Source of the DNA: a candidate division Zixibacteria bacterium HGW-Zixibacteria-1
GTDB lineage: Bacteria > Zixibacteria > MSB-5A5 > GN15 > PGXB01
DNA length: 64,000 nucleotides
NCBI GenBank assembly: GCA_002838945.1
Contig: PGXB01000002.1
Location: 27,474 to 91,473 of the forward strand
Direction: 5' to 3'
Positions 1 to 64,000 of the stretch are shown one piece after another (the stretch's first letter is position 1; every line of letters begins with the position of its first letter). The notes beneath the pieces are model-generated. The model saw only the letters and a list, made by a program, of their open reading frames with translations. It made no database searches and was not told the DNA's origin. The position numbers were made by a program, and so were the translations under genes.

Positions 1-72
1 TGAGAGGATTTGTCGTAGATCCTGAGTTCCGAAGGATCGTAGATGCTGAGCGAAGCGAAGTAAACCTCCGGC
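1..72 (-). repeat. Split partial copy of the tRNA-Pro T-arm with 50-bp insert
   Basis: Bases 1-12 are identical to 88-99 of the neighbouring tRNA-Pro, and bases 63-72 are identical to 100-109. Together they are contiguous in the tRNA (T-arm) but are separated here by 50 bp (13-62). The insert itself holds an imperfect direct repeat: a 13-base unit beginning CGTAGATCCTGAG recurs as CGTAGATGCTGAG 24 bases later. Any acceptor-stem part would lie left of the window. This could be a decayed second tRNA copy or a mobile repeat carrying a tRNA fragment. Confidence 0.5.
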
Positions 73-81
73 ATAAAAAAA

Positions 82-155
82 TCGGGGTGAGAGGATTTGA
101 ACCTCCGGCTCCTTGCTCCCAAAGCAAGTGCGCTACCAGGCTGCGCCACACCCCG
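82..155 (-). tRNA. tRNA-Pro (anticodon TGG)
   Basis: The minus strand folds into a cloverleaf. The acceptor stem is CGGGGTG paired with CACCCCG, the D-arm follows GCGCAGCCTGGTAGCGC, the anticodon loop is TTTGGGA closed by CTTGC/GCAAG, and the T-loop is TTCAAAT. The anticodon TGG reads proline codons. The discriminator is A at position 82. The CCA end is not encoded, unlike the tRNA-Leu at 17828. Confidence 0.95.
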
Positions 156-256
156 AATCGCCCAATGGCAGAACCAATATATTTAATTATGGATTCAAGT
201 CAACCCTTTTGATTTATCCGAATTGATCCAGAAGAGGGCGTATTTCAAATACACCC

Positions 257-862
257 TTACAGGTTTATTCGATTCAAATGCCCGGCCAGAAGCTCCAGCG
301 CCTTGACCAGAGCCTTCCCCCGATGCGAGACTTTGTTTTTTTCCACAAGCGTCATCTCGGCGAAGGTCTTTCCGGCCGGCGGGGAGAAAAAGACCGGATC
401 ATAGCCGAAACCGTCCCGGCCGGTTTTTTGTCCTGCAATAAAACCGTCCACCGTTCCTTCGACCGTTTCGACTTTATTCTCATCCCAGGCAATCGCAATA
501 ACGGTCCTGAAACGGGCGGTTCGGTTCTCTTTCGGAATCCCTTCCAGTTCTTTCAGCAGTTTCCGGTTGTTGTCGTCATAGGTGCATCCGGGGCCGGCAT
601 ATCGTGATGAATAAACTCCCGGCGCGCCGCCCAGGGCATCAACTTCAAGCCCGGAATCATCGGCCAGCGCCGCCAAACCGGTAAACTCGGCGATGCCCCT
701 GGCTTTGAGAATGGCGTTTTCCTCGAGCGTCTCCCCGGTTTCTTCGATATCGGGGAAATCGAGAAAATCCTCGAACGTCATGATCGTCACCGGAAGCTCT
801 TCGAGGAGATGCTTTATCTCTCTGATTTTATCTTTATTCTTAGTAGCTAAAACAAGTTGCAT
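257..862 (-). CDS. rdgB: dITP/XTP pyrophosphatase (RdgB/HAM1)
   Basis: This cytoplasmic house-cleaning enzyme hydrolyses dITP, ITP and XTP to monophosphates and pyrophosphate, keeping deaminated purines out of DNA and RNA. The 201-residue protein has the family landmarks in order: the N-terminal ATKNKDKIREI, the acidic ETGETLEENA stretch, ADDSGLEVDALGG with the catalytic acidic residues, GRDGFGYDPVF, and a C-terminal SHRGKA. The length is normal for the family. Its ATG overlaps the stop of the upstream gene by one base (TAATG), so the two are probably translationally coupled. A complete, ordinary gene. Confidence 0.95.
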   Translation of the reverse strand: MQLVLATKNKDKIREIKHLLEELPVTIMTFEDFLDFPDIEETGETLEENAILKARGIAEFTGLAALADDSGLEVDALGGAPGVYSSRYAGPGCTYDDNNRKLLKELEGIPKENRTARFRTVIAIAWDENKVETVEGTVDGFIAGQKTGRDGFGYDPVFFSPPAGKTFAEMTLVEKNKVSHRGKALVKALELLAGHLNRINL

Positions 863-1551
863 TACTGGGCAAATTCCTTGGTAAGTCCGGTTTTTTGGAA
901 TAACTTTTTAAGCCTATCATAATTTTCACTATGTTTGCCTCTATCCGATGGATGATGCTGCCAAACTACTATTCGAGCACCATTATATATATATGATTTG
1001 CCAAAAATATTTTCAAGGTCGCTCATATCCAATTCCAAGTCTAAAGCCCACATTAATTCAATAAACGTATTACAGCAGACTATAATTTGGGGTTTAATAA
1101 TATCAATTTCCCGCTTAATAAGATCTTTATCCAATTTTGTGAAGACATGCAGAAGGTTAAAATCTGCAATGGCTCCACCAGTATATTTCTTTACATTCAT
1201 TATAGCGATACTCTTAATAGCTTCAGTCCGAATATTATTTTCATTCATATCCACTTCGCTATAATCAGGGAAATCATATAATATTCCAGTGGCCCATTTT
1301 GAAAGCTGGGCGGCCATTTGTAGTTTTGGTCCATCCCTGTACAGAACTCTCAGATCGCCCTCAGGGAAATCATTTGTCTCTCGTAAAACAAATAGAATCT
1401 TTTTCTTCGCCGCATCATATTTATCTTCACAAATAATGCCGTCCGCGCTAAACTTCGTGGTATCAATTTTCAGTCCAGCATATTGCTGTTTCCAATCTTC
1501 AAATAATTTGTTTAATTCGGCGGTTTTTGTTCCCACTACGAGATCAGACAT
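862..1551 (-). CDS. UDG-fold-like hypothetical protein
   Basis: A 229-residue protein of uncertain function. The start at 1551 is chosen because GGGAGGG lies 6-7 bases upstream; an in-frame ATG at 1614 has no such site. Features resembling the uracil-DNA glycosylase superfamily are KILFVLRETND near the N-terminal third, AIMNVKKYTGG, the strand IKPQIIVCCNT, and VVWQHHPSDRGKHS near the end, where family members have a His-Pro-Ser loop. The match is by fold-like order of motifs only, so catalysis is not claimed. The coding sequence is visibly AT-richer than rdgB and the citryl-CoA lyase gene on either side, which suggests transfer. It overlaps rdgB by one base. Confidence 0.5.
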   Translation of the reverse strand: MSDLVVGTKTAELNKLFEDWKQQYAGLKIDTTKFSADGIICEDKYDAAKKKILFVLRETNDFPEGDLRVLYRDGPKLQMAAQLSKWATGILYDFPDYSEVDMNENNIRTEAIKSIAIMNVKKYTGGAIADFNLLHVFTKLDKDLIKREIDIIKPQIIVCCNTFIELMWALDLELDMSDLENIFGKSYIYNGARIVVWQHHPSDRGKHSENYDRLKKLFQKTGLTKEFAQ

Positions 1552-1621
1552 GATTTGCCCTCCCGGATACATTGAAATCAAATTAATACTTGAAATGATA
1601 CAATGCAATTTCATTCAAGTT

Positions 1622-1665
1622 GTGTCGGGTCTTGCTCGAGATTTGTCGAGAGTGTGACCCGACAC
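1622..1665. repeat. REP-like palindromic hairpin
   Basis: Perfect 10-base inverted repeat GTGTCGGGTC (1622-1631) and GACCCGACAC (1656-1665), with a second nested pair CTCGA (1635-1639) and TCGAG (1646-1650). There is no T-run on either side, so it is not a normal terminator. It sits between the UDG-like gene and the citryl-CoA lyase gene. The shape suits a dispersed REP-type element, but only one copy is seen in this window. Confidence 0.5.
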
Positions 1666-1682
1666 CATTAATACCACTTGGC

Positions 1683-2447
1683 TTATATCTCCCGGTCCGG
1701 CGGGCCGTCATATACAAAATTGCGATTGCCCAGCTGTCGCATCGGTTTCTCACGCGTCATCTCTTCGTAGGCGTGCGCCAGCAGCCCCGGCACCCGCGAA
1801 ATAATGAAGAAACCTTTGCCCAGCCGCCAGTCGAAACCCATGTCGGAGATCACCGCCGCGATGGCGCCGTCAACATTGATCGGCAGCGGCTTGCCCAGTT
1901 TTTCGGCCAGTGATTTCTCGATCGCTTTGCACAATTCAATATGCCGTCCCGAGAATTTCTGTTTGGCGGCAATCTCGAATAACTTCAAAGTCCGCGGGTC
2001 GATATTGTGCAGCCGGTGCCCGAAACCGGGCATGCGGAATTTCTGCTCGCGGCTCCAGTCCACCAGTTGATCGGCCAGCGTTTTGACATCACCCTCTTTG
2101 GCCGCCCATTCCTGCATGATGCGCGCGGCATTCTCGATGGCGCCGCCGTGGCTGTCGCCGATCACCAGCACCCCGCCGGCGATAGCGGCATTGAGCGAAT
2201 TGCCGCCGGAGAGGATGGTACGTGTTCCCAGCACCGACGGCGGCGAACAGCCGTGATCGATCGATGAAACCAGTATCGCCCGCATCATCTCGGCCTCCGC
2301 CTTGTTCGGCAGTTCACCTTTCAGAATCAGGAAAACCGCCTCGGCGAAACTGAGCTTATCCATGATTTGTGTGATATCATAGCCCCGCACTTTTATTTTG
2401 CCGGGGCCTATATTGGTTATTGCTGTTTTCCATTCCTGGTCAGCCAT
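1683..2447 (-). CDS. Citryl-CoA lyase / short citrate synthase-like protein
   Basis: This 254-residue protein matches the catalytic core of the citrate synthase superfamily in its short form. That form is found as free-standing citryl-CoA lyase and as the C-terminal domain of ATP-citrate lyase. Visible landmarks are DHGCSPPSVLGTR near residue 62, the active-site-type GDSHGG near 97, GFGHRLHNIDPRT near 150, and KGFFIISRVPGLL near 218. It lacks the extra domain of a roughly 430-residue citrate synthase. The likely reaction is cleavage or formation of citryl-CoA to or from acetyl-CoA and oxaloacetate. It follows the lipoprotein gene after 12 bases. Whether it acts in a reductive TCA cycle cannot be told here, because no citryl-CoA synthetase is in view. 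Confidence 0.75.
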   Translation of the reverse strand: MADQEWKTAITNIGPGKIKVRGYDITQIMDKLSFAEAVFLILKGELPNKAEAEMMRAILVSSIDHGCSPPSVLGTRTILSGGNSLNAAIAGGVLVIGDSHGGAIENAARIMQEWAAKEGDVKTLADQLVDWSREQKFRMPGFGHRLHNIDPRTLKLFEIAAKQKFSGRHIELCKAIEKSLAEKLGKPLPINVDGAIAAVISDMGFDWRLGKGFFIISRVPGLLAHAYEEMTREKPMRQLGNRNFVYDGPPDREI

Positions 2448-2459
2448 AGTGCCTCCCGA

Positions 2460-3266
2460 TTATTCGATTTTCGAAGAATCCTGATATATGGTTTCCTTGT
2501 GAATGCCTTTGTAACGAGCCTGCGCAAAACCCAGCCATTGCTCTTCCAGCGTCTTCATATCCATGTCAAACAATTCCTGAACCGCCTTGTCGAACGAGGC
2601 GGTTGTTTGCCAGAGCATTTTGAAACGATTAATGCCGAAATTATAAGTCAGGTATCCCACCAGCGATGCCGCTTCCCATTGCCGAGGCCGGGATTCCTGG
2701 CGGGCGTAACTTTCGTTGTTTATCAGCGAATCGAGCGGTATGAACTGCTTAAGTTCGATCAGCGAGGCGGCGTTATGATGGTAGTCACTCCCTGAATAAT
2801 CGCGCAGAGCCACCAGGCCGTCACGCAGAAAATCATAGTCGGTGCGCCGAAGGCCCATATTATCGACCAGATATTCAGCCAGAGGCGTCCCGAACGGCGG
2901 CACCCGGTTCCAGTGAATCTGGTTCTGGGTGTGATAAGGCCCGGAATGTCCCGTCAACTGGGCCAACTCAACATCGTTATTATGAATGTAAAAATGAATG
3001 GTGTCTTTGGGAAACGCCATAGCAAGAAAAGCGCAGTCTTCCTGCAAATATCTCTCATATGCCCCTGACAATCGGTCGATATTCCTGCCCCAGTAACTGC
3101 CCTCGGGGTAATGAAAGACAAAATGCTTGTAACTGTATTTGCCCCAACCCTCATATTGCGGAGCAGTTTCGGTTTTTTCACCGCCGCAGCCGATAAACAT
3201 AACCATGAGTATCGTTGCGACAAGGGCGGTTGATACGGTTATTGCTAAATTCCTCGATTTCGTCAT
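2460..3266 (-). CDS. Lipoprotein of unknown function
   Basis: A 268-residue protein with an N-terminal hydrophobic segment (about residues 8-26) ending in a lipobox-like MVMFIGC, so Cys27 is the probable lipidation site. The mature part is rich in aromatic residues and His and resembles the remnants of peptidase-MA-like (gluzincin) lipoproteins, with segments such as KHFVFHYPEGS near the start and WEAASLVGYLTYNFG late. No HExxH zinc motif is visible, so peptidase activity is not supported. It is the first gene of a two-gene unit with the citryl-CoA lyase gene; no functional link between the two is evident. Confidence 0.8.
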   Translation of the reverse strand: MTKSRNLAITVSTALVATILMVMFIGCGGEKTETAPQYEGWGKYSYKHFVFHYPEGSYWGRNIDRLSGAYERYLQEDCAFLAMAFPKDTIHFYIHNNDVELAQLTGHSGPYHTQNQIHWNRVPPFGTPLAEYLVDNMGLRRTDYDFLRDGLVALRDYSGSDYHHNAASLIELKQFIPLDSLINNESYARQESRPRQWEAASLVGYLTYNFGINRFKMLWQTTASFDKAVQELFDMDMKTLEEQWLGFAQARYKGIHKETIYQDSSKIE

Positions 3267-3379
3267 TTTTATTGAAAACTCCCTCTATATAAAAACTTAT
3301 GACAAATTTCCGGCCCGGAAGGCCCTTTCAAAGCTCAAAATATATGGCAACACCTTGTGGTTGTCAAACTTATTCGGGA

Positions 3380-3411
3380 AAACAAACGGCCGGTCGAAAA
3401 ATCAACCGGCC
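3380..3411 (-). terminator. Terminator of the 2-oxoacid oxidoreductase operon
   Basis: GGCCGGT (3388-3394) pairs with ACCGGCC (3405-3411). On the minus strand the hairpin is followed by GTTTGTTTT. It lies 56 bases beyond the stop codon of the last operon gene at 3467. Confidence 0.7.
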
Positions 3412-3466
3412 AAATGAATAAATCACAATAACAGCAAAAACAAACTTGGCAGAATATTTCGAATCC

Positions 3467-3877
3467 TCAGCCTATCTTCTCATAAACCAATGCCTTGGTC
3501 GGGCAGAACTGAACACAGGCCGGTTTTCCCTCACAAATGTCACATTTTACAATTTCGTCGTGAATATCATCCACAAGGCTGCATCCGAATGGGCAGGCCG
3601 CAACACAGGCCATGCATTTGACACACCGTTCTTTGTCCAGATCGATAGCCCCGGTCTCTTCATTACGCTTGAGAGCATCAAACAGACAGGATTTGGCACA
3701 GGCCGCATCATCGCACTGCAAACAGACGACCGGCACATATTTATCTTTGGCATAGGTGATCGGGTAAATCCGGCTGCGGCCCGGTTTTTTATCCTGCGTA
3801 TGAGTGAACGCACAGGCCAGCTCGCAGGTGCGGCAGCCGATACAGAGCGAGGGGATTACTTTATAACGGAACATCAT
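3467..3877 (-). CDS. Polyferredoxin, HydN-like 4Fe-4S electron carrier
   Basis: A 136-residue iron-sulfur protein. Cysteine clusters are CIGCRTCELAC near the N-terminus, VCLQCDDAACAKSC in the middle, CVKCMACVAACPFGC, and CDICEGKPACVQFC near the end. This is enough for about four [4Fe-4S] clusters in the arrangement of HydN/DmsB-type electron-transfer subunits. It is the last gene of the operon and overlaps the NuoG-like gene by four bases (ATGA). The probable role is passing electrons between the NuoF/G-like module, the 2-oxoacid oxidoreductase and soluble ferredoxin. The partner is inferred from gene order. Confidence 0.88.
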   Translation of the reverse strand: MMFRYKVIPSLCIGCRTCELACAFTHTQDKKPGRSRIYPITYAKDKYVPVVCLQCDDAACAKSCLFDALKRNEETGAIDLDKERCVKCMACVAACPFGCSLVDDIHDEIVKCDICEGKPACVQFCPTKALVYEKIG

Positions 3878-4650
3878 AAGGCAACCTCCTTCGCGGCATC
3901 GACCAGGCCGCCCATTTTCAGGGCCAGTTCCAAGCGCTTACAGTCATCGCAGGTCTCGAAGTATTCCGGAGGCAGTTCCCGTTTCTCGACAAGATAGTCG
4001 GCGAATTCTTTCGCAATGATCGTCTTGCCGCACTTTTTGCAGGCAATGAGATCGAATTTCTTTTTCCAGATGGTCCGAATTCCGTTTTCATCGCTCCAGG
4101 GGATAACATCAGTCGGGCATATTTGCGCGCAACTCAGGCAGCCGATACAATCGGCCGGTTCTTCGCCGAATGGCGGCGCAATGACTTTTTCACGACCCCG
4201 GTTGATGGCCGAGATGGCACTCTTGCCGAGGACCTCGCAAATGCGGGTGCAGGCATAGCACATAATGCAGTTGTCGCCATCGGGCCGGACCCTATAACTC
4301 GTTTCGGTAATGCCATACTCTTCGGCAAGTTTCTGAATGTATTCCGAGTTGGGACAACGGGCCAGTTGCAGGTCGAGAATAATCTTACGAATCTCCATAA
4401 CTTCCGGAGAATGGGTGCCGACAATCAGCCCCTCCTCGACCGGGTACAGGCATGAAGTGACATGCTTTTTCCAGCCGTTCCAGCTTTCTTTGGTTATCTC
4501 CACCGTGCACAGGCGGCAGTTGCCGGCCGGCTCGATCGCTTCATGATGGCACAGGGCGGGAATATCGATTCCCTGGCGCTTCAGCACCACCAGAAGCATC
4601 TCGCCTTCTCTGGCCTTGACGACTTTTCCATTTATTATTATAGATACCAT
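3874..4650 (-). CDS. NuoG/HydA-N-terminus-like iron-sulfur subunit
   Basis: A 258-residue protein equivalent to the N-terminal iron-sulfur part of NuoG, HoxU or HydA. It starts with a 2Fe-2S ferredoxin fold (about residues 1-80, cysteines in ALCHHEAIEPAGNCRLC and TSCL) and continues with two 4Fe-4S motifs, CIMCYACTRIC and CIGCLSCAQICP. The His-Cys3 cluster that normally follows the 2Fe-2S domain is not intact: the equivalent stretch reads LARCPNSEYIQKLA with a single Cys. The C-terminus adds two CxxC pairs (ACKKC and TCDDC), a likely zinc ribbon or extra cluster site. No H-cluster domain is present, so it is not a hydrogenase. It is co-operonic with NuoF- and NuoE-like genes. Confidence 0.85.
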   Translation of the reverse strand: MVSIIINGKVVKAREGEMLLVVLKRQGIDIPALCHHEAIEPAGNCRLCTVEITKESWNGWKKHVTSCLYPVEEGLIVGTHSPEVMEIRKIILDLQLARCPNSEYIQKLAEEYGITETSYRVRPDGDNCIMCYACTRICEVLGKSAISAINRGREKVIAPPFGEEPADCIGCLSCAQICPTDVIPWSDENGIRTIWKKKFDLIACKKCGKTIIAKEFADYLVEKRELPPEYFETCDDCKRLELALKMGGLVDAAKEVAL

Positions 4651-4661
4651 ATTCCACCCTG

Positions 4662-6515
4662 TTAATTTATTTCAATGGCGTCATAATTACAGATATCATA
4701 ACACGACCCGCATTGGGTACATAAATCCTGATCTATAATATGTTTCTTTTTCTTTTCGCCGGTTATGGCATCAACGGGACAAACCGCAATACAGGCCAGG
4801 CAGCCGGTACAGGCGTCGGTAATATCGAACCTTATCAGGCTGCGGCAGATGCCGCCGAGGCATTTCTTATCCCGAATATGCGCCAGATATTCATCGCGGA
4901 AATACATTATAGTACTGACAAACGGATTCGGCCCGGATTGACCCAGTCCGCACAGGGATGCGCTCTGGATAACCTTGGAAAGCCTTTCCATCAGCACCAG
5001 ATCGTCCTCCTCGGCTTTTCCTTCACATATCCTGACACAGAGATCATGCAGTTGGTACAGGCCTTCCCGGCACGGAACGCACTTGCCGCATGATTCCTCG
5101 ACCAGGAAATTCAGGAAGTACCTGGCCACATCGACCATGCAGGTGCGGCTGTCCATGACAATCATGCCGCCCGAACCCATCATCGATCCGGCCTCGGTCA
5201 AGGTATCGAAATCGACCTGCAGATCAAGCTTTTCGGCGGGAAGACAGCCGCCCGACGGGCCGCCGGTCTGGACTGCCTTGAAATCTCTGTTCTTGTCGAT
5301 TCCGCCGCCGATTTCATAGATGATTTCCCTTAGCGTAATACCCATTGGGACCTCTATTAAACCGGTGTTCTTGACCTTGCCCGCCAGCGAGAAGGCTTTG
5401 GTTCCGGTGCTCTTTCTGGTTCCGATGGAGGCGAACCAATCGGCGCCTTTTTCCATGATGACCGGTATCGTGGCAAAAGTCTCGACATTGTTCAGGACCG
5501 TCGGCTTGTCGTGCAGTCCTTTCTGCACCGAGCGAATATACTTGGCGCGCGGTTCGCCGACTTCGCCGGCGACCGATCTCATCAATGCCGATGATTCGCC
5601 GCAGACAAAGGCGCCGCCGCCGCGGCTGATCCTGATGTCGAATTTAAACCCGGTCCCCATGACATTGTCACCCAGAAGATTATGTTCCCGGGCCGCCTCG
5701 ATGGCCTTCTGGAGACTAATCACCGCCAGAGGATACTCTTCACGAACATAAATATATCCTTCGGTCGAGCCGATGGCATAGGCGCAGATAATCATCCCTT
5801 CCAGAACCGTATGTGGATCACCCTCCATAATGCAGCGATCCATAAAGGCGCCGGGATCGCCCTCGTCACCGTTGCAGATCACGTACCTGATATCGGACTC
5901 GATACTCGCGCAACTGGCCCATTTCCGCCCGGTCCCGAAGCCGCCGCCGCCGCGCCCTCTGATACCTGATTTGCTTACGGTATCGATGACTTCCTTCGGC
6001 TTCAAGTTTCCAAGGACCTTGGCCAGTGCACTGTAACCGCCTTCGGCGATATAGTCGGTGATTTTGTCGGGATCGATCCGGCCGACATTGCGCAGCGAGA
6101 TTTTCTGCTGCCGTTTATAGAACGGGATCTCTTTATATTCAACAATCGGCTCTTTGTGCTTGTCATCGGTATAAAGCAGCCGATTAATCAATTCGCCCTT
6201 TTGAAGAGTCTGTTCGACAATTTTGGCGACATCACCCTTTTTGACTTTGGAATAAAATATCCCCTCTGGTTCGATAACAACGAGCGGCCCGCGGGCGCAG
6301 AAACCGTGGCACCCGGTTTTTTTCACCGACTCAACCGTGATCCCTTTAAGCTTTTTGTCTTTCAGGACCTTGTTGAACTCGGCCAGAATCTGGTCCGAGC
6401 CGCTGGCCAGACAACCCGGCCCGAGACAGACCAGCACTTTCTTTTTATGCTCCTCGGCCGCTGTCCGGCATTCTTTCTGCCATTGGTTCAGTTTTTTAAT
6501 ACTATCTATGTACAT
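4662..6515 (-). CDS. NuoF/HydB-like NADH-binding flavoprotein subunit
   Basis: A 617-residue subunit of the NuoF/HndC/HydB family, which binds NAD(H) and FMN. The order is an N-terminal thioredoxin-like 2Fe-2S domain (about 25-115, cysteines in CLGPGC and GCHGFCARG), the Rossmann-like NuoF core with GIRGRGGGGFGTGRKW near 178 and NGDEGDPGAFMDR near 214, the SLBB region, the 4Fe-4S motif SCGKCVPCREG near 475, and a C-terminal two-cluster ferredoxin domain (CTGCLACIAVCP and CTQCGSCYDIC). The C-terminal ferredoxin is typical of bifurcating HydB/BfuB-type proteins rather than complex I NuoF. It lies between the NuoE- and NuoG-like genes with 1-11 base gaps. Confidence 0.92.
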   Translation of the reverse strand: MYIDSIKKLNQWQKECRTAAEEHKKKVLVCLGPGCLASGSDQILAEFNKVLKDKKLKGITVESVKKTGCHGFCARGPLVVIEPEGIFYSKVKKGDVAKIVEQTLQKGELINRLLYTDDKHKEPIVEYKEIPFYKRQQKISLRNVGRIDPDKITDYIAEGGYSALAKVLGNLKPKEVIDTVSKSGIRGRGGGGFGTGRKWASCASIESDIRYVICNGDEGDPGAFMDRCIMEGDPHTVLEGMIICAYAIGSTEGYIYVREEYPLAVISLQKAIEAAREHNLLGDNVMGTGFKFDIRISRGGGAFVCGESSALMRSVAGEVGEPRAKYIRSVQKGLHDKPTVLNNVETFATIPVIMEKGADWFASIGTRKSTGTKAFSLAGKVKNTGLIEVPMGITLREIIYEIGGGIDKNRDFKAVQTGGPSGGCLPAEKLDLQVDFDTLTEAGSMMGSGGMIVMDSRTCMVDVARYFLNFLVEESCGKCVPCREGLYQLHDLCVRICEGKAEEDDLVLMERLSKVIQSASLCGLGQSGPNPFVSTIMYFRDEYLAHIRDKKCLGGICRSLIRFDITDACTGCLACIAVCPVDAITGEKKKKHIIDQDLCTQCGSCYDICNYDAIEIN

Positions 6516-6516
6516 A

Positions 6517-6981
6517 TCAATCCTTCTTCACCAATTTCAGCGCCTTGTCGCAGCGGACATTGCCGTGATATTTATTATTAACAATCATCAACGGCGCCAT
6601 AGCGCAGGCCCCCACACAGTTGACCACCTCGACGGTATATTTAAGATCCCCGGAGGTCTCGCCCGGTTTAAGGCCGAGTCCGGTTTCGAGCTGCTCCAGA
6701 ATAAGATCGGCCCCCTTGATATGACAGGCGGTACCTTTGCAGACACGGATGATATTTTCACCTCGCGGCGTCAGGCTGAAGGCATTGTAGAATGTCGCCA
6801 CGCTGCAAACCTTGCTGAGTGGCACATTCAGCTCTTTGGCCGTTTCCTCCATGCCCATACGCGGGAGATATTGAAATTCGCACTGGATATCCTGAAGCAC
6901 CGTAATAAGAGACCCCGGAATTTTGGGGCTGCGATTGATGATTTCTCTGACTTTATCTATCCTGATTACTTTGCTTACCAT
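6517..6981 (-). CDS. NuoE/HydC-like 2Fe-2S subunit
   Basis: A 154-residue thioredoxin-like [2Fe-2S] protein of the NuoE/HndA/HydC family. An N-terminal helical part (LITVLQDIQCEFQYLPR) is followed by the ligand pairs CKGTACHIKGA (Cys-x4-Cys type) and NCVGACAMAPL. This subunit normally sits on the NuoF-like protein and completes the NADH-oxidising or NAD-reducing module. The gene precedes the NuoF-like gene with one base between them, and the 2-oxoacid oxidoreductase gamma gene ends 9 bases upstream. Length and motifs are normal. Confidence 0.93.
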   Translation of the reverse strand: MVSKVIRIDKVREIINRSPKIPGSLITVLQDIQCEFQYLPRMGMEETAKELNVPLSKVCSVATFYNAFSLTPRGENIIRVCKGTACHIKGADLILEQLETGLGLKPGETSGDLKYTVEVVNCVGACAMAPLMIVNNKYHGNVRCDKALKLVKKD

Positions 6982-6990
6982 ACCTCACCC

Positions 6991-7551
6991 CTATACACTG
7001 ACCTGCTGCCTGATTATCTTGCGGCCCGCCTCGATTGCCTTGTGATTGATATCAATCAGGTTCTTCATTTTTCCCCCGCCCATCTTTTTGTCGAGCATTT
7101 TCAACAGCGTCTCGAAAGATACGACCGAGGTCGCTTCCACATAGGCCGCCAGCATGACCATATTGGTGACTTTGGCATTGCCCGCTTTCATGGCTATATC
7201 GTTGGCGGGAACCAGAAATTCCTTGATATCATCCCGCCCGGAAGTGACATCGATCAGTGAAGAATTAATCAGCAACAATCCGCCCGGCCGAATCATCGAA
7301 CCGAATTTATCCAGTGACGGGCGGTTAAAAACACAGGCCGACATCGGATTATTGATGATCGGCGAACCGATCCGGCTGTCGGAGACAACCACGGTGCAAT
7401 TGGCCGTGCCGCCGCGCATCTCCGGGCCATAGGATGGTATCCAGACAACCTGTTTGCCTTCTTCCATGGCGGCGTACGCGAGCAACTGGCCGGCCGTCAT
7501 AACTCCCTGTCCGCCGAACCCGGCAAAGACAACTTCAATCTGCTTTGCCAT
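6991..7551 (-). CDS. korC: 2-oxoacid:ferredoxin oxidoreductase, gamma subunit
   Basis: A 186-residue gamma subunit of the pyruvate/2-oxoacid:ferredoxin oxidoreductase family. It begins with the characteristic VVFAGFGGQGVMTAGQLLA and continues with VVWIPSYGPEMRGGTANC, the two best-conserved family stretches. This domain is thought to bind CoA and to complete the catalytic complex with the alpha (pyrimidine-binding) and TPP-binding beta subunits. The gene starts 2 bases after the beta stop. Substrate choice (2-oxoglutarate, branched 2-oxoacids or other) cannot be decided from this subunit. Confidence 0.92.
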   Translation of the reverse strand: MAKQIEVVFAGFGGQGVMTAGQLLAYAAMEEGKQVVWIPSYGPEMRGGTANCTVVVSDSRIGSPIINNPMSACVFNRPSLDKFGSMIRPGGLLLINSSLIDVTSGRDDIKEFLVPANDIAMKAGNAKVTNMVMLAAYVEATSVVSFETLLKMLDKKMGGGKMKNLIDINHKAIEAGRKIIRQQVSV

Positions 7552-7553
7552 AA

Positions 7554-8315
7554 TCAGCCCTCCTCCCTTTCCGGATCTTTATAGATCCCGAGAGGATAAT
7601 AGGGCTGCATGGCTTCGCCCACCCATTTGGTGGCGGCCGAGGGATCAATTCCCCAGTTGGTCGGACAGGTCGAAAGCACCTCTACGAGACTGAAACACTT
7701 GCCTTCTTTTTGAAGCCGGAACGCCTTCTTGATCATCTTTTTGGCCGCGATGATGTGCATCGGTGTATGCACGGCGGCCCGGGCGATGAACGCCGGCGTC
7801 CGCAATGTTGACAGCAGTTCGGCCATACGAATGGGATAGCCGGCCAATGAAACATCGCGCCCCATCGGGGATGTCGTGGTTTTTTGTCCCGGCATGGTGG
7901 TCGGGGCCATCTGCCCGCCGGTCATACCGTAGATGGCATTATTGACAAATATGACTGTGATTTTCTCGCCGCGGTTGGCGGCATGGACTATTTCGCCCAT
8001 TCCAATCGAGGCCAGATCGCCGTCGCCCTGATATGTAAAACATATCATGTCAGGGCGGACCCGCTTGAAGCCGGTGGCCAACGCCGGGGCACGTCCATGC
8101 GGTGCCTCGAGAAAATCGCAGGTGAAATAATTATATATCAGGACCGAGCAACCCACCGGCGCGACCCCGACCGCTCGATCGCGAAGGCCGAGTTCATCGA
8201 GCGACTCGGCCACAAGTCGATGGATAACGCCGTGAGTGCACCCCGGACAATAGTGGGTGATATTCTCGCTCAGCGCCTCCGGCCTTTTGAAAATTGTGGT
8301 CGCATCATTTATCAT
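7554..8315 (-). CDS. korB: 2-oxoacid:ferredoxin oxidoreductase, beta (TPP) subunit
   Basis: A 253-residue thiamine-pyrophosphate subunit. It shows [14 protein letters not shown] with a 4Fe-4S or TPP-proximal Cys pair near residue 22, then [21 protein letters not shown], which is the TPP/Mg-binding GDG...N motif near residue 95. [16 protein letters not shown] follows. The size is normal for a four-subunit KorB/VorC-type enzyme. It catalyses oxidative decarboxylation of a 2-oxoacid to acyl-CoA with reduction of ferredoxin, or the reverse. It lies 24 bases downstream of the alpha gene in the operon. Confidence 0.93.
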
Positions 8316-8339
8316 AATATCCTCGTTTTATTGCGAAGA

Positions 8340-9413
8340 TCACTTTTTCTTACCCAGTAACTCCCGGATTTTGTCTTTTACCTCATTTGGTGTCGGGACT
8401 ATTCCGCCGGTCCGACCGAAAAAGTCAACCGGCTTCCTGCCCTGGACACACCGCTCGATATCCTCAACCATCTGGCCGACACTCATCTCAATCGTCAGGA
8501 CCCTTTCGATATTTTTCTTCACGGCTTCATCATGGATGGCCTTTTCGGGAAAAGGATAGAGCGATATCGGCCGGAACAGGCCGATACTGATGCCTTCTTC
8601 TTCCATTTCATCGATAGCGGTCTGGCAGATTCTGGCCATGGTTCCATAAGCGGCGATCAGGATTCGGTTTTTATCGGATACTTTATACAGTTCATAACGG
8701 ATTTCATTTTTCTTGATTTCTTTGTATTTATCGGCCAGCAGAAAGCTGTTATCCTCGAGTTTCTGCGGATCGAGGAAGAGCGATTTGACGATCCGCGCCT
8801 TGCGTCCTTTGGCGCCGGTCAGCGACCAATTAACGGCATTCGGATCATTCTGCTCACGATATTTCTCCGGAAATTCGACCGATTCCATCATCTGGCCGAT
8901 CATACCATCCCCGATTATCATCACCGGATTGCGATACTTATCCGCCAGATCGAAGGCGAGAATCATCAAATCGACCGCCTCCTGAACCGAAGCAGGAGCC
9001 AGCACGATCAGGTGATAGTCACCATGTCCGCCCGCCTTAACCGCCTGAAAATAATCGGACTGCGCCGGCAGGATACCGCCCAGGCCGGGGCCGCCCCGCA
9101 TGATATTGAGCAGCACCACCGGAAGGTGGGCGCCCGCCATGAATGAAATGGCTTCCTGCATCAGACTGATTCCGGGCGATGATGAAGTCGTGAAGACCCG
9201 CTTGCCTGATGCCGCCGCTCCGAAAAGCATATTCCCCACTGCCACTTCCGATTCGGCCTGCACGAAAACACCACCGACCTCCGGAAGCCGCCAGCAAAGA
9301 TACTCGGCCACTTCGCTCTGGGGAGTAATCGGATAGGCAAAATAATTGATGGCGCCGGCGCAAATGGCCGCCTCGCCGATCGCCTCATTTCCTTTCATTA
9401 ATCTCTTGGCCAT
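8340..9413 (-). CDS. vorB: 2-oxoacid:ferredoxin oxidoreductase, alpha subunit (VorB-like)
   Basis: A 357-residue alpha subunit. The N-terminal KLMKGNEAIGEAA-type start (here RLMKGNEAIGEAAICAGA), the YPITPQSEVAEYL motif, QAESEVAVGNMLFGAAASG and RGGPGLGG are those of the VorB group (3-methyl-2-oxobutanoate dehydrogenase subunit). The same family also includes enzymes active on 2-oxoglutarate and other acids, so the substrate is left open. The C-terminal third is the transketolase-C-like domain. It follows korD after 14 bases. Confidence 0.92.
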   Translation of the reverse strand: MAKRLMKGNEAIGEAAICAGAINYFAYPITPQSEVAEYLCWRLPEVGGVFVQAESEVAVGNMLFGAAASGKRVFTTSSSPGISLMQEAISFMAGAHLPVVLLNIMRGGPGLGGILPAQSDYFQAVKAGGHGDYHLIVLAPASVQEAVDLMILAFDLADKYRNPVMIIGDGMIGQMMESVEFPEKYREQNDPNAVNWSLTGAKGRKARIVKSLFLDPQKLEDNSFLLADKYKEIKKNEIRYELYKVSDKNRILIAAYGTMARICQTAIDEMEEEGISIGLFRPISLYPFPEKAIHDEAVKKNIERVLTIEMSVGQMVEDIERCVQGRKPVDFFGRTGGIVPTPNEVKDKIRELLGKKK

Positions 9414-9427
9414 CTTTCATCTCCCCG

Positions 9428-9661
9428 TCAATATTCGAATAAAACGAATTGCGTCCCATGGGCATGCACCTCTATGGCCACATCGGGACAGGTGATGGCA
9501 CAAATCCTACAGCCGATGCATCTGGTCGGTTCGACCAACTGGGCGAAGAAATAACCCTTCAGGTTTATTTCCTTCGACATTTTCAAAATCTGCATCGGAC
9601 ACGCCTTCACACACAATTCGCATCCTTTACAGTAGTTCTTATCTATTCGTACACCGGGCAT
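9428..9661 (-). CDS. korD: 2-oxoacid:ferredoxin oxidoreductase, delta (2x4Fe-4S) subunit
   Basis: A 77-residue bacterial-type ferredoxin with two [4Fe-4S] motifs, CKGCELCVKACP (about residues 11-22) and CIGCRICAITCP (about 48-59). It is the small electron-wire subunit of four-subunit KOR/VOR complexes, moving electrons from the TPP site to external ferredoxin. It stands first among the kor genes, downstream of the P-loop ATPase gene, with a 29-base gap. Normal length. Confidence 0.93.
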   Translation of the reverse strand: MPGVRIDKNYCKGCELCVKACPMQILKMSKEINLKGYFFAQLVEPTRCIGCRICAITCPDVAIEVHAHGTQFVLFEY

Positions 9662-9690
9662 GAATCATTCCCTTCGGTTAATAAATCATT

Positions 9691-10413
9691 TTAAACCGGT
9701 TTTTCTTTTCTTTCCCATGGCTTCAACATCGATCGTGTCATCGGCAGCACCGGACAGGCGAAGACCGATGTATCGGTCAAATCGAGAATACTCCGCTTGG
9801 CGCTGACAAACTGAACCGGAAGACCGCTGGTCCGGCTGACTTCAAGGGACAGGTAATACCCCTCGACAAGTATTTCCGGGGTGGTCTCATCTATCATATG
9901 TGTATTCGAAATCAAGCCGGTAAATTTCAGTCGGGCCGACGCCTCAATTCTCTCGATGGTTTTCATGCACCCCGCAACATCGGCTGTCTGTGGGCGGCGG
10001 CTATTTAAAACCATTAACATCTCATAATCGCCAGGATCGACTGACTCGGCAATAGAGCCAAGAGCCCTGGTTCCCTGGGCATCGCCCCCGACATCAAGAA
10101 TCAATTTGCCGTTACTTTTTTCAATGGCGCCTTTGACTTCCGGCATGAGTATCGGCAAGTCGGCATAAAATTGATTGCCCCGAGGGGCTATGGCCGTAAT
10201 ACCCATGGCTTCAAGTTCACTGATCACTTCACGACTGCGGAAATAAGGATTGACCAGATCAAGGTCAACAATCGTGACCCGGGCCTTTTCGATCGCGGCA
10301 AAGTATTTAGCCAGATTTACGGATACCTCGGTCTTACCACTCCCAAAACCACCGACAATGGCGATAATTCTCTTTTTTAAGGCGGGGTAGCGCAGACCGG
10401 ACTCATCCGTCAT
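9691..10413 (-). CDS. P-loop ATPase, MinD/CobQ-like, linked to KOR operon
   Basis: A 240-residue P-loop NTPase of the SIMIBI (MinD/ParA/CobQ) type. The Walker A-like stretch is GGFGSGKTEVSVNLAKY (about residues 20-36), VTIVDLDLVNPYFRSRE is the switch-I region, and LILDVGGDAQGTRALG is the Walker B/switch-II region. The protein is the first gene of the 2-oxoacid oxidoreductase operon. In this position it may help assemble clusters or the complex, as NifH/Mrp-like ATPases do, but that is inference. No membrane segment is visible. It has an AAAGGA ribosome site about 10 bases before the ATG. Confidence 0.8.
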   Translation of the reverse strand: MTDESGLRYPALKKRIIAIVGGFGSGKTEVSVNLAKYFAAIEKARVTIVDLDLVNPYFRSREVISELEAMGITAIAPRGNQFYADLPILMPEVKGAIEKSNGKLILDVGGDAQGTRALGSIAESVDPGDYEMLMVLNSRRPQTADVAGCMKTIERIEASARLKFTGLISNTHMIDETTPEILVEGYYLSLEVSRTSGLPVQFVSAKRSILDLTDTSVFACPVLPMTRSMLKPWERKEKPV

Positions 10414-10694
10414 CTTTGATTAATCCTTTGCTGCCGGAGTTGTCAAAATACCAGGAGGGCATTTTAGTTCTTTCATTTCAGGCCATTAAGAACTTATCAG
10501 GCCCTCGATTCACAATTATAACATATTATCAATAAATAAGCAGGCAAAGTCAAGGGATATTGTGAAAAAAATCACTAAAATTCCGCCTTTAACCCCTTAT
10601 CGGACAATTAATCAGCCAATATTCGGCCATTTTTTTATGTCTCAATTGGTTATATCATAAAAGAGGAGTGTTTATGTCTTGTAATTGTGAATAA
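10414..10694. other. Intergenic region with a tiny plus-strand ORF
   Basis: No normal gene. On the plus strand AGAGGAG (10662-10668) stands 5 bases before ATG 10674, which opens a six-codon frame (MSCNCE, stop at 10692-10694). The hairpin at 10702-10730 follows it. The rest is AT-rich and shows nothing else I can support. Confidence 0.35.
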
Positions 10695-10730
10695 TAAAAG
10701 AAACGGCGCCTGAATCGACATGGCGCCGTT
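10695..10730 (-). terminator. Terminator after the rubrerythrin-like gene
   Basis: AACGGCGCC (10702-10710) pairs with GGCGCCGTT (10722-10730). On the minus strand TTTCTTTTATT follows the stem, 20 bases past the stop at 10750. The plus strand also has TTTTGATTTT beyond the stem, so the hairpin may work in both directions. Confidence 0.75.
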
Positions 10731-10749
10731 TTGATTTTGTAAAGGCACT

Positions 10750-11262
10750 TTAATCCCTGCCCCACCCCTCAAGCGATCGGAAATTCTTGAACTGGGCGCT
10801 GTCGGCAAAACTTTCCGGCTGCCGGGCATACATCAGAACGCCGTCGATCATATAAATATGATTCTGCTCCTCCCCGGCAATTTTGATAAAAAGAGCCTTG
10901 CGTTTCGGGTCGCCCTCTTTGGCCGCCTGCTCTTCATAGAGTTTTTTGGACTTTTCTTCCAGCTTAAACGCTTCTTTCCAGGCGGATAGCTCATTCTCGC
11001 CGAATTGCACACCTTTCGGATTCGAGGCCATCTGCTCGAAAATGTTCTGGATCTTGCTGATTGTCTCGGCGCCGGTAAAAGAAGCGTTGATATCGTCCGG
11101 ATCTTCCTTCAAGCGCTTGAAATATTTATAATGGCGCTCTTCTTCCTCGGCCATCGACAGCAATACTTTCTTCAACCCGGGATTAGTAGTGCCGGACGCC
11201 TGCTTTTCATAAAAAGCCTTGCCGTCTTTTTCCATCTGCATGGCAAATTCCAATATATCCAT
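10750..11262 (-). CDS. Rubrerythrin/ferritin-like diiron protein
   Basis: A 170-residue protein made of two helical pairs. Diiron-ligand patterns are visible: a Glu in FAMQMEKDGKAFYEKQ, the ExxH in MAEEEERHYKYF, a Glu in AFKLEEKSKKLYEEQ, and the ExxH in IAGEEQNHIYMI. This is the four-helix ferritin-like core of rubrerythrins. The C-terminal rubredoxin domain is absent, so it is an erythrin or YhjR/YciF-type variant. It probably removes peroxide or handles iron in a low-oxygen organism. It is monocistronic, with its own promoter (11300-11328), an AAGGAG site, and a terminator. Confidence 0.88.
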   Translation of the reverse strand: MDILEFAMQMEKDGKAFYEKQASGTTNPGLKKVLLSMAEEEERHYKYFKRLKEDPDDINASFTGAETISKIQNIFEQMASNPKGVQFGENELSAWKEAFKLEEKSKKLYEEQAAKEGDPKRKALFIKIAGEEQNHIYMIDGVLMYARQPESFADSAQFKNFRSLEGWGRD

Positions 11263-11299
11263 AAAGGCTCCTTTGTCCTGATTATTATTATTTAATTAA

Positions 11300-11328
11300 A
11301 TTATAGCCTATTAGGTCAAGAAATTCAA
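11300..11328 (-). promoter_or_regulatory. Sigma-70-type promoter of the rubrerythrin-like gene
   Basis: On the minus strand the -35 box TTGAAT (11323-11328) is followed by 17 bases and a perfect -10 box TATAAT (11300-11305). The predicted start leaves a leader of about 30 bases carrying AAGGAG before the ATG at 11262. Confidence 0.7.
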
Positions 11329-11384
11329 GTAGATTTGAAAAATGATGACGATGCAGATCAATCAATATTCGGGAAAATTTAATA

Positions 11385-12317
11385 TCAGTCCGAGGCCGGG
11401 AGATAATCGGTATCGGAATATTTTATCCGCTCCAAATATGAAAGACCCTTATTGCCGAAATACGCTTCTTCTTTACGATAAACTTTATCCTGAAGGGCTT
11501 CCTTGAGTGAAATAAATTTGTATCCTTTTTCCTCGAGCAAAGTCAGCAGATCATCGATAAACATGGCATTCAGTCGGTTGGCGCGGAGCTGAAGAATATG
11601 CCGGACCGGGCGTCCCATGATTTCTTTGGCCAGTGTCTCGGCGGATCCCAACCGCTCCAGAATGTGCGCCATGTATTCATCTCGCAGAGCCATAAATTTT
11701 AGGGTGTCGGTGCTGCCGTATATTTTTTCCAGCGAAAGATTATATACGAAATCCTCGGTGACGACGGTGGGATGCGCCACTATAATCTGCATCTCATCCA
11801 GGTAATCCTGAACCTCCTGTTTTATTTCGGGGAGATCGCCGTAATGCAAATATGGAAACCGGAAAAACCTGCCTTCCTGCTTATACGACCAGACCAGGTC
11901 CTCGATGGACTCTTTGCCCTTCTTGATATCATCCAGATATATATCAACCGGGACATTATCCAGATCCTGCCCGGTGAAGGTCATGAATCCAAGGGTATGT
12001 CCGCCCTCGAGCCACTTCACCAGCAGCTCCCAGTCGCCCTCGATACTTTCGCCCACAACAAGGCCCGCCGATGGTGCCTTATGCTTCTTCAGGGCTTCGA
12101 GAATCTGATCGGTGATCCAGAAGCGTTCGATTCTTTCATAATTGCGCTCGGCCGGCAGATTATCGAATGTTACGCAGATTTTATTTATTGAAGCCTGGAC
12201 CTTTGGCGTGGCCGTGGATTTTTTTTCATCCTGTCCCGATGTTGGCACAGAAATAACAATAATACAGGTAAAAATGATTAATATCGCCGCAAGTGCCTTT
12301 ATATAAGTCAATTTCAT
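11385..12317 (-). CDS. Secreted NodB-like (polysaccharide deacetylase) protein, degenerate site
   Basis: A 310-residue protein with an N-terminal signal anchor (about residues 5-25). The NodB barrel can be followed from KICVTFDNLPAERN (motif 1) through GHTLGFMTFTGQD (motif 2) to FFRFPYLHYGD (motif 3) and the RANRLNAMFIDDLL region. Compared with the family, motif 1 has Asn in place of the second Asp (TFDDGP), and motif 2 keeps the first His but has Phe where the second His of HxxxH should be. Metal binding is therefore doubtful. It may bind glycan without deacetylating it, or use altered chemistry. It is divergent from the 12608 gene. Confidence 0.8.
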   Translation of the reverse strand: MKLTYIKALAAILIIFTCIIVISVPTSGQDEKKSTATPKVQASINKICVTFDNLPAERNYERIERFWITDQILEALKKHKAPSAGLVVGESIEGDWELLVKWLEGGHTLGFMTFTGQDLDNVPVDIYLDDIKKGKESIEDLVWSYKQEGRFFRFPYLHYGDLPEIKQEVQDYLDEMQIIVAHPTVVTEDFVYNLSLEKIYGSTDTLKFMALRDEYMAHILERLGSAETLAKEIMGRPVRHILQLRANRLNAMFIDDLLTLLEEKGYKFISLKEALQDKVYRKEEAYFGNKGLSYLERIKYSDTDYLPASD

Positions 12318-12415
12318 GCTTTCTAATGTATTCTCTTCCGGATTCCGGTCAACAAAAAACTATTGAGCGAAAATAGTCCATAAAATATTTTATCAAAATA
12401 ATTAAATCCAACCTC

Positions 12416-12445
12416 TTGACAATTAATGTCAGTTGCGTATATAGT
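12416..12445 (+). promoter_or_regulatory. Sigma-70-type promoter of a short plus-strand unit
   Basis: A perfect TTGACA (12416-12421) is followed after 16 bases by TATATA (12438-12443), or after 18 bases by TATAGT (12440-12445). It faces the small gene at 12608, with a leader of about 150 bases that has no obvious hairpin. The unit ends at the terminator at 12985-13016. Confidence 0.7.
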
Positions 12446-12607
12446 TTACATACAGGGTAACCAGTTTTCTTTTGTTTCATCATCGAATCGACAACGTCGC
12501 AGTATCAGATCGGGGTTTTTTTATCGAATAAATTGATCTTACCGGGGCAAAAATTATCCGGGGGTTCATTTTAATCAGGAACCGAAATTCCAAGGGGGGT
12601 AATGACG

Positions 12608-12814
12608 ATGAACAAACCTGACCACGGATGGCAGTCGCTCATCACCGATTATCTCGACAAGCTTGACAGCTGGCAGAGAATCATAAAGCGCCAGTCGGCG
12701 GAGCCCGGCTTCAAGCATAATCCAGGCAAACTTAATCAGGTACTGACCGCCTACAAAAGCATGAAATCGGCCGAACGGGCGCTCAAAGATTATGAAATCC
12801 GCTTGCATTACTGA
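12608..12814 (+). CDS. Small hypothetical protein (68 aa)
   Basis: A short basic, helical protein (MNKPDHGWQSLITDYLDK...) with no recognised family. The strong ribosome site AAGGGGGG (12592-12599) decides the start: the ATG at 12608 is 8 bases away, while the ATG at 12602 is only 2 bases away. It is the only coding sequence in a plus-strand unit framed by a good promoter at 12416 and a strong terminator at 12985. The neighbouring genes run on the other strand, so it is probably expressed on its own. No membrane segment or Cys cluster is present. Function unknown. Confidence 0.65.
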   Translation: MNKPDHGWQSLITDYLDKLDSWQRIIKRQSAEPGFKHNPGKLNQVLTAYKSMKSAERALKDYEIRLHY

Positions 12815-12984
12815 TTAATGCAATTCTAACAGCAAGACAATCCTGCTCTTATAATATTTTGATTTTGGGGAAATTGTTCAATTATTCTCAAAAGCTCCTC
12901 GGCGTTTTGCCTATTTTTGAAACTTATTATCCCGGAACGCGTTATATACGCTAACCTCTTGAAATGAAATACACACTTAAGAGG

Positions 12985-13016
12985 CCCCCTGTCGACGGCG
13001 GCAGGGGGATTTTTTT
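12985..13016 (+). terminator. Intrinsic terminator, plus strand
   Basis: CCCCCTG (12985-12991) pairs with CAGGGGG (13002-13008), followed by ATTTTTTTAT. It ends the plus-strand unit that starts at 12416. About 170 bases between the small gene and this hairpin carry no further ORF. Confidence 0.85.
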
Positions 13017-13101
13017 ATATGACCTATCAAAATCCGTCAAAGATATGTTCGACAATCACGATGATCCGGCTCGGTGCCCAGGTTGCAATGATGGCACTAA
13101 T

Positions 13102-14439
13102 TTAAGAAACATTTCTGATTCTTGAAATCAGCGTTCTCATGGCCAGCAGTATCAGATCATAAAGGAAAATTAGCGCGATCGCGACCAGAATCGGCCACGC
13201 CGACTGCGCCGGAAAGAAAATACGCGACCCCTGCCCGAAGGTGATCCCTGACATTAAGGCATAGTACACATAAATCATGAGCAGAATTATAGCGGAACGA
13301 AAATTCTTTCTTGATAGAATTACAAAACCGACAAGAAAAAATACCAGGACAAGAGGATTCTTATAATCAAGGCTGAAGTTATCATCAAGAAATTTGAAGG
13401 TTTTCTTATACTGCGGCAACTGTATCTGCTGAAGCGTCGAGGTGGACGTTATATTTTCCAGAATAGTCGAAAAATATGCTTTTATGAAAAGACCGGGATA
13501 ATTTGTAAAGGTGGACACCACAAAATCAATCGATTCATCATTCAATTTCTTGAAATTACCGGCATTAATATCGGGCTCCATCGCTCTGAATATTGAGTCC
13601 CGATACTCCCTGAATTCATAAGGTGAACGATTCTGACTGTTGTATAGAACCTTTCCCGAAAGATATACTCTGGCCGCACCCAGGCCGGTCCCGGCAATTG
13701 CGGGGGTTCCGTAAACAGCATTATTTCTTATCCCCCAGACCAGCGGCAACAAAATAAATAAGAGAATAAGAACGGCAAATCTCGGCAAAACTTTCTTCTT
13801 CCCGGCAGCACCTTCCTGAATCGGATATAATAAAAAGAAAATTACCAGCAGCAGTGGAAAGAGAATGGCAACCGACCTCACCAGAATCGAAAAACCGCCC
13901 GTTATGCCGGACACGATATATATCCAATATCGATTTTCATTCAGTGCCTTAAAAAACATATAGAGTGATAATGCAAATAAAAAGAAAAACAGGGTTTCGG
14001 TCAGGACGGCATTGGCCAGCGAGATAGATGTCATCGAAAAAGCGGACAGTAATCCGGCGACCACGCCGATTATCCTGTTTCCGGTCAGCATGATGGATAT
14101 TTCATAAATCAGGACGCACGAAAGACAACTGAGAATTATTTGCACCAGTATCATCAGCCAGTAAGCCTTGTTCAAGGCGAAGGCAAACAATCCCAGAAAG
14201 AACGGGTAACCGGGGCCGACCAGATACAGGTCATACCGGCCGATGTCGTTGTTGCCGATGAGACCTTCGGCGGCCTGAAGGTATGTCTGGGTATCGGGGA
14301 ATAAATTCATAATTTGCACAGAGTTATATTCGGAAGACATCAAAAGAAAAAATATTAATCTGAGAAGAAAAGCGGCGCCAAAAATAATCAAGGGAATCTT
14401 GTATTTATTAAATGCTTCTCTGCCATTCGATGAAAACAT
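13102..14439 (-). CDS. Membrane glycosyltransferase, ArnT/GT39-like (GT-C)
   Basis: A 445-residue integral membrane protein with about ten hydrophobic segments. After the first transmembrane helix there is a luminal loop containing FPDTQTYLQAAEGL, the Asp-bearing loop typical of GT-C enzymes that use polyprenyl-phosphate sugars. A GPGYPFFLGLFA segment follows, as in PMT_2/GT39 proteins. The likely role is sugar transfer onto a periplasmic acceptor. It is followed by a small membrane protein gene upstream (14479) and ends against the plus-strand terminator region. Substrate unknown. Confidence 0.72.
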   Translation of the reverse strand: MFSSNGREAFNKYKIPLIIFGAAFLLRLIFFLLMSSEYNSVQIMNLFPDTQTYLQAAEGLIGNNDIGRYDLYLVGPGYPFFLGLFAFALNKAYWLMILVQIILSCLSCVLIYEISIMLTGNRIIGVVAGLLSAFSMTSISLANAVLTETLFFFLFALSLYMFFKALNENRYWIYIVSGITGGFSILVRSVAILFPLLLVIFFLLYPIQEGAAGKKKVLPRFAVLILLFILLPLVWGIRNNAVYGTPAIAGTGLGAARVYLSGKVLYNSQNRSPYEFREYRDSIFRAMEPDINAGNFKKLNDESIDFVVSTFTNYPGLFIKAYFSTILENITSTSTLQQIQLPQYKKTFKFLDDNFSLDYKNPLVLVFFLVGFVILSRKNFRSAIILLMIYVYYALMSGITFGQGSRIFFPAQSAWPILVAIALIFLYDLILLAMRTLISRIRNVS

Positions 14440-14478
14440 AACAATCGTACTATATCTTCTTATGAGGTTGTATTGCTG

Positions 14479-14994
14479 TTACTTTTTCCGCTTTTTGTGA
14501 TCAATTTCTCCAGCAAATATGTGAGGCAGGCTTTCTTTCTTCACGAATATACCGGCCAGGCTCATCAGGAATATGAACACGATAGACAGAAACGGTAAAG
14601 CCCCGCCGGTAATATGACCGGCATAAATGGTAATCAAACTCGGAGGAGTGGCTGATTCCTTTATGTTGAGTTCAGGATGCCTGATCAGGGTCAATTTATG
14701 CAGATGGCCCGACAATATCCAGCATTGGCGCGACTGCCCGATGATTTCATATTTTTGATTATCGATACTATAATCATCGATTAAATGCATATATGTGCCG
14801 ACAAAAATTCTTTTCGTCTCGGCCAGGACATAACTCGCTCTGGTATCATTGAATTGCTTCAGCAATTCCGATTGTGTCTGGTAGTCGAGATCTGTTATTC
14901 TCTGTATATCCGACCTCCACCAAAAAATCCCCAAAACCACGAGTGAGATAACTGAGAGGACCAATATGATGATTCTTTGGTTTGGGCGTTTCAT
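14479..14994 (-). CDS. Two-TM hypothetical protein
   Basis: A 171-residue protein with an N-terminal transmembrane helix (about residues 7-26), an extracytoplasmic domain of about 100 residues, a second helix (about 132-152) and a basic tail ending KKRKK. I recognise no family. The extracytoplasmic part contains QCWILSGHLHKLTLIRHPE with no clear catalytic motif. It lies 39 bases upstream of the GT-C gene, in the same direction, so the two may be co-transcribed and the small protein could be an accessory of the transferase. Confidence 0.65.
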   Translation of the reverse strand: MKRPNQRIIILVLSVISLVVLGIFWWRSDIQRITDLDYQTQSELLKQFNDTRASYVLAETKRIFVGTYMHLIDDYSIDNQKYEIIGQSRQCWILSGHLHKLTLIRHPELNIKESATPPSLITIYAGHITGGALPFLSIVFIFLMSLAGIFVKKESLPHIFAGEIDHKKRKK

Positions 14995-15205
14995 ATATTT
15001 CTATCAAAACTCATATGAGATGTTACTGTCTCAAAAATAAGATTTTTCAACAAAATATCAATGTTTAGTTTTTAGTCAGATACAAATGGACAGTCTGCCG
15101 TCGGCATTCTTGCAGCTTGCGACGTCTTTTTATAAGTCCATGCTAATCGTCATGGTGTGTGCATTTTTAAATAAAGGCAGATATTCTTCCGACTAAATGA
15201 ATCCC

Positions 15206-15236
15206 AAAAAAAGTCAGGGCTAATTCCAGCCCTGAC
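15206..15236 (-). terminator. Intrinsic terminator after the 15258 gene
   Basis: GTCAGGGCT (15213-15221) pairs with AGCCCTGAC (15228-15236). On the minus strand a run of seven T (15206-15212) follows the stem, 22 bases past the stop codon. Confidence 0.9.
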
Positions 15237-15257
15237 TTCCGGCAGATTAAAGATTTT

Positions 15258-15761
15258 TTACTGCTTTTTTTCTCGGGATTTATGGTAATTTACAAAAAAC
15301 TCCTTATATCCTCTCTCTTCGGCCTGCCCTACCAGAAAATCATACAGCCTTGCGCTTTCCTTTGCATATAGTGGCGGTTTTTCGCCGTCCTGAGGAATAT
15401 ATGCCATATTTCTCCAAATATTAATTGCTTTCGGGAACTCCTTGATTTCTCTTGTGTAAATCTGGAAAATGGCATAACCCGGTCGATTCCACTCGTTATA
15501 GTCAAAAAGCGTGTCAGGAACAGCTTTCAACGATCTTATTAATTGCACCAGAGTATCATAGGCAGGTCCTTCGGTCAGCCACCACTGTGGATTCGGTCGG
15601 CCGGAATATACCGGCAACGTGATTGATATTCCCCTAATCGGATCCACCTTTGTCTTGGCATTTGCCATATCATCCTGTGCAGGAAGAAGGCTCGCCAATA
15701 ATATGACCGTTATTAATGGCACAATCATTCTTATTTTTTTCAGGAATACGTATATATTCAC
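15258..15761 (-). CDS. Secreted hypothetical protein with SGRPNP motif
   Basis: A 167-residue protein with a signal peptide (hydrophobic residues about 12-28, possible cleavage near LLPAQD). The mature part begins ISITLPVYSGRPNPQWW, followed by LTEGPAYDTLVQLIRSL. I recall the SGRPNP-W pattern from short bacterial and plant proteins of unknown role, but I cannot name the family. The remaining sequence is aromatic-rich with no Cys. It lies 32 bases downstream of the large repeat lipoprotein gene and ends at a terminator, so the two secreted proteins probably form one unit. Confidence 0.7.
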   Translation of the reverse strand: MNIYVFLKKIRMIVPLITVILLASLLPAQDDMANAKTKVDPIRGISITLPVYSGRPNPQWWLTEGPAYDTLVQLIRSLKAVPDTLFDYNEWNRPGYAIFQIYTREIKEFPKAINIWRNMAYIPQDGEKPPLYAKESARLYDFLVGQAEERGYKEFFVNYHKSREKKQ

Positions 15762-15793
15762 TTTTACCTCCTCTAATTATACACATAAATACC

Positions 15794-17431
15794 TTAATAG
15801 CATGAACGCGGGCCGTCAATAACAACATTGTTTTTATCCACGCAGAAATAGCCGCAGAAGATGCTATAGTCTCTGACAATGTCAGGGCCATTATATACCT
15901 TACGATCCGCAGTCTCCGGATTGGTAATCAGATTTCCTGTGCCATCGCGGTCACTGGCCGGATAAGGGCCCATTTTATGCGACCAGCGCCCATTGTCGTC
16001 AAGACGATACCAATGGTAGTCTTGATTGGGCGCAATTACCAGGGCAACTATGTGATAACAATCCCGGCATGCCTTGTCAATATTTGTGACCATCAGACCG
16101 TCTGCCTGCGCGGCCGAAGTTACGGTCGGGCAGGTCGTAGAGTGCGAGGCACCATGAGCATAACCAGGTTGTGCATAGGTATTGGTTTTTATATTACATC
16201 CATAATTATAACAGTTATTGCAGGTGACGGTGGCAGCGTCATTCCAGTAAGCCGGCTCATACGGCGGCGCACCATCCTGCCTGACAATAACTTGGGCGGA
16301 AAGCGGACTGGCCGCCCCGAAAACAAATTGCTGGGCCGTGATTTTATCTCCTGCAGCAAAATTGGTGGCGTCTCCCAATGCGATTTTTATGCATTCGCCA
16401 TTTCCGGCCGCCTGAGCAACCTGGGTACCATTGACGAAAACTTTCACTGTGCTTAGAACCACCGTATTACATATCGTAACATAAAATTCATCTTTACAGA
16501 TCGGTTCTCTGACAACCGGCGCCGGGACTTCTTTCACAGGTGGCACTTTTTCAGATGGATCCGATCCCAGATCACACAGATATTGAATAGCGTAATAGAT
16601 AAAACCATCTTTGAAAACAGGATTTATTCCATATATTACGGCATTGGCAATGGCGGTGCCGCCACCTACCTGGACGGGCCCGCTACCGTCATCAGCAAAG
16701 ATCATGACAACTGCCCCCAGAAACAGATTATCAACACGACAAGCATCATTGCCGATTACAATCGGCTCATGAATTGCCGGGGTCGGCAGGGATTCCGGTT
16801 TTTTCTGGACCTTTTCAATGTCGGAATGATTGCTGGTATAGCCTCTTTGCTTGAGACACATCTCCTGCCACGAATCATACCCGTCACCCAGGACAAGTTC
16901 GGGAACTCCAAATCTGATATTTCTGTAAGGGGTCATGCCGTTTTTAATTTCAGCGCCATTCTGTGCGAGACGAACAGTGGCCCCTTCCACTATATTCTCA
17001 ACCACTATGCATTTCTGGCACTCAAAAAGGGGCCCATGGATTTTGGGCGTTAGCAGTTTCTCACCGCTGATCAGGTTCGAGGGCGGAATCGTGACGACTG
17101 TTACCGGTTCTCTGGATTTCACACTGATATGATTGCCCACTATCTGAGCGGCCGAGACTACATCTCCGGTACTCAATGGATTTGGCAGGACCACCTCTCC
17201 CCAACCCATCCAGGTGCTGAATTCCTTGACTTTGGCACCATTTACGTAGATCCGGATTTTAGCATTTCGATCGGCGCCTCCATATGAAATAATACTGGCG
17301 CAATTGTATATGGGTGTCCCTATGGTCGGCGGCGAAAGACTATTATCGACCGTCAAACCATTGCAGCCGAAAAGTACCGCCAGCAATATCACCGATATTG
17401 CCGCCATGCTAACAATGTTTTTTACTTTCAT
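15794..17431 (-). CDS. Large lipoprotein with four internal repeats
   Basis: A 545-residue lipoprotein with lipobox VLFGC (Cys23). Four units of about 90 residues begin near residues 34, 126, 216 and 302. Each opens with a pattern like P-x-I-x-x-P-I followed by one or two Cys, then V-x-x-G-A-x-V and a short x-x-N-G-x-x-V strand (for example TPKIHGPLFECQKCIVVENI and APVVREPICKDEFYVTICNT). The units look like small beta-sandwich modules of an adhesin or binding protein. The C-terminal 150 residues are different and Cys- and His-rich (NCCNYGCN-like region, RDCYHIVALV, CGYFCVDKNN). No enzyme motif is visible. It is probably exposed on the cell surface. Confidence 0.78.
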   Translation of the reverse strand: MKVKNIVSMAAISVILLAVLFGCNGLTVDNSLSPPTIGTPIYNCASIISYGGADRNAKIRIYVNGAKVKEFSTWMGWGEVVLPNPLSTGDVVSAAQIVGNHISVKSREPVTVVTIPPSNLISGEKLLTPKIHGPLFECQKCIVVENIVEGATVRLAQNGAEIKNGMTPYRNIRFGVPELVLGDGYDSWQEMCLKQRGYTSNHSDIEKVQKKPESLPTPAIHEPIVIGNDACRVDNLFLGAVVMIFADDGSGPVQVGGGTAIANAVIYGINPVFKDGFIYYAIQYLCDLGSDPSEKVPPVKEVPAPVVREPICKDEFYVTICNTVVLSTVKVFVNGTQVAQAAGNGECIKIALGDATNFAAGDKITAQQFVFGAASPLSAQVIVRQDGAPPYEPAYWNDAATVTCNNCYNYGCNIKTNTYAQPGYAHGASHSTTCPTVTSAAQADGLMVTNIDKACRDCYHIVALVIAPNQDYHWYRLDDNGRWSHKMGPYPASDRDGTGNLITNPETADRKVYNGPDIVRDYSIFCGYFCVDKNNVVIDGPRSCY

Positions 17432-17792
17432 CCACAGCCTCTTTATCCTAAATTGATTTTAGATTAGCATGTCAAACCGCAAGCAGTCAACCCTATGGGT
17501 AACCTCGACCAATGATGTTAGATAAAACGTAATTCAAAAGCGCCCTCGCTATCGGAACAATCTGATGTCATATGAAAATGAAAATCGAACGATTGTCGCC
17601 CTGGCTAACCATTTGGGTTAGCCCTGTGGATTAATATTAAGAAAGCAACTCTTTTAAAACAAGCAAAAATCATCGCCGGGGAATAATTTTTCGAGAGCAA
17701 TGGTCTTGAGGCACAGACGACTTCAAATGCCAGGCGTATCCTAAAAGAGAGACGAAAAAATGAAGATTGGTTGTTTTTCGAGCCAAATTGAT
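17432..17792. other. Intergenic region with one perfect hairpin
   Basis: No gene is supported here. GGCTAACC (17603-17610) pairs perfectly with GGTTAGCC (17616-17623) around a five-base loop. Neither side has a T-run, so it is not a standard terminator. The rest shows no promoter or ORF I would defend. Confidence 0.5.
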
Positions 17793-17816
17793 AAAAAAAA
17801 CCCCGCTGATGCGGGG
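17793..17816 (-). terminator. Intrinsic terminator after tRNA-Leu
   Basis: CCCCGC (17801-17806) pairs with GCGGGG (17811-17816) across TGAT. Eight T follow on the minus strand (17793-17800). It lies 11 bases beyond the tRNA-Leu CCA end and so ends the gap-pgk-tpiA-secG-tRNA unit. Confidence 0.9.
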
Positions 17817-17827
17817 CCGTGTATCTA

Positions 17828-17913
17828 TGGTGCGGAAGGGGGGATTTGAACCCCCACGCTTATTCAGCGCCACCCCCTCAAGATGGTGTGTCTACCAATT
17901 CCACCACTTCCGC
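17828..17913 (-). tRNA. tRNA-Leu (anticodon GAG)
   Basis: The acceptor GCGGAAG pairs with CTTCCGC, the D-arm contains GGTAGACAC, and the anticodon stem CCATC/GGTGG closes the loop TTGAGGG with anticodon GAG. A type II variable arm follows, and the T-arm is GGGGGTTCAAATCCCCC. Discriminator A at 17831 and an encoded CCA (17828-17830). It lies 21 bases after secG, a common tRNA-Leu position in bacteria, and may be cut from the same transcript. Confidence 0.96.
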
Positions 17914-17934
17914 ACTATATTTTGCCGTCAAATA

Positions 17935-18366
17935 TTATTGACCGGTCTCGTTCTGTGCGGGAACTGCCGGCAGTTCGCCATCACCGGTATTCTGGTCGGC
18001 AGGTTGGGTGCCGCCCTGGTTATCAACCGGCAGCGCCTGTTGCTGGGCCGACTGACGCTCCAGTTCCCTCTGCGCCTCCTCGGTCACGACTGAGCCACCT
18101 GTGGCAGCTCCAGCGCCGCGCCCGCTGCGATGACTCGACATGAAGGCCAGGACACCGCAGTTAATTATAAAGACAACCGCCAGAATCGTCGTCGCCTTCG
18201 AAAGAAATGAGGCCGCGCCGCGTCCGCCGAAAACCGCGCCGGTCAAACCGGTGCCGCCGCCGCCGAAGGCGCCGGCCAATCCTTCACCTTTGGCCGACTG
18301 CATCAGCACGACAATCATCAGCAGAATACAGACCAGTGTATGAAACACAACCATTACAGTAAACAA
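17935..18366 (-). CDS. secG: SecG, preprotein translocase subunit
   Basis: A 143-residue SecG. Two transmembrane helices (about residues 3-22 and 55-76) flank the conserved glycine-rich loop: MQSAKGEGLAGAFGGGG, then FGGRGAASFLSKAT. SecG binds SecYE in the inner membrane and speeds SecA-driven export. The C-terminal 65 residues are a Gln-, Gly- and Pro-rich low-complexity tail, longer than in E. coli. It follows tpiA by 14 bases, a classic arrangement. Confidence 0.94.
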   Translation of the reverse strand: MFTVMVVFHTLVCILLMIVVLMQSAKGEGLAGAFGGGGTGLTGAVFGGRGAASFLSKATTILAVVFIINCGVLAFMSSHRSGRGAGAATGGSVVTEEAQRELERQSAQQQALPVDNQGGTQPADQNTGDGELPAVPAQNETGQ

Positions 18367-18380
18367 AGCAATTCCTCCGT

Positions 18381-19133
18381 CTATGCAGATTTGACTATTT
18401 GCGTAAAATCCTCAACCTTCAGGCTGGCTCCGCCGATCAAGCCGCCGTCGATATCGGGCTGTTTCAGCAACCCGGCGGCATTGGCGGCGTTCATGGAACC
18501 GCCGTAAAGTATCGATAAATTATCGGCCGTGGCATCCCCGTGATTCGTCCTTATCCTATTCCTGATAAAGCGATGAACTTCCTGCGCCATTTCCGGGGTG
18601 GCTGTTTTACCGGTTCCGATTGCCCAGACCGGCTCATAGGCGATTACGACCTGTTTCATATCTCCGGCCGTCAAACCGTCCAGCGAGCCATCTACCTGTC
18701 TGCCAATGACCTCCTCAGTCTTGCCTTTTTCGCGTTCTTCAAGCTTCTCACCGATACAAACAATCGGGCCAAGCCCGCTTTTGACAGCCAGCTTAACCTT
18801 CTCATTTACAATCGCATCGGTCTCGGAAAAATATTCCCTTCTTTCCGAGTGGCCCAAAATAATATACTTTACTCCGATTGTCAAGAGCATCAAAGGGCCA
18901 ATTTCGCCCGTAAATGCCCCTGTTTCCTTAAAATACATATTTTGTGCCCCAAGATATATCCGACTCCCTTTGAGCAATTGGGCCGTTTCGCTCAGAGCGG
19001 TATAGGGCGGGCAAATTACCACCCGGGGATGTTCGCCCCCGCCGAGACTCTTAACCAATCCGCGGACCAGCTCCGCCGCCTCGGCATTGGTTTTGTTCAT
19101 CTTCCAGTTGCCGGCTATTATTGTCAATCTCAT
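18381..19133 (-). CDS. tpiA: Triosephosphate isomerase
   Basis: A 250-residue TIM barrel interconverting dihydroxyacetone phosphate and glyceraldehyde-3-phosphate. It shows GNWKMNKT near residue 8 (substrate Lys), IILGHSERRE near 91 (catalytic His), AYEPVWAIGTGKTATPE near 165 (catalytic Glu), and LYGGSMNAANA near 207 for phosphate binding. Full length. It lies between pgk (16-base gap) and secG (14-base gap) in a lower-glycolysis operon. Confidence 0.97.
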   Translation of the reverse strand: MRLTIIAGNWKMNKTNAEAAELVRGLVKSLGGGEHPRVVICPPYTALSETAQLLKGSRIYLGAQNMYFKETGAFTGEIGPLMLLTIGVKYIILGHSERREYFSETDAIVNEKVKLAVKSGLGPIVCIGEKLEEREKGKTEEVIGRQVDGSLDGLTAGDMKQVVIAYEPVWAIGTGKTATPEMAQEVHRFIRNRIRTNHGDATADNLSILYGGSMNAANAAGLLKQPDIDGGLIGGASLKVEDFTQIVKSA

Positions 19134-19149
19134 GTTGTCATTTCCTCAG

Positions 19150-20346
19150 TTATTTGGCATCGGTCAGCGCGGCAACACCCGGAAGAATCTTACCTTCGAG
19201 AAACTCAAGCGAAGCTCCGCCCCCGGTAGAAATATGTGTCAATTTGTCATCAAGGCCGCATTTGCTCACGGCTGAAGCCGAATCGCCGCCTCCGACAACC
19301 GTCACCGCTCCCTTGGCTGTGATATCGGCCAGAATTCGGGCAATACCATAGGTCCCGGCGGCAAATTTCTCGACTTCGAAAACGCCCATCGGCCCATTCC
19401 AGACCACCGTCTTGGCGTTTTTCAACTCGACCGAGAACTGTTTAATCGAGTCCGGCCCGATATCGAGGCCCTTCATCCCGGCCGGTATCTTGTCGGCTGA
19501 GACGACCGTGACTCTGCTGTCATTTACATCCGCCGCGACCGCAAAATCGGTCGGGAAAATCAGGCGGACCTTTTTCGCAACCGCTTTTTTCAATATTTCT
19601 CCGGCCAGACCAAGCTTGTCGGCTTCGAGAAGCGAATCCCCGATTTCCTTTCCCATTGCTTTCAGAAACGTGAAAACCATGCCGCCGCCGATAATGATGC
19701 TGTCCACCTTAGTCATCAGGTTTTCAATCACATCGATCTTGCCCGATATCTTGGCGCCACCCAGAATGGCCACAAAGGGCCGCCTGGGAGCGAACAGGGC
19801 ATTGCCCAGGTATTCCAGTTCCTTTTCCATCAGCAGTCCGGCGGCGCAGGTATCAAAATATTTGGTGACACCTTCAGTTGAGGCATGGGCACGATGAGCC
19901 GAGCCAAAAGCATCGTTGACATATACATCGGCCAGCTTGGCCAGTTGCCCGGAAAAACCGGGATCATTGTCGGTTTCCTCAGGATGGAAACGGAGATTTT
20001 CAAGCAGCATGACATCGCCCTCTCCAAGAGCATCGGCCATGCTTGCCACCATATCGCCGACACAGTCGGGTGCGAACATAACCTCTTTCCCCAGAAGTTC
20101 CGAAAGTCTGGCAGCCGCCGGTTTGAGCGACATTTCGGGAACCACTTTGCCTTTGGGTCGTCCCAGATGGCTGCACAGGATAAGCCGACCGCCGTCATTG
20201 ATGATGCGATTGATGGTCGGCAGTGACGCGACGATACGGCGATCATCGGTAATATGCTGTTGGCTGTCCAGCGGGACATTGAAATCAACTCTGATGAGGA
20301 CTCTTTTGCCTTTGAAGTTTATATTTGACACCGTCAATTTATTCAT
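19150..20346 (-). CDS. pgk: Phosphoglycerate kinase
   Basis: A 398-residue kinase that makes ATP from 1,3-bisphosphoglycerate. The N-domain has [13 protein letters not shown] near residue 16, [10 protein letters not shown] near 58 and [14 protein letters not shown] near 158. The C-domain has [17 protein letters not shown] near 194, [11 protein letters not shown] near 222, NGPMGVFE near 318 and [11 protein letters not shown] near 350. Normal length. Downstream of gap across a GC-rich hairpin (20365-20383). Confidence 0.97.
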
Positions 20347-20364
20347 ACTGACTCCGTTTTAAGA

Positions 20365-20383
20365 AGCCCCCGTGGCGGGGGCT
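20365..20383 (-). other. GC-rich hairpin between gap and pgk
   Basis: AGCCCCCG (20365-20372) pairs perfectly with CGGGGGCT (20376-20383) around TGG. On the minus strand only TCTTAAAA follows, so termination would be weak. It could reduce read-through into pgk or protect the gap mRNA 3' end. Confidence 0.6.
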
Positions 20384-20389
20384 CGTACT

Positions 20390-21379
20390 TTATAACATCT
20401 TCGCCAGCATGTCAATCATGCGGCAGGAGAAGCCCCATTCGTTGTCATACCATGAGAAAACTTTCGCAAAGTTGCCGCTGGCCATGGTCAATTGGGAGTC
20501 GAAAACAGAGCTGTGCGGATTGCCTATAATATCAACCGAAACGATCGGTTCTTCGGTGTACTCAAGAAATCCCTTCATCGGCCCGTCGGCGGCTTTTTTC
20601 ATGGCGGCATTAATTTGCTCGACGGTGGCTTCTTTTTCCATGATGACGGCCAGATCCACCAGAGATGCATCAGGGGTCGGAACACGAATGGCGCAGCCAT
20701 CCAGCTTGCCTTTCGTGGCCGGAAGAACTTCCGAGATCGCTTTGGCGGCGCCGGTGGTGGTCGGAATCATGGATAAGGCGGCCGCCCGGGCGCGGCGAAG
20801 ATCCTTATGCGGGAGATCGAGAATTTTCTGATCATTGGTATAGGAGTGGATGGTCGTCATAAACCCCTTTTCGATCCCGAAATTATCCAGCAAAACTTTG
20901 GTTATCGGCGCGAGGCAGTTGGTGGTGCAGCTTCCGATCGAAATGACATGATGCTTGTTTTTATCGTAATCCTTATCATTGACACCCATGACAAAAGTAC
21001 CGTCATGCTTCTTGGCGGGCGCCGAAATAAGCACTTTCTTGGCACCGGCATGGATATGTTTGCCGGCTGATTCCTTATCTTTGAATAGGCCGGTCGATTC
21101 CACCACGATTTCGGCACCAAGCACCTTCCAGGGCAGACTGGCCGGATCACGCTCCGCCATGACTGGAATTTCTTTACCGTCCACGACCAGGCGGTTGTCG
21201 GAATAACCGACTTCGCCCTTAAATTTGCCATGGATAGAATCATATTTTAACAAATGCGCCAACGTCGCGGCATCTGTGATATCATTGATGCCGACAATTT
21301 CTATTTTTGATTTCTGGGCGGCTCGAAAAACCAGACGTCCGATTCTCCCAAATCCGTTAATACCTACTTTGATTGCCAT
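20390..21379 (-). CDS. gap: Glyceraldehyde-3-phosphate dehydrogenase (type I)
   Basis: A 329-residue phosphorylating GAPDH. It has the Rossmann start [15 protein letters not shown], the catalytic [12 protein letters not shown] (Cys about residue 150), the His-bearing [10 protein letters not shown], and [12 protein letters not shown] near the C-terminus. It makes 1,3-bisphosphoglycerate for Pgk. Residues around 33 ([18 protein letters not shown]) resemble NAD-preferring enzymes. It is first of the gap-pgk-tpiA-secG series, or second if the outer-membrane protein gene 35 bases upstream is on the same transcript. Confidence 0.97.
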
Positions 21380-21414
21380 GCAACCTCCTTATTATTCCAG
21401 GTAAGTTTCAGCGT

Positions 21415-22113
21415 TTAGAAAATATATCCTGCGCCGACTGTTAAGGTCCAGCCGGAATAATCCTTTATTTCCGCCAAAGGCTGACCGAATTTGACCGGCA
21501 TATATTTATAACTCATGGTCAGTCCGATATTGGTCCCTATCGGCCAGTCAATTCCGCCGCCGAGCATATAAGTGAATTTAGTCTCAGTATTTTCGGCAGT
21601 ATAGCCATAGTAAGTGTAATAATAATCGTTATAATCGATGACGCTCTGACTGCCATAAACAAACCCTAAGCCGGGTTGAGCATATATATAAATCGGCAGA
21701 CTCTCCAATTTAAAGAATGGATACAGCTTAGTCGAAAGAAACATCGGATACAGGTTTACCGCCCCCACATATGTGGCAGTGCTGCTGCTGTATTGTATGT
21801 CTCCCCGGCTGTACAATCCCAGTGAGATTTCAACCGCCAATGGGGGCGCAACCCTGATGGCATAGAAAAATTCACCGTAAACGGAACTATTGTCGAATTC
21901 CATTGAAAACGGGGAATCCGTCGGCGCCGCTTCATCACCCGAATTGGTCCAGGCACCGATTCTTGCCCCGGCAAAATTCTTTTGGGGAAAGCCCTTCTTT
22001 TCCAGTTGCAAACCCGACGATGCCAGGGGCAGGATAAGAATTCCGGATATTATGAAAATTATTGTTTTAATTAACATGTTTCTTTTACCCAAAACCAACC
22101 TCCGCCGTTTCAA
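21415..22113 (-). CDS. Outer-membrane beta-barrel protein (porin-like)
   Basis: About 220-232 residues: signal peptide, then alternating amphipathic strands ending in a terminal aromatic (GWTLTVGAGYIF), the usual C-terminal outer-membrane insertion signal. LGGGIDWPIGTNIGLTMSYKY and AQPGLGFVYGSQS are typical barrel strands of the OmpW/opacity-protein type. The start is uncertain. The longest frame starts at TTG 22113, the signal peptide proper begins at ATG about residue 13, and GGAGG sits between them. The product is probably 8-stranded. No ligand can be inferred. A TATAAT box lies upstream at 22143. Confidence 0.8.
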   Translation of the reverse strand: MKRRRLVLGKRNMLIKTIIFIISGILILPLASSGLQLEKKGFPQKNFAGARIGAWTNSGDEAAPTDSPFSMEFDNSSVYGEFFYAIRVAPPLAVEISLGLYSRGDIQYSSSTATYVGAVNLYPMFLSTKLYPFFKLESLPIYIYAQPGLGFVYGSQSVIDYNDYYYTYYGYTAENTETKFTYMLGGGIDWPIGTNIGLTMSYKYMPVKFGQPLAEIKDYSGWTLTVGAGYIF

Positions 22114-22142
22114 TCAAATACGCAGCAATGGTTCACTATGAT

Positions 22143-22171
22143 ATTATACCCGATACACTTTACCGATTTAA
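22143..22171 (-). promoter_or_regulatory. Probable promoter for the OMP-gap-pgk-tpiA-secG unit
   Basis: On the minus strand a perfect TATAAT (22143-22148) lies 17 bases from a weak -35 TTAAAT (22166-22171), about 30 bases before the start region of the barrel protein gene. Confidence 0.45.
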
Positions 22172-22219
22172 ATCTCAAAACCTCTCACATTCACACTAAC
22201 GGCGATGTTCAATTTATTT

Positions 22220-23776
22220 TTATAACACGGGCAAAATATACATTTTTTTATTTTTGTAATACATTAAAACAGAAAAATCTCTCAACATCAGATTCCCAAT
22301 ATTTCCGTCAACTTCTCTCGAATCCATTAATCCGCCGGAACCTCCGGCAACCATCAGGGTCGGTTTAATTATTTCAGCCGGCCCGACCTTAAATACGGTT
22401 CCAACCGCGGCATAAGCCTCAGACTGCCCCCCCACACCGCCGACACCTCTTTCCATTTTTTTAATTTCGGAAAAAGTGCTGTCCAGTTTATTCTTATCCA
22501 CAAAAGATTTGTGAAGAATCAGTCCCAGCGCATTGCCAAAATCGACCAGGAATCTTCCTGTAATATTGCCATATTGAGCCTGAACCAAGGGGACTTTTAA
22601 ATGCAGTTCAAAATCAACCGCAAAATTAGAATCGGGCGGCACGAAGGTATCGGGGTTGTAGAAGATGAGGCTGTTTTTCTTGAAATCAAGCCGGAATGGA
22701 AATCTCTGAAGGAGATCGAAACCGACGATTCCCCCGAAATTTTCCGCTGTTGAAGCCCGGATATCCGACAAATCCACAATGGCGGATATTTGATTGTATA
22801 GCTTGATTCCGCCGACGTTTAACGAATCGATATCAGCAACCGCCGCGGTTCCATATCCCGCCACACCTTTGGCGGGCAGTTCACCGGTCGGAACCAGTCC
22901 GATTTTATCCGATAATTCCCTATCGAGAACATTTGTCCCGGCGCCCGAATCCAGAATGAATTTTTTCACAGGGCTGCCGTTAACCGAAGCTTCAATATAA
23001 ATATGACCCGCAAAAAGTTCAAAGGGCATAATTACCGAATCCTTATTATCCGGGAACAGGTAATCTTTTTCTCCCCCTGCCGTCATTTGAAATAATGATT
23101 GCGGAACCGGGACATTAAATTCCACCGAGGTCGTCCTTATGACAGCATTCAACTGGGGAATATTCGACTCGGTCCGGTTAACAAAAGGAACCTCGATGCC
23201 ATCAATTTCGCGAAAATCGGACATGTAAGTAACAACATCGATTTCATCCAATTTTTCGCGAACCACCTCGAGCCGCCCGTTATTTACGTTTATAAACAGC
23301 CATAAAGAATCTCCATACTTCGGGAATGCCAGAAATAATTTATAGCCGGTTTCATTGAGAGCGGTATCCTTTAGAAATGTCACCGTGCCCGGCATCCGAT
23401 CATCGAACAAATATGACATCCCGGCCATATAGGCCCCGGTAATCATATTTTTCTTCTCCATACCGGTAAGCTCCAGTGTCTGGCCATTCTGGTCCTCCAT
23501 CCATGCGGTCCTGCCGTTATAGGCCTGGGTCAGCTTCAAAATCCCCAAATCGGTGATATTATAAATTTTATCCGGAACGGCAAAAATGACTTCTGTTTCA
23601 CCGCTCAGGCCGCCCAGTTCAACACTGCCGGTAGTTTTGACCGATTTGATATTTTTAATTAGAGCCAGCTGTTTTGGGGGCATGAAATCGGCAATCGCAG
23701 TGGCGCCGGCCCGTGGAGTGAAAATGACCGCCGCAAGGAACAAAAAAATTAAAATAGGAAGTTTCTTCAAATACAT
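22220..23776 (-). CDS. LolA-like plus pepsin-like aspartic protease domain protein
   Basis: A 518-residue exported protein (signal peptide about 5-25). Residues about 45-230 resemble a LolA/LppX-type outer-membrane lipoprotein-binding fold (GELSGETEVIFAV-like strand, then YNGRTAWMEDQNGQTLEL). The C-terminal 270 residues carry two aspartic-protease halves. The first has FILDSGAGTNVLDRELSD near 275, a good DSG site. The second has FLVDFGNALGLILHKSF near 410, where DFG replaces DTG/DSG. Such single-chain bacterial retropepsin-like proteins are known, but the altered second site makes activity uncertain. It follows rodA by 21 bases and could be co-transcribed with the elongation genes. Confidence 0.75.
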   Translation of the reverse strand: MYLKKLPILIFLFLAAVIFTPRAGATAIADFMPPKQLALIKNIKSVKTTGSVELGGLSGETEVIFAVPDKIYNITDLGILKLTQAYNGRTAWMEDQNGQTLELTGMEKKNMITGAYMAGMSYLFDDRMPGTVTFLKDTALNETGYKLFLAFPKYGDSLWLFINVNNGRLEVVREKLDEIDVVTYMSDFREIDGIEVPFVNRTESNIPQLNAVIRTTSVEFNVPVPQSLFQMTAGGEKDYLFPDNKDSVIMPFELFAGHIYIEASVNGSPVKKFILDSGAGTNVLDRELSDKIGLVPTGELPAKGVAGYGTAAVADIDSLNVGGIKLYNQISAIVDLSDIRASTAENFGGIVGFDLLQRFPFRLDFKKNSLIFYNPDTFVPPDSNFAVDFELHLKVPLVQAQYGNITGRFLVDFGNALGLILHKSFVDKNKLDSTFSEIKKMERGVGGVGGQSEAYAAVGTVFKVGPAEIIKPTLMVAGGSGGLMDSREVDGNIGNLMLRDFSVLMYYKNKKMYILPVL

Positions 23777-23797
23777 ATTAAATCCTCTGAATCGAAA

Positions 23798-25018
23798 CTA
23801 ATATTCTGTCCAGTGATAGTCCGCCAGGACCAAAAGGCTTATTAATATCCAGGATAAAATCTGAGAGGTGCCGCCATAACTGAGTAACGGCAAGGGCAGG
23901 CCGGTCACCGGCATCAATCCGATCGTCATCCCGACATTGATAAAAAATTGAAAAAACAGGATCGTTATGGCTCCCCAGGCAAGGTACGATGTAAATTTTG
24001 ATCGGCATCGCGCCGCAATCATAATACCCCGATAAAAAATGTAGGCAAACAGTACTATGACAATCAGAGTCCCGATAAAGCCAAATTCCTCGCCCAAAAC
24101 CGAAAAAATAAAATCGGTATGACGTTCCGGAAGAAACTTAAGCTGACTCTGAGAGCCTTCGAGATACCCCTTGCCGATCAATCCGCCCGAGCCGACCGCA
24201 ATTTTCGACTGAATAATCTGGTACCCCGCGCCACGGGGATCCCGTCCCGGGTCAAGAAAAGTGAGAATCCTGAGTTTCTGATAATCGGCCAGTCGATTCC
24301 AGACTATGGGGGCCAGGATCCCGAAGAAAAGATTGACCGTGACCGCCAAAGATCCGGACAGAAAACCCGGTCTGAAGGCCAAAATAAATCCTATCAAAAT
24401 GACCAGATAGACCACCCAGGTCAACCAGTGAAAAGCGGTCAGCAGCGAAATCAACGGCGATATTATCAAAATAATATAAAATGGCGACAGACCCGACCAA
24501 AACCAAAGGCTGAATAAGAGGGCCACAAAAACCATTGATGTTCCCAGATCGGGCTGGACAATAACCATTCCGACCGGGATTACGGTTATCACCGTTGAAA
24601 TCAGTAATCTTCCGATTGACTGCGGCCGCAGTTTGGTGTAGGCCAAAAAACGCGCCAGGGCAATCAATAGCGCCAGCTTGGCAATATCCGACGGAGTCAC
24701 ATTTATCGGTCCCAGAGAGAACCACCGAGCCGCCCCGTACTTGGAATGTCCGATGAAGAAAACCAGCAATAACAGAGACAATCCCAGGGCATAGAACAGA
24801 TAGGCCAGAAAATCTATCATGCGCAAGGGGATATGAATAACGACTGCAAAGGCAAAAAGAGCCATGCATACCCAGAGTATTTGCTTGACATAAAAATCCT
24901 GCGATGAACCGGTCGCCGAATCAAATTGGGCGGAATATATCAGCAGTATCCCGATTATCGATAGAATCAGGGCGGCGCCAATCAGCTTCCAGTCAAGATT
25001 TCGATAGACAATATTCAT
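23798..25018 (-). CDS. rodA: RodA, peptidoglycan glycosyltransferase of the elongasome
   Basis: A 406-residue SEDS-family membrane enzyme with about ten transmembrane segments. It polymerises lipid II glycan strands during side-wall growth. Visible are GAARWFSLGPINVTPSDIAK near residue 93 (the AAARW/QPSE-like region), VQPDLGTSMVFV near 159 with the conserved Asp, LPERHTDFIFSVLGEEFGF near 300, and GLPLPLLSYGGTS near 373. Length is normal. It is one base from mrdA, its transpeptidase partner. Confidence 0.95.
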   Translation of the reverse strand: MNIVYRNLDWKLIGAALILSIIGILLIYSAQFDSATGSSQDFYVKQILWVCMALFAFAVVIHIPLRMIDFLAYLFYALGLSLLLLVFFIGHSKYGAARWFSLGPINVTPSDIAKLALLIALARFLAYTKLRPQSIGRLLISTVITVIPVGMVIVQPDLGTSMVFVALLFSLWFWSGLSPFYIILIISPLISLLTAFHWLTWVVYLVILIGFILAFRPGFLSGSLAVTVNLFFGILAPIVWNRLADYQKLRILTFLDPGRDPRGAGYQIIQSKIAVGSGGLIGKGYLEGSQSQLKFLPERHTDFIFSVLGEEFGFIGTLIVIVLFAYIFYRGIMIAARCRSKFTSYLAWGAITILFFQFFINVGMTIGLMPVTGLPLPLLSYGGTSQILSWILISLLVLADYHWTEY

Positions 25019-25019
25019 C

Positions 25020-26831
25020 TCAGTTTTTTATGGTCTCCCCCATCGCCATAGCTGCCGGCAGGCGTTCCAACAGATAATATTTCATTATTTTTCCTGCCAA
25101 TGGCGCGGCCACCTCGGAACCATGTCCGGCGTTTTCCACGAGAACGACCACGACTATATCAGCATCATCGGCGGGCGCAAAGGCGGCAAACCAGGAGTGA
25201 TTGTCACCATGGGGGTTTTGGGCTGTTCCGGTTTTTCCGCCCACAGCATAAAATTTATTTCTCAGGCTGCGCGCGGTGCCATGTTCGCCGGCGACAACCA
25301 GCTTCAATGATTCGAGCAATATATCCATTGTCCGCGGTGAAAAAGGAAGCGTATATGCAAGAACCGGTTCGACATCATGTATTTCACCGGTCGGTGCGAT
25401 AATCTGCTTCAGCAGGTGCGGCTGATTAACGACACCATGATTGGCCAGGCCGCAATAAAATTGCGCCAGTTGCAGCGGCGTTATGGTAAATTCGCCCTGT
25501 CCGATAGCCAGGTTAAGAATCAGATATGGCGACCACTTTCTTTTTCCAAATAGATCATCATAATAACCCGATGTCGGCACAATGCCCGCCTTTTCACCGA
25601 TCAGGTCAATTCCGGTCTTTTCGCCAAAACCGCATTTTCGGGCATAGTCGGCCCAGGCATTGACACCCATTATCTGACCCAACTGATAAAAATAAACGTC
25701 GCATGATCGTTCGATGCCACCATACATATTAACTTTACCGTGCCCGCCCGGCTCCCAGCAGCGGAAGAAACGATTGCCGAACTGCATCCCGCCAAAGCAA
25801 GGTTTAAGAAGGCTGTTTTCATCGACCAAACCCATTTCGAGAGCCGCTCCGGCCGTAATCAGCTTGGAGGTTGATCCGGGCGGATACAGACCGGCCAATG
25901 GCCGGTTGAGCAAAGGATGATTGGCATCCGTGGCGATTCCCTGCCATATATCGGGCGGGACAACGCCGGAAAAGATATTGGGATCAAAATGCGGAAAGGA
26001 AGCTATCGCCAGAACGCCGCCCGTCTTCGGATTCATCGCGATGACGGTCCCGCAGCACTGAACGCTGTCGAAATTCCTGACAATAAACTGCTGCAATTCC
26101 CTGTCAATAGTAAGGACCAGGTCGCTGCCGGCGATGGCCGGGATTTCCTGTTTTCCCTCATAGGTACCGACTATCTGGCCCATGGCGGAAATTTCAATGT
26201 ACCTTGTTCCCTCCAGGCCCCGTAACAGCATGTCATATTTTTTTTCAATGCCGCTCTTACCGATCAGACTCCCAAGGCGATATTCCTTCGTTTTTTCTGA
26301 CTTTATTTCATCGGTGGAAACCTCACCGACATGCCCCAGAAAGGTTTCCGCGGATATACTGTCAGGATACCGCCTGACCGATTCGGCACTATAGGTTATG
26401 CCGGGATAATATTGCCCCTTCTCCTCCAAAATCGAAACGGTGTCAATGCCCATGCCCCTCTTAATTGGGGTCGGCATATACCGGCTGACAAAATTGGCCC
26501 GGGCTCTTTTCTCGACTTCGCTTGTATCCAATCCCAGAAGCTGTGACAATTTGGGTATGGTAAGCCCGTCCTGCCTTTCAAATGGAACCAGCGATACCGT
26601 AAAGGAAAGCCGATTATCAGCCAATATTTCCATATTCCGGTCATAGATCAAACCACGTTTCGGAATCACCGGCTGAACACGAATACGGTTGCTTTCGGAT
26701 TGCGCTGCAAAGAAGCGATATCTGATTACCTGGTGATAAAATAACGTCCCGATTATCATCAGAACGGCCAGTATCACCAGCGTGACCGAAATCTTCACCC
26801 TGGTGTCGGTTGTGGTTGTTGACTGCTGCAT
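25020..26831 (-). CDS. mrdA: Penicillin-binding protein 2 (MrdA)
   Basis: A 603-residue class B PBP, the transpeptidase of the elongasome. One N-terminal transmembrane helix (about 12-32) is followed by the pedestal domain (IPKRGLIYDRNMEILADN near 52) and the transpeptidase domain. Catalytic boxes: SxxK in GLYPPGSTSKLITAG near 318, SxN-type in ERSCDVYFYQLG near 375, and KTG in YAVGGKTGTAQNPHG near 532. It lies in the order mreC-mreD-mrdA-rodA, all on one strand with overlaps or 1-base gaps. A target of beta-lactams such as mecillinam in other bacteria. Confidence 0.96.
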   Translation of the reverse strand: MQQSTTTTDTRVKISVTLVILAVLMIIGTLFYHQVIRYRFFAAQSESNRIRVQPVIPKRGLIYDRNMEILADNRLSFTVSLVPFERQDGLTIPKLSQLLGLDTSEVEKRARANFVSRYMPTPIKRGMGIDTVSILEEKGQYYPGITYSAESVRRYPDSISAETFLGHVGEVSTDEIKSEKTKEYRLGSLIGKSGIEKKYDMLLRGLEGTRYIEISAMGQIVGTYEGKQEIPAIAGSDLVLTIDRELQQFIVRNFDSVQCCGTVIAMNPKTGGVLAIASFPHFDPNIFSGVVPPDIWQGIATDANHPLLNRPLAGLYPPGSTSKLITAGAALEMGLVDENSLLKPCFGGMQFGNRFFRCWEPGGHGKVNMYGGIERSCDVYFYQLGQIMGVNAWADYARKCGFGEKTGIDLIGEKAGIVPTSGYYDDLFGKRKWSPYLILNLAIGQGEFTITPLQLAQFYCGLANHGVVNQPHLLKQIIAPTGEIHDVEPVLAYTLPFSPRTMDILLESLKLVVAGEHGTARSLRNKFYAVGGKTGTAQNPHGDNHSWFAAFAPADDADIVVVVLVENAGHGSEVAAPLAGKIMKYYLLERLPAAMAMGETIKN

Positions 26832-26832
26832 A

Positions 26833-27318
26833 CTAAAAAAGAGTCTTAATCCTTTTCCAGGTTATACGGCCGTCAATTGTCTGAAATATTATTCCCCCGA
26901 TTATCAGGGTATAAATCGCTCCAGGCAGAATGGCTTTATATATAAGGGTCGGGAAATCAGAACTTGATATAACAAGCATAACAATACTCTGATGAATCAG
27001 GAGAAATCCGGCCATTAAAGTCAGCCTCGATGTGACCGATTCAAGATTGATTCTCGTCCCGATCTGGTTTACGGCCAATGCCGGGATTACCAGAGACAGC
27101 ATCTCCCACGGCATGAGATCAAGCCTGATGGAGCCGGCGATGATTCCGGCACAGAAGGCAAACCAGAGAGTTGCGGTTTCGCTCTTATAAAGCGCAACAA
27201 GAGTAATCATTAACGCGGTCAGGTCAATAGCGGCGCCATAGATAGTCGTGATGTCCTTAATAAGGATCAAATGCAGGGCCAGAAGAAAGAGATAAAAAAT
27301 ATAGGGAATGATCCTCAT
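26833..27318 (-). CDS. mreD: MreD, rod-shape determining membrane protein
   Basis: A 161-residue protein with about five hydrophobic segments and very few charged residues. Sequence conservation in MreD is low, so the call rests on size, topology and position: it overlaps mreC by four bases and precedes mrdA by one base. It links MreC to the RodA-PBP2 machine in the inner membrane. The GIIAGSIRLDLMPWEMLSL stretch resembles the conserved central loop of the family. Confidence 0.88.
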   Translation of the reverse strand: MRIIPYIFYLFLLALHLILIKDITTIYGAAIDLTALMITLVALYKSETATLWFAFCAGIIAGSIRLDLMPWEMLSLVIPALAVNQIGTRINLESVTSRLTLMAGFLLIHQSIVMLVISSSDFPTLIYKAILPGAIYTLIIGGIIFQTIDGRITWKRIKTLF

Positions 27319-28106
27319 TTTTCACCGCCTATCAGCACGTATAATTCATCAATTTCAAAGAAGTCGACGGTTGGTTTGAGATAGACGGTTTTTAATATAT
27401 CTCCTCGCTCGGCCATGGCCGAATCGACAATGGCCACCGACAATCCGGCCGGATAAACGCCGCCAAGTCCGGATGAAATGATCAAATCCTTGGGCTTGAT
27501 GTCGCTGTCCGCAGGCAGATTATCGAGATACATCCCTTTATCGGAAGAAAATCGGACGATCCCGATTTCGCGCGTCTCCGCAACCCGGCCGGAGACCGCA
27601 TTGGAGGGATCGGTAAGTAACGTCACGGTCGCAAAATCGGGCATTACTTCCCTGATTTTCCCAACCAGACCAAAGCGGTTAATGACCGGTTGATCGATTC
27701 GTATTGATTCCAGACTGCCCTTATTTATAACTGCCGCCACCGGATAAATATTTTGATATAAGGTGACGATTTTTACCGAAACAAGCCGAAAAGATTCGGG
27801 AGGTTCAAAACCAATGACTTCCCGCAATCTTTGATTTTCACGTTTGGCTTCGGAAAGAAGGTCAAGTTGAAGGGAAGTTTCCGTCAGTTGCTTGTTCAAT
27901 GACCTGTTTTCACGGGCCACATGCTGCAGCTCAGTGGCGTAATCTTTTAGCTCGGAAAAAGGATAGAAGAATGTCGATGAGCAAACATTGCCCAATAAAG
28001 GCCTGACCACCCGGGGTGAAGTAGCAATCAGGATAAAAAGCACGGCCGCCAGCCCGTAGTTGAAAAAGCGACGATTTTTTTGAAAAATCGTCGAAAACAA
28101 TGTCAT
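27315..28106 (-). CDS. mreC: MreC, rod-shape determining protein
   Basis: A 263-residue protein with one N-terminal transmembrane helix (about 16-33), a coiled coil (about 52-93, ELKDYATELQHVARENRSLN then EAKRENQRLREVIGF) and two periplasmic beta-barrels. Conserved strands include AVINKGSLESIRIDQPVINRF and LVGKIREVMPDFATVTLLTD. MreC activates PBP2 in cell-wall elongation. No mreB is adjacent within the window: the upstream neighbour is a PTS-type gene 30 bases away. Confidence 0.94.
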   Translation of the reverse strand: MTLFSTIFQKNRRFFNYGLAAVLFILIATSPRVVRPLLGNVCSSTFFYPFSELKDYATELQHVARENRSLNKQLTETSLQLDLLSEAKRENQRLREVIGFEPPESFRLVSVKIVTLYQNIYPVAAVINKGSLESIRIDQPVINRFGLVGKIREVMPDFATVTLLTDPSNAVSGRVAETREIGIVRFSSDKGMYLDNLPADSDIKPKDLIISSGLGGVYPAGLSVAIVDSAMAERGDILKTVYLKPTVDFFEIDELYVLIGGEK

Positions 28107-28136
28107 ATGACTCCAGCCTCCCTGCCAGAATAGAGG

Positions 28137-28589
28137 TTATTCGACGGTGTCGATCATTTGAAGTAGTTCGCCCGGTGATGTGACAGTCATCATCTTTTGA
28201 CGATTTTCTTCCGATTTCATGATGTACGATAATCGGGCCATCACATTCAAATGGGCGCCGATTGCATCTTCCGGTGCGGCTATCAGGAAAAACAGGTTGA
28301 CCGGCTTATGATCCATCGCATCAAAATCGATTCCCTTTTCGGACCGGCCGAAGGCAATGACGATCCCTTTGGTCGCCTTGGTCTTGGCATGTGGAAAGGC
28401 CACGCCATAACCGACACCAGTAGTGACCAGTTCCTCGCGATCCATGACATCCTTAAGCAACTCCTCGGAGCTCTTGACCAATTTCGATTTGGAAGCAAGT
28501 TCCACCAGTTCATCCAGAACACTTTCCTTGTCTCCGGATTTAAGATTAAAGGTAATCAGATCCTCGGAACAAAACTTGGATAATTTCAT
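28137..28589 (-). CDS. PTS EIIA domain protein (PtsN/fructose type)
   Basis: A 150-residue EIIA of the fructose/nitrogen class. The phosphoacceptor His lies in GYGVAFPHAKTKATKG (about residue 67), and LFFLIAAPEDAIGAHLNVMARLSYIM is the following helix. In genomes without a full PTS such proteins act as regulators. No EI or HPr gene is in the window. It sits between the Trm112-like gene and mreC, in the same direction, so it may be part of an envelope-related transcript. Confidence 0.9.
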   Translation of the reverse strand: MKLSKFCSEDLITFNLKSGDKESVLDELVELASKSKLVKSSEELLKDVMDREELVTTGVGYGVAFPHAKTKATKGIVIAFGRSEKGIDFDAMDHKPVNLFFLIAAPEDAIGAHLNVMARLSYIMKSEENRQKMMTVTSPGELLQMIDTVE

Positions 28590-28603
28590 ATTGTCACCCC
28601 TGT

Positions 28604-28771
28604 TTAATATCCTTCAGCTTCATCAATCAATAAAACGGGGATTTCATCTTCAACCCGAAATGACAATCGACAGCTGTTGCAATTCAATTTATTCTCATTT
28701 GACCTGTATTCCAGTTCCCCTTTACATTTCGGGCAGACTATAATTTCAAGCAAGGCTTTTGACAGAGCCAT
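28604..28771 (-). CDS. Trm112/YcaR-family small protein
   Basis: A 55-residue protein running from MALSKALLEIIVCPKC to a Glu-Gly-Tyr end. The N-terminal LLEIIVCPKCKGEL and the later CNSCRLSFRVEDEIPVLL are those of the Trm112/UPF0434 family. The two CxxC-type pairs (VCPKC and NCNSC) probably bind zinc. In other organisms such proteins activate methyltransferases; in bacteria the role is unclear. It lies 14 bases before the PTS gene and 11 bases after accA. Confidence 0.85.
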   Translation of the reverse strand: MALSKALLEIIVCPKCKGELEYRSNENKLNCNSCRLSFRVEDEIPVLLIDEAEGY

Positions 28772-28782
28772 AAATCAACCTC

Positions 28783-29742
28783 CTATTCCTGATATACGCC
28801 CAGCTTCCGGAATTTCTGAAGTCTCTGTACGAGCAAATCATCTTCCGTCAACTGCTCCAGTTCGGCCAGGGCCGCCAGGACTTCCTTCTTAACGTTTTGG
28901 GCCATAAGTTCAGGATCATTGTGAGCGCCTCCCGGCGGCTCCTCGATAATCTTGTCAATTATTTTCAAATCCATTAAATCATCGGCGGTCAATTTAAGGG
29001 CTTCGGCCGCCTGCGGTGCATAGGCATTATCGCGCCACAAAATTGCGGCACACCCTTCAGGAGAAATTACCGAATACCAGGAATACTGTAACATGAAGAC
29101 ACGGTCACCGATGGCAATTCCAAGGGCCCCGCCGGAAGCGCCCTCACCGATTATGACAATTACAATCGGTACCTTCAGAATCGACATTTCGCGGAGATTT
29201 CTGGCGATAGCCTCGGCCTGGCCGCGTTCTTCGGCTCCGATACCCGGAAAGGCACCCGGTGTATCCACCAGGATTACGATGGGCTTATTGAATTTCTCGG
29301 CCAATTTAAACAATCTCAGGGCCTTGCGATAACCTTCCGGATGTGGCATACCGAAGTTCCGATACAATTTTTGTTTGGTATCGCGCCCCTTCTGCTGACC
29401 GACAATCAGGACCGGTTTGCCGTCCAGTTTGGCAAAACCGCCGATAATGGCCTTATCATCGGCAAAATAACGATCGCCGTGAAGCTCAATAAAGTCGGTC
29501 GTCATATTCTTAATATAATCAAGCGTGTACGGCCGCCGGGGATGTCGAGCCAGAAGGACTTTCTGCCAGCGACTCAGGCCGGAGAATATTTCCCGGCGCA
29601 TCTTATCCAGCTTGCTCTCCAGCGATTTAATTTCGCCCGACAGTTCCAGGTTGGCGCCGGAGGCAAAGTCCTTCATGTCCGATATCTTCTTCTGCAATTC
29701 GATAATCGGCTTTTCGAAGTCAAGTATCTGTCTGTCTTCCAT
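28783..29742 (-). CDS. accA: Acetyl-CoA carboxylase carboxyltransferase subunit alpha
   Basis: A 319-residue AccA. A coiled-coil N-terminus ([14 protein letters not shown]-like, here [16 protein letters not shown]) is followed by [13 protein letters not shown] near 82, [15 protein letters not shown] near 105, and the catalytic core [21 protein letters not shown] with [16 protein letters not shown] near 215. It transfers CO2 from carboxybiotin to acetyl-CoA to make malonyl-CoA. Normal length. accD is not in the window. Confidence 0.97.
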
Positions 29743-29756
29743 ACTTTATTAACGTC

Positions 29757-30812
29757 CTATCTGGCCGTATTTTCCTTTTTCATACGAGCAATTAAGATAA
29801 AATATATTATAAAAATAACAACTATAAAAAGGAGTAAAAAAGTCAAAACCACGCCCCGGCCGAAAAGAAGCATAATGATCGAAGAAAAGCCGAAAAAAAG
29901 CCCCGAAAGATAAAAAAGGTTGACAATCTGGCGGTATGAGAGGCCGGCCACGGCCAGAATATGAAAAATGTGCCGGCGGTCGGCTTTCATTACATTCCTG
30001 CCCGCCGCCAGACGGCGCAAAAACGAAGTAATCGTCTCGGTCAACGGCACCCCCAGAACCAGAAGCGGCATAAAGAGAGCCGCAGTTGTATATGACTTAA
30101 TCGGAACCACAAGAGAAATTACGGCAAAGATATAGCCAATCAACAACGAGCCGCTGTCACCCATAAATATTTTGGCCGGGTAACGATTAAAAATCCAAAA
30201 AGCCAGCAATGAACCCAGCAGGGCCAGTGAAATAACCACGACGGCGTCAATTTTAAATAAAACACCGATTATGGTCATGGTTATCAAGGCAATAATCGAG
30301 ACTCCGGCCGCCAGACCGTCGAGTCCATCGATTAAATTGACCGCATTCGACAAAGCGATGACCCAGAAAACGGTAATCAGGACCGACAAACCATTAACCG
30401 AAATCTCGCCCAGGATGGGAAGCGACAGAAGGTTGACCGACAATCCGCCATAGTATAAAATAAGGCCGGCGGCCGCCTGTGCCGCCAGTTTTATCCAGGC
30501 CGAGAGCGGCCTGAAATCATCCCAAAGACCGACACCGAAAATTATCAAAGAACCTGCAAGTATATGGGGAATCGATTCCCTGATTTCGCCAAAGGCGCCA
30601 TCATTGAAAATCAGATAAGCCAGAATTCCCAGCCAGAAAGACAGCAATATGACGCTTCCGCCGAGAATCGGGGTCGGTTTCTTGTGCCGTTTATGGCGCC
30701 CGCCGGGATGATCATAGATGGAATATTTATGACATAATCTTATTATCGCCAGGGTAAAAAGAATTCCGGCCAGAGTCGAGGAAAAAAAGACTGTCAAACA
30801 ACCTTTAATCAA
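29757..30812 (-). CDS. Undecaprenyl-P sugar-1-P transferase (WecA/TagO-like)
   Basis: A 351-residue membrane enzyme with about eleven hydrophobic segments. It has the family Asp clusters: GLWDDFRPL near residue 97, NAVNLIDGLDGLAAG near 155, and FMGDSGSLLIG near 213, followed by the basic loop KADRRHIFHILAVAG. It begins glycan synthesis by moving a UDP-HexNAc phosphate onto undecaprenyl phosphate. The HHxLGL-type His motif is replaced by RRHIFHILA, as in the WecA/TagO group rather than MraY. It lies at the edge of the glycosyltransferase cluster and probably initiates that polymer. Confidence 0.9.
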   Translation of the reverse strand: MIKGCLTVFFSSTLAGILFTLAIIRLCHKYSIYDHPGGRHKRHKKPTPILGGSVILLSFWLGILAYLIFNDGAFGEIRESIPHILAGSLIIFGVGLWDDFRPLSAWIKLAAQAAAGLILYYGGLSVNLLSLPILGEISVNGLSVLITVFWVIALSNAVNLIDGLDGLAAGVSIIALITMTIIGVLFKIDAVVVISLALLGSLLAFWIFNRYPAKIFMGDSGSLLIGYIFAVISLVVPIKSYTTAALFMPLLVLGVPLTETITSFLRRLAAGRNVMKADRRHIFHILAVAGLSYRQIVNLFYLSGLFFGFSSIIMLLFGRGVVLTFLLLFIVVIFIIYFILIARMKKENTAR

Positions 30813-30839
30813 GATTCATCCCCTAAATTTATAATATAG

Positions 30840-31694
30840 TCAATCCCTTGACCTTACCATCACGGTCTTCAGGAGCAGATTAACCAGCAAAGCGGCCGGC
30901 AGCAATAATAATGAAAAGCCGTTCGGATAATGTTTTAAAAAATATTTCCAGACCGACATATGATGATGCCATAATCTCTTGAAAGCCGACACCGTGGCGC
31001 CGCCGCCCCAGTAATGAACACCTCCCGCTCCGGGGACAAAATAAATTATTCTGCCCGCGGCCGCGATTCGCACGCAGAGATCGGTATCTTCCATAAACAT
31101 GAAAAATCGCTCATCGAATCCGCCCAGCGAAAGGAAAAAATTCTTGCTCATCAGCAGGCATGTGGCGGCCGCCGCCGGAACAGCGGCAGACGAATCGAAA
31201 TCGCCCAGCGTGTATTGCGTCATTCCGGCTTTGCCCCCGAGTATGGAACCTCGTGAAAAAAATATATTGTTTGTTGTCGGCAATTTCCGGCAGGTGGGTT
31301 GAAATGTCCTATCAGGATTACGCATTCGACCGGCCACCGCACCGGCATCGGGAAGTTTCTCCAGCGCTTCGATCAGGGCCGAAATCGATCCTTTATCAAT
31401 TATCAAGTCCGGGTTGGCGAACAAAATATATTCTTTCCCGGATTTTGCGGCGGCTCGATTATTGGCGGCTCCAAATCCGATATTTTTCTCTGATTTGTGA
31501 ATGACAACGCGCGGAAAACCTGTCTCGATGGCTCGGATAGTGGCATCCTGCGAGGCATTGTCATAGACAATGATCTCCCCGCCCACCGAGTCAACTTCAT
31601 CGGATAATGCCTTTAAACAGGATTCAATTCTTTCGGCGGAATTGAAAGTCACGACAATGGCAGATACCGATTTTTGAGGATTGATTTCTGACAC
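30840..31694 (-). CDS. Family 2 glycosyltransferase (rhamnosyltransferase-like)
   Basis: A 284-residue GT2 enzyme. The GT-A fold start is VSAIVVTFNSAERIESCLKA, IIVYDNASQD follows near residue 40, and the donor site is YILFANPDLII near 90. GFDERFFMFMEDTDLCVR near 192 matches the WbbL-type rhamnosyltransferase motif. A hydrophobic C-terminal end (about 258-278) may attach it to the membrane. It overlaps the next transferase boundary exactly (stop and start adjacent at 31694/31695). Confidence 0.88.
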   Translation of the reverse strand: MSEINPQKSVSAIVVTFNSAERIESCLKALSDEVDSVGGEIIVYDNASQDATIRAIETGFPRVVIHKSEKNIGFGAANNRAAAKSGKEYILFANPDLIIDKGSISALIEALEKLPDAGAVAGRMRNPDRTFQPTCRKLPTTNNIFFSRGSILGGKAGMTQYTLGDFDSSAAVPAAAATCLLMSKNFFLSLGGFDERFFMFMEDTDLCVRIAAAGRIIYFVPGAGGVHYWGGGATVSAFKRLWHHHMSVWKYFLKHYPNGFSLLLLPAALLVNLLLKTVMVRSRD

Positions 31695-32423
31695 CTATTT
31701 AATTTTGCCGAACATTGTCATTAATCTCAGATACCACACCTTCCAGATGGCTTCGCGGACAATATCCTTGGACATTTTGGAAGTTCCCCGTTCACGATCG
31801 GTAAAGATTATTGGAATTTCCTTTATGCGAAAGCCTTTTTTCCAGACCCGCAGGGATACTTCTATCTGGAAGATATAGCCGTTTGATCGTATTGCATCGA
31901 GGTCGAGCGCCTCCAGCACCTCGCGCCGGAAACATTTGAATCCGCCGGTGGCGTCGCGGACCGGCAACCCGGTCACTATCCTCGTATAGACATTGGCATA
32001 ATATGAAAGCAGCAGCCGCTTCATCGGCCAGTTGATGACATTTACTCCGGAGATATACCGCGAACCCAAGACAAGATCATGGTCCTCAATAGTTTTCAGA
32101 AAGTCCACGATATACCTGGGATCATGCGAGAAATCGGCATCCATTTCAAATATATAATCAAAACGATGTTCAATCGCCCACTTGAAGCCCGCGATATAGG
32201 CGCGGCCAAGACCCTCCTTGTTGGTCCGATGCAGGACATTGATCCGGCCGTTTCGAGAGGACAAACGATCCGCAATATCCCCGGTTCCGTCGGGTGAATT
32301 ATCATCGACGATTAAAACATTAACCCGGGGGTCCTTTTCAAGGACCTTCCCGACTATCAGCTCGATATTTTCCTTTTCGTTGTAGGTAGGAAAAATTATC
32401 AGCGCCTTTTTATCTTCGTTCAT
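31695..32423 (-). CDS. Polyprenol monophosphomannose synthase-like GT2
   Basis: A 242-residue family 2 transferase of the dolichol-phosphate-mannose synthase (DPM1) type. It shows IIFPTYNEKENIELIV near residue 9, VLIVDDNSPDGTGDIAD near 35, EMDADFSHDPRYI near 92 (DAD donor site), and GGFKCFRREVLEAL near 160. No C-terminal membrane segment, so a soluble or peripheral form. It makes a polyprenyl-phosphate sugar donor for GT-C enzymes such as those at 13102 or 35860. It overlaps the YfhO-like gene by four bases. Confidence 0.92.
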   Translation of the reverse strand: MNEDKKALIIFPTYNEKENIELIVGKVLEKDPRVNVLIVDDNSPDGTGDIADRLSSRNGRINVLHRTNKEGLGRAYIAGFKWAIEHRFDYIFEMDADFSHDPRYIVDFLKTIEDHDLVLGSRYISGVNVINWPMKRLLLSYYANVYTRIVTGLPVRDATGGFKCFRREVLEALDLDAIRSNGYIFQIEVSLRVWKKGFRIKEIPIIFTDRERGTSKMSKDIVREAIWKVWYLRLMTMFGKIK

Positions 32424-34855
32424 ACCGCAGATGCCAATCGTTTCTTCTCTTTTATATACATCACCAAATGAGCAGCCAATATAATTACCACCAGCAAAAG
32501 AGTCAACAAGGTGACCATTTTTGCCGGATTATTCACTCCCCTGTTATATTTGAACAGGACCTGTTTCGTTCCCGCCTTAACCGGAACCGCCCGGAAGGAT
32601 CCGTTGGCCCGCATAATATCGACTTTTTGACCGTCGGCAAATGCCTCCCAGGCATAATAATAATTATCTGTCAGGACCAGCAGCGCATCCTGATCGATGT
32701 TAATATCGACAAGCACCGAATCAACTGCATAAGAATTAACTTCGGCCGACCCCATTACCGAATCACCCGCCGGTTTAAGCGGAGGCTCTTCCTCAAGATA
32801 GACCAGTTTTTCCAGATTCGACGTGCCTTCTACAACCAGCGAGTCGATCTCCTTTCGATCCGGGATAACCTTATAATTACCGACCAGGAATGCACGCGGG
32901 AAGGCGTTATCATTTTGGAGTAATTTTACCCGGCCGAAATCTCTGTTTACTTTAAGGCTGTCGGGGCCAAAATAATATGCCGGGATATTGGTATCCGACG
33001 GGGCAAGCAGATATTTCGCCCCGACCAAATTCAGGAAATATGGATTGCTCAAATGGCTCATCGACGGGCCGCCTAATAAATCATCATACCATCGCAACTG
33101 GTTGCCATGATAACCGGTCACCACTTCTATCCCGAAATATGGAAGGTAATCCTGCCCGACCGCCTTGAGGTTGAAAACACGAAATTCGCCCGGCAGCCTG
33201 CTTATAAAATCAGTTAATTGATTAGGCGTAAACTGCTGGCGATAGTCAAAAGTCTTGATGAATCGGGAATCAAACCTGATCCCGTCAATCATAATGACCA
33301 GCGGGATGACCAGAAATATCGCCACACTTGTCTTACGCGAGACAAACAGCATCAAAGCGCCGGCGACGATGGAAACAAATAGAAAGACAACCCAGAAACC
33401 GGTTTGAATATTCGGCAAATTCATCAGGGCCAGCGACCATTTGGTCAAATTCTGCTGAATCATCTCGGTCTTGATACCCGAGTAGAATATGGAACTATAA
33501 AGCGACAGCATCGATTCACCGGCCGCCGAAAACAATAATGCCAGGATCAATAACGCCGCAGGAAAGGCGATCAGATATATTTTCAGCCTTTTTTGCAATT
33601 GGGCCGAGGCCTCAGAAAATTTATCCATCAGATATTGAATCGCCATGCCGGCCAGCAACGATACTGAAAAGAGGAAAACAAACATAATTGTAGAAGGTGC
33701 CCGTAGTGATTTTACATTTGGAATCAAATAAAAAAAGACCTTGAAGATCGGCGTGGTCCCGCCCAAAGCATAGATAAAGGCAAAGAGTGCCAGGGCGCCG
33801 AAGAATATAGCCTCCTTTCGACGATAGAAAAAGACCGCAATAACCGCCAGAAAGAGTGAAATCACCCCCGCATATTCCGAGTTATCTTTGAATGCATTCT
33901 TGCCCCAGTAATAGTTCCCTTCACCGCTATTCGTTCCTGAAAACTCCGGAACGACCAGCGAAACGGCTTCTTCCTGATTCATTGACCATGAGGTGGCCCA
34001 GTCATAACCGCTCTTGGTGTCGGCGCGCGGCGAATAATTCTTGGTGTAAACATAACCGGGATAAAATTGCACCGCCGAAATAAACAGGCCGATAACGACC
34101 GCGGCACCCAATAATGCCCCCGGTTTGACCAGTTTTCCGACGGATTTGGTCTGCAAATAAACATTGACCAGCTTAAAGGCGCCGTAAAAAGCCACCACCC
34201 AGAGAGCATAATATGACAACTGAGGATGCGGGCTTAAAATAATTATGCCGATGACCAAACCAACCAAGGTGAAATTCAGCAGCGGTTTTCGCTCGAAGGC
34301 CCGGTCCAGGAAAAGAATCACCAGCGGAAATAAAGTCGTCACGAAGATTTTGCCGTCATGCCCGGGAGCCACCAGCGAAACAAGAAAACCGGAAAACATA
34401 TATCCCGCACCCGAGACCGATGAAGCGATTTTCGACAGCTTGAACTGCCGTGCGGCGAAATACATGAAGATTCCCGCCAGGAAGATATGAATCACCAGAT
34501 TCAGCCCGAGCATGCGATAAAAATTGCCGAAGAATTTCAGCACGGAGAAAGGATAAAAAATATCGCCGTGAAATGCATCGACAAACGGCAGGCCGCCGAA
34601 AATATACGGGTTCCAGACCGGAACGGATCCATGTGCCTTTAAGTACTCGACATAAAAATGACGAAAGAAAATTCCGGCATTGATTGTATCCGATCCATAA
34701 AGCATTTTATTCGAAAAAATAAATTCCCTGAAGAGAATAATAACACCGACCAGCATCACCGCAGCAAAAATCGGGAAATAATACTTCGATTTTTCTGGAT
34801 TAAAGCCTGTCCTGACCGGCTGAGGTCTGACCGGTTTGCCTTGCTTTTTGACCAA
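32420..34855 (-). CDS. YfhO-family large membrane protein
   Basis: An 811-residue protein with about 12-14 transmembrane segments, followed by a soluble C-terminal part (about 560-780) and a last helix with a basic tail. It has the YfhO/GT-C-like luminal loops (GSDTINAGIFFRHFYVEYLK near residue 54, WNPYIFGGLPFVDAFHGD near 81). YfhO proteins are linked to glycosylation of wall or lipid-linked polymers (in Gram-positives, of lipoteichoic acid). The target here is unknown. It lies between the DPM1-like genes. Confidence 0.85.
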   Translation of the reverse strand: MVKKQGKPVRPQPVRTGFNPEKSKYYFPIFAAVMLVGVIILFREFIFSNKMLYGSDTINAGIFFRHFYVEYLKAHGSVPVWNPYIFGGLPFVDAFHGDIFYPFSVLKFFGNFYRMLGLNLVIHIFLAGIFMYFAARQFKLSKIASSVSGAGYMFSGFLVSLVAPGHDGKIFVTTLFPLVILFLDRAFERKPLLNFTLVGLVIGIIILSPHPQLSYYALWVVAFYGAFKLVNVYLQTKSVGKLVKPGALLGAAVVIGLFISAVQFYPGYVYTKNYSPRADTKSGYDWATSWSMNQEEAVSLVVPEFSGTNSGEGNYYWGKNAFKDNSEYAGVISLFLAVIAVFFYRRKEAIFFGALALFAFIYALGGTTPIFKVFFYLIPNVKSLRAPSTIMFVFLFSVSLLAGMAIQYLMDKFSEASAQLQKRLKIYLIAFPAALLILALLFSAAGESMLSLYSSIFYSGIKTEMIQQNLTKWSLALMNLPNIQTGFWVVFLFVSIVAGALMLFVSRKTSVAIFLVIPLVIMIDGIRFDSRFIKTFDYRQQFTPNQLTDFISRLPGEFRVFNLKAVGQDYLPYFGIEVVTGYHGNQLRWYDDLLGGPSMSHLSNPYFLNLVGAKYLLAPSDTNIPAYYFGPDSLKVNRDFGRVKLLQNDNAFPRAFLVGNYKVIPDRKEIDSLVVEGTSNLEKLVYLEEEPPLKPAGDSVMGSAEVNSYAVDSVLVDINIDQDALLVLTDNYYYAWEAFADGQKVDIMRANGSFRAVPVKAGTKQVLFKYNRGVNNPAKMVTLLTLLLVVIILAAHLVMYIKEKKRLASAV

Positions 34856-34898
34856 TGTACTTCTCCGGGCTAAGTTTTTGTCAGGAAATATTTATTGA

Positions 34899-35843
34899 TT
34901 AAGGCTGCTTAGTTTTTCTTCCTTCGTCGATCCTGTCTATCTTCTTGCGGATTGCGGCCAGCTCTTCTTTCATCGAGGTCATTGCTTCCGCCAGAAAACC
35001 CAGGATAAAAAATCCGAGACCAAGACCGAGAAGCAGAATCACCAGGTAAAGCATCGGGCGGAAACCGGCGCCGGTTACAAATCGCAGGTAGAGGGCGATC
35101 AAACCGACCAGGAGACCCAGTGCAAAAGACACCGAGCCGGTCAGACCGAAGAACAATAACGGTTTTTTCAAAAGCGACAACTGCGCCTTGACGGCAATCA
35201 TATCCAGAACCCCGATTGGAATCCGCATCAATCCCGAGAACTTGGATTTGCCCCATTGGCGCTCATACAACGGAATTTTCACTTCAGCGATATGATAGCC
35301 CATGTCGGCGGCAAGCACCACCAGATAGCGGTGCCAGTCTTTTCGAAGGAACATATCCTTGACGACTTCCGCCTTGAAAGCCTTGACCGAATTGAGATCA
35401 TGCACTTTCAGACCGAAAATGCGCCGCGACAGATAATTATATACGGATGATACAAATCGCTTTTTATATTTACCCTGTTTCCATCCGGCAACAATGTCGG
35501 CCCCTTCAAAAAGGGGTTTGACCAGCGCCGGAATGTTTTCCGGCAGGTACTGCAGGTCGGCCGGATAAAAGACATAATAATCGCCGGTCGCAATCGAAAA
35601 CCCGGTACCCAACCCTTCGGTCAGTCCGCGATTGACATTGTGCCTGGCGAATTTGATGAAACCATATTGCCGGGCCGCTTCTTTAATCCTGTCAAAAGTC
35701 CCGTCGGTAGAGCCGTCATCGATCAAAACCAGTTCATACTTTTCCTCGGCCCTTTCCACCATATCATTGAAAAGGCGGCATAATTCCGGGATGTTTCCTT
35801 CCTCATTAAAGGCGGGAATAATAACCGAGATCAAATTGTTCAA
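34899..35843 (-). CDS. DPM1/ArnC-like GT2 with two membrane helices
   Basis: A 314-residue polyprenyl-phosphate glycosyltransferase. It has VIIPAFNEEGNIPELCRL near residue 7, LVLIDDGSTDGTFDRI near 39, a donor-site YYVFYPADLQYLP near 87, and QWGKSKFSGLMRIPIGVLD near 215. Two C-terminal transmembrane helices (about 230-255 and 265-290) resemble ArnC/GtrB. A charged tail follows. It probably loads a sugar from a nucleotide onto undecaprenyl phosphate for flipping. It lies between two GT-C-like membrane protein genes. Confidence 0.9.
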   Translation of the reverse strand: MNNLISVIIPAFNEEGNIPELCRLFNDMVERAEEKYELVLIDDGSTDGTFDRIKEAARQYGFIKFARHNVNRGLTEGLGTGFSIATGDYYVFYPADLQYLPENIPALVKPLFEGADIVAGWKQGKYKKRFVSSVYNYLSRRIFGLKVHDLNSVKAFKAEVVKDMFLRKDWHRYLVVLAADMGYHIAEVKIPLYERQWGKSKFSGLMRIPIGVLDMIAVKAQLSLLKKPLLFFGLTGSVSFALGLLVGLIALYLRFVTGAGFRPMLYLVILLLGLGLGFFILGFLAEAMTSMKEELAAIRKKIDRIDEGRKTKQP

Positions 35844-35859
35844 GTTTATCCGGTCCCTT

Positions 35860-37989
35860 TTATTTTAATTTTTCATCAATATCGCGGATCAGCTTTCGCG
35901 ACTCGGGATTATAAACCAATGCCGTCCCAAACTCCTGTTCGGCTTTGACCTTAAGGGTCAAATCCCTTGTCAGATTATACATTTTAATATAAAATTCACC
36001 CAGCCTAAAATGCAAGTAAAAATCGGTCGGCGAAAATTCGATCGCTTTTTTCAAATATCGCTCGGCTGCCGCATAAAGTCCATTCTCCTCGGCCAACTGA
36101 GCCAAAACAAAATTACCCGACATATTTTCTGGATTCAGCCTGTCATAGATTTCCATGAACTTATTGCCGCTGTTTATGTCCTTATTCACATAAGCCGCCA
36201 TGGCCGCTTCATAGGGCGACAATTTATAATTGGCCGCCGCCGGATTTCCGGTGAATTCAGCGATTCGATAAAGGCTGACATCACGCCCCCCGATACGATA
36301 TTTGCAAATAGAAACCGCCTTTTCCATCAACTCAGGGTAATCTTTGGTGGCAATCTCGAGGTTGCTCTTGTCCAGAAGCAAATGGGTCACCGGATTATTT
36401 TTGAAAAAGTCGGGATCAACAACTGAAACTCCGAACATATGAATGAAATTCATCAACCGGTTCTCCAGCGTCATGACGGGCGCATAAGGACCCGATATGA
36501 CCGCCTCCGATGAAACCAGCGTGACCAGATCCTTCGAATTTCTTACGATATGGTACGTGGCCGTTGAGGACCAGCCAAGATACTTGACGGCTCCCGGCAC
36601 AACCGTCAGAGTAACCGCGCCAACAATAATAAAATTTTTAAACCAGCGCGGCGGCGACAGCACCGACATCGGACCAAATCTCATCAGTAGAGTGACAATA
36701 ATAGTGACGGCAAATGTGACCGCGATTATGACGCCGCGGGCATTGATATAATGAAAGGGTGAATCGAACAGGTTATATATCGGGCCGATTAGCAGATAGA
36801 CCGGTATCGCCACAAACAGGAAAAAAATCAGGGGAAATGCAATATAACCCCGACGGCTCAAGCCGGTCGATACGCGGCTATTGATGATACTGACAAAAAC
36901 CCCGGCCAGGGCGCAGATCGGATAAATTAGAATAATTTGGTACCTCAGCGGGCGATAATTCCAGATCATCAATGAGCCATAGGCCGTAACTACCAGGGCA
37001 ATCAAAAAAATAACCCCGGGCGTTAATCCAAAAAACTTATTCTTCCAGCTCTCCCTGAAACCGAGGCGAAAAAGAAGAATTAATATCATGCCCCAGGCCA
37101 GCAAGCCGGAGACGGGCATTCTGGGAAATAACCGGCTCAGCGCCCCGAATGAGAGGTATCTGTAAATGAATATATCATAATATTTCAAGGCTTCCGGCGA
37201 GCCATAGAGATCAATGGCCTGCTCCTGCACATAACCGGCCACCGCCATCGTTGCCGGGCGGTAGCTGAAAAAATACCAGAAAATCAGGACCACCAGAAAA
37301 CCCGCCGCGAAATAAATATAACGCAACATACCTTTAATAATTGCGGTACGTTGATCATAATAAAGATCATAAGCGGCATAACAAACAAACGGGATAAGGT
37401 AAATCATCCCGATCAGCTTGCCGAAGAAGATACCCGCGGCCAGCGCCATCCCCGCCAGTACAAATGCATATGCCCGCTGGGCATAAATCAAAATTGTAAA
37501 AGCCAGGATACCAAAGAAATTCATGCTGTTTTCAAGAAACGGCAGGCGGCCATAAAAAATCTGATTGTAATCAAAAGTAATAAATATAAGGAAGGCAATT
37601 GCGGCCAGTGACCCGGCTATTTTTCTCAATGTAAAATAGAGCAAAACAATTGTCGAGAAGGAAAACATCAGGGCGACGATATTTGCCTGAACATATCCAA
37701 CACCGCCGATTTTGAATATCAGCAGTGAGAGAAGCGTCATGGCCGATTTCAGAAAAAATATAAACCGAAAATCATCCAGCGGGCTGAACGAGCCCCATAG
37801 AAGCAGATTGCGGGCAAAAGACACATACTGCGCCGGATCGGTGTAAACGCCGTGGGAGGCCGAAATCCCCAGAGGCGGATCGGCCGACAACTGGTTTAAA
37901 CGCAATATCAGCGAGAAAGATACCAGCAGAAGGAAAGCGATTGCTTCCAGCCTGACCGGCACTTCGAATTTTTTCTCAGTTGCTGACAA
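35860..37989 (-). CDS. GT-C membrane glycosyltransferase with C-terminal TPR
   Basis: A 709-residue protein. The first 470 residues hold about 11-12 transmembrane segments of the ArnT/PMT (GT39-like) type, with a luminal ASHGVYTDPAQYVSFARNLL loop near residue 44 (an Asp in the place of the catalytic acid) and GRLPFLENSMNFFGI near 147. The last 130 residues look like a TPR-type helical repeat (YAAAERYLKKAIEFSPTDFY). Catalytic use of a polyprenyl-phosphate sugar is inferred. It overlaps the aminotransferase gene by 14 bases. Confidence 0.8.
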   Translation of the reverse strand: MSATEKKFEVPVRLEAIAFLLLVSFSLILRLNQLSADPPLGISASHGVYTDPAQYVSFARNLLLWGSFSPLDDFRFIFFLKSAMTLLSLLIFKIGGVGYVQANIVALMFSFSTIVLLYFTLRKIAGSLAAIAFLIFITFDYNQIFYGRLPFLENSMNFFGILAFTILIYAQRAYAFVLAGMALAAGIFFGKLIGMIYLIPFVCYAAYDLYYDQRTAIIKGMLRYIYFAAGFLVVLIFWYFFSYRPATMAVAGYVQEQAIDLYGSPEALKYYDIFIYRYLSFGALSRLFPRMPVSGLLAWGMILILLFRLGFRESWKNKFFGLTPGVIFLIALVVTAYGSLMIWNYRPLRYQIILIYPICALAGVFVSIINSRVSTGLSRRGYIAFPLIFFLFVAIPVYLLIGPIYNLFDSPFHYINARGVIIAVTFAVTIIVTLLMRFGPMSVLSPPRWFKNFIIVGAVTLTVVPGAVKYLGWSSTATYHIVRNSKDLVTLVSSEAVISGPYAPVMTLENRLMNFIHMFGVSVVDPDFFKNNPVTHLLLDKSNLEIATKDYPELMEKAVSICKYRIGGRDVSLYRIAEFTGNPAAANYKLSPYEAAMAAYVNKDINSGNKFMEIYDRLNPENMSGNFVLAQLAEENGLYAAAERYLKKAIEFSPTDFYLHFRLGEFYIKMYNLTRDLTLKVKAEQEFGTALVYNPESRKLIRDIDEKLK

Positions 37990-39085
37990 AATCTCTTATC
38001 TTATCTGCTATATATTTTATTTCTTCGGCCTTTAATTCAGGATATATGGGCAGCGAAATAATTCTATCCGCCAGTTTTTCCGTCACCGGAAATGGGCCAC
38101 CACTGAATCCGGCCTCGATATAACCTTTTTGCTTGTGCACCGGAACCGGGTAATGAATCAGGGTTGGAATGCCGTTGTCCTTGAGATAGCTCTGCAAATC
38201 ATCGCGCCGGTCGGTTTCGATTACGAACTGATGATAGACTTGATAACTATTTTTGTATTCGGCGGGCAGTGTTATCGGCATATCTGACAGCAGTCGTCGA
38301 TATTGAGCAGCCACATTATTTCGTGCCTTGTTCCATTGCGTCAGGTGCTTCAGCTTGACATCCAGGACGGCGCCCTGAATGCCATCCATGCGGGCGTTGC
38401 AGCCGACTATGTCATGATAGTACTTGCGTTTCGAACCGTGGTCGCGAAGCATGCGCAACTTCTCGGCCAGGGCCTGGTCCGATGTCACAATCGCGCCTCC
38501 CTCGCCATAGGCTCCAAGATTCTTGCCGGGATAAAACGAAAAGCACCCTGCCCGGCCGAATGATCCGGCCGGTTTCCCGTTAAATGCAGCGCCGTGGGCC
38601 TGAGCGGCATCCTCAATAACTAGCAAGTTATGTTTTTCGGCGATTGTCATGATATGAGCCATGTTCACCATGGAGCCATAGAGATGCACCGGAATAATTG
38701 CTTTGGTTCTTGGCGAGATCACTCCTTCGACAAGGTCCGGATTTATGTTCCGGGTTATCGGGTCGATATCAACCAGTACCGGTGTCGCCCCGGTCTCGAT
38801 GATGGCCGCCACGGTGGCAATAAAGGTATTGGCCGCGGTAATGACCTCATCGCCCGACCCGATTCCAAGCGCCTTCATGGTCAATGACAGCGCCGTCGTT
38901 CCCGAATTCACGGCAACGGTAAATTTGCAACCGCAGAATCTCGCAAAATTTTCTTCAAAGCGTGCCACTGCCGGTCCGAGAATAAAGCTCGAAGATTCAA
39001 TAACCTCCGCAATGGCCCGGTCGATCTCATCTTTTATCTGATAATATTGGGCATTTAAATCCAGAAACTTGATATTCATATTCAT
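37976..39085 (-). CDS. DegT/DnrJ/EryC1-type sugar aminotransferase
   Basis: A 369-residue PLP enzyme. It shows VNSGTTALSLTMKALGI near residue 58 (phosphate and cofactor binding), VIEDAAQAHGAAFNG near 155, and the PLP-lysine in CFSFYPGKNLGAYGEGGAI near 181. It transaminates a keto sugar nucleotide for glycan building. It is the most upstream gene of the polysaccharide cluster, preceded by the 937-base intergenic region. Confidence 0.93.
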   Translation of the reverse strand: MNMNIKFLDLNAQYYQIKDEIDRAIAEVIESSSFILGPAVARFEENFARFCGCKFTVAVNSGTTALSLTMKALGIGSGDEVITAANTFIATVAAIIETGATPVLVDIDPITRNINPDLVEGVISPRTKAIIPVHLYGSMVNMAHIMTIAEKHNLLVIEDAAQAHGAAFNGKPAGSFGRAGCFSFYPGKNLGAYGEGGAIVTSDQALAEKLRMLRDHGSKRKYYHDIVGCNARMDGIQGAVLDVKLKHLTQWNKARNNVAAQYRRLLSDMPITLPAEYKNSYQVYHQFVIETDRRDDLQSYLKDNGIPTLIHYPVPVHKQKGYIEAGFSGGPFPVTEKLADRIISLPIYPELKAEEIKYIADKIRDFVSN

Positions 39086-39337
39086 ATTCCATAAAGGGTT
39101 TCAGCTATGATAATATACCTGACAGATATAGTCAAGGTCAACCACCCCGAGACATAACACAAATATTGACAATGAGTTGACAATCCCCAAAAAACGGTCG
39201 CACTTTTCATCCAACAACTTCAATCTTGTCCAGTATAACTTATGCGGTCAATTATAGGTTTTTGGGGCAATGATAATATGGGGGGTTTGTTCGAGAATAT
39301 TGACTAATTCGAAAAATATCTTCATGAAAAAATACTA

Positions 39338-39502
39338 GTCTGCCATCCGGATGTGGATGATTGGCGACCTTCCACGCACTATAAGGCCGATAACGGCGCG
39401 GGAGCCACAGCATAGCATTGGACTATGCCGCCGCAAGGGCAGCCTTGGCGGACAACTTTGATTAGACTCTTATCGATCCCTCAGACGCCAGGGAAGGCAG
39501 AC
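39338..39502 (+). ncRNA. Putative structured RNA (unclassified)
   Basis: A closing helix GTCTGCC (39338-39344) pairs with GGCAGAC (39496-39502). Inside are several local hairpins: CATCC/GGATG (39344-39359), GCCG-ATAA-CGGC (39386-39397), GCATAG/CTATGC (39410-39428), CAAGG-GCAG-CCTTG (39434-39447, extended outward by CCGC/GCGG with a bulge) and TCCCT/AGGGA (39477-39494). A strong terminator starts two bases later. It is GC-richer than its surroundings. I do not recognise it as 6S, SRP, tmRNA, RNase P or a known riboswitch. Confidence 0.5.
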
Positions 39503-39503
39503 G

Positions 39504-39546
39504 GGGCTCTTTATTAATACACAAAAATAAAGAGCCCTTATTTTTT
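39504..39546 (+). terminator. Strong intrinsic terminator after the structured RNA
   Basis: A perfect 12-bp stem, GGGCTCTTTATT (39504-39515) with AATAAAGAGCCC (39526-39537), then TTATTTTTT. It points to a real plus-strand transcript ending here, in a stretch without a coding gene upstream on that strand. Confidence 0.88.
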
Positions 39547-40021
39547 GACCGGTCCTGCAGGGGAAATTATGCTGACTTTAATACTGCGATTTGCGAAATC
39601 GCCCGCTAATTATAAGAAAAAGTGCGCGTCATCTGCAAATCCATGCACTTTTTATGAAACAGGGATGACAAATTCTTTTATTTTTGGTTTTGTAATAAAG
39701 TCAACTGACTCTTCTGCCGATTTATATTCAGGTCCTACAATTACACCGGCAAGCGGGATTTGTCGCAAACCGATTGTGCCGTATAGTATTAGAGATGCTG
39801 ACAGATCATGATTACCTGCGTCCTATCTCGATAATGAGTTTCTGGAAAAAATTATGCGGATTTGGTCAGGTCAGCACGAAATTTGATTCTTTTTGTATTG
39901 ATTAGGTGATGTACATTTTAAAATCAGAGGAGTATTATCCAAATTATTAAGAAAGCATGTTCGTATGTATTGTATTCTTTAGCCAATTTAACTTTTAACT
40001 ACCATTCAGGAGGAAATCTTA

Positions 40022-41473
40022 ATGAAAAGATTAGTCACTCTTGCACTCGTCATGACAGTTCTCGCGTTTTTCGGTTGGGGCTGCCAGGATGATTCCAATC
40101 CGCTGAATGTCGAAAACGTCCCGCTTTCGACTCAGTTGACGGCTCCCAAACTGATGCTTCCTTCAGGCGCTGTTTTTGAATCAGCGACCCTGAATATTTA
40201 TCTGAAGGAAACCATTAACCAGCCCATCGATGTCCATCGAATTACATCCGATTGGAATGAGTTGACGGTTACCTGGGCCAATTTCGGCGGCGCCTTTGAT
40301 GCCTCGGTTGAAGGAACCTTCAGTGCCCCGATTCCGGGCTGGGCCATGGTCGATGTGACCGCCCTTGTCCAGGCCTGGATGAATGGCACCTATGACAACT
40401 TCGGGCTTCTTCTTGACCAGGGCACCCTGAATTACCCTCGTCATATTTATTATAGCAAAGACGCCCCAAGCAACCATCCTTATATCGAGGTTTGCTATAC
40501 TCTTGATGGTGTTGAGACATGCGAGCAGATAGTCGCCATGGGCGACAGCTACATTTATGAGCTCGTTCCGGATCGCAATAATGGCCGTGATTCGCTTCTC
40601 TACACCGGCTGGATCGGTCCCAATGATCTCGAAAAACAGGCTCTCCTGAAATTCGAAATGCCGGAAATTGAAGAATTGGCCGCAATCGGCGATTTTGTCT
40701 GGCATGACATGAATATGAATGGCATTCAGGATGATGGCGAACCGGGCGTCCCGGGGGTCACCGTCAATCTTTATGATTGCCAGGATGTTCTGATCGGTAC
40801 CATGATGACCGATGCCAACGGCTATTATCTTTTCGATAACCTGATTCCCGGCGACTACTATGTTGAATTTATCCTGCCCAATGGCTACTCCTTCAGTCCA
40901 CAGGATCAGGGTATGGATGATGCCATGGACAGCGACGCCGATGTGACCACCGGAAAGACCATCTGCACCAATCTTGAACCGGGCGAAACCGACCTTACCT
41001 GGGATGCCGGAATCTGGGTTCCGGTTCAGGAAGGCTGCACACTGACCATCGGATATTGGAAGACCCATGCCGGCTTCGGCCCGCAGGATGATATGGTCAC
41101 TCAATTCCTGCCGATCTGGCTCGGAACCGCCGGCGGTACCAAGAGCCTTCAGGTAACCAATGCCGCCATGGCGGTCGCGGTTCTCGAGATGAAGACTTAC
41201 GGAACCAACAACAACGGCATTACCAAGCTGTATGCTCAGTTGCTGGGCGCCAAATTGAATATCGCCAATGGCGCCGATTATGATGATGTGGCTGCCACGA
41301 TGGCCGCAGCCGACGCTTTCCTGGCCACCCACGATTGGACAAGCTGGGAAACGCTTAGCCGAGCCAACAAGAATTTGGTCGGTTCCTGGCAGTCGACGCT
41401 GGACAATTATAATAATGGCCTGATCGGTCCCGGACACTGTAACGAATTCGATGATGACGGTTATACCGAATAA
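40022..41473 (+). CDS. Surface lipoprotein: DNRLRE, SdrD-B-like and C-terminal domain
   Basis: A 483-residue lipoprotein (signal peptide about 1-20, lipobox-type FFGWGC, Cys21). Residues about 45-220 resemble a DNRLRE/CBM96-type beta-sandwich (SATLNIYLKETINQPIDVHR and WNELTVTWANFG). Residues about 222-335 match a SdrD B-like repeat (IGDFVWHDMNMNGIQDDGEP, VPGVTVNLYDC). It binds calcium in related proteins. The last 145 residues start CTLTIGYWKTHAGFG and are of a type often at the end of secreted proteins. AGGAGG precedes the ATG. A terminator follows at 41504. Probably a surface-displayed adhesin or glycan-binding protein. Confidence 0.87.
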   Translation: MKRLVTLALVMTVLAFFGWGCQDDSNPLNVENVPLSTQLTAPKLMLPSGAVFESATLNIYLKETINQPIDVHRITSDWNELTVTWANFGGAFDASVEGTFSAPIPGWAMVDVTALVQAWMNGTYDNFGLLLDQGTLNYPRHIYYSKDAPSNHPYIEVCYTLDGVETCEQIVAMGDSYIYELVPDRNNGRDSLLYTGWIGPNDLEKQALLKFEMPEIEELAAIGDFVWHDMNMNGIQDDGEPGVPGVTVNLYDCQDVLIGTMMTDANGYYLFDNLIPGDYYVEFILPNGYSFSPQDQGMDDAMDSDADVTTGKTICTNLEPGETDLTWDAGIWVPVQEGCTLTIGYWKTHAGFGPQDDMVTQFLPIWLGTAGGTKSLQVTNAAMAVAVLEMKTYGTNNNGITKLYAQLLGAKLNIANGADYDDVAATMAAADAFLATHDWTSWETLSRANKNLVGSWQSTLDNYNNGLIGPGHCNEFDDDGYTE

Positions 41474-41503
41474 GTCCAGAATACGACTGAATTTATAATC
41501 ACG

Positions 41504-41534
41504 GGCCCGCTGTTTTGACAGCGGGCCTTTTTTA
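41504..41534 (+). terminator. Intrinsic terminator after the surface lipoprotein gene
   Basis: GGCCCGCTGT (41504-41513) pairs perfectly with ACAGCGGGCC (41518-41527) around TTTG, followed by TTTTTTTA. Confidence 0.92.
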
Positions 41535-41644
41535 TTCTTGGCCGAATCAGGAACATTGCCGCCGTTCCGCCTGTTTATTCAAATGAAATGGAACACGGAC
41601 CGACATGGTCGGAATTGGAAGCCCGACCTTAAAAGGAGGCAAAA

Positions 41645-41965
41645 TTGAAAAGTGAATATGAAAAAGCATTGGATTCATATTCAAACATAAAGAATATGCT
41701 GGAGGGGGTAAACCGGCAAATCTGGTATATCTTCTTGCCGGCCTCTATTGATGATTTACGCCGTCTGGAACTTGCCATCGTCAATTTCAAGAAGCGTGAA
41801 CAGATACGTAATCAGGTCATGTCGATTCAAAACCTCAGCGGGCTGCATCTAAGACCGAATGAATCACTCCTGGAAACTCAGGCCAGGGCCCAGATCAAGG
41901 GAAAAGTCAATGACGCCCTGCTGAGGAAATATAAAAATCGCAATCGCGATAAACAGCAGGATTAA
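41645..41965 (+). CDS. Small helical hypothetical protein (106 aa), TTG start
   Basis: A charged, mostly helical 106-residue protein of unknown function. The TTG start at 41645 is supported by AAAAGGAGG ending 5 bases before it; no ATG lies between. Segments EYEKALDSYSNIKNMLEGVN and LRRLELAIVNFKKREQIRNQ would form amphipathic helices, possibly a coiled coil. It has no Cys and no membrane segment. It stands alone on the plus strand, 10 bases short of the oppositely oriented NUDIX gene. Confidence 0.7.
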   Translation: MKSEYEKALDSYSNIKNMLEGVNRQIWYIFLPASIDDLRRLELAIVNFKKREQIRNQVMSIQNLSGLHLRPNESLLETQARAQIKGKVNDALLRKYKNRNRDKQQD

Positions 41966-41974
41966 AACCGCCTT

Positions 41975-42502
41975 TTATTTATCTTCAAGGAAAGCAAACA
42001 ATTCCCTCAAACCAATAATCGTCTTTGAGTCTTCAAGTTGCCTTGCCGCCAGTTTTTTCTTCAAATCCGATATAGATATTTTTTCTACCCTGATCCGCTC
42101 GTCGGAATCGAGTTTCTGATTGGCTTTTTTCAATTCGAAACAGAGAAATATATGAATTATCTCATCGGTATAACCAACCGATGGGTAAAACGCCCCGGCC
42201 GGAATAAGCGTTCCCGCCTTATAGCCGGTTTCTTCTTCGAGTTCGCGGCGGGCGCAATCTTCCGGCTTCTCCCCCGGATCGATTTTTCCTGCCGGAATTT
42301 CCAGAATCTCCCTGTCGATAGCCATTCGAAACTGGCGAACCATAATGACCGCATCATCAATAACCGGCACAATCGCTACACCGCCGGAATGATTGATAAC
42401 TTCGCGCCAGACAACACCGCCATCCTCAAGTCGCGCCTCGCCGACCACCAGCGAGACAACCTTGCCGCTGTATTTCTGCTCTTTATTTATCCAGGTTTCC
42501 AT
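41975..42502 (-). CDS. NUDIX hydrolase (ADP-ribose pyrophosphatase-like)
   Basis: 175 residues from ATG 42502, preferred over 42544 because GAGGAAG lies just upstream. The NUDIX box is visible as GEKPEDCARRELEEETGY, and FRMAIDREILEIPAGKIDPG precedes it, which is the ADP-ribose pyrophosphatase arrangement. YPSVGYTDEIIHIFLC follows. The likely substrate is ADP-ribose or a related nucleotide sugar. It is convergent with the 41645 gene. A start at 42544 would add 14 residues with no ribosome site. Confidence 0.9.
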   Translation of the reverse strand: METWINKEQKYSGKVVSLVVGEARLEDGGVVWREVINHSGGVAIVPVIDDAVIMVRQFRMAIDREILEIPAGKIDPGEKPEDCARRELEEETGYKAGTLIPAGAFYPSVGYTDEIIHIFLCFELKKANQKLDSDERIRVEKISISDLKKKLAARQLEDSKTIIGLRELFAFLEDK

Positions 42503-42599
42503 TGTCTTCCTCAAATATGAGTGATTATTTTCGGCAATATACAAATATTGAAATTAAAACGCGGCTTTAATTCGGGATATGTTCGAGGGAAAAATGATA

Positions 42600-43349
42600 T
42601 CAGGTCACCCGCGCGAGATCGGGCCGGAAATGGATTATGCCGAGACGGTTCATCAGCCAGATAACCGGATAACTGGGATCGAATTCATACCAGCGGTGCG
42701 CCAGATTGGGACTTAGCGGCCTTTTGTGGTGGTTGTTTTGATACAACTCGCCGAGCAGGAAAATATCGATCGGAAAAGTATTGCGCGAATTATCGCCCAG
42801 ATTCTTATATCGGGTATAGCCGTATTTATGCCCGCACCAGTTGACAATGGCGCCCTGAATCGGCCCCATCAGGACATGAATCGGCAGCAGCAGATAAAAC
42901 CAGGGGCTGGGGGCGAAATGGACATAAAAAGCGATATACAGACCGACAAAAATCAGCCCGACCACCCGCAAGTGCGCGATTTTGCCGAATGCCTCCCATT
43001 GCGGAATATTTCCCTGGAATTCCTCGGGGACAGTTATTTTACCGGATATTATCCCGCGGTATGTTCCAGCCGTGCTCAGCATCATGCTTAAGACATTCTT
43101 GAAATTCCCCGGTGAATGCGGGTCGCGCTCGGTGTCGGAATAGGCGTGGTGCATGCGATGCATCAGCGCATAGGCCCGAGGATCAAGAAAAGTCGATCCC
43201 TGGGTGATAAAGGTCATAACCAGAAAAAACTTCTCCCATCTGCGCGACATGGTAAACATCTGGTGCGAACCATATCGATGCAAAAAAAACGAATGGAAAA
43301 AGAGCGACAGAAACCAGTGCGCAAAGAAGAATATTAAAATCGCGGCCAA
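42600..43349 (-). CDS. Acyl-CoA/fatty-acid desaturase
   Basis: A 249-residue membrane diiron enzyme. Three His boxes: HRYGSH near residue 24, HRMHH near 65, and NNHH near 205 (QNNHHKRP). Hydrophobic segments flank them, as in Delta-9 acyl-CoA or acyl-lipid desaturases. It needs O2, suggesting at least micro-aerobic life, in contrast to the oxygen-sensitive 2-oxoacid oxidoreductase. It is a single gene between the NUDIX gene and tRNA-Sec. Confidence 0.9.
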   Translation of the reverse strand: MAAILIFFFAHWFLSLFFHSFFLHRYGSHQMFTMSRRWEKFFLVMTFITQGSTFLDPRAYALMHRMHHAYSDTERDPHSPGNFKNVLSMMLSTAGTYRGIISGKITVPEEFQGNIPQWEAFGKIAHLRVVGLIFVGLYIAFYVHFAPSPWFYLLLPIHVLMGPIQGAIVNWCGHKYGYTRYKNLGDNSRNTFPIDIFLLGELYQNNHHKRPLSPNLAHRWYEFDPSYPVIWLMNRLGIIHFRPDLARVT

Positions 43350-43463
43350 GATTTCCCCCGGATATAATTTATTTCCAAATTATATACGTATTTTCTCAGG
43401 AATTTTAATTGTCTATGTCGATTTGTTGTCCGACAAGCTGATAGCATAATAAAATAAAAAAAA

Positions 43464-43556
43464 CGGAAGGGGTGGGAATCGAACCCACCGGAGACGACGC
43501 TGCCGCCTCCCCACGGTTTTGAAGACCGCAAGGGCCACCAGACCCTATCCGCTTCC
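43464..43556 (-). tRNA. selC: tRNA-Sec (anticodon TCA)
   Basis: A 93-base tRNA with the special features of selenocysteine tRNA: anticodon TCA (43520-43522) in loop CTTCAAA, a six-bp D-stem AGGGTC/GGCCCT with a four-base loop, and a very long variable arm (about 22 bases, GGAGGCGGC with GTCGTCTCC). The T-arm is GTGGG-TTCGATT-CCCAC, and the discriminator is G. The acceptor begins GGAAGCGG and ends with CCTTCC; one C-C mismatch is seen inside it. A T-run (TTTTTTTT) follows the 3' end directly. CCA is not encoded. It implies selA, selB and selD elsewhere in the genome. Confidence 0.93.
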
Positions 43557-43739
43557 GGGGTTATTATAAGAATAATTATTGATTTATGCAACTGTGCTGG
43601 ATGGCTCGAAACCGTCCAAATATTATCCCATTTCAAAATTAATAAATATTGCCAAATCTCTGATAATCCTGTATTTTTCATTCGACTTAATCAAGAATCG
43701 ACCTGTCGGAAACAAAACCGCCATATTGCGGAGGTTCGC

Positions 43740-46109
43740 TTGGAAACACTGGCCAAAATAGGAATCATTGCCGGAGTTGTTGCAGCTTTGACCGCAGTGG
43801 CTGCCTATTTCAGACTCTTATTCAGAGTATATAAAGAAAAAAAACAAAAACATACGACTCATTTCAATGTCCTTTGGAAAAAATCGTCGGATTTGACGCC
43901 TGAAGATGTTCTCGGTATTCGAGCCACAGACAAGCTCAATTTCAACCCGGCCTATATGGAACGGTCGGAAGTCGATCCGCCATTGCGAAATAGTCTTGCA
44001 AAGGGTGACTGCATTCTTATTGTGGGCAACCCATTGGCAGGAAAGACACGGGCGGTATATGAAGCGCTTAAGAAAATGCATAATCCTTCCAGCGTGCTGA
44101 TTCCGCGCCCCGAGGACATAAAACCCGGTGAATTCGAAATACCGGACAAAAGTAAATTCTTCTTTGATCCGGTCGTTATTTTTGACGATATCAATAAATT
44201 CGCATCGAAACAGAATTTTGAATATTTAATTAATCTCTTCGTGCGAGAGGGAGCCATCATAATCGCCACCTGCCGCAAAGGTGATGATTATGAGAATTTC
44301 TGCAAAGGACACGATAGCATCCTCCAGGTATTCAATCGTACTATCGAGATTCCAAAAGTTGAGACCGTAGTGGCGGAAGATTTCGCGGAGCAGAATAATA
44401 TTGAATCATCCGGCAATTTCGACGGCAATATCGGTTCGCTTTTTGTCCATATCGACGCCATGAAAGAGCGATACGGCAAATGCAGCGGTGATAAAAAGGG
44501 CGTCCTGGCGGCCATCAAAAGATTATTTGACGCCGGCATATTTGAGGGCCATGAAGAATTCGACCTCGAGAGAATCAAAACAGTCAGCGAGAAGTGTGAA
44601 GAGGTTGGGCTAAATAAACGTGGCTGGCAAGACTTGCTACGCCAATTAACAGAAAACGGTTTTATTGACAGAAATAACGGCACAATCAGAGTCGAAGAAA
44701 TTTATCTCCAAAAGGTAATTCAAGCGGAATTTGATCTTATTGACAATTTCAAAGAGTTAAATAATACTATCACGGATGATCCGGTGGCCCTTTATCTACT
44801 CGGCAATCGCGCCGACGATATAGCCCAATATGATATCCGCATCGCTGATCTCGAACATATTGCGATTGCAGCATTTTCCGCCGCCTTGAAAATATGGAAT
44901 ATTGAAATCACTCCCCTCGACTATGCCAAGACTCAAAACAGCCTGGGAATAGCATTCCGGCGTCTGGCCGCGGTTGAAGACAAGGCGGCCAACGCTCATA
45001 AGGCGATCACAGCCTATAACGAGGCCTTAACGGTCAGAACGCCGGATAAATTTCCGATGGACTATGGCATGACCCAAAACAATCTGGGGAATGCTTACAT
45101 TACCCTGGCCGAGGTCGAAGACAAGGTGGCCAACGCTCATAAGGCGATCACAGCTTATAACGAGGCCTTAATGGTCTACACGCCTGATAAGTTTCCGATG
45201 GCCTATGGCATGACCCAAAACAATCTGGGGGCTGCTTACGGCACCCTGGCCGAGGTCGAAGACAAGGCGGCCAACGCTCATAAGGCAATCACAGCTTTTA
45301 ACGAGGCCTTAACGGTCTACACGCCGGATAAGTTTCCGATGGACTATGGCATGACCCAAAACAATCTGGGGACTGCTTACACTACCCTGGCCGAGGTCGA
45401 AGACAAGGCGGCCAACGCTAAATTGGCGATCACTGCTTATAACGAGGCCTTAACGGTCAGAACGCCGGATAAGTTTCCGATGAACTATGGCATGACCCAA
45501 AACAATCTGGGGGCTGCTTACGGTACCCTGGCCGAGATCGAAGACAAGGCGGCCAACGCTCATAAGGCGATCACTGCTTATAACGAGGCCTTAACGATCT
45601 TTACGCCGGATAAGTTTCCGATGGACTATGGCATGACCCAAAACAATTTGGGGACTGCATATAGTACCCTGGCCGAGGTCGAAGACAAGGCGGCCAACGC
45701 TCATAAGGCGATCACTGCTTTTAACGAGGCCTTAACGGTCTACACGCCAGATAAGTTCCCAATGCACTATGCTATGGCACTAAATAATCTTGCTTATAGC
45801 TATTCGTCTTTATCATATGTTGAAAATAGAGAAGATAACTTAACCAAGGCATTGGACGCATATTCAAACGCATTGAAAGTGAGAACATTATCTAATTTCC
45901 CAATTGCCTATGCAGATACACAGGGGAATATTGGTTTACTTTATTATAATATGCTACTGGAGAAAAAGGATAAGAACGTAAAAGAAAAGGCATTAAGGGC
46001 ATTAGAGGAAGCCCGGGACACATATTCAAAGCTTGGGATGTCCTTAAAATCAAATAAGTTTGATGGGCTAATTGCTTCAGTTAAAGACCATAGAGGTAGC
46101 TTTGAATGA
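43740..46109 (+). CDS. Membrane-anchored STAND-like NTPase with TPR repeats
   Basis: A 789-residue protein. The TTG start is supported by GGAGG at 43730-43734, 5 bases before it. The order is an N-terminal transmembrane helix (about 6-28), a P-loop GNPLAGKT (96-103), a Walker B VVIFDD (145-150), a sensor-like strand GAIIIATCRK (171-180), a probable winged-helix region (about 225-330), then TPR repeats from about 380. Six 47-residue repeats (for example KAITAYNEALTVYTPDKFPM) are nearly identical at the DNA level. This is the plan of STAND sensors. The second gene overlaps by ATGA. No effector domain is fused, so the neighbour may supply it. A defence role is inferred. Confidence 0.8.
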   Translation: METLAKIGIIAGVVAALTAVAAYFRLLFRVYKEKKQKHTTHFNVLWKKSSDLTPEDVLGIRATDKLNFNPAYMERSEVDPPLRNSLAKGDCILIVGNPLAGKTRAVYEALKKMHNPSSVLIPRPEDIKPGEFEIPDKSKFFFDPVVIFDDINKFASKQNFEYLINLFVREGAIIIATCRKGDDYENFCKGHDSILQVFNRTIEIPKVETVVAEDFAEQNNIESSGNFDGNIGSLFVHIDAMKERYGKCSGDKKGVLAAIKRLFDAGIFEGHEEFDLERIKTVSEKCEEVGLNKRGWQDLLRQLTENGFIDRNNGTIRVEEIYLQKVIQAEFDLIDNFKELNNTITDDPVALYLLGNRADDIAQYDIRIADLEHIAIAAFSAALKIWNIEITPLDYAKTQNSLGIAFRRLAAVEDKAANAHKAITAYNEALTVRTPDKFPMDYGMTQNNLGNAYITLAEVEDKVANAHKAITAYNEALMVYTPDKFPMAYGMTQNNLGAAYGTLAEVEDKAANAHKAITAFNEALTVYTPDKFPMDYGMTQNNLGTAYTTLAEVEDKAANAKLAITAYNEALTVRTPDKFPMNYGMTQNNLGAAYGTLAEIEDKAANAHKAITAYNEALTIFTPDKFPMDYGMTQNNLGTAYSTLAEVEDKAANAHKAITAFNEALTVYTPDKFPMHYAMALNNLAYSYSSLSYVENREDNLTKALDAYSNALKVRTLSNFPIAYADTQGNIGLLYYNMLLEKKDKNVKEKALRALEEARDTYSKLGMSLKSNKFDGLIASVKDHRGSFE
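44986..45831 (+). repeat. Six tandem 141-bp TPR-coding repeats
   Basis: Units begin at 44986, 45127, 45268, 45409, 45550 and 45691, each exactly 141 bp (47 codons). They share long identical stretches, such as ATGACCCAAAACAATCTGGG. The last unit loses similarity after about 45775. Changes are concentrated in a few positions (Arg/Tyr/Phe before TPDKFP, Asn/Ala/Thr after NNLG). High DNA identity shows recent expansion or gene conversion rather than old TPR divergence. Confidence 0.93.
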
Positions 46110-46525
46110 GCGATATTAAACCAGATAATCCCACCCCAGACAGTGAGGGCGTACGAACATTGCAGCGTAAGCTAAAGGACGGGGAAGATAAATTTTTTGA
46201 AGTCTTTTCTGATGAGACTTTTCAGACCGATAAAAATTTGGTAAAGCTAGAACTTCATGAATTTATTAAAGAGATTTCAAAGAAATATAAATGCATTGCC
46301 CCTTTTGGAATTTTAGTGACACTCATTGCTACATTATCTACTGCCGTATTCCAACCAATTCTTGGTATTGACGCCAATGTATGGCAAGCGATATTTGTGA
46401 TTACGACATTATTGGTGGCGTTATGGCTCTTATGGTGCATTGGGGGGATGTTGAAGTCAAAAAGTGAGAATAACCTAATAAATAAGTTTATTACCAAAAT
46501 CAGTCGGGGAAAATTAGGCAAGTAA
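46106..46525 (+). CDS. Two-TM hypothetical protein coupled to the STAND gene
   Basis: A 139-residue protein whose ATG overlaps the upstream stop (ATGA), which suggests coupled translation. The first 65 residues are charged and helical (LKDGEDKFFEVFSDETFQTD); two transmembrane helices follow (about 77-95 and 103-123) and a short basic tail (KFITKISRGKLGK). It has no enzyme motif. Its layout resembles small membrane partners of NTPase sensors that depolarise or permeabilise the membrane, but no family is recognised. The coding sequence is AT-rich compared with its neighbours. Confidence 0.65.
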   Translation: MSDIKPDNPTPDSEGVRTLQRKLKDGEDKFFEVFSDETFQTDKNLVKLELHEFIKEISKKYKCIAPFGILVTLIATLSTAVFQPILGIDANVWQAIFVITTLLVALWLLWCIGGMLKSKSENNLINKFITKISRGKLGK

Positions 46526-46542
46526 AATAATCTTTATAACAT

Positions 46543-46682
46543 TAGAAAATGTTTATCCAGATTTTTTCCTAAAATTGGGAGTAGGGAATGAATCCTAACT
46601 ATAATGCCGTGTGGCAGCCTCAAACATGGTTAATGCATTAGCATTAATCATGTTTGGGGATGTTTAGACAGTAGAAAATGTT
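46543..46682. repeat. Hairpin flanked by 11-bp direct repeats
   Basis: TAGAAAATGTT occurs at 46543-46553 and 46672-46682. Between them a 16-bp stem CAAACATGGTTAATGC (46621-46636) pairs with 46641-46656 around ATTA with a single G-T wobble. Neither strand has a T-run after the hairpin. This could be a small non-autonomous element (MITE-like) or a recombination remnant at the right edge of the STAND unit. The second repeat reaches the stop of the GNAT gene. Confidence 0.5.
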
Positions 46683-47268
46683 ACTTCAGCGCCTTCCTTA
46701 CCAGCGGCCTTGAATATGATATCCTCTGAATAATCTTGAACCCGGCGTCATCGAACATCTTGAGCGGGCCGGGATAGACAAACGCCCCCGGCAGTTTCTG
46801 GCCGTCCATGGTCAGCGGCACCGGATACGCCTCGACCACTTTGACTTTGCGTTTCTTGATAAACTTCAGCGCGGCTTCGAGCATGGCGGTCGCCACCCCC
46901 TGTTGGCGGTAATGCTTGTCGATAAAAAAGCAATTGATGCACCAGACACCTTCGGTGTCGTCGCGCATGTAAGCTTCGGTTCTTTCGATCCGCGGATAGT
47001 CGGTCCGCGGGCCGTATGAGCACCAGCCGACCGCCTTGTCCCCTTCGAAGGCCAGCAAACCGGTGACTTTGTTCTCGACAAAAAGCTGCCGCATGACATT
47101 GCGGGCGTTCTCCCCTTTGGCCATTTCCCACATCTTCCCGCCCTGCGGCACCCGCCAGTGCTGGCACCAGCATCCGCCGCAGGCGCCGTTATCGCCGAAC
47201 AGTTTTTCGAAAGCGGGCCACAATTCGGATTTGACTTCTTTGAAGGTAAGTTTCGGCATTGGCGCCAA
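46681..47268 (-). CDS. GNAT-family N-acetyltransferase
   Basis: A 195-residue acetyltransferase. The acetyl-CoA binding motif A region is INCFFIDKHYRQQGVATAML (a Q/RxxGxA/G-type loop), followed by ALKFIKKRKVKVVEAYPVP. An N-terminal Cys-rich stretch GACGGCWCQHW is typical of a GNAT subgroup annotated as putative acetyltransferases. The acceptor is unknown. It lies just downstream of bshB1, 14 bases away, in the same direction, so it may act with bacillithiol, for example on thiol conjugates; this is inference. Confidence 0.85.
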   Translation of the reverse strand: MAPMPKLTFKEVKSELWPAFEKLFGDNGACGGCWCQHWRVPQGGKMWEMAKGENARNVMRQLFVENKVTGLLAFEGDKAVGWCSYGPRTDYPRIERTEAYMRDDTEGVWCINCFFIDKHYRQQGVATAMLEAALKFIKKRKVKVVEAYPVPLTMDGQKLPGAFVYPGPLKMFDDAGFKIIQRISYSRPLVRKALK

Positions 47269-47282
47269 CCTGTGTGAAAAAT

Positions 47283-48011
47283 TTATATCGATCGCACCGG
47301 CATCTTGACCGGATCGTCTATCAATATATTTTCCTTGATCGTGAAAGCTTCGGCATAATCGACACCGAGCATATGGCCGTAATGTTTGGCCGTGATCGTC
47401 ATGAACTCGAATATATTCACGCCCGGCTTATAGATCCGGTTGGATTCGGGCGAGCCGTCGAACTGCGACTGATATGCCTTGACCGACTCCAGCTTGCGCT
47501 GCATCTGCGCGCTGATATCGACAAAAAACGAATGTTTCACTTCGCGAAACGACGAGGCATAGATAATTTTACGCGGGCGATGCGGTTCACCGTCGATTTG
47601 AAGTTTCTTCAATCCGGCCAGAAAGCAGGCATCATAGCCCAGTTGCGAAGCGGCCAGATGATCGGGATGCCGCTGTATCCAGAACGGCAGGATGACCAGT
47701 TCCGGCTTGAACATGCGGATCACATTGGCGATTTTGAGCTTGTTTTCGTAAGTGACTTCGACCGCCGCATCGGGCAGGCGCAGGTTCCCGCGCCATGACA
47801 GCCCCATAATTTCGGAGGCATTGACGGCATCCCTTTCGCGCTCTTCGGCCGACCCCTTGGAGCCCATCTCCCCCTGTGTCAGGTCAAGGACGCCGGTTTT
47901 GTAGCCCATATCGGCCAGCTTGATCATCGTCCCGCCGGAGGTTATCTCGATATCATCACGATGCGCGGCAATCGCCAGCACATCCAGCGTTTTGGTTTCT
48001 TTGTTATCCAT
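47283..48011 (-). CDS. bshB1: Bacillithiol biosynthesis deacetylase BshB1
   Basis: A 242-residue PIG-L/LmbE-type zinc deacetylase. It shows VLAIAAHRDDIEITSGGTM near residue 10 (AHPDDE motif with Arg for Pro), TQGEMGSKGSAEERE near 45, and the third metal ligand in IQRHPDHLAASQLGYDA near 112. It removes the acetyl group from GlcNAc-malate, the second step of bacillithiol synthesis. It overlaps bshA by 8 bases. Confidence 0.94.
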   Translation of the reverse strand: MDNKETKTLDVLAIAAHRDDIEITSGGTMIKLADMGYKTGVLDLTQGEMGSKGSAEERERDAVNASEIMGLSWRGNLRLPDAAVEVTYENKLKIANVIRMFKPELVILPFWIQRHPDHLAASQLGYDACFLAGLKKLQIDGEPHRPRKIIYASSFREVKHSFFVDISAQMQRKLESVKAYQSQFDGSPESNRIYKPGVNIFEFMTITAKHYGHMLGVDYAEAFTIKENILIDDPVKMPVRSI

Positions 48012-49134
48012 GCAGTATCTCTCGATAATAATCTTCGTACTGGCTCACGATTTTATCCTGATTGAACTTCTCTTTAACCAGCGTGTGGGCATTTTCCTTG
48101 AATATATTGAGCAGATTTTTATCCATCAGTAAATTTATTCCGGCTTCGGCCATTTCGGTCGTATGTCCGATCGGCAACAGATAACCGTTGACATTCGGCT
48201 CGACCACTTCAACCAGCCCGGTTTCCAGGGTTCCGATAACCGGCACACCGCAGGCCAGCGCCTCGAGCGCCGCCAACCCGAACGATTCCTCTTCGGACGG
48301 CAACAGGAACAGATCGCATAATGGCAGAATGGCTTCGACCTGGCTCTGGTTGCCCATGAAAGTAACACGATCGCTTAAACCCTTCTTATTGACCTGACGC
48401 CGCGCCAGAATCGTCTCCGGGCCTTCGCCGATCAACAGCAGCTTTGCCGGCAGCTTTGCGGATATCTTCTCGAATATCTCGATAACATCAATGGTCCGCT
48501 TGACCGGCCGGAAATTGGAAATATGCGCGATGATGAACTCATCATCGGCGGCGAAACTACGGCGCTTGCAGCAGCTTTGGTTGCCGTCGGGCATGAAACG
48601 GTTACCGTCGAAGAAATTATGTATGACCTTAATCGGCTTGTCGAGCTTGAATATTTCCTGCGTTTCATCCGCAAGATACTGCGATACCGCGGTTACGCCG
48701 TCGGAAGCATTTATCGAAAAGCGCGTAATATCGAAAAACGACGGGTCGGACCCGACCAGCGTAATATCTGTCCCGTGCAGGGTGGTAATGATTTTCGGAG
48801 CGGGGCAGCTGCTGGTCAGTTGCCGGGCCAGGAAGGCCGAGGTGGCATGCGGGATGGCATAATGCACATGCAATATTTCAAGCTGGTAATTGCACGATAC
48901 ATCAGCCATCTTCGCCGCCAGGGTCAGGGCGTACGGCGGATGCTTGAACAGCGGGTAGGCGGTGGTTTCGACACCGTGAAAAAAGAGGTTTTCCTGGTAC
49001 CGGTCCAGCCTGAAGGGTATGGCATAGCTGATAAAATGCACCTGGTGACCCCGGTGGGCAAGCTGCTGCCCCAGTTCGGTGGCCACGATACCGGAGCCGC
49101 CGGCAACTGGATAACATGTAATTCCAATTTTCAT
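48004..49134 (-). CDS. bshA: N-acetyl-alpha-D-glucosaminyl L-malate synthase BshA
   Basis: A 376-residue GT4 retaining glycosyltransferase that joins UDP-GlcNAc and L-malate in bacillithiol synthesis. It has MKIGITCYPVAGGSGIVATE at the start, the BshA-typical LHGTDITLVGSDPSF near 119 and SNFRPVKRTIDVIEIF near 210, and the EX7E motif PSEEESFGLAALEALACG near 277. Length as in Bacillus BshA (377). It lies between bshC (1-base gap) and bshB1. Confidence 0.95.
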   Translation of the reverse strand: MKIGITCYPVAGGSGIVATELGQQLAHRGHQVHFISYAIPFRLDRYQENLFFHGVETTAYPLFKHPPYALTLAAKMADVSCNYQLEILHVHYAIPHATSAFLARQLTSSCPAPKIITTLHGTDITLVGSDPSFFDITRFSINASDGVTAVSQYLADETQEIFKLDKPIKVIHNFFDGNRFMPDGNQSCCKRRSFAADDEFIIAHISNFRPVKRTIDVIEIFEKISAKLPAKLLLIGEGPETILARRQVNKKGLSDRVTFMGNQSQVEAILPLCDLFLLPSEEESFGLAALEALACGVPVIGTLETGLVEVVEPNVNGYLLPIGHTTEMAEAGINLLMDKNLLNIFKENAHTLVKEKFNQDKIVSQYEDYYREILHG

Positions 49135-49135
49135 A

Positions 49136-50761
49136 TCATGCTTTATACTGTGAAAGGTAAATCATCTGGTTATCACTGGTTTCAACATCCAGCTTTTCAA
49201 TGATATAATCTACGATTCCAAAACCATATTTGGAAATATAATAATTGATATTAAGCATTCTTTCCTGCAGGGTTCGGTCGGGATAAAGAGCGTTGGCGAG
49301 CCGGTAAATCTGCGCCCGGGTGTTGTCCATCTTCTTTTTGTGCTGCGAAAATATCTTTTTCTCGAGATTTTTCAGGGCAAAATCGATTTTCCCCCACGTC
49401 TGCTCCGCCATCGGGCTCAGGCTCTGATCAAAATCCACGATCACATCCGTAAGACCGGTATATTCTTTTTCCATTTTAAGTCGGCCGGCTTCAATATCCC
49501 TTTCGAGTTTTTCGGGAAACGATCCGGCCAGAATACGGTTGATCAACTGCTCGACATCACCTGCCAGGTCAGATAAATTTATATTGTACTTGCCGAGAAA
49601 GTCTTCATACCTTTTTTCGACAAGGGTCGCACCGACACGGGAATAGTAGTACGGCTGCGATAATCCGACCAGCTTGAACAGTTTCCCGATTTGACAGAAA
49701 TACGCAATTTCGGCAGGTCCACCGGTATGGGCCACGACCGGGAAAAGGAACGACTGCCAGATCGGACGGGTCAGAACATCCGGTGAGAAACGGCCCGGAT
49801 ATTTGTCGATCAAATCGAGTAAGGCGGTCAGTCCCAGACGTTTTTCCCCGACGACAAAAGAATCATCGAGATAGTGAATCGGCATGCGCTCGGGGAAATG
49901 ATAGAAAAGATGCACGGCCGTCTTTTTCTTTTCCGCCTGGATATGATAATCGTCCGCCATTAAGCTGCGTTCCGTTTCTTCAAGATGTTCCCTGATCTGA
50001 AATTGCCGCTCGACCAGTTGCTTGAAAAAATCCCTGGAGTGCATTTTAACGATTTCATTGTGCGGACAGAAGAAAACCAAACCGAGATCGGGCAGGATGT
50101 CGGCAATATGCCTCGCAAAGGCCCTGACCAGGCCCTCATCAAAAGCATAACAGGTCATCAGGCGCTGCAGTAGCTCTTCCGAAAAATCGGTGCCGCCGAA
50201 AACATTTTCCGTTTCCCGTTTGAGCTCCTCGTATTTTTCCTCATTCTTGATACAAACATCCGCAACCGGAACGCCGAATTTTCCCTCGGGGGCATAACTT
50301 AAGCGGACCGGTTCGCCGTCTTTGTTAAGACCATGGGTATGGTTGATTTCTTCGAAATCATGATCATCGCAGGCGATCCAGAAAACCGGAACAACCGGCC
50401 GTTTCAGTTCGACCTCGAGCTTTCGGGCCCGCTTGATGACATCAATCGCTTTGTACAGGGTCAGGAGCGGGCCGCCGTATAATCCCGCCTGCTGACCGCT
50501 GAAAATACACAGGGTATCCGGATGGCGAAGTCTTTTTATGGCCGCAAAAGCAACCGGTTTTGAATTAAAATCCTTGTTCTGTTTTTCGAGGACGTCGCAA
50601 AGAACATTACGGTCCATCTTTGACATCCTGACACCGGCCGCCGCCTCGACCGGGCTGCGCTGATACAGGTACTTCTCTAGACGCTCATGCCGTTTCAAAA
50701 AATCCAGATACAGGGCGGAATGATTGAATTCCGCCCCCGGCTTAATATTGTTTTCATGCAT
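49136..50761 (-). CDS. bshC: Bacillithiol synthase BshC (cysteine-adding enzyme)
   Basis: 541 residues from ATG 50761, close to the 539-residue Bacillus protein; a longer in-frame start at 50845 would run 92 bases into the pump gene. It shows LCIFSGQQAGLYGGPLLTLY near 85 (nucleotide-binding-like), VPVFWIACDDHDFEEINH near 118, and FLFPVVAHTGGPAEIAYF near 340. It adds cysteine to glucosaminyl-malate. It overlaps the pump stop by 8 bases, so bsh genes may be read through from the efflux operon. Confidence 0.92.
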   Translation of the reverse strand: MHENNIKPGAEFNHSALYLDFLKRHERLEKYLYQRSPVEAAAGVRMSKMDRNVLCDVLEKQNKDFNSKPVAFAAIKRLRHPDTLCIFSGQQAGLYGGPLLTLYKAIDVIKRARKLEVELKRPVVPVFWIACDDHDFEEINHTHGLNKDGEPVRLSYAPEGKFGVPVADVCIKNEEKYEELKRETENVFGGTDFSEELLQRLMTCYAFDEGLVRAFARHIADILPDLGLVFFCPHNEIVKMHSRDFFKQLVERQFQIREHLEETERSLMADDYHIQAEKKKTAVHLFYHFPERMPIHYLDDSFVVGEKRLGLTALLDLIDKYPGRFSPDVLTRPIWQSFLFPVVAHTGGPAEIAYFCQIGKLFKLVGLSQPYYYSRVGATLVEKRYEDFLGKYNINLSDLAGDVEQLINRILAGSFPEKLERDIEAGRLKMEKEYTGLTDVIVDFDQSLSPMAEQTWGKIDFALKNLEKKIFSQHKKKMDNTRAQIYRLANALYPDRTLQERMLNINYYISKYGFGIVDYIIEKLDVETSDNQMIYLSQYKA

Positions 50762-53700
50762 CGAATTTTTCTTCTTCCGAAATCGGGCGTATGGTCTCAT
50801 GTCCCATGAACCACGCCACGATATCATCAATAACAGTGTAAACAATCGGCACCACTACCAGCGTCAGTAATGTCGAACTTGTCAGACCGCCGATAACCGC
50901 ACGCGCCATCGGGGCACGCATCTCGGCTCCCGGGCCAATACCCAGTGCAAGAGGCAGCATACCAAAAACCATGGCAAAAGTTGTCATAAGAATCGGCCGC
51001 AGTCGAACCGGTCCGGCAATCAGAATGGCCTCGAGCCTGGTTTTACCTTTATAGCGGTTCTGTTTGATAAAGTCAACCAGCAAAATAGCGTTCTTGGTTA
51101 CGAGCCCCATTAGCATGATTATACCGATCATTGACATAATCGACATGGAGTCCTTGAAGATCAGCAGCCCGATGACCGCCCCCACCAGCGACATCGGAAG
51201 AGAAAACATGATGGAGAAAGGATCAAAAAACGACTCGAACTGTGAAGCCAGAAGAAGATATATGAAAATGACGGCCAGGGCCAGAGCGGTAAAGATATTG
51301 CTGAATGATTCCGCCATGATTTCACCCTCTCCGGACATCTTGACTTCATATCCCGGCGGTATATCAATCCCCTGGGCTTCGGCATAAATTTGGTTCACAA
51401 CCGTCCCCGTAAAGGCACCAAGTTCGACATTACTGCTTACCCGCACATCGCTCAGGCGATCATAGCGGTTGTATTTGCCGATGGCATTGGTTTTCTCAAG
51501 TTGCGCCACATGCGATACCGGAACAAGGAAGGTCCTTATTCCATCGATTTCCTTATTACTGGCGATCAGAAGTCGGCCGACATCCTCGCCGCTCTTTCTG
51601 TCGGTTTCTTTTAGTCTGATCCTGACGTCATACTCCTCATCACCCTCCTTGTACCTGGTGACCACCTCGCCGTCAACATAGCTCCTGATAGTGGAGGCAA
51701 TCCCATATACATTCAACGCCAGATCATTGGCCTTACCGCGATCGATATTCAGCCTTAATTCCGGTTTGCCTTCTTCCATACTGTTGCCGATATCGACGGT
51801 TCCGGGTGTTTTTTCGAATATTCTTTGTACTTGATGCGCAAGATCATTAATAATATTTCGGTCCGATCCGCGAATGGATATCTCAACTGATTTACCACCG
51901 CCACTATGGCCTTCTTCGGCGCTGACGGCGTATTCAATACCGGGAACAACTGAAATCACCTTTCTGACGCTGTCGATCATGGCCTGAGCGGAAAGCGGTC
52001 GAAGCTGCGCATCCACAAGTTTTACAAAAATGTTCCCCTCATTGACGGGGTTTTGTCCGGAGCCAATCGTGGTAAATATCAGCTTGATACCGTCAAATTG
52101 ACGAATCAATTCTTCAATCTCGGCGAAACGTTCCGAGGTCTTTTCCAGATCCGTTCCCGGAGGTGTTTTGACAGTGACTAAAATCTGATTCTGATCGGAT
52201 ACCGGAATAAATTCCTGCCCCAAAAATTGTCCCAGCCAGAGCGAGAAAATGAATGACGCGGCAGCGATAAAGAGAACCAGGAAACGATGGCCCATGGCCC
52301 ATCCGAGAAGATGACGATACCAGCCGTTGACAAGATTGAAAAACTTGTTCCAGGGCGAGATAATGTTCAGAATCGCCTGATATATTTTCCAGATGAATTT
52401 TGCCACAAAAAATTTGGGGGCCTCGCCGCCGGCGCCCTCTTTTTTCAGGAAGCGCGATGAAAGCATCGGCGTCAGCGAAAACGCCACAAACAGCGAGACG
52501 ACAACGGCGAAAGCGATGGTCATACCAAATTGATAAAAGAATCTTCCAACAATACCGCTCATGAAAGCCACCGGGAGAAAAACAACCACAATTGAAAAGG
52601 TGGTCGCCATGACGGCCAGCCCGATTTCCTTCGTGCCGTTATAGGCCGCCCGCATCGGCGATTCACCTTCATCCAGGTGACGGAAGATATTTTCGATGAC
52701 GACAATGGCATCATCAATAAGCAGACCCACCGCCAGCGAAAGCGACATCAACGACATCATATTTAGAGTGAAGCCGAGCAATTTCATGAAGGTAAAGGTG
52801 GCGATGATCGATGTCGGAATGGCCACTGCCGAAATAATCGTCGAACGTATATCGGCGAGGAAAAGGAATATGACAAATATGGCCAGCAGTCCGCCAAAGA
52901 TAATATTGGTCAGAATTTCATGGATCGAATCTTCAATATATATCGAGTCGTCAACCACAATATCTATATTCAGGCCGGGCGGCAGTTCGGACTTTATCTT
53001 ATCGACCTGCTCCTTGATAATTCGGGCAACTTCGACCGTATTGGATCCCGACTGTCGCGAGATATCGAGTGTCACCGATTCTTTACCGTCGACCCGCGCC
53101 AATGAGCGCTGTTCAATAATGTCATCTTTGACAATGGCAATATCCTTAAGATAGATGGGTTGTCCCCTGGGATTATCTATGGGAATATTCTCGAACTGGG
53201 AAACAGAGGTCAGCTTGCCCATCGTGCGGACAACATATTCAACATTGTCTTCATCAACACGACCGCCCGGGATTTCAAGATTGGCGGCCCGAAGAGCCAT
53301 CTTTACCTTACCGATGGAAATCTGATAAGACTCCATCTTGTCGATGTCGAGAAATATGTTTATTTCCCGTTCATAACCGCCGACAAGAGTGACGGCCCCA
53401 ACACCGGGAATCGACTCCAGTCGTTTCTTGATATTGTCCTTGGCAAAAGTGGTTATATCTTTCAAAGGGCGATTTCCATAGACATTGAGAGACATAATCG
53501 GCCGGCTTTGCGGATCATACCGCGAGATCACCGGCTCTTCTATATCATTGGGAAGGTCGCCGCGTATGGCGGAGATTTTTTCACGAACCTCCTGCGCCGC
53601 TTCTTTCCCGTCCTTCTCAAGGACGAATTCGATGAGAAGCAGGGAATATCCTTCCTGCGATTGCGTCGTAATGTGCTTGACGCCTTCAATAGGATTGACT

Positions 53701-53909
53701 GCGTCCTCGATTTTCTTGCTTACTTCAGTTTCAACCGCTTCGGCGCCGGCACCCGGATAAATTGTCTGGACAATAACGAACGGGAAGTCAATATCCGGCA
53801 TCAGATCTATGTTCATCTGATTGAATGACGAGTAGCCCAGAACAATCAGGGCCATAATCATCATGACCGTAAAGACCGGTCTTCGTATGGAAACTTGGGC
53901 TAATTTCAA
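50754..53909 (-). CDS. RND efflux pump permease (AcrB/MdtB-like)
   Basis: A 1051-residue HAE1-type RND permease with 12 transmembrane segments and two large periplasmic loops. An N-terminal SIRRPVFTVMMIMALIVLG start, DIDFPFVIVQTIYPGAGAEA near 38, and the charged helix SLAVGLLIDDAIVVIENI near 395 (proton-relay Asp pair) are visible. The second half repeats the pattern near 905-975. It forms a tripartite pump with the adaptor and TolC-type channel. Its substrate class is unknown. It overlaps the adaptor by four bases. Confidence 0.95.
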   Translation of the reverse strand: MKLAQVSIRRPVFTVMMIMALIVLGYSSFNQMNIDLMPDIDFPFVIVQTIYPGAGAEAVETEVSKKIEDAVNPIEGVKHITTQSQEGYSLLLIEFVLEKDGKEAAQEVREKISAIRGDLPNDIEEPVISRYDPQSRPIMSLNVYGNRPLKDITTFAKDNIKKRLESIPGVGAVTLVGGYEREINIFLDIDKMESYQISIGKVKMALRAANLEIPGGRVDEDNVEYVVRTMGKLTSVSQFENIPIDNPRGQPIYLKDIAIVKDDIIEQRSLARVDGKESVTLDISRQSGSNTVEVARIIKEQVDKIKSELPPGLNIDIVVDDSIYIEDSIHEILTNIIFGGLLAIFVIFLFLADIRSTIISAVAIPTSIIATFTFMKLLGFTLNMMSLMSLSLAVGLLIDDAIVVIENIFRHLDEGESPMRAAYNGTKEIGLAVMATTFSIVVVFLPVAFMSGIVGRFFYQFGMTIAFAVVVSLFVAFSLTPMLSSRFLKKEGAGGEAPKFFVAKFIWKIYQAILNIISPWNKFFNLVNGWYRHLLGWAMGHRFLVLFIAAASFIFSLWLGQFLGQEFIPVSDQNQILVTVKTPPGTDLEKTSERFAEIEELIRQFDGIKLIFTTIGSGQNPVNEGNIFVKLVDAQLRPLSAQAMIDSVRKVISVVPGIEYAVSAEEGHSGGGKSVEISIRGSDRNIINDLAHQVQRIFEKTPGTVDIGNSMEEGKPELRLNIDRGKANDLALNVYGIASTIRSYVDGEVVTRYKEGDEEYDVRIRLKETDRKSGEDVGRLLIASNKEIDGIRTFLVPVSHVAQLEKTNAIGKYNRYDRLSDVRVSSNVELGAFTGTVVNQIYAEAQGIDIPPGYEVKMSGEGEIMAESFSNIFTALALAVIFIYLLLASQFESFFDPFSIMFSLPMSLVGAVIGLLIFKDSMSIMSMIGIIMLMGLVTKNAILLVDFIKQNRYKGKTRLEAILIAGPVRLRPILMTTFAMVFGMLPLALGIGPGAEMRAPMARAVIGGLTSSTLLTLVVVPIVYTVIDDIVAWFMGHETIRPISEEEKFDA

Positions 53910-54991
53910 TGTTTTATCTCCTCCCCGTTCTCGTCAATCAGACGAACCACCTTAACCAGTTTACCATCATCGAGATAATTCTGGCCGATAGTCACCAGCG
54001 TATCTCCCTGATTGAGTCCCTCAAGAATCTGGATACTTCCATCGAAATCGACGCCAAGTTTCACTATTCGTTTATGAGCCAGACTGTCGGCCGCCACAAA
54101 GACAAAGTTTTCATCAGCTCCGCTGATGACGGCACTGCGCGGGATAACAATTATATCATTCAGGCTCTTGGCAATTATCTCGGCCCGGCCGAACATGCCC
54201 GGTTTGAGTTTATTCGCGGAATTATTTATTTCGATTTCAACTGTAAAGGTTCGTGTCTCGGGATCGGCCGACTGCGCCACCTTGACGACCTTTCCGTCCG
54301 CATTCAAAGGCGTTGATGACCCAGCCGATACTTTGACATCGCTGCCTCTTGTGAAAAGACCGACATCGGTTCCGCTGACCCCAAGTTTTATCCTTAGTTT
54401 ATCCACCGAGGCCACCGTCGCGACTGTCTGACCGGGATAAAGATAATCACCGGTGGAAACATCAATCGATGTGACCATGCCGTTGATCGGCGATTTGATT
54501 TCGACAATCTGCCGGGCCGCATCAAAATTGGCCTTGGCCACTTCGTATTCGGTTCTGGCGCCGTCAAATTGACTCTCCGAGACAGCCCCTTCATCGAATA
54601 GAAACTTCATTTTATTATAGTTTTTCTCGGCATTCTGAAAAACCGAGGAAGCCTGAGTATAATTCGATGAGGGACCGCTTCTATCCAGCATAATCAGGAC
54701 ATCATCGGCTTTGACAAAATCACCCTCTTTGACCATAACCTTTTCCACGGCTTCGGAAATTTTCGCAGACAGGACCGCCTGTTTTTCACCTTCAATCGTC
54801 CCGGTGAAATTCTTGGTCAGACTGGCCCCTGTTCTGACAATTACCTTACCCTGAACGGCAACCGCGCGTTCGACAATTACCAGACCTTCCTCTTTTTGAC
54901 CACTGCAGCCGAAGAAAGTCAGCATCAATAGGGCGGCACCCAGTAAACCAGTTATTTTCATGTTATTCATCTGATAATAATTCCTTTTCAT
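53906..54991 (-). CDS. RND periplasmic adaptor subunit (AcrA/MexA-like lipoprotein)
   Basis: A 361-residue membrane fusion protein with lipobox-like LLMLTFFGC (Cys29). The biotinyl-lipoyl halves are split around a hairpin (about 95-160): KISEAVEKVMVKEGDFVKAD before, and KSPINGMVTSIDVSTGDYLY after. The beta-barrel and membrane-proximal domains follow. Its helical hairpin is short, as in Gram-negative RND adaptors with a smaller coiled coil. It sits between the channel and the permease genes. Confidence 0.93.
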   Translation of the reverse strand: MKRNYYQMNNMKITGLLGAALLMLTFFGCSGQKEEGLVIVERAVAVQGKVIVRTGASLTKNFTGTIEGEKQAVLSAKISEAVEKVMVKEGDFVKADDVLIMLDRSGPSSNYTQASSVFQNAEKNYNKMKFLFDEGAVSESQFDGARTEYEVAKANFDAARQIVEIKSPINGMVTSIDVSTGDYLYPGQTVATVASVDKLRIKLGVSGTDVGLFTRGSDVKVSAGSSTPLNADGKVVKVAQSADPETRTFTVEIEINNSANKLKPGMFGRAEIIAKSLNDIIVIPRSAVISGADENFVFVAADSLAHKRIVKLGVDFDGSIQILEGLNQGDTLVTIGQNYLDDGKLVKVVRLIDENGEEIKH

Positions 54992-54998
54992 ACACTAT

Positions 54999-56306
54999 TT
55001 AAAAATCATAATTGGTTGCTTTTTTCAAGGCTGACTTGGCCAGCCGGAAACTATATACGGCGCCGGCCAGATTGGTTCTGGCATTGGTCAGGGCCGTTTG
55101 AGCCGAAAGCACCTCAAGCTGGGTACCGATTCCGGACTCGAATCTCAAATTGGCGATACGCATGCCCTCTTCAGCCTGACTGATTGTTTCTTTCTGGACA
55201 TCAAGCGACCGCCTGGCCATTTTGAGATTGTCATGAGCCTGTTCCACTTCCAATCGAATATCATCAAAGGCCTGCTCCTCGGCCAGCGACGCCTGATAAT
55301 AATCGGTCTTGGCCTTGCGCACCTCACCGATGGTCCGGCCGCCATCAAACAATGGGATGTTCAAGAGAAGCGAAGCGGCCCAGCTTTTGGAGACTTCCCG
55401 CCCCCCCAGTTTAAAATCATCTGAGGCGGCGCTTACCTGATAAGTCGTATTAAAATTAAGATTGGGCCAGAGCCAGTTGCCCTGATAAATCCGGACAGCT
55501 TTGTCGTAGCCGCGCTTCTGCAGCCGGGCCTGTCTGATTTCGGGACGATTCTGGAGCGCGAAGGTCACCAGCGTATCGAGCGGCGGCAGGCTGATCATAA
55601 CCGTATCGGTGTTGTCGGTAACCAGCCTGATATCATCTTCAAGCGCCAGTCCGAGGAAGGATTTAAGCCGCTTGCGGGAAAGAATAACATTCGATTCCGC
55701 CGCAATTAACTGCGGTTCAAGATTCATCTTTTCAACCCGGGCCCGCAGGAGTTCATATTCGGAGACCATCCCCTGATCGAAATACTTCTCGACCACCTGG
55801 AGATTATAACTGAGCTGTTCGTAAGCGGATTGTAGCACTTTCAGATTCTCTTCCGCCAGCATGGCCCCATAAAAATAGGATTCGGCCCCGAATATAATTC
55901 GGGATCGCACCTCCGCCACCTTTTCATGCGAATACTCTTCGAATATTTTGGCGACTTTAAGAGCTGCACCGACCTTGCCGCCTGCATAAAGCGGTTGAGT
56001 GAACGACAGGGAGAAGTTAAAATCATTATCCAGACCGATAGGAATCTTCTGGTCCCCGAAAAATATTGCCGGGGTTTCGATATTCCTGGTGTAACGGCCA
56101 TCGAGACTGATCTGAGGTAAGGCCCCGGCACGGGCCGAAATAATTTCGCCTCTCGACCGGTCGATCTCTTTCTCCGCCGTACGATAATGACGGTTATATT
56201 CAAGCGCCAGGTCTCTGGCCTTTTCGACAGTAATAATCGTCTCGGCCCCGCCCGTCGCATAAAGCCCGATGCATAAAATCAGAAAAATAAATGTTCTCTT
56301 TACCAT
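54999..56306 (-). CDS. TolC-family outer-membrane channel
   Basis: A 435-residue outer-membrane efflux protein with a signal peptide (about 4-20). Two structural repeats carry long coiled-coil helices: ARDLALEYNRHYRTAEKEID early and FDDIRLEVEQAHDNLKMARR late. SFTQPLYAGGKVGAALKVA and LNIPLFDGGRTIGEVRKAK are the beta-strand turns that define the family (GG motif). It forms the exit duct for the RND pump. It follows the TetR gene by 12 bases. Confidence 0.94.
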   Translation of the reverse strand: MVKRTFIFLILCIGLYATGGAETIITVEKARDLALEYNRHYRTAEKEIDRSRGEIISARAGALPQISLDGRYTRNIETPAIFFGDQKIPIGLDNDFNFSLSFTQPLYAGGKVGAALKVAKIFEEYSHEKVAEVRSRIIFGAESYFYGAMLAEENLKVLQSAYEQLSYNLQVVEKYFDQGMVSEYELLRARVEKMNLEPQLIAAESNVILSRKRLKSFLGLALEDDIRLVTDNTDTVMISLPPLDTLVTFALQNRPEIRQARLQKRGYDKAVRIYQGNWLWPNLNFNTTYQVSAASDDFKLGGREVSKSWAASLLLNIPLFDGGRTIGEVRKAKTDYYQASLAEEQAFDDIRLEVEQAHDNLKMARRSLDVQKETISQAEEGMRIANLRFESGIGTQLEVLSAQTALTNARTNLAGAVYSFRLAKSALKKATNYDF

Positions 56307-56318
56307 ATTTAACCCACT

Positions 56319-56906
56319 CTATTTGTTTTTTATTAAATACTGTTTAATCATCTCTATCAGAGTCGGAATAATATTTTTATACTCCAACTCGCGCGTCAAA
56401 AACATATTACGAACCATTATCCCATCAAACACGGCATGCAGCAGCCCAAAAAGTGACGCCGCTTCCTTTTTGGTCAGCCTGGTATGACTCGTGAAATAGC
56501 TGACCACTTCTTTTTCCATGCAGGTGTGCTTTTCAAAAAGATAATTCCTGACGATCGGTATATTGTGCGCCTGCCGCCAGAATTCCACCGTGAAATACTT
56601 TTGCCGGTCAATGAGTTCCAGACTTTTCAACATTGATTTTTCGACCGCTTTCAGCGGACCCGGCTCGGAATGGAGAATTTCCAGAATCGAATCAAAAAAC
56701 GCCCCGTTGACTTCCTTAACGACAGCAAAGAAAATATCCTCTTTACTTTCGAAATGAAAATAGAGGGCCCCTTTGGTCAGCTTGGCGGCCCGGGCGATCT
56801 CCTCGGTCGTGGCGCGAACGTAGCCCTTTCGGGTAAAGATCTTCTCCGCCGCCTTTATAAGCTGCGCCCGTCGTTTCTCCGCCGGAAGCTTCGGACTTTG
56901 TTTCAT
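56319..56906 (-). CDS. TetR-family repressor of the efflux operon
   Basis: A 195-residue regulator. The N-terminal helix-turn-helix is AEKIFTRKGYVRATTEEIAR followed by AAKLTKGALYFHFESKEDIF (about residues 16-55); the rest is a helical ligand-binding domain. It is the first gene of the tetR-tolC-adaptor-RND operon and two matching palindromes lie in its own promoter (56926-56965), so it probably controls the whole unit, released by a pump substrate. The ligand is unknown. Confidence 0.95.
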   Translation of the reverse strand: MKQSPKLPAEKRRAQLIKAAEKIFTRKGYVRATTEEIARAAKLTKGALYFHFESKEDIFFAVVKEVNGAFFDSILEILHSEPGPLKAVEKSMLKSLELIDRQKYFTVEFWRQAHNIPIVRNYLFEKHTCMEKEVVSYFTSHTRLTKKEAASLFGLLHAVFDGIMVRNMFLTRELEYKNIIPTLIEMIKQYLIKNK

Positions 56907-56925
56907 GTTCCTTACCTTTCCTTAA

Positions 56926-56943
56926 ATACTGACCGGTATGTAT
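56926..56943. promoter_or_regulatory. TetR operator site 1
   Basis: ATACTGACCGGTATGTAT fits the pattern ATAC-NN-ACCGGT-NN-GTAT, a palindrome centred on ACCGGT. Its centre is 22 bp (about two helical turns) from site 2. It lies 20 bases before the tetR ATG. Confidence 0.75.
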
Positions 56944-56947
56944 ATTA

Positions 56948-56965
56948 ATACCTACCGGTCGGTAT
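56948..56965. promoter_or_regulatory. TetR operator site 2
   Basis: ATACCTACCGGTCGGTAT is an 18-bp palindrome with one mismatched pair and the same ATAC-NN-ACCGGT-NN-GTAT pattern as site 1. It lies just downstream of the -10 box and covers the predicted transcription start, so binding would block initiation. Confidence 0.8.
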
Positions 56966-56967
56966 CT

Positions 56968-56995
56968 ATTTTAAGGAATGAAACGATTTTGTCAA
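56968..56995 (-). promoter_or_regulatory. Sigma-70-type promoter of the tetR-efflux operon
   Basis: On the minus strand a perfect -35 TTGACA (56990-56995), a 16-base spacer, and -10 TAAAAT (56968-56973). The predicted start falls in operator 2. Confidence 0.8.
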
Positions 56996-57060
56996 GAGAA
57001 AGTTTCGAAAATGTGAATATTTTATGATTTTTTTCGCAGACCGGGTGGAAAATAACAGGC

Positions 57061-58047
57061 TTAAATCCACTTCTTCCGCTTAAAGAACAGAACCATAATT
57101 AAGGTGATAATTATAAGAATCGCCCAGAAAATAAGATAGCCGTACTTCCATTCCAGTTCCGGCATGTACCGAAAGTTCATCCCCCACAAACCGACCAGAA
57201 ATGTCGGAGGCATAAGTATAACGGTGAAAATGGTCAAAATTTTGATAATCTGATTGGTCTTCGTGGAAACATTGGAGAAATAAACTTCCAGCGCGGAAAT
57301 CAAAGTATCTCTGTGTGATTCAGATAGTTCTATAATTCGCGTCAGATGGTCATGGATATCACGGAAATAAAGAGCGGCCCGTTCCGAAATAAGCGGAAAC
57401 TGCCCGCGGCTGATCTGGAGCAGCATCTCGCGCTGTGGAAGCACAATTCGCTTGAGATCATAAATATCGCGGCGCAGTGTAAAGATATTCTTGACCGTTT
57501 CCTCATCCGGCTCTTCCAGGACATCATCCTCGATGGCATCGACTTCCTTTTCGAAATACTCCAGGATGCTGTTATAATTATCAACCATGACATCCAGCAG
57601 GTTGTGAAACAAAAATTCCGCCCCGCGCGACATCAGGCGGTCATCCCGCAGTGCCTTATTAAGAAGATAATTAAATATTCGATGATTCTCGTCGCGGACG
57701 GTTACAACGGTATTTTTTGTCAGGAAGAGATGGACTTCCTGGAGTTTTATTCCCTCATCATGAGTTATCCCGTCGGTCAGCGAGAATTCGGCATATATAT
57801 AATTCTTATAATCATCGATCTTGGAACGCGACAGTTCCGATATCGCATCTTCTTCCTCGATAACGTCTTCGATGGCCAGAGGGTGAAAATGGAAATCATG
57901 CGTCAGAATAAATGACTCCTGGTCATTGGGATCTATCATATCGACCCATAAAACCGCCTCGGGCTGGGCAAACATGGCATCAAAATCAGCGATACCATCG
58001 ATTTTCTCGACCGGCTGACCCGGTCTCCATAAAAGCGATCTGATCAT
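57061..58047 (-). CDS. corA: CorA-family magnesium/cobalt transporter
   Basis: A 328-residue CorA. A soluble N-terminal domain with a long helix (LLHNLLDVMVDNYNSILEYF region) leads to two C-terminal transmembrane helices (about 268-288 and 300-321). The selectivity signature is present as GLWGMNFRYMPE, containing GMN and an MPEL loop. It moves Mg2+ and may also move Co2+ or Ni2+. It overlaps the next upstream gene (stop/start at 58047) by one base. Confidence 0.95.
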   Translation of the reverse strand: MIRSLLWRPGQPVEKIDGIADFDAMFAQPEAVLWVDMIDPNDQESFILTHDFHFHPLAIEDVIEEEDAISELSRSKIDDYKNYIYAEFSLTDGITHDEGIKLQEVHLFLTKNTVVTVRDENHRIFNYLLNKALRDDRLMSRGAEFLFHNLLDVMVDNYNSILEYFEKEVDAIEDDVLEEPDEETVKNIFTLRRDIYDLKRIVLPQREMLLQISRGQFPLISERAALYFRDIHDHLTRIIELSESHRDTLISALEVYFSNVSTKTNQIIKILTIFTVILMPPTFLVGLWGMNFRYMPELEWKYGYLIFWAILIIITLIMVLFFKRKKWI

Positions 58048-59090
58048 TATGATTCTTTCCCCGGGTCGGCCACCATTTCTTCGCCGACCTCATCCAAAAC
58101 TTCCTCTTTCTCGCCTTCCTCAGTAATCTCTTTAAGACTCATACGTTCCGTTTTGAAGAAAAAGAGACCCATAACGAATATCGGTATTAAATCAAGAATA
58201 TGTAAAGCAAGGGCATAAAGAACCGCATCCGACTTGGGAATCTTAAAAGCCATCAGCGGCACCGCCACCGCCCATTCGAAGGTCCCGGCATTTCCGGGAG
58301 TAATGGGAATCATCAAGGCAATCGTGTTTATGACCATAACCATAATGGCGGTGACAAAATGAAGCTCGAAGCCGAATGACTTTATAAGGAAAAATATGAC
58401 CAGAATATGGGCAAACCATGAAGCAAAGGAATACATCAAGGTTCGAAAGAAATACTGGGTCGAACGAAGAAGATCGATACCCCGATAAAAGGAACGGGCA
58501 AATTTCCGCAAAGTAATATAGAACCCGGGCCAGCGGCTTCGAAGGCATTTGCGGGCAAGGTCGCCCAGTTGATCCTTGAATTGAAGAATCCCATACAGGA
58601 TTAAAAAAACCGCAACAGTAACTACTGCAATTATATAGCTAAGAGAACGGTATTCCTCGGGAAAAACAAAAGCCATCGACAGTAGAAAAATCAGCACCAA
58701 CAGGCTGATAGCATCAAAAAGGACTTCCAGTAAAATGGTCGAAAACACATAGCTTTTTGTCAGACCGGCTTTTTTCGAGAAAAGAAGCAAACGGCCGACC
58801 TGGCCGGTCAGCGCCGGCATGACAATATTTATAACCTGACCCGCGGAATAAAGCGGAATCACCGGCAAAACTCTAAGCTTCTTGGTCTTTTCGACAATGG
58901 TCTTCCATCGAACCGCCTTGAGGACTATCAGCAGAAACTCCCCCAACAGGGCCGGTATCAGAAAATAATAATTAACCCGGTGCAGCAATAAATTGACATC
59001 GTGAAGGTTAATATCCTTGACGAAGAAGCCCAGCAAAACCAAGGCAATAATAGTCCCGTAGAACTCTTTTCGTTTATAAAATGTTCGCAT
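58047..59090 (-). CDS. Flippase-like integral membrane protein (LPG synthase-TM/UPF0104)
   Basis: A 347-residue protein with about eight transmembrane segments of the lysylphosphatidylglycerol-synthase membrane-domain family. It shows KAVRWKTIVEKTKKL near 59, PALTGQVGRLLLFSKKAGL near 93, and MIPITPGNAGTFEWAVAVPL near 262, the PGnhGxFE-type loop. There is no aminoacyl-transferase domain, so it more likely flips a lipid or glycolipid. The acidic C-terminal tail (EEGEKEEVLDEVGEE) is unusual. It overlaps corA. Confidence 0.85.
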   Translation of the reverse strand: MRTFYKRKEFYGTIIALVLLGFFVKDINLHDVNLLLHRVNYYFLIPALLGEFLLIVLKAVRWKTIVEKTKKLRVLPVIPLYSAGQVINIVMPALTGQVGRLLLFSKKAGLTKSYVFSTILLEVLFDAISLLVLIFLLSMAFVFPEEYRSLSYIIAVVTVAVFLILYGILQFKDQLGDLARKCLRSRWPGFYITLRKFARSFYRGIDLLRSTQYFFRTLMYSFASWFAHILVIFFLIKSFGFELHFVTAIMVMVINTIALMIPITPGNAGTFEWAVAVPLMAFKIPKSDAVLYALALHILDLIPIFVMGLFFFKTERMSLKEITEEGEKEEVLDEVGEEMVADPGKES

Positions 59091-59100
59091 TTCACTTCCA

Positions 59101-59125
59101 AAAATTAAACCGGCCCGAGCCGGTT
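59101..59125 (-). terminator. Terminator of the Bat operon
   Basis: AACCGGC (59108-59114) pairs with GCCGGTT (59119-59125), followed on the minus strand by TTAATTTT. It lies 65 bases past batE and just before the flippase-like gene start. Confidence 0.6.
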
Positions 59126-59189
59126 AATAAAAATATAAGATAGAGTAATTAAAAAAAAGTGTCAATCAAAATCATCGAATGACAGATTT

Positions 59190-59948
59190 TCAGATAATAT
59201 TGACCAATTCGGTTTTTATCCAGCCCTTTCGCTTATTCTCAAAGATGACCAGATAATAATCATCCACGGCCCGTCCGACTTCGAACGTAAGTCCAAATGT
59301 GCCAACAAATTCAACGTCGCTGTTCTCAGTCGGGGCACTATAGACTTTGGCCTCTCTGGCCACGATTACTCCCCTTTTTGTGAGATATTCATTGCGATAT
59401 TTATATGTCGTCAAACCGGCCGAAATTACAAACAACGTAATCAAAACATAAACTGTCAATTTGGTTCCCAGACTGCGCATCTGAAAATATATTATTCCAC
59501 TCAACGATAAGACCAGGAGGATAAATAATATGGATGACAGCCAGGCCAATAGATCCAGTGTGAACGGGGAAGTAACGGTGCCGAAAAACTCTGTCACAGG
59601 ATTTATCTTGACTCCCTCAAGGCGGCTCGGTATAAACTGCCGGGCAAAAGCCAGATTTGAGTTGATGTCGTCATCGTTGGGATCAAGTCTTTGGGCGCGA
59701 AGATAATATAAAATGGCAAAGCCCAACTCACCCTTCTTGAAATAGCAGTTTCCGGCGTTAAAATAAAGCGCCGGTGACTCATAGCCGCGATTGATTATAT
59801 CAGTATATACCGCCAGAGCCTGATCGAACTCGTTACTCTCATAGTACTGCTTGGCCTGAAGAAACAACGAATCCAGTTCCGAGGCCGCGCTGATTCCGAC
59901 GGAAGAGAGAACAGCAAAAATTATTATGACAGCCAGTCTTTTATACAA
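59190..59948 (-). CDS. batE: BatE: TPR plus SH3-like membrane protein
   Basis: 252 residues from a TTG start at 59948 (preferred because GGAGG lies 9 bases upstream and the signal peptide then begins at once; the longer ATG frame at 59990 would run 50 bases into batD). An N-terminal signal, TPR units (YYESNEFDQALAVYTDIINR and SPALYFNAGNCYFKKGE), two transmembrane helices (about 145-200) and a C-terminal SH3-like domain (VIVAREAKVYSAPTENSD) are visible. It is the last gene of the Bat operon, linked in other bacteria to aerotolerance. Confidence 0.87.
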   Translation of the reverse strand: MYKRLAVIIIFAVLSSVGISAASELDSLFLQAKQYYESNEFDQALAVYTDIINRGYESPALYFNAGNCYFKKGELGFAILYYLRAQRLDPNDDDINSNLAFARQFIPSRLEGVKINPVTEFFGTVTSPFTLDLLAWLSSILFILLVLSLSGIIYFQMRSLGTKLTVYVLITLFVISAGLTTYKYRNEYLTKRGVIVAREAKVYSAPTENSDVEFVGTFGLTFEVGRAVDDYYLVIFENKRKGWIKTELVNII

Positions 59949-61740
59949 GTTTGATTTCCTCCAGCCGGACAAGAATTTCCTCGGCATCATTCAGAGATTG
60001 CCCAATTGCATCCTGAGATACGGTTGAGGATGAGTACTGGGCAAAATCGGCATGCCTCAGCAATACCGACGCTTTTTGAATCAGCTCATCCGCCGCTCCC
60101 GATCTTTTTATCACTTCCATAAGGGTATCACCGGTCATGCCATGCGGCGAAATATTCAATTTGTCGGCCACATACGAAAATATGGCCAGTCTGATTTCGG
60201 CATAAAATTTATCGGGCTGACCGGTTCCGGCCAGTTTACTGGCCGCTCCCAGCCGCTTACGGGCCATTTTTTTGGCCCGGAGTGAGCGCGCATAGCCGAC
60301 ATCCTTTTGAAGTTTCTCCCTTCTCTTGCTGCTGATCCAGACAAAGGCCAGAACCAGAACCGGCGCCAGATTTAAAATGAAATAATACGGTCTAAAAATA
60401 ATCAGCGGCTTTCTAACGGTCAGATCGTCGAAACTTGTCTTAATAAAACGGATGTCGCGGGCGTTCGGGTCTACCACTCTGCCCGCCACCGGTTGATATG
60501 GCAAGTCCGTATATTCACCTTCTTCGACGGCATTGACAGTCAGCACGACCGGTTTGGTGGCAAAAGAATTATACTTTCTGGTGGCCGGATTGAAATAATT
60601 GAACTCCACCGGGGGGATTGTCAACTGCCCGGCCCGCTTTGGAATATAGACTTCCTCGAAAACTTTGGTTCCCCCGACCACTCCGTCCACCTGGGTTGTT
60701 TTTTCGTCGGACGTCGCTCTGTAAACCCGGAAATCCTTCAGGTCGCCGATAGCCGGTTCCGCGATTGTCTTGATATTGCCGGTGCCGCTTATTTTATAGG
60801 TGACCGTGACCGGTTGATTGACATCAACCGTTGTCTTGTCGGCGGATGATAACAAAGTATATTTGCCGACGGTACCGCTGAAATTTTCCGGTTTGCCTTC
60901 TTCGGGAAGCGGCAGAATATTGATATTTACCGGCTTGGACCTGACGGTGGCCATTTGTCCCTGGGTAAACATGTCATCGAATAGAGAAAACGGATTGGTG
61001 CGCCTTGTCTGCCGAGGTGCGGGTATTTGCACTTCGATCATGGCCGGGCCGATTTGCAGATCCCCGGAGCGGGTGGGAAAAAGTGACATCGTAATTTCAA
61101 TAACTTTATATCGTTTGCCGTTGACTACCTGGTAATATGTTTTCTGCTCTCCAAGCATATCGGCCCAGAAGTCGGTGGTCTGGGGCGCGGTATAATCGGG
61201 CTGAGACAAAAGCTGAACGGCATGATAAAACTTGATTGTCAGCGTCAATTGTTCATTCACATATGCTTTTTTCTTGTCCACTTCGGCGGTGAGAAACAGG
61301 TCGCGCGTCTGGCCGTCATTGGGAGCCGCCTGCGCCTCCGCCTCATACGGCGTTGTGGCCCCGGCGCCAACTACCTTGATGGTGACTTCATTCGATTCGT
61401 ATCTCTTATGATTATAAGTTACCGCCGCCGGCTTGATGACAAAGGTCCCCTCTTTTTTCGGCATGAGCAGATAATTATATGACAACGATGATTCAACCCG
61501 CCCGTTGACAATTGAAATATTGGTTGAAGTTCCCTGCGAATAAGCATCGAACATGGCCATATTGGGCATTTGCGGCTGAGGAAGATTCTGCTGGGGGCCG
61601 GATATTTTAACTGTCAGGTAGGTCTGCTCGCCAAGCGCAATAACATCCCGGCTGACCGTCATCTCAACCGAGATTTCATCCTGGGCCGCGACCAGGGCCG
61701 GCACCAGTAAAAAGACCATAAATAGCAGACGTCTAAACAT
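59941..61740 (-). CDS. batD: BatD, oxygen-tolerance family protein
   Basis: A 599-residue exported protein with a signal peptide (about 1-19), about three immunoglobulin-like beta domains (for example ISVEMTVSRDVIALGEQTYL, TVDVNQPVTVTYKISGTGNI), a transmembrane helix (about 450-470), and a C-terminal cytoplasmic helical tail. This is the family arrangement. It lies between the TPR protein BatC and BatE. In Bacteroides and Leptospira the set affects survival under oxygen stress. Confidence 0.92.
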   Translation of the reverse strand: MFRRLLFMVFLLVPALVAAQDEISVEMTVSRDVIALGEQTYLTVKISGPQQNLPQPQMPNMAMFDAYSQGTSTNISIVNGRVESSLSYNYLLMPKKEGTFVIKPAAVTYNHKRYESNEVTIKVVGAGATTPYEAEAQAAPNDGQTRDLFLTAEVDKKKAYVNEQLTLTIKFYHAVQLLSQPDYTAPQTTDFWADMLGEQKTYYQVVNGKRYKVIEITMSLFPTRSGDLQIGPAMIEVQIPAPRQTRRTNPFSLFDDMFTQGQMATVRSKPVNINILPLPEEGKPENFSGTVGKYTLLSSADKTTVDVNQPVTVTYKISGTGNIKTIAEPAIGDLKDFRVYRATSDEKTTQVDGVVGGTKVFEEVYIPKRAGQLTIPPVEFNYFNPATRKYNSFATKPVVLTVNAVEEGEYTDLPYQPVAGRVVDPNARDIRFIKTSFDDLTVRKPLIIFRPYYFILNLAPVLVLAFVWISSKRREKLQKDVGYARSLRAKKMARKRLGAASKLAGTGQPDKFYAEIRLAIFSYVADKLNISPHGMTGDTLMEVIKRSGAADELIQKASVLLRHADFAQYSSSTVSQDAIGQSLNDAEEILVRLEEIKLV

Positions 61741-61742
61741 AA

Positions 61743-62453
61743 TTACCAGTCATTTCCCTGATAGTCACCCTGTACCTTAAACCGTTCCTGTTCTTTCTGC
61801 AAGTCTTTTTCATCATCTTTAAGAGCATTAAGAATCCGCTCGGCGTCTTCCTCGGACATTTCATTCTGATCTTTCGGTTCCTGCGGCTGTTGTTGCTGCT
61901 GCTCCTGATTCTGCTGTTGGTCTTCCTGCTCCTCCGGCTGCTGCTGCTCCTGATCCTGTTTGTCCTGTTCCTTTTGTTGCTGCTGTTGTTGTTGCTGATC
62001 CTGTTGTTCCGGCTTCATCTGCTCCTTAAGCATTTTTCGCGCCAATTCGAGATTATACTTCGCATCGATATCATCAGGATTGATTTCCAGCGACCGCTGA
62101 AATGACATGATCGCGTTTTGATAATCTCCCATTTTATAATAAACGTTACCCAGATTATAATGCGCCAGCGCCTCATTTTCAACATTATCCGTCACAAGCG
62201 ATTTCTGCAGTTTATCGACCGCTTCCTCGTACTTTTGCTCATTACAAAGGGCCGTGCCGATATTGTAATCGAGCCCAGGTGTTTCGGGGCGTTCCACTTC
62301 GGCCTGATGATAATAATCCAGCGCCGACTGGTAGTTTCCCTCCTTATAGGCCTTATTTCCTCTCGTCACCATATCGGAAAAATCATCGGCCCGGAGTGCG
62401 CCGGCAATCAGCACCAGCAGGCCCGCCATAAAAATGCATTTATTCAGTCTCAT
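61743..62453 (-). CDS. batC: BatC: TPR protein with Gln-rich tail
   Basis: A 236-residue protein with a signal peptide, three TPR units (GNYQSALDYYHQAEVERPE, PGLDYNIGTALCNEQKYEEA, AHYNLGNVYYKMGDYQNAIM) and, from about 142 to 195, a tail of almost only Gln, Glu, Asp, Lys and Pro. Such a low-complexity stretch is common in BatC but long here. The C-terminal helix (EDAERILNALKDDEKDLQKE) is conserved. It overlaps batB by four bases. Confidence 0.9.
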   Translation of the reverse strand: MRLNKCIFMAGLLVLIAGALRADDFSDMVTRGNKAYKEGNYQSALDYYHQAEVERPETPGLDYNIGTALCNEQKYEEAVDKLQKSLVTDNVENEALAHYNLGNVYYKMGDYQNAIMSFQRSLEINPDDIDAKYNLELARKMLKEQMKPEQQDQQQQQQQQKEQDKQDQEQQQPEEQEDQQQNQEQQQQQPQEPKDQNEMSEEDAERILNALKDDEKDLQKEQERFKVQGDYQGNDW

Positions 62454-63469
62454 CGTTCTTCGATTCTCCCCGGCTTTCTCTTCTCGGAAACGAAAAACTC
62501 CAGCACAATCAGCAGAATGGCGAGAATCAGGGGATACTGGAACCGGTCCTCATATTGCATCATCATTTTGCCTTCCAGCTCCTTTTTTTCCATCTTGCTG
62601 ATTTCATCGTAGACTTTGTCCAGTTCCATCTCGCCGGCCGTGGCGTGATAATATTTTCCGCCCGTCGCCATGGCCACTTTCTGAAGGGTTATTTCATCAA
62701 GTTTGGTAACGATAACTTCACCCTTTTGATCCTTCTTATAACCGACCCTGTTCCCCTGACGGTCGGTGACCGGGATCGGTTCGCCAACTGTGGAACCGAT
62801 GCCGATCGGGAAAATTTTTATCCCCTGCTTCCGGGCCTCATCAGCCGCCGGAATCGCCTTCTGCGTCTGATCCTCGCCGTCGGTTAGAAGGATCAGTACT
62901 TTATGTTTACGTTCCTGGGTTTCAAAAGCTTCCGTCGCTTTATCGATCGCATCGCCGATGGCCGTCCCTTGTTGCGGGATAAGCCCGACATCCACCACAT
63001 CGAGAAAAATCTGGGCCGCGGTGTAATCAAGGGTCAGCGGACACTGAATAAAAGCCTCACCGGCAAAAGCCACCAGCCCGATCCGGTCGCCCTGAAGACG
63101 GTCAATGATTCCCCGGACCTCCTGGCGGGCCTTGTCGATTCGGCTCGGCTTCATGTCCTCAGCCAGCATGGAATTGGAAACGTCGATGGCGATAACAATA
63201 TCGATCCCCTCGCGCTTCATCATTTCCATATGCGTGCCGCACTGAAGCTGCGAAAGAGTCACCACCAGAAACAGAACCCCGGCCAGCAGCATGGCCGCCT
63301 TGCCGCCCTGTCGGGCGAATGATATATACGGTGAGGTTTTCAGCAGCAAGAACAGATCTCCGAAACGCTCCAGAATCTTTTTCTTGCGGCTTATACTCCA
63401 TATATAGAATATGGCCAGAACAACAATCAATCCCATAAGGGCCAGATAATGTGGTGCTGCAAATCTCAT
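62450..63469 (-). CDS. batB: BatB: von Willebrand factor A domain protein
   Basis: A 339-residue membrane-anchored VWA protein. Transmembrane helices lie at about 8-24, 56-75 and 307-329. The VWA domain carries a complete MIDAS: DVSNSM near residue 96 (DxSxS), a Thr in a later loop, and LTDGEDQT near 196. It binds Mg2+ and a partner, probably BatA or another Bat protein. It lies 25 bases downstream of batA. Confidence 0.93.
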   Translation of the reverse strand: MRFAAPHYLALMGLIVVLAIFYIWSISRKKKILERFGDLFLLLKTSPYISFARQGGKAAMLLAGVLFLVVTLSQLQCGTHMEMMKREGIDIVIAIDVSNSMLAEDMKPSRIDKARQEVRGIIDRLQGDRIGLVAFAGEAFIQCPLTLDYTAAQIFLDVVDVGLIPQQGTAIGDAIDKATEAFETQERKHKVLILLTDGEDQTQKAIPAADEARKQGIKIFPIGIGSTVGEPIPVTDRQGNRVGYKKDQKGEVIVTKLDEITLQKVAMATGGKYYHATAGEMELDKVYDEISKMEKKELEGKMMMQYEDRFQYPLILAILLIVLEFFVSEKRKPGRIEER

Positions 63470-63494
63470 AACATAGTATACAATCTTACTATTA

Positions 63495-64000
63495 TTACGG
63501 TATTTTCCTGAATACTGTCTGGCTCAGGAACATTTCCAGAACCAGCAAACCGAAGCCAAACATGACAAACATGGAAAACAGCTCTCGATACTGAACATAC
63601 TCGCTGACTTTGATCTCGGTTTTTTCCATACTGTCAATCTCAGAATAAATATCTTCAAGTTCTTTTTCCGAGCGGGCGCGAAAATATTTGCCGCCCGTCT
63701 TCTGTGCTATCTGCTGAAGGGTCTCTTCATCAATCTCATTCGGCATATATATATAACGTTTACCGAAAATCGGATCATCGACCGGATACATGGCATTACC
63801 CGGCTTGCCGGCGCCGATCGTATAAATTTTAACATTCATCGTCTTGGCAATGGTGGCCGCGGTAAGCGGATCGATCTGGCCGGCATTATTGACGCCATCA
63901 GTAAGCAAAATTATCACTTTTGACTTGGACGGCGATTCCCGCAGGCGGTTAACGCAGTTGGCCAGCGCCATGCCGATGGCGGTGCCGTCCTTGATCATGC
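63495..64000 (-). CDS. batA: BatA: VWA domain protein (C-terminal part)
   Basis: At least 167 residues; the gene continues past the right edge of the window. The visible part has the end of a VWA domain (KDGTAIGMALANCVNRLRES, then ILLTDGVNNAGQIDP) and a C-terminal membrane helix (about 138-158) with a short tail. The DxSxS portion of the MIDAS is outside the window. Placement before batB in an operon supports the call. Confidence 0.9.
   Translation of the reverse strand, partial: MIKDGTAIGMALANCVNRLRESPSKSKVIILLTDGVNNAGQIDPLTAATIAKTMNVKIYTIGAGKPGNAMYPVDDPIFGKRYIYMPNEIDEETLQQIAQKTGGKYFRARSEKELEDIYSEIDSMEKTEIKVSEYVQYRELFSMFVMFGFGLLVLEMFLSQTVFRKIP

Follow-up and report, generated by a model that had tools for sequence, protein, structure and literature searches.

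A structured RNA at positions 39338-39546 of the window (here the whole 64,000-nucleotide stretch analysed from the candidate division Zixibacteria bacterium HGW-Zixibacteria-1) is well supported as real and previously uncatalogued, and its most conserved segment is perfectly complementary to the 3' UTR of a distant surface protein gene. The best explanation of these observations, to which we attach about an even chance, is that the region encodes a multi-branched small RNA which stands alone, ends at a terminator of its own and may act in trans by antisense pairing. In an initial annotation of this DNA, the region had been read as a candidate structured RNA of no known class, built from a 7-bp closing helix, a series of internal hairpins and a terminator stem of 12 bp in a gene-free, AT-rich setting, and all of these are present (Table 1). 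There are four internal hairpins in the conserved core (P2-P5) and two more predicted in an insertion, no gene lies in the region, and the RNA forms a GC island in AT-rich DNA, its GC content being 0.53 as against 0.33-0.43 in the flanks. The antisense match to the distant 3' UTR is new relative to that annotation.

Table 1. Features of the structured RNA, in window coordinates
Feature	Position	Strand	Evidence
Whole structured RNA, including terminator and U tract	39338-39546	+	Homologue G001:C264:47-211 (L003), E = 2.5e-32
P1, 5' strand GUCUGCC (partner 39496-39502, GGCAGAC)	39338-39344	+	Six pairs identical in homologue, seventh C-G to U-G
P1, 3' strand GGCAGAC	39496-39502	+	Closes 7-bp helix
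47-nt insertion, two extra hairpins predicted	39345-39391	+	Special to window's genome, absent from L003
P2 hairpin GGC-6 nt-GCC, conserved GAGCC on 3' side	39395-39406	+	Invariant, hence covariation not assessable
P3 hairpin GCAUAG/CUAUGC (homologue GCGCA/UGCGC), loop with conserved UGGA	39410-39428	+	Two compensatory pairs
P4 hairpin, loop CAG	39431-39451	+	One compensatory pair (C-G to G-C), one A-U/G-U; in homologue's MFE
Longest invariant run GACUCUUAUCGAUCCCU, mostly junction J4/5 and P5 5' arm; proposed seed	39465-39481	+	Longest identical run between both RNAs
Segment with perfect 18-bp complementarity to surface protein gene 3' UTR (G000:C10:94257-94274)	39466-39483	+	Sequence match
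P5 hairpin UCCCU/AGGGA	39477-39494	+	Invariant pairs
Intrinsic terminator, 13-pair stem (one G-U), U-rich tail	39503-39546	+	Four one-sided pair changes, all still standard pairs

The terminator stem (39503-39515/39526-39538) consists of 12 Watson-Crick pairs and one G-U and is followed by the tail TTATTTTTT; none of 100 shuffles of the region yielded a perfect 12-bp stem with a T-rich tail. The minimum free energy (MFE) of the whole RNA is -79.8 kcal/mol (z = -4.57) and the core without the terminator reaches a z of only -2.36, so that the terminator supplies much of the total stability, and the main strength of the case is comparative evidence rather than folding energy. The MFE structure of the window RNA replaces P4 and P5 by a pairing of CCUUGGCG with CGCCAGGG and is favoured over the comparative structure by 6.2 kcal/mol. 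P3 appears in the single-sequence MFE structures of both the window RNA and its homologue, and the homologue core folded alone gives the closing helix P1 together with P2, P3, P4 and P5, with the terminator next. The core measures 165 nt in the window and 121 nt in the homologue. No clear promoter for the RNA was seen in the window; in the homologue, a TATAAT lies at a fitting distance, 7 nt before the closing helix.

That homologue came from a DNA similarity search over 60 relatives, which returned one other genome with the RNA (E 8.8e-21), namely contig QNAH01000241.1 of Candidatus Zixiibacteriota isolate B117_G9 (scaffold B117_Guay9), a member of the same genus as the source genome. With the homologue as its only sequence, a covariance model detects the window RNA at 97.9 bits (E = 2.5e-32) and gives the same three compensatory pairs as a hand alignment, two in P3 and one in P4; it misplaces the 5' strand of the window's P1 because of the window's insertion. 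In the hand alignment, 41 pairs have letters on both sides, and 32 of them are identical, six differ on one side, three on both and none is broken; under a simple substitution model and for this hand-fitted alignment, the absence of broken pairs has a P of about 1.5e-4. The comparison consists of two RNA sequences, with little or no covariation in P1, P2 and P5 and an alignment of P3 that depends on hand or model fitting, and the observed covariation was reached in 74 of 500 shuffles in a two-row control. Comparative-genomics studies of structured RNAs normally use far more than two sequences. Like the candidates emerging from such studies, this RNA is a GC-rich intergenic island with compensatory changes and with no known family, and unlike them it is represented here by only two sequences but comes with a predicted pairing partner.

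The RNA appears to be confined to these two genomes. Two covariance models (R1 and R2) applied to 133 genomes of the phylum gave credible matches nowhere else, the weak matches that were inspected being coding sequence or unrelated lone terminators. A pattern scan of 84,980 species matched only the known relative and a scan of viral contigs gave no further match, the genome search being pre-filtered, so that divergent homologues may be missed. Neither the window RNA nor its homologue scored above the gathering cut-off of any family in Rfam 15, and permissive thresholds (to E = 10) yielded chance-level matches only, in keeping with the unclassified status first given to this RNA. An open-access literature search found no paper treating Zixibacteria together with noncoding RNA. 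Other identities for the region were rejected. Protein coding is contradicted by the lack of a shared long frame, by frame-shifting indels, and by changes that would alter residues in the one partly shared frame; a match to the retron RNA RT-14 is a chance one on the terminator, and neither a reverse transcriptase gene nor, as regards a CRISPR RNA, a Cas gene occurs among the nine neighbouring proteins scanned.

The evidence for a function in trans comes from the 17-nt run GACUCUUAUCGAUCCCU between P4 and P5, the longest stretch that both RNAs share unchanged. Searching the complement of this invariant run identified one further place in the source genome (G000:C10:94257-94274), and the orthologous intergenic place in the relative (G001:C74) carries it as well. 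The 15-mer CTCTTATCGATCCCT contained in this match occurs exactly twice in each RNA-bearing genome and is absent from the other 131 phylum genomes, with a chance expectation over all genomes of about 0.7. The two flanking genes read in one direction and the second copies lie on the other strand, 74 nt past a stop codon and before a T-run terminator. The protein of the upstream gene carries a type IX secretion sorting tail and matches cohesin weakly; that of the gene after the site matches bacterial Ig and, weakly, cohesin. Along the gene-sense strand, the stop codon is followed by a 16-bp hairpin, by a purine-rich stretch containing UGAGGGAUCGAUAAGAG, and finally by GGCCCUUAAAACC...GGGGC and the T run. 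The predicted duplex has 18 Watson-Crick pairs in the source genome (-30.9 kcal/mol) and 17 pairs, one of them G-U, in the relative (-28.1 kcal/mol), the next longest pairing run of the RNA against the target region being 11-12; between the two genomes, RNA and target show a single change, C-G to U-G. By chance, a fixed 18-mer would find its complement in the source genome with a probability of 1e-4; allowing a match to any part of the RNA raises this to 0.02, and the orthologous site in the relative lowers the chance expectation further. The nucleotide sequences themselves thus carry the RNA, its conservation, its structure as compared between genomes and a conserved complementarity to one specific message that is unique in both genomes. 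No shared signal was obtained when the seed was compared with the translation starts of neighbouring genes, the best neighbour pairing, with gene 35860-37989, having a z of -2.5 and being seen in the window genome.

Taking these results together, we propose that the RNA would be transcribed alone and end at its own intrinsic terminator. Its invariant stretch ACUCUUAUCGAUCCCUCA between P4 and P5 would make the first contact in junction J4/5, and the pairing would then invade and open P5 to form a 17-18 bp duplex with the target 3' UTR, in the stretch that separates the stop codon from the terminator of the type-IX-secretion-tagged, cohesin-like surface protein gene. The outcome would be an altered stability, processing or termination of the message or of its 3' fragment, a model that does not predict the sign of the effect; transcription of the RNA, formation of the duplex and the effect on the target are all steps that we infer. 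Against this proposal, the predicted folds of the two RNAs, and of the target as well, place part of the seed region in base pairs. More tentatively, and with somewhat less than an even chance, this may be a new class of multi-branched small RNA, specific to one genus of an uncultured phylum, which acts on the expression of a type-IX-secreted surface protein through the 18-bp 3' UTR duplex. The RNA resembles known trans-acting antisense small RNAs in being stand-alone and structured, in having its own intrinsic terminator and in presenting a conserved, partly unpaired segment complementary to one message. What sets it apart is the length and perfection of the match (17-18 bp), the position of the match in a 3' UTR instead of a ribosome-binding site, and the restriction of the RNA to one genus. 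Pairing in a 3' UTR has no obvious default effect, and this counts against the antisense reading, as do the window RNA's preference for a rival pairing in place of P4 and P5 and the lack of a convincing promoter in the window. Should the proposal prove correct, bacterial 3' UTRs would gain a further example of extended, perfect antisense pairing, here connected with the secretion of surface proteins; one RNA and one predicted target can be named from sequence alone.

Whether the RNA works by pairing or by its shape is the first alternative to be weighed. A stand-alone RNA that binds a protein or a small molecule, the 3' UTR complementarity being incidental or a relic of descent, would agree with the compact multi-branched core and with the conserved loop and junction segments GAGCCACAGC, GGCAGCCUUGGC and GCCAGGGA outside the proposed seed. 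Against it, the most conserved run of the RNA is the very run that is complementary to the target, and its 15-mer is confined to these two places in these two genomes. We hold this explanation to be unlikely, although it is the most serious of the alternatives. Much the less probable is that CTCTTATCGATCCCT is a same-sense DNA or RNA motif at both places, for example a regulator binding site, instead of one half of an antisense pair. A sequence match alone cannot separate same-strand from antisense use, but both copies fall within predicted transcripts and not beside start sites, they are oriented differently with respect to the downstream gene, there are only two sites per genome, and the one change adjoining the core (C to U in the RNA) retains pairing as G-U.

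The initial annotation had left open whether the RNA stands alone or is an early-terminating leader of the surface lipoprotein gene; the former is favoured, and the latter, a leader or attenuator of that gene (40022-41473), we consider highly improbable. The RNA is flanked by a DegT-type aminotransferase gene read leftward (37976-39085) and by the lipoprotein gene, read rightward and encoding DNRLRE and SdrD_B domains. It thus shares the strand of the lipoprotein gene and precedes it in both genomes, as a leader would. However, the spacer between them is about 466-640 nt long and unconserved, its alignment scoring 186.5 versus 175.5 +/- 10.5 for shuffles, and the identity between the two genomes is about 78% in the shared part of the RNA and 71% in the lipoprotein gene. 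An RNA this similar next to a spacer that aligns like shuffled sequence implies that selection maintains the RNA but not the spacer, which speaks for a stand-alone RNA and against a leader. Moreover, no antiterminator was found, since the 5' arm of the terminator has no partner when the transcript of either sequence is truncated. Of the 81 genomes of the order, 56 carry a lipoprotein homologue, compared with two that carry the RNA. The shared position can be read as simple synteny, since the other genes of the neighbourhood are also conserved, both genomes having the order RNA, lipoprotein, 106-aa protein, NUDIX, desaturase and tRNA-Sec. On the other side, a different contig of the relative ends inside an aminotransferase gene that is 71% identical to the window's; the break in the relative's assembly lies probably at the aminotransferase side of the RNA, and if so this ending is as expected. 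The selenocysteine tRNA of this neighbourhood lies at 43465-43556 on the minus strand (L003 4339-4431 in the relative). Beyond it, the protein encoded at 43740-46109 (+) has an NTPase-like motif, GNPLAGKT, and after this a series of TPR-type repeats. These repeats, about 45 residues each, are nearly identical to one another, which suggests that they expanded recently.

A divergent housekeeping RNA such as 6S (RF00013) can be set aside as scarcely credible: the size class and the terminal closing helix are similar and no 6S match was found in 21 Zixiibacteriota genomes, the source genome included, but the core is branched, with at least four separate hairpins inside the closing helix in place of a long rod with a central bubble, the 6S covariance model gives no score on the RNA or its homologue even at E = 10, and a housekeeping RNA should be phylum-wide, not restricted to one genus. 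Either the phylum lacks a 6S RNA or its version has diverged strongly.

Returning to the antisense proposal, the 3' UTR element of the target also occurs in two further genomes of the family, with identities of 71% (G005) and 67% (G009), in which the RNA was not found. The site has drifted in these genomes to UGAAGAACUGAUAACGAG and CACCAGGAUAGAUAAAGAG, with GAUAA.GAG..AA persisting. No RNA with a matching changed seed was identified in either genome, the sole exact off-target match lying inside a sigma-factor gene, and 400 kb of G005 read in stretches gave no credible match to the RNA. The drifted site in relatives that lack the RNA indicates that the 3' UTR predates the match, and on these sequences the RNA or its seed may have arisen within the genus.

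The 3' UTR element is present after the secretion-tagged gene in four genomes of the family (L065 1412-1592, L078 1412-1590 and L095 1570-1764, all on the minus strand, and L096 1472-1671 on the plus strand), where it consists of a 16-bp hairpin immediately following the stop codon, a purine-rich linker, GGCCCUKAAAACC and a terminator. It has no match in Rfam and may itself be a structured RNA or the source of a 3'-derived small RNA. Downstream of the target's terminator (L065 1290-1420), both RNA-bearing genomes keep repeated words resembling TTTGCATC together with the block ATTACCCGCCATACTAAACCTT, possibly a regulator site; short TGCAAACTGATGCAAA-like matches occur in other genomes of the phylum.
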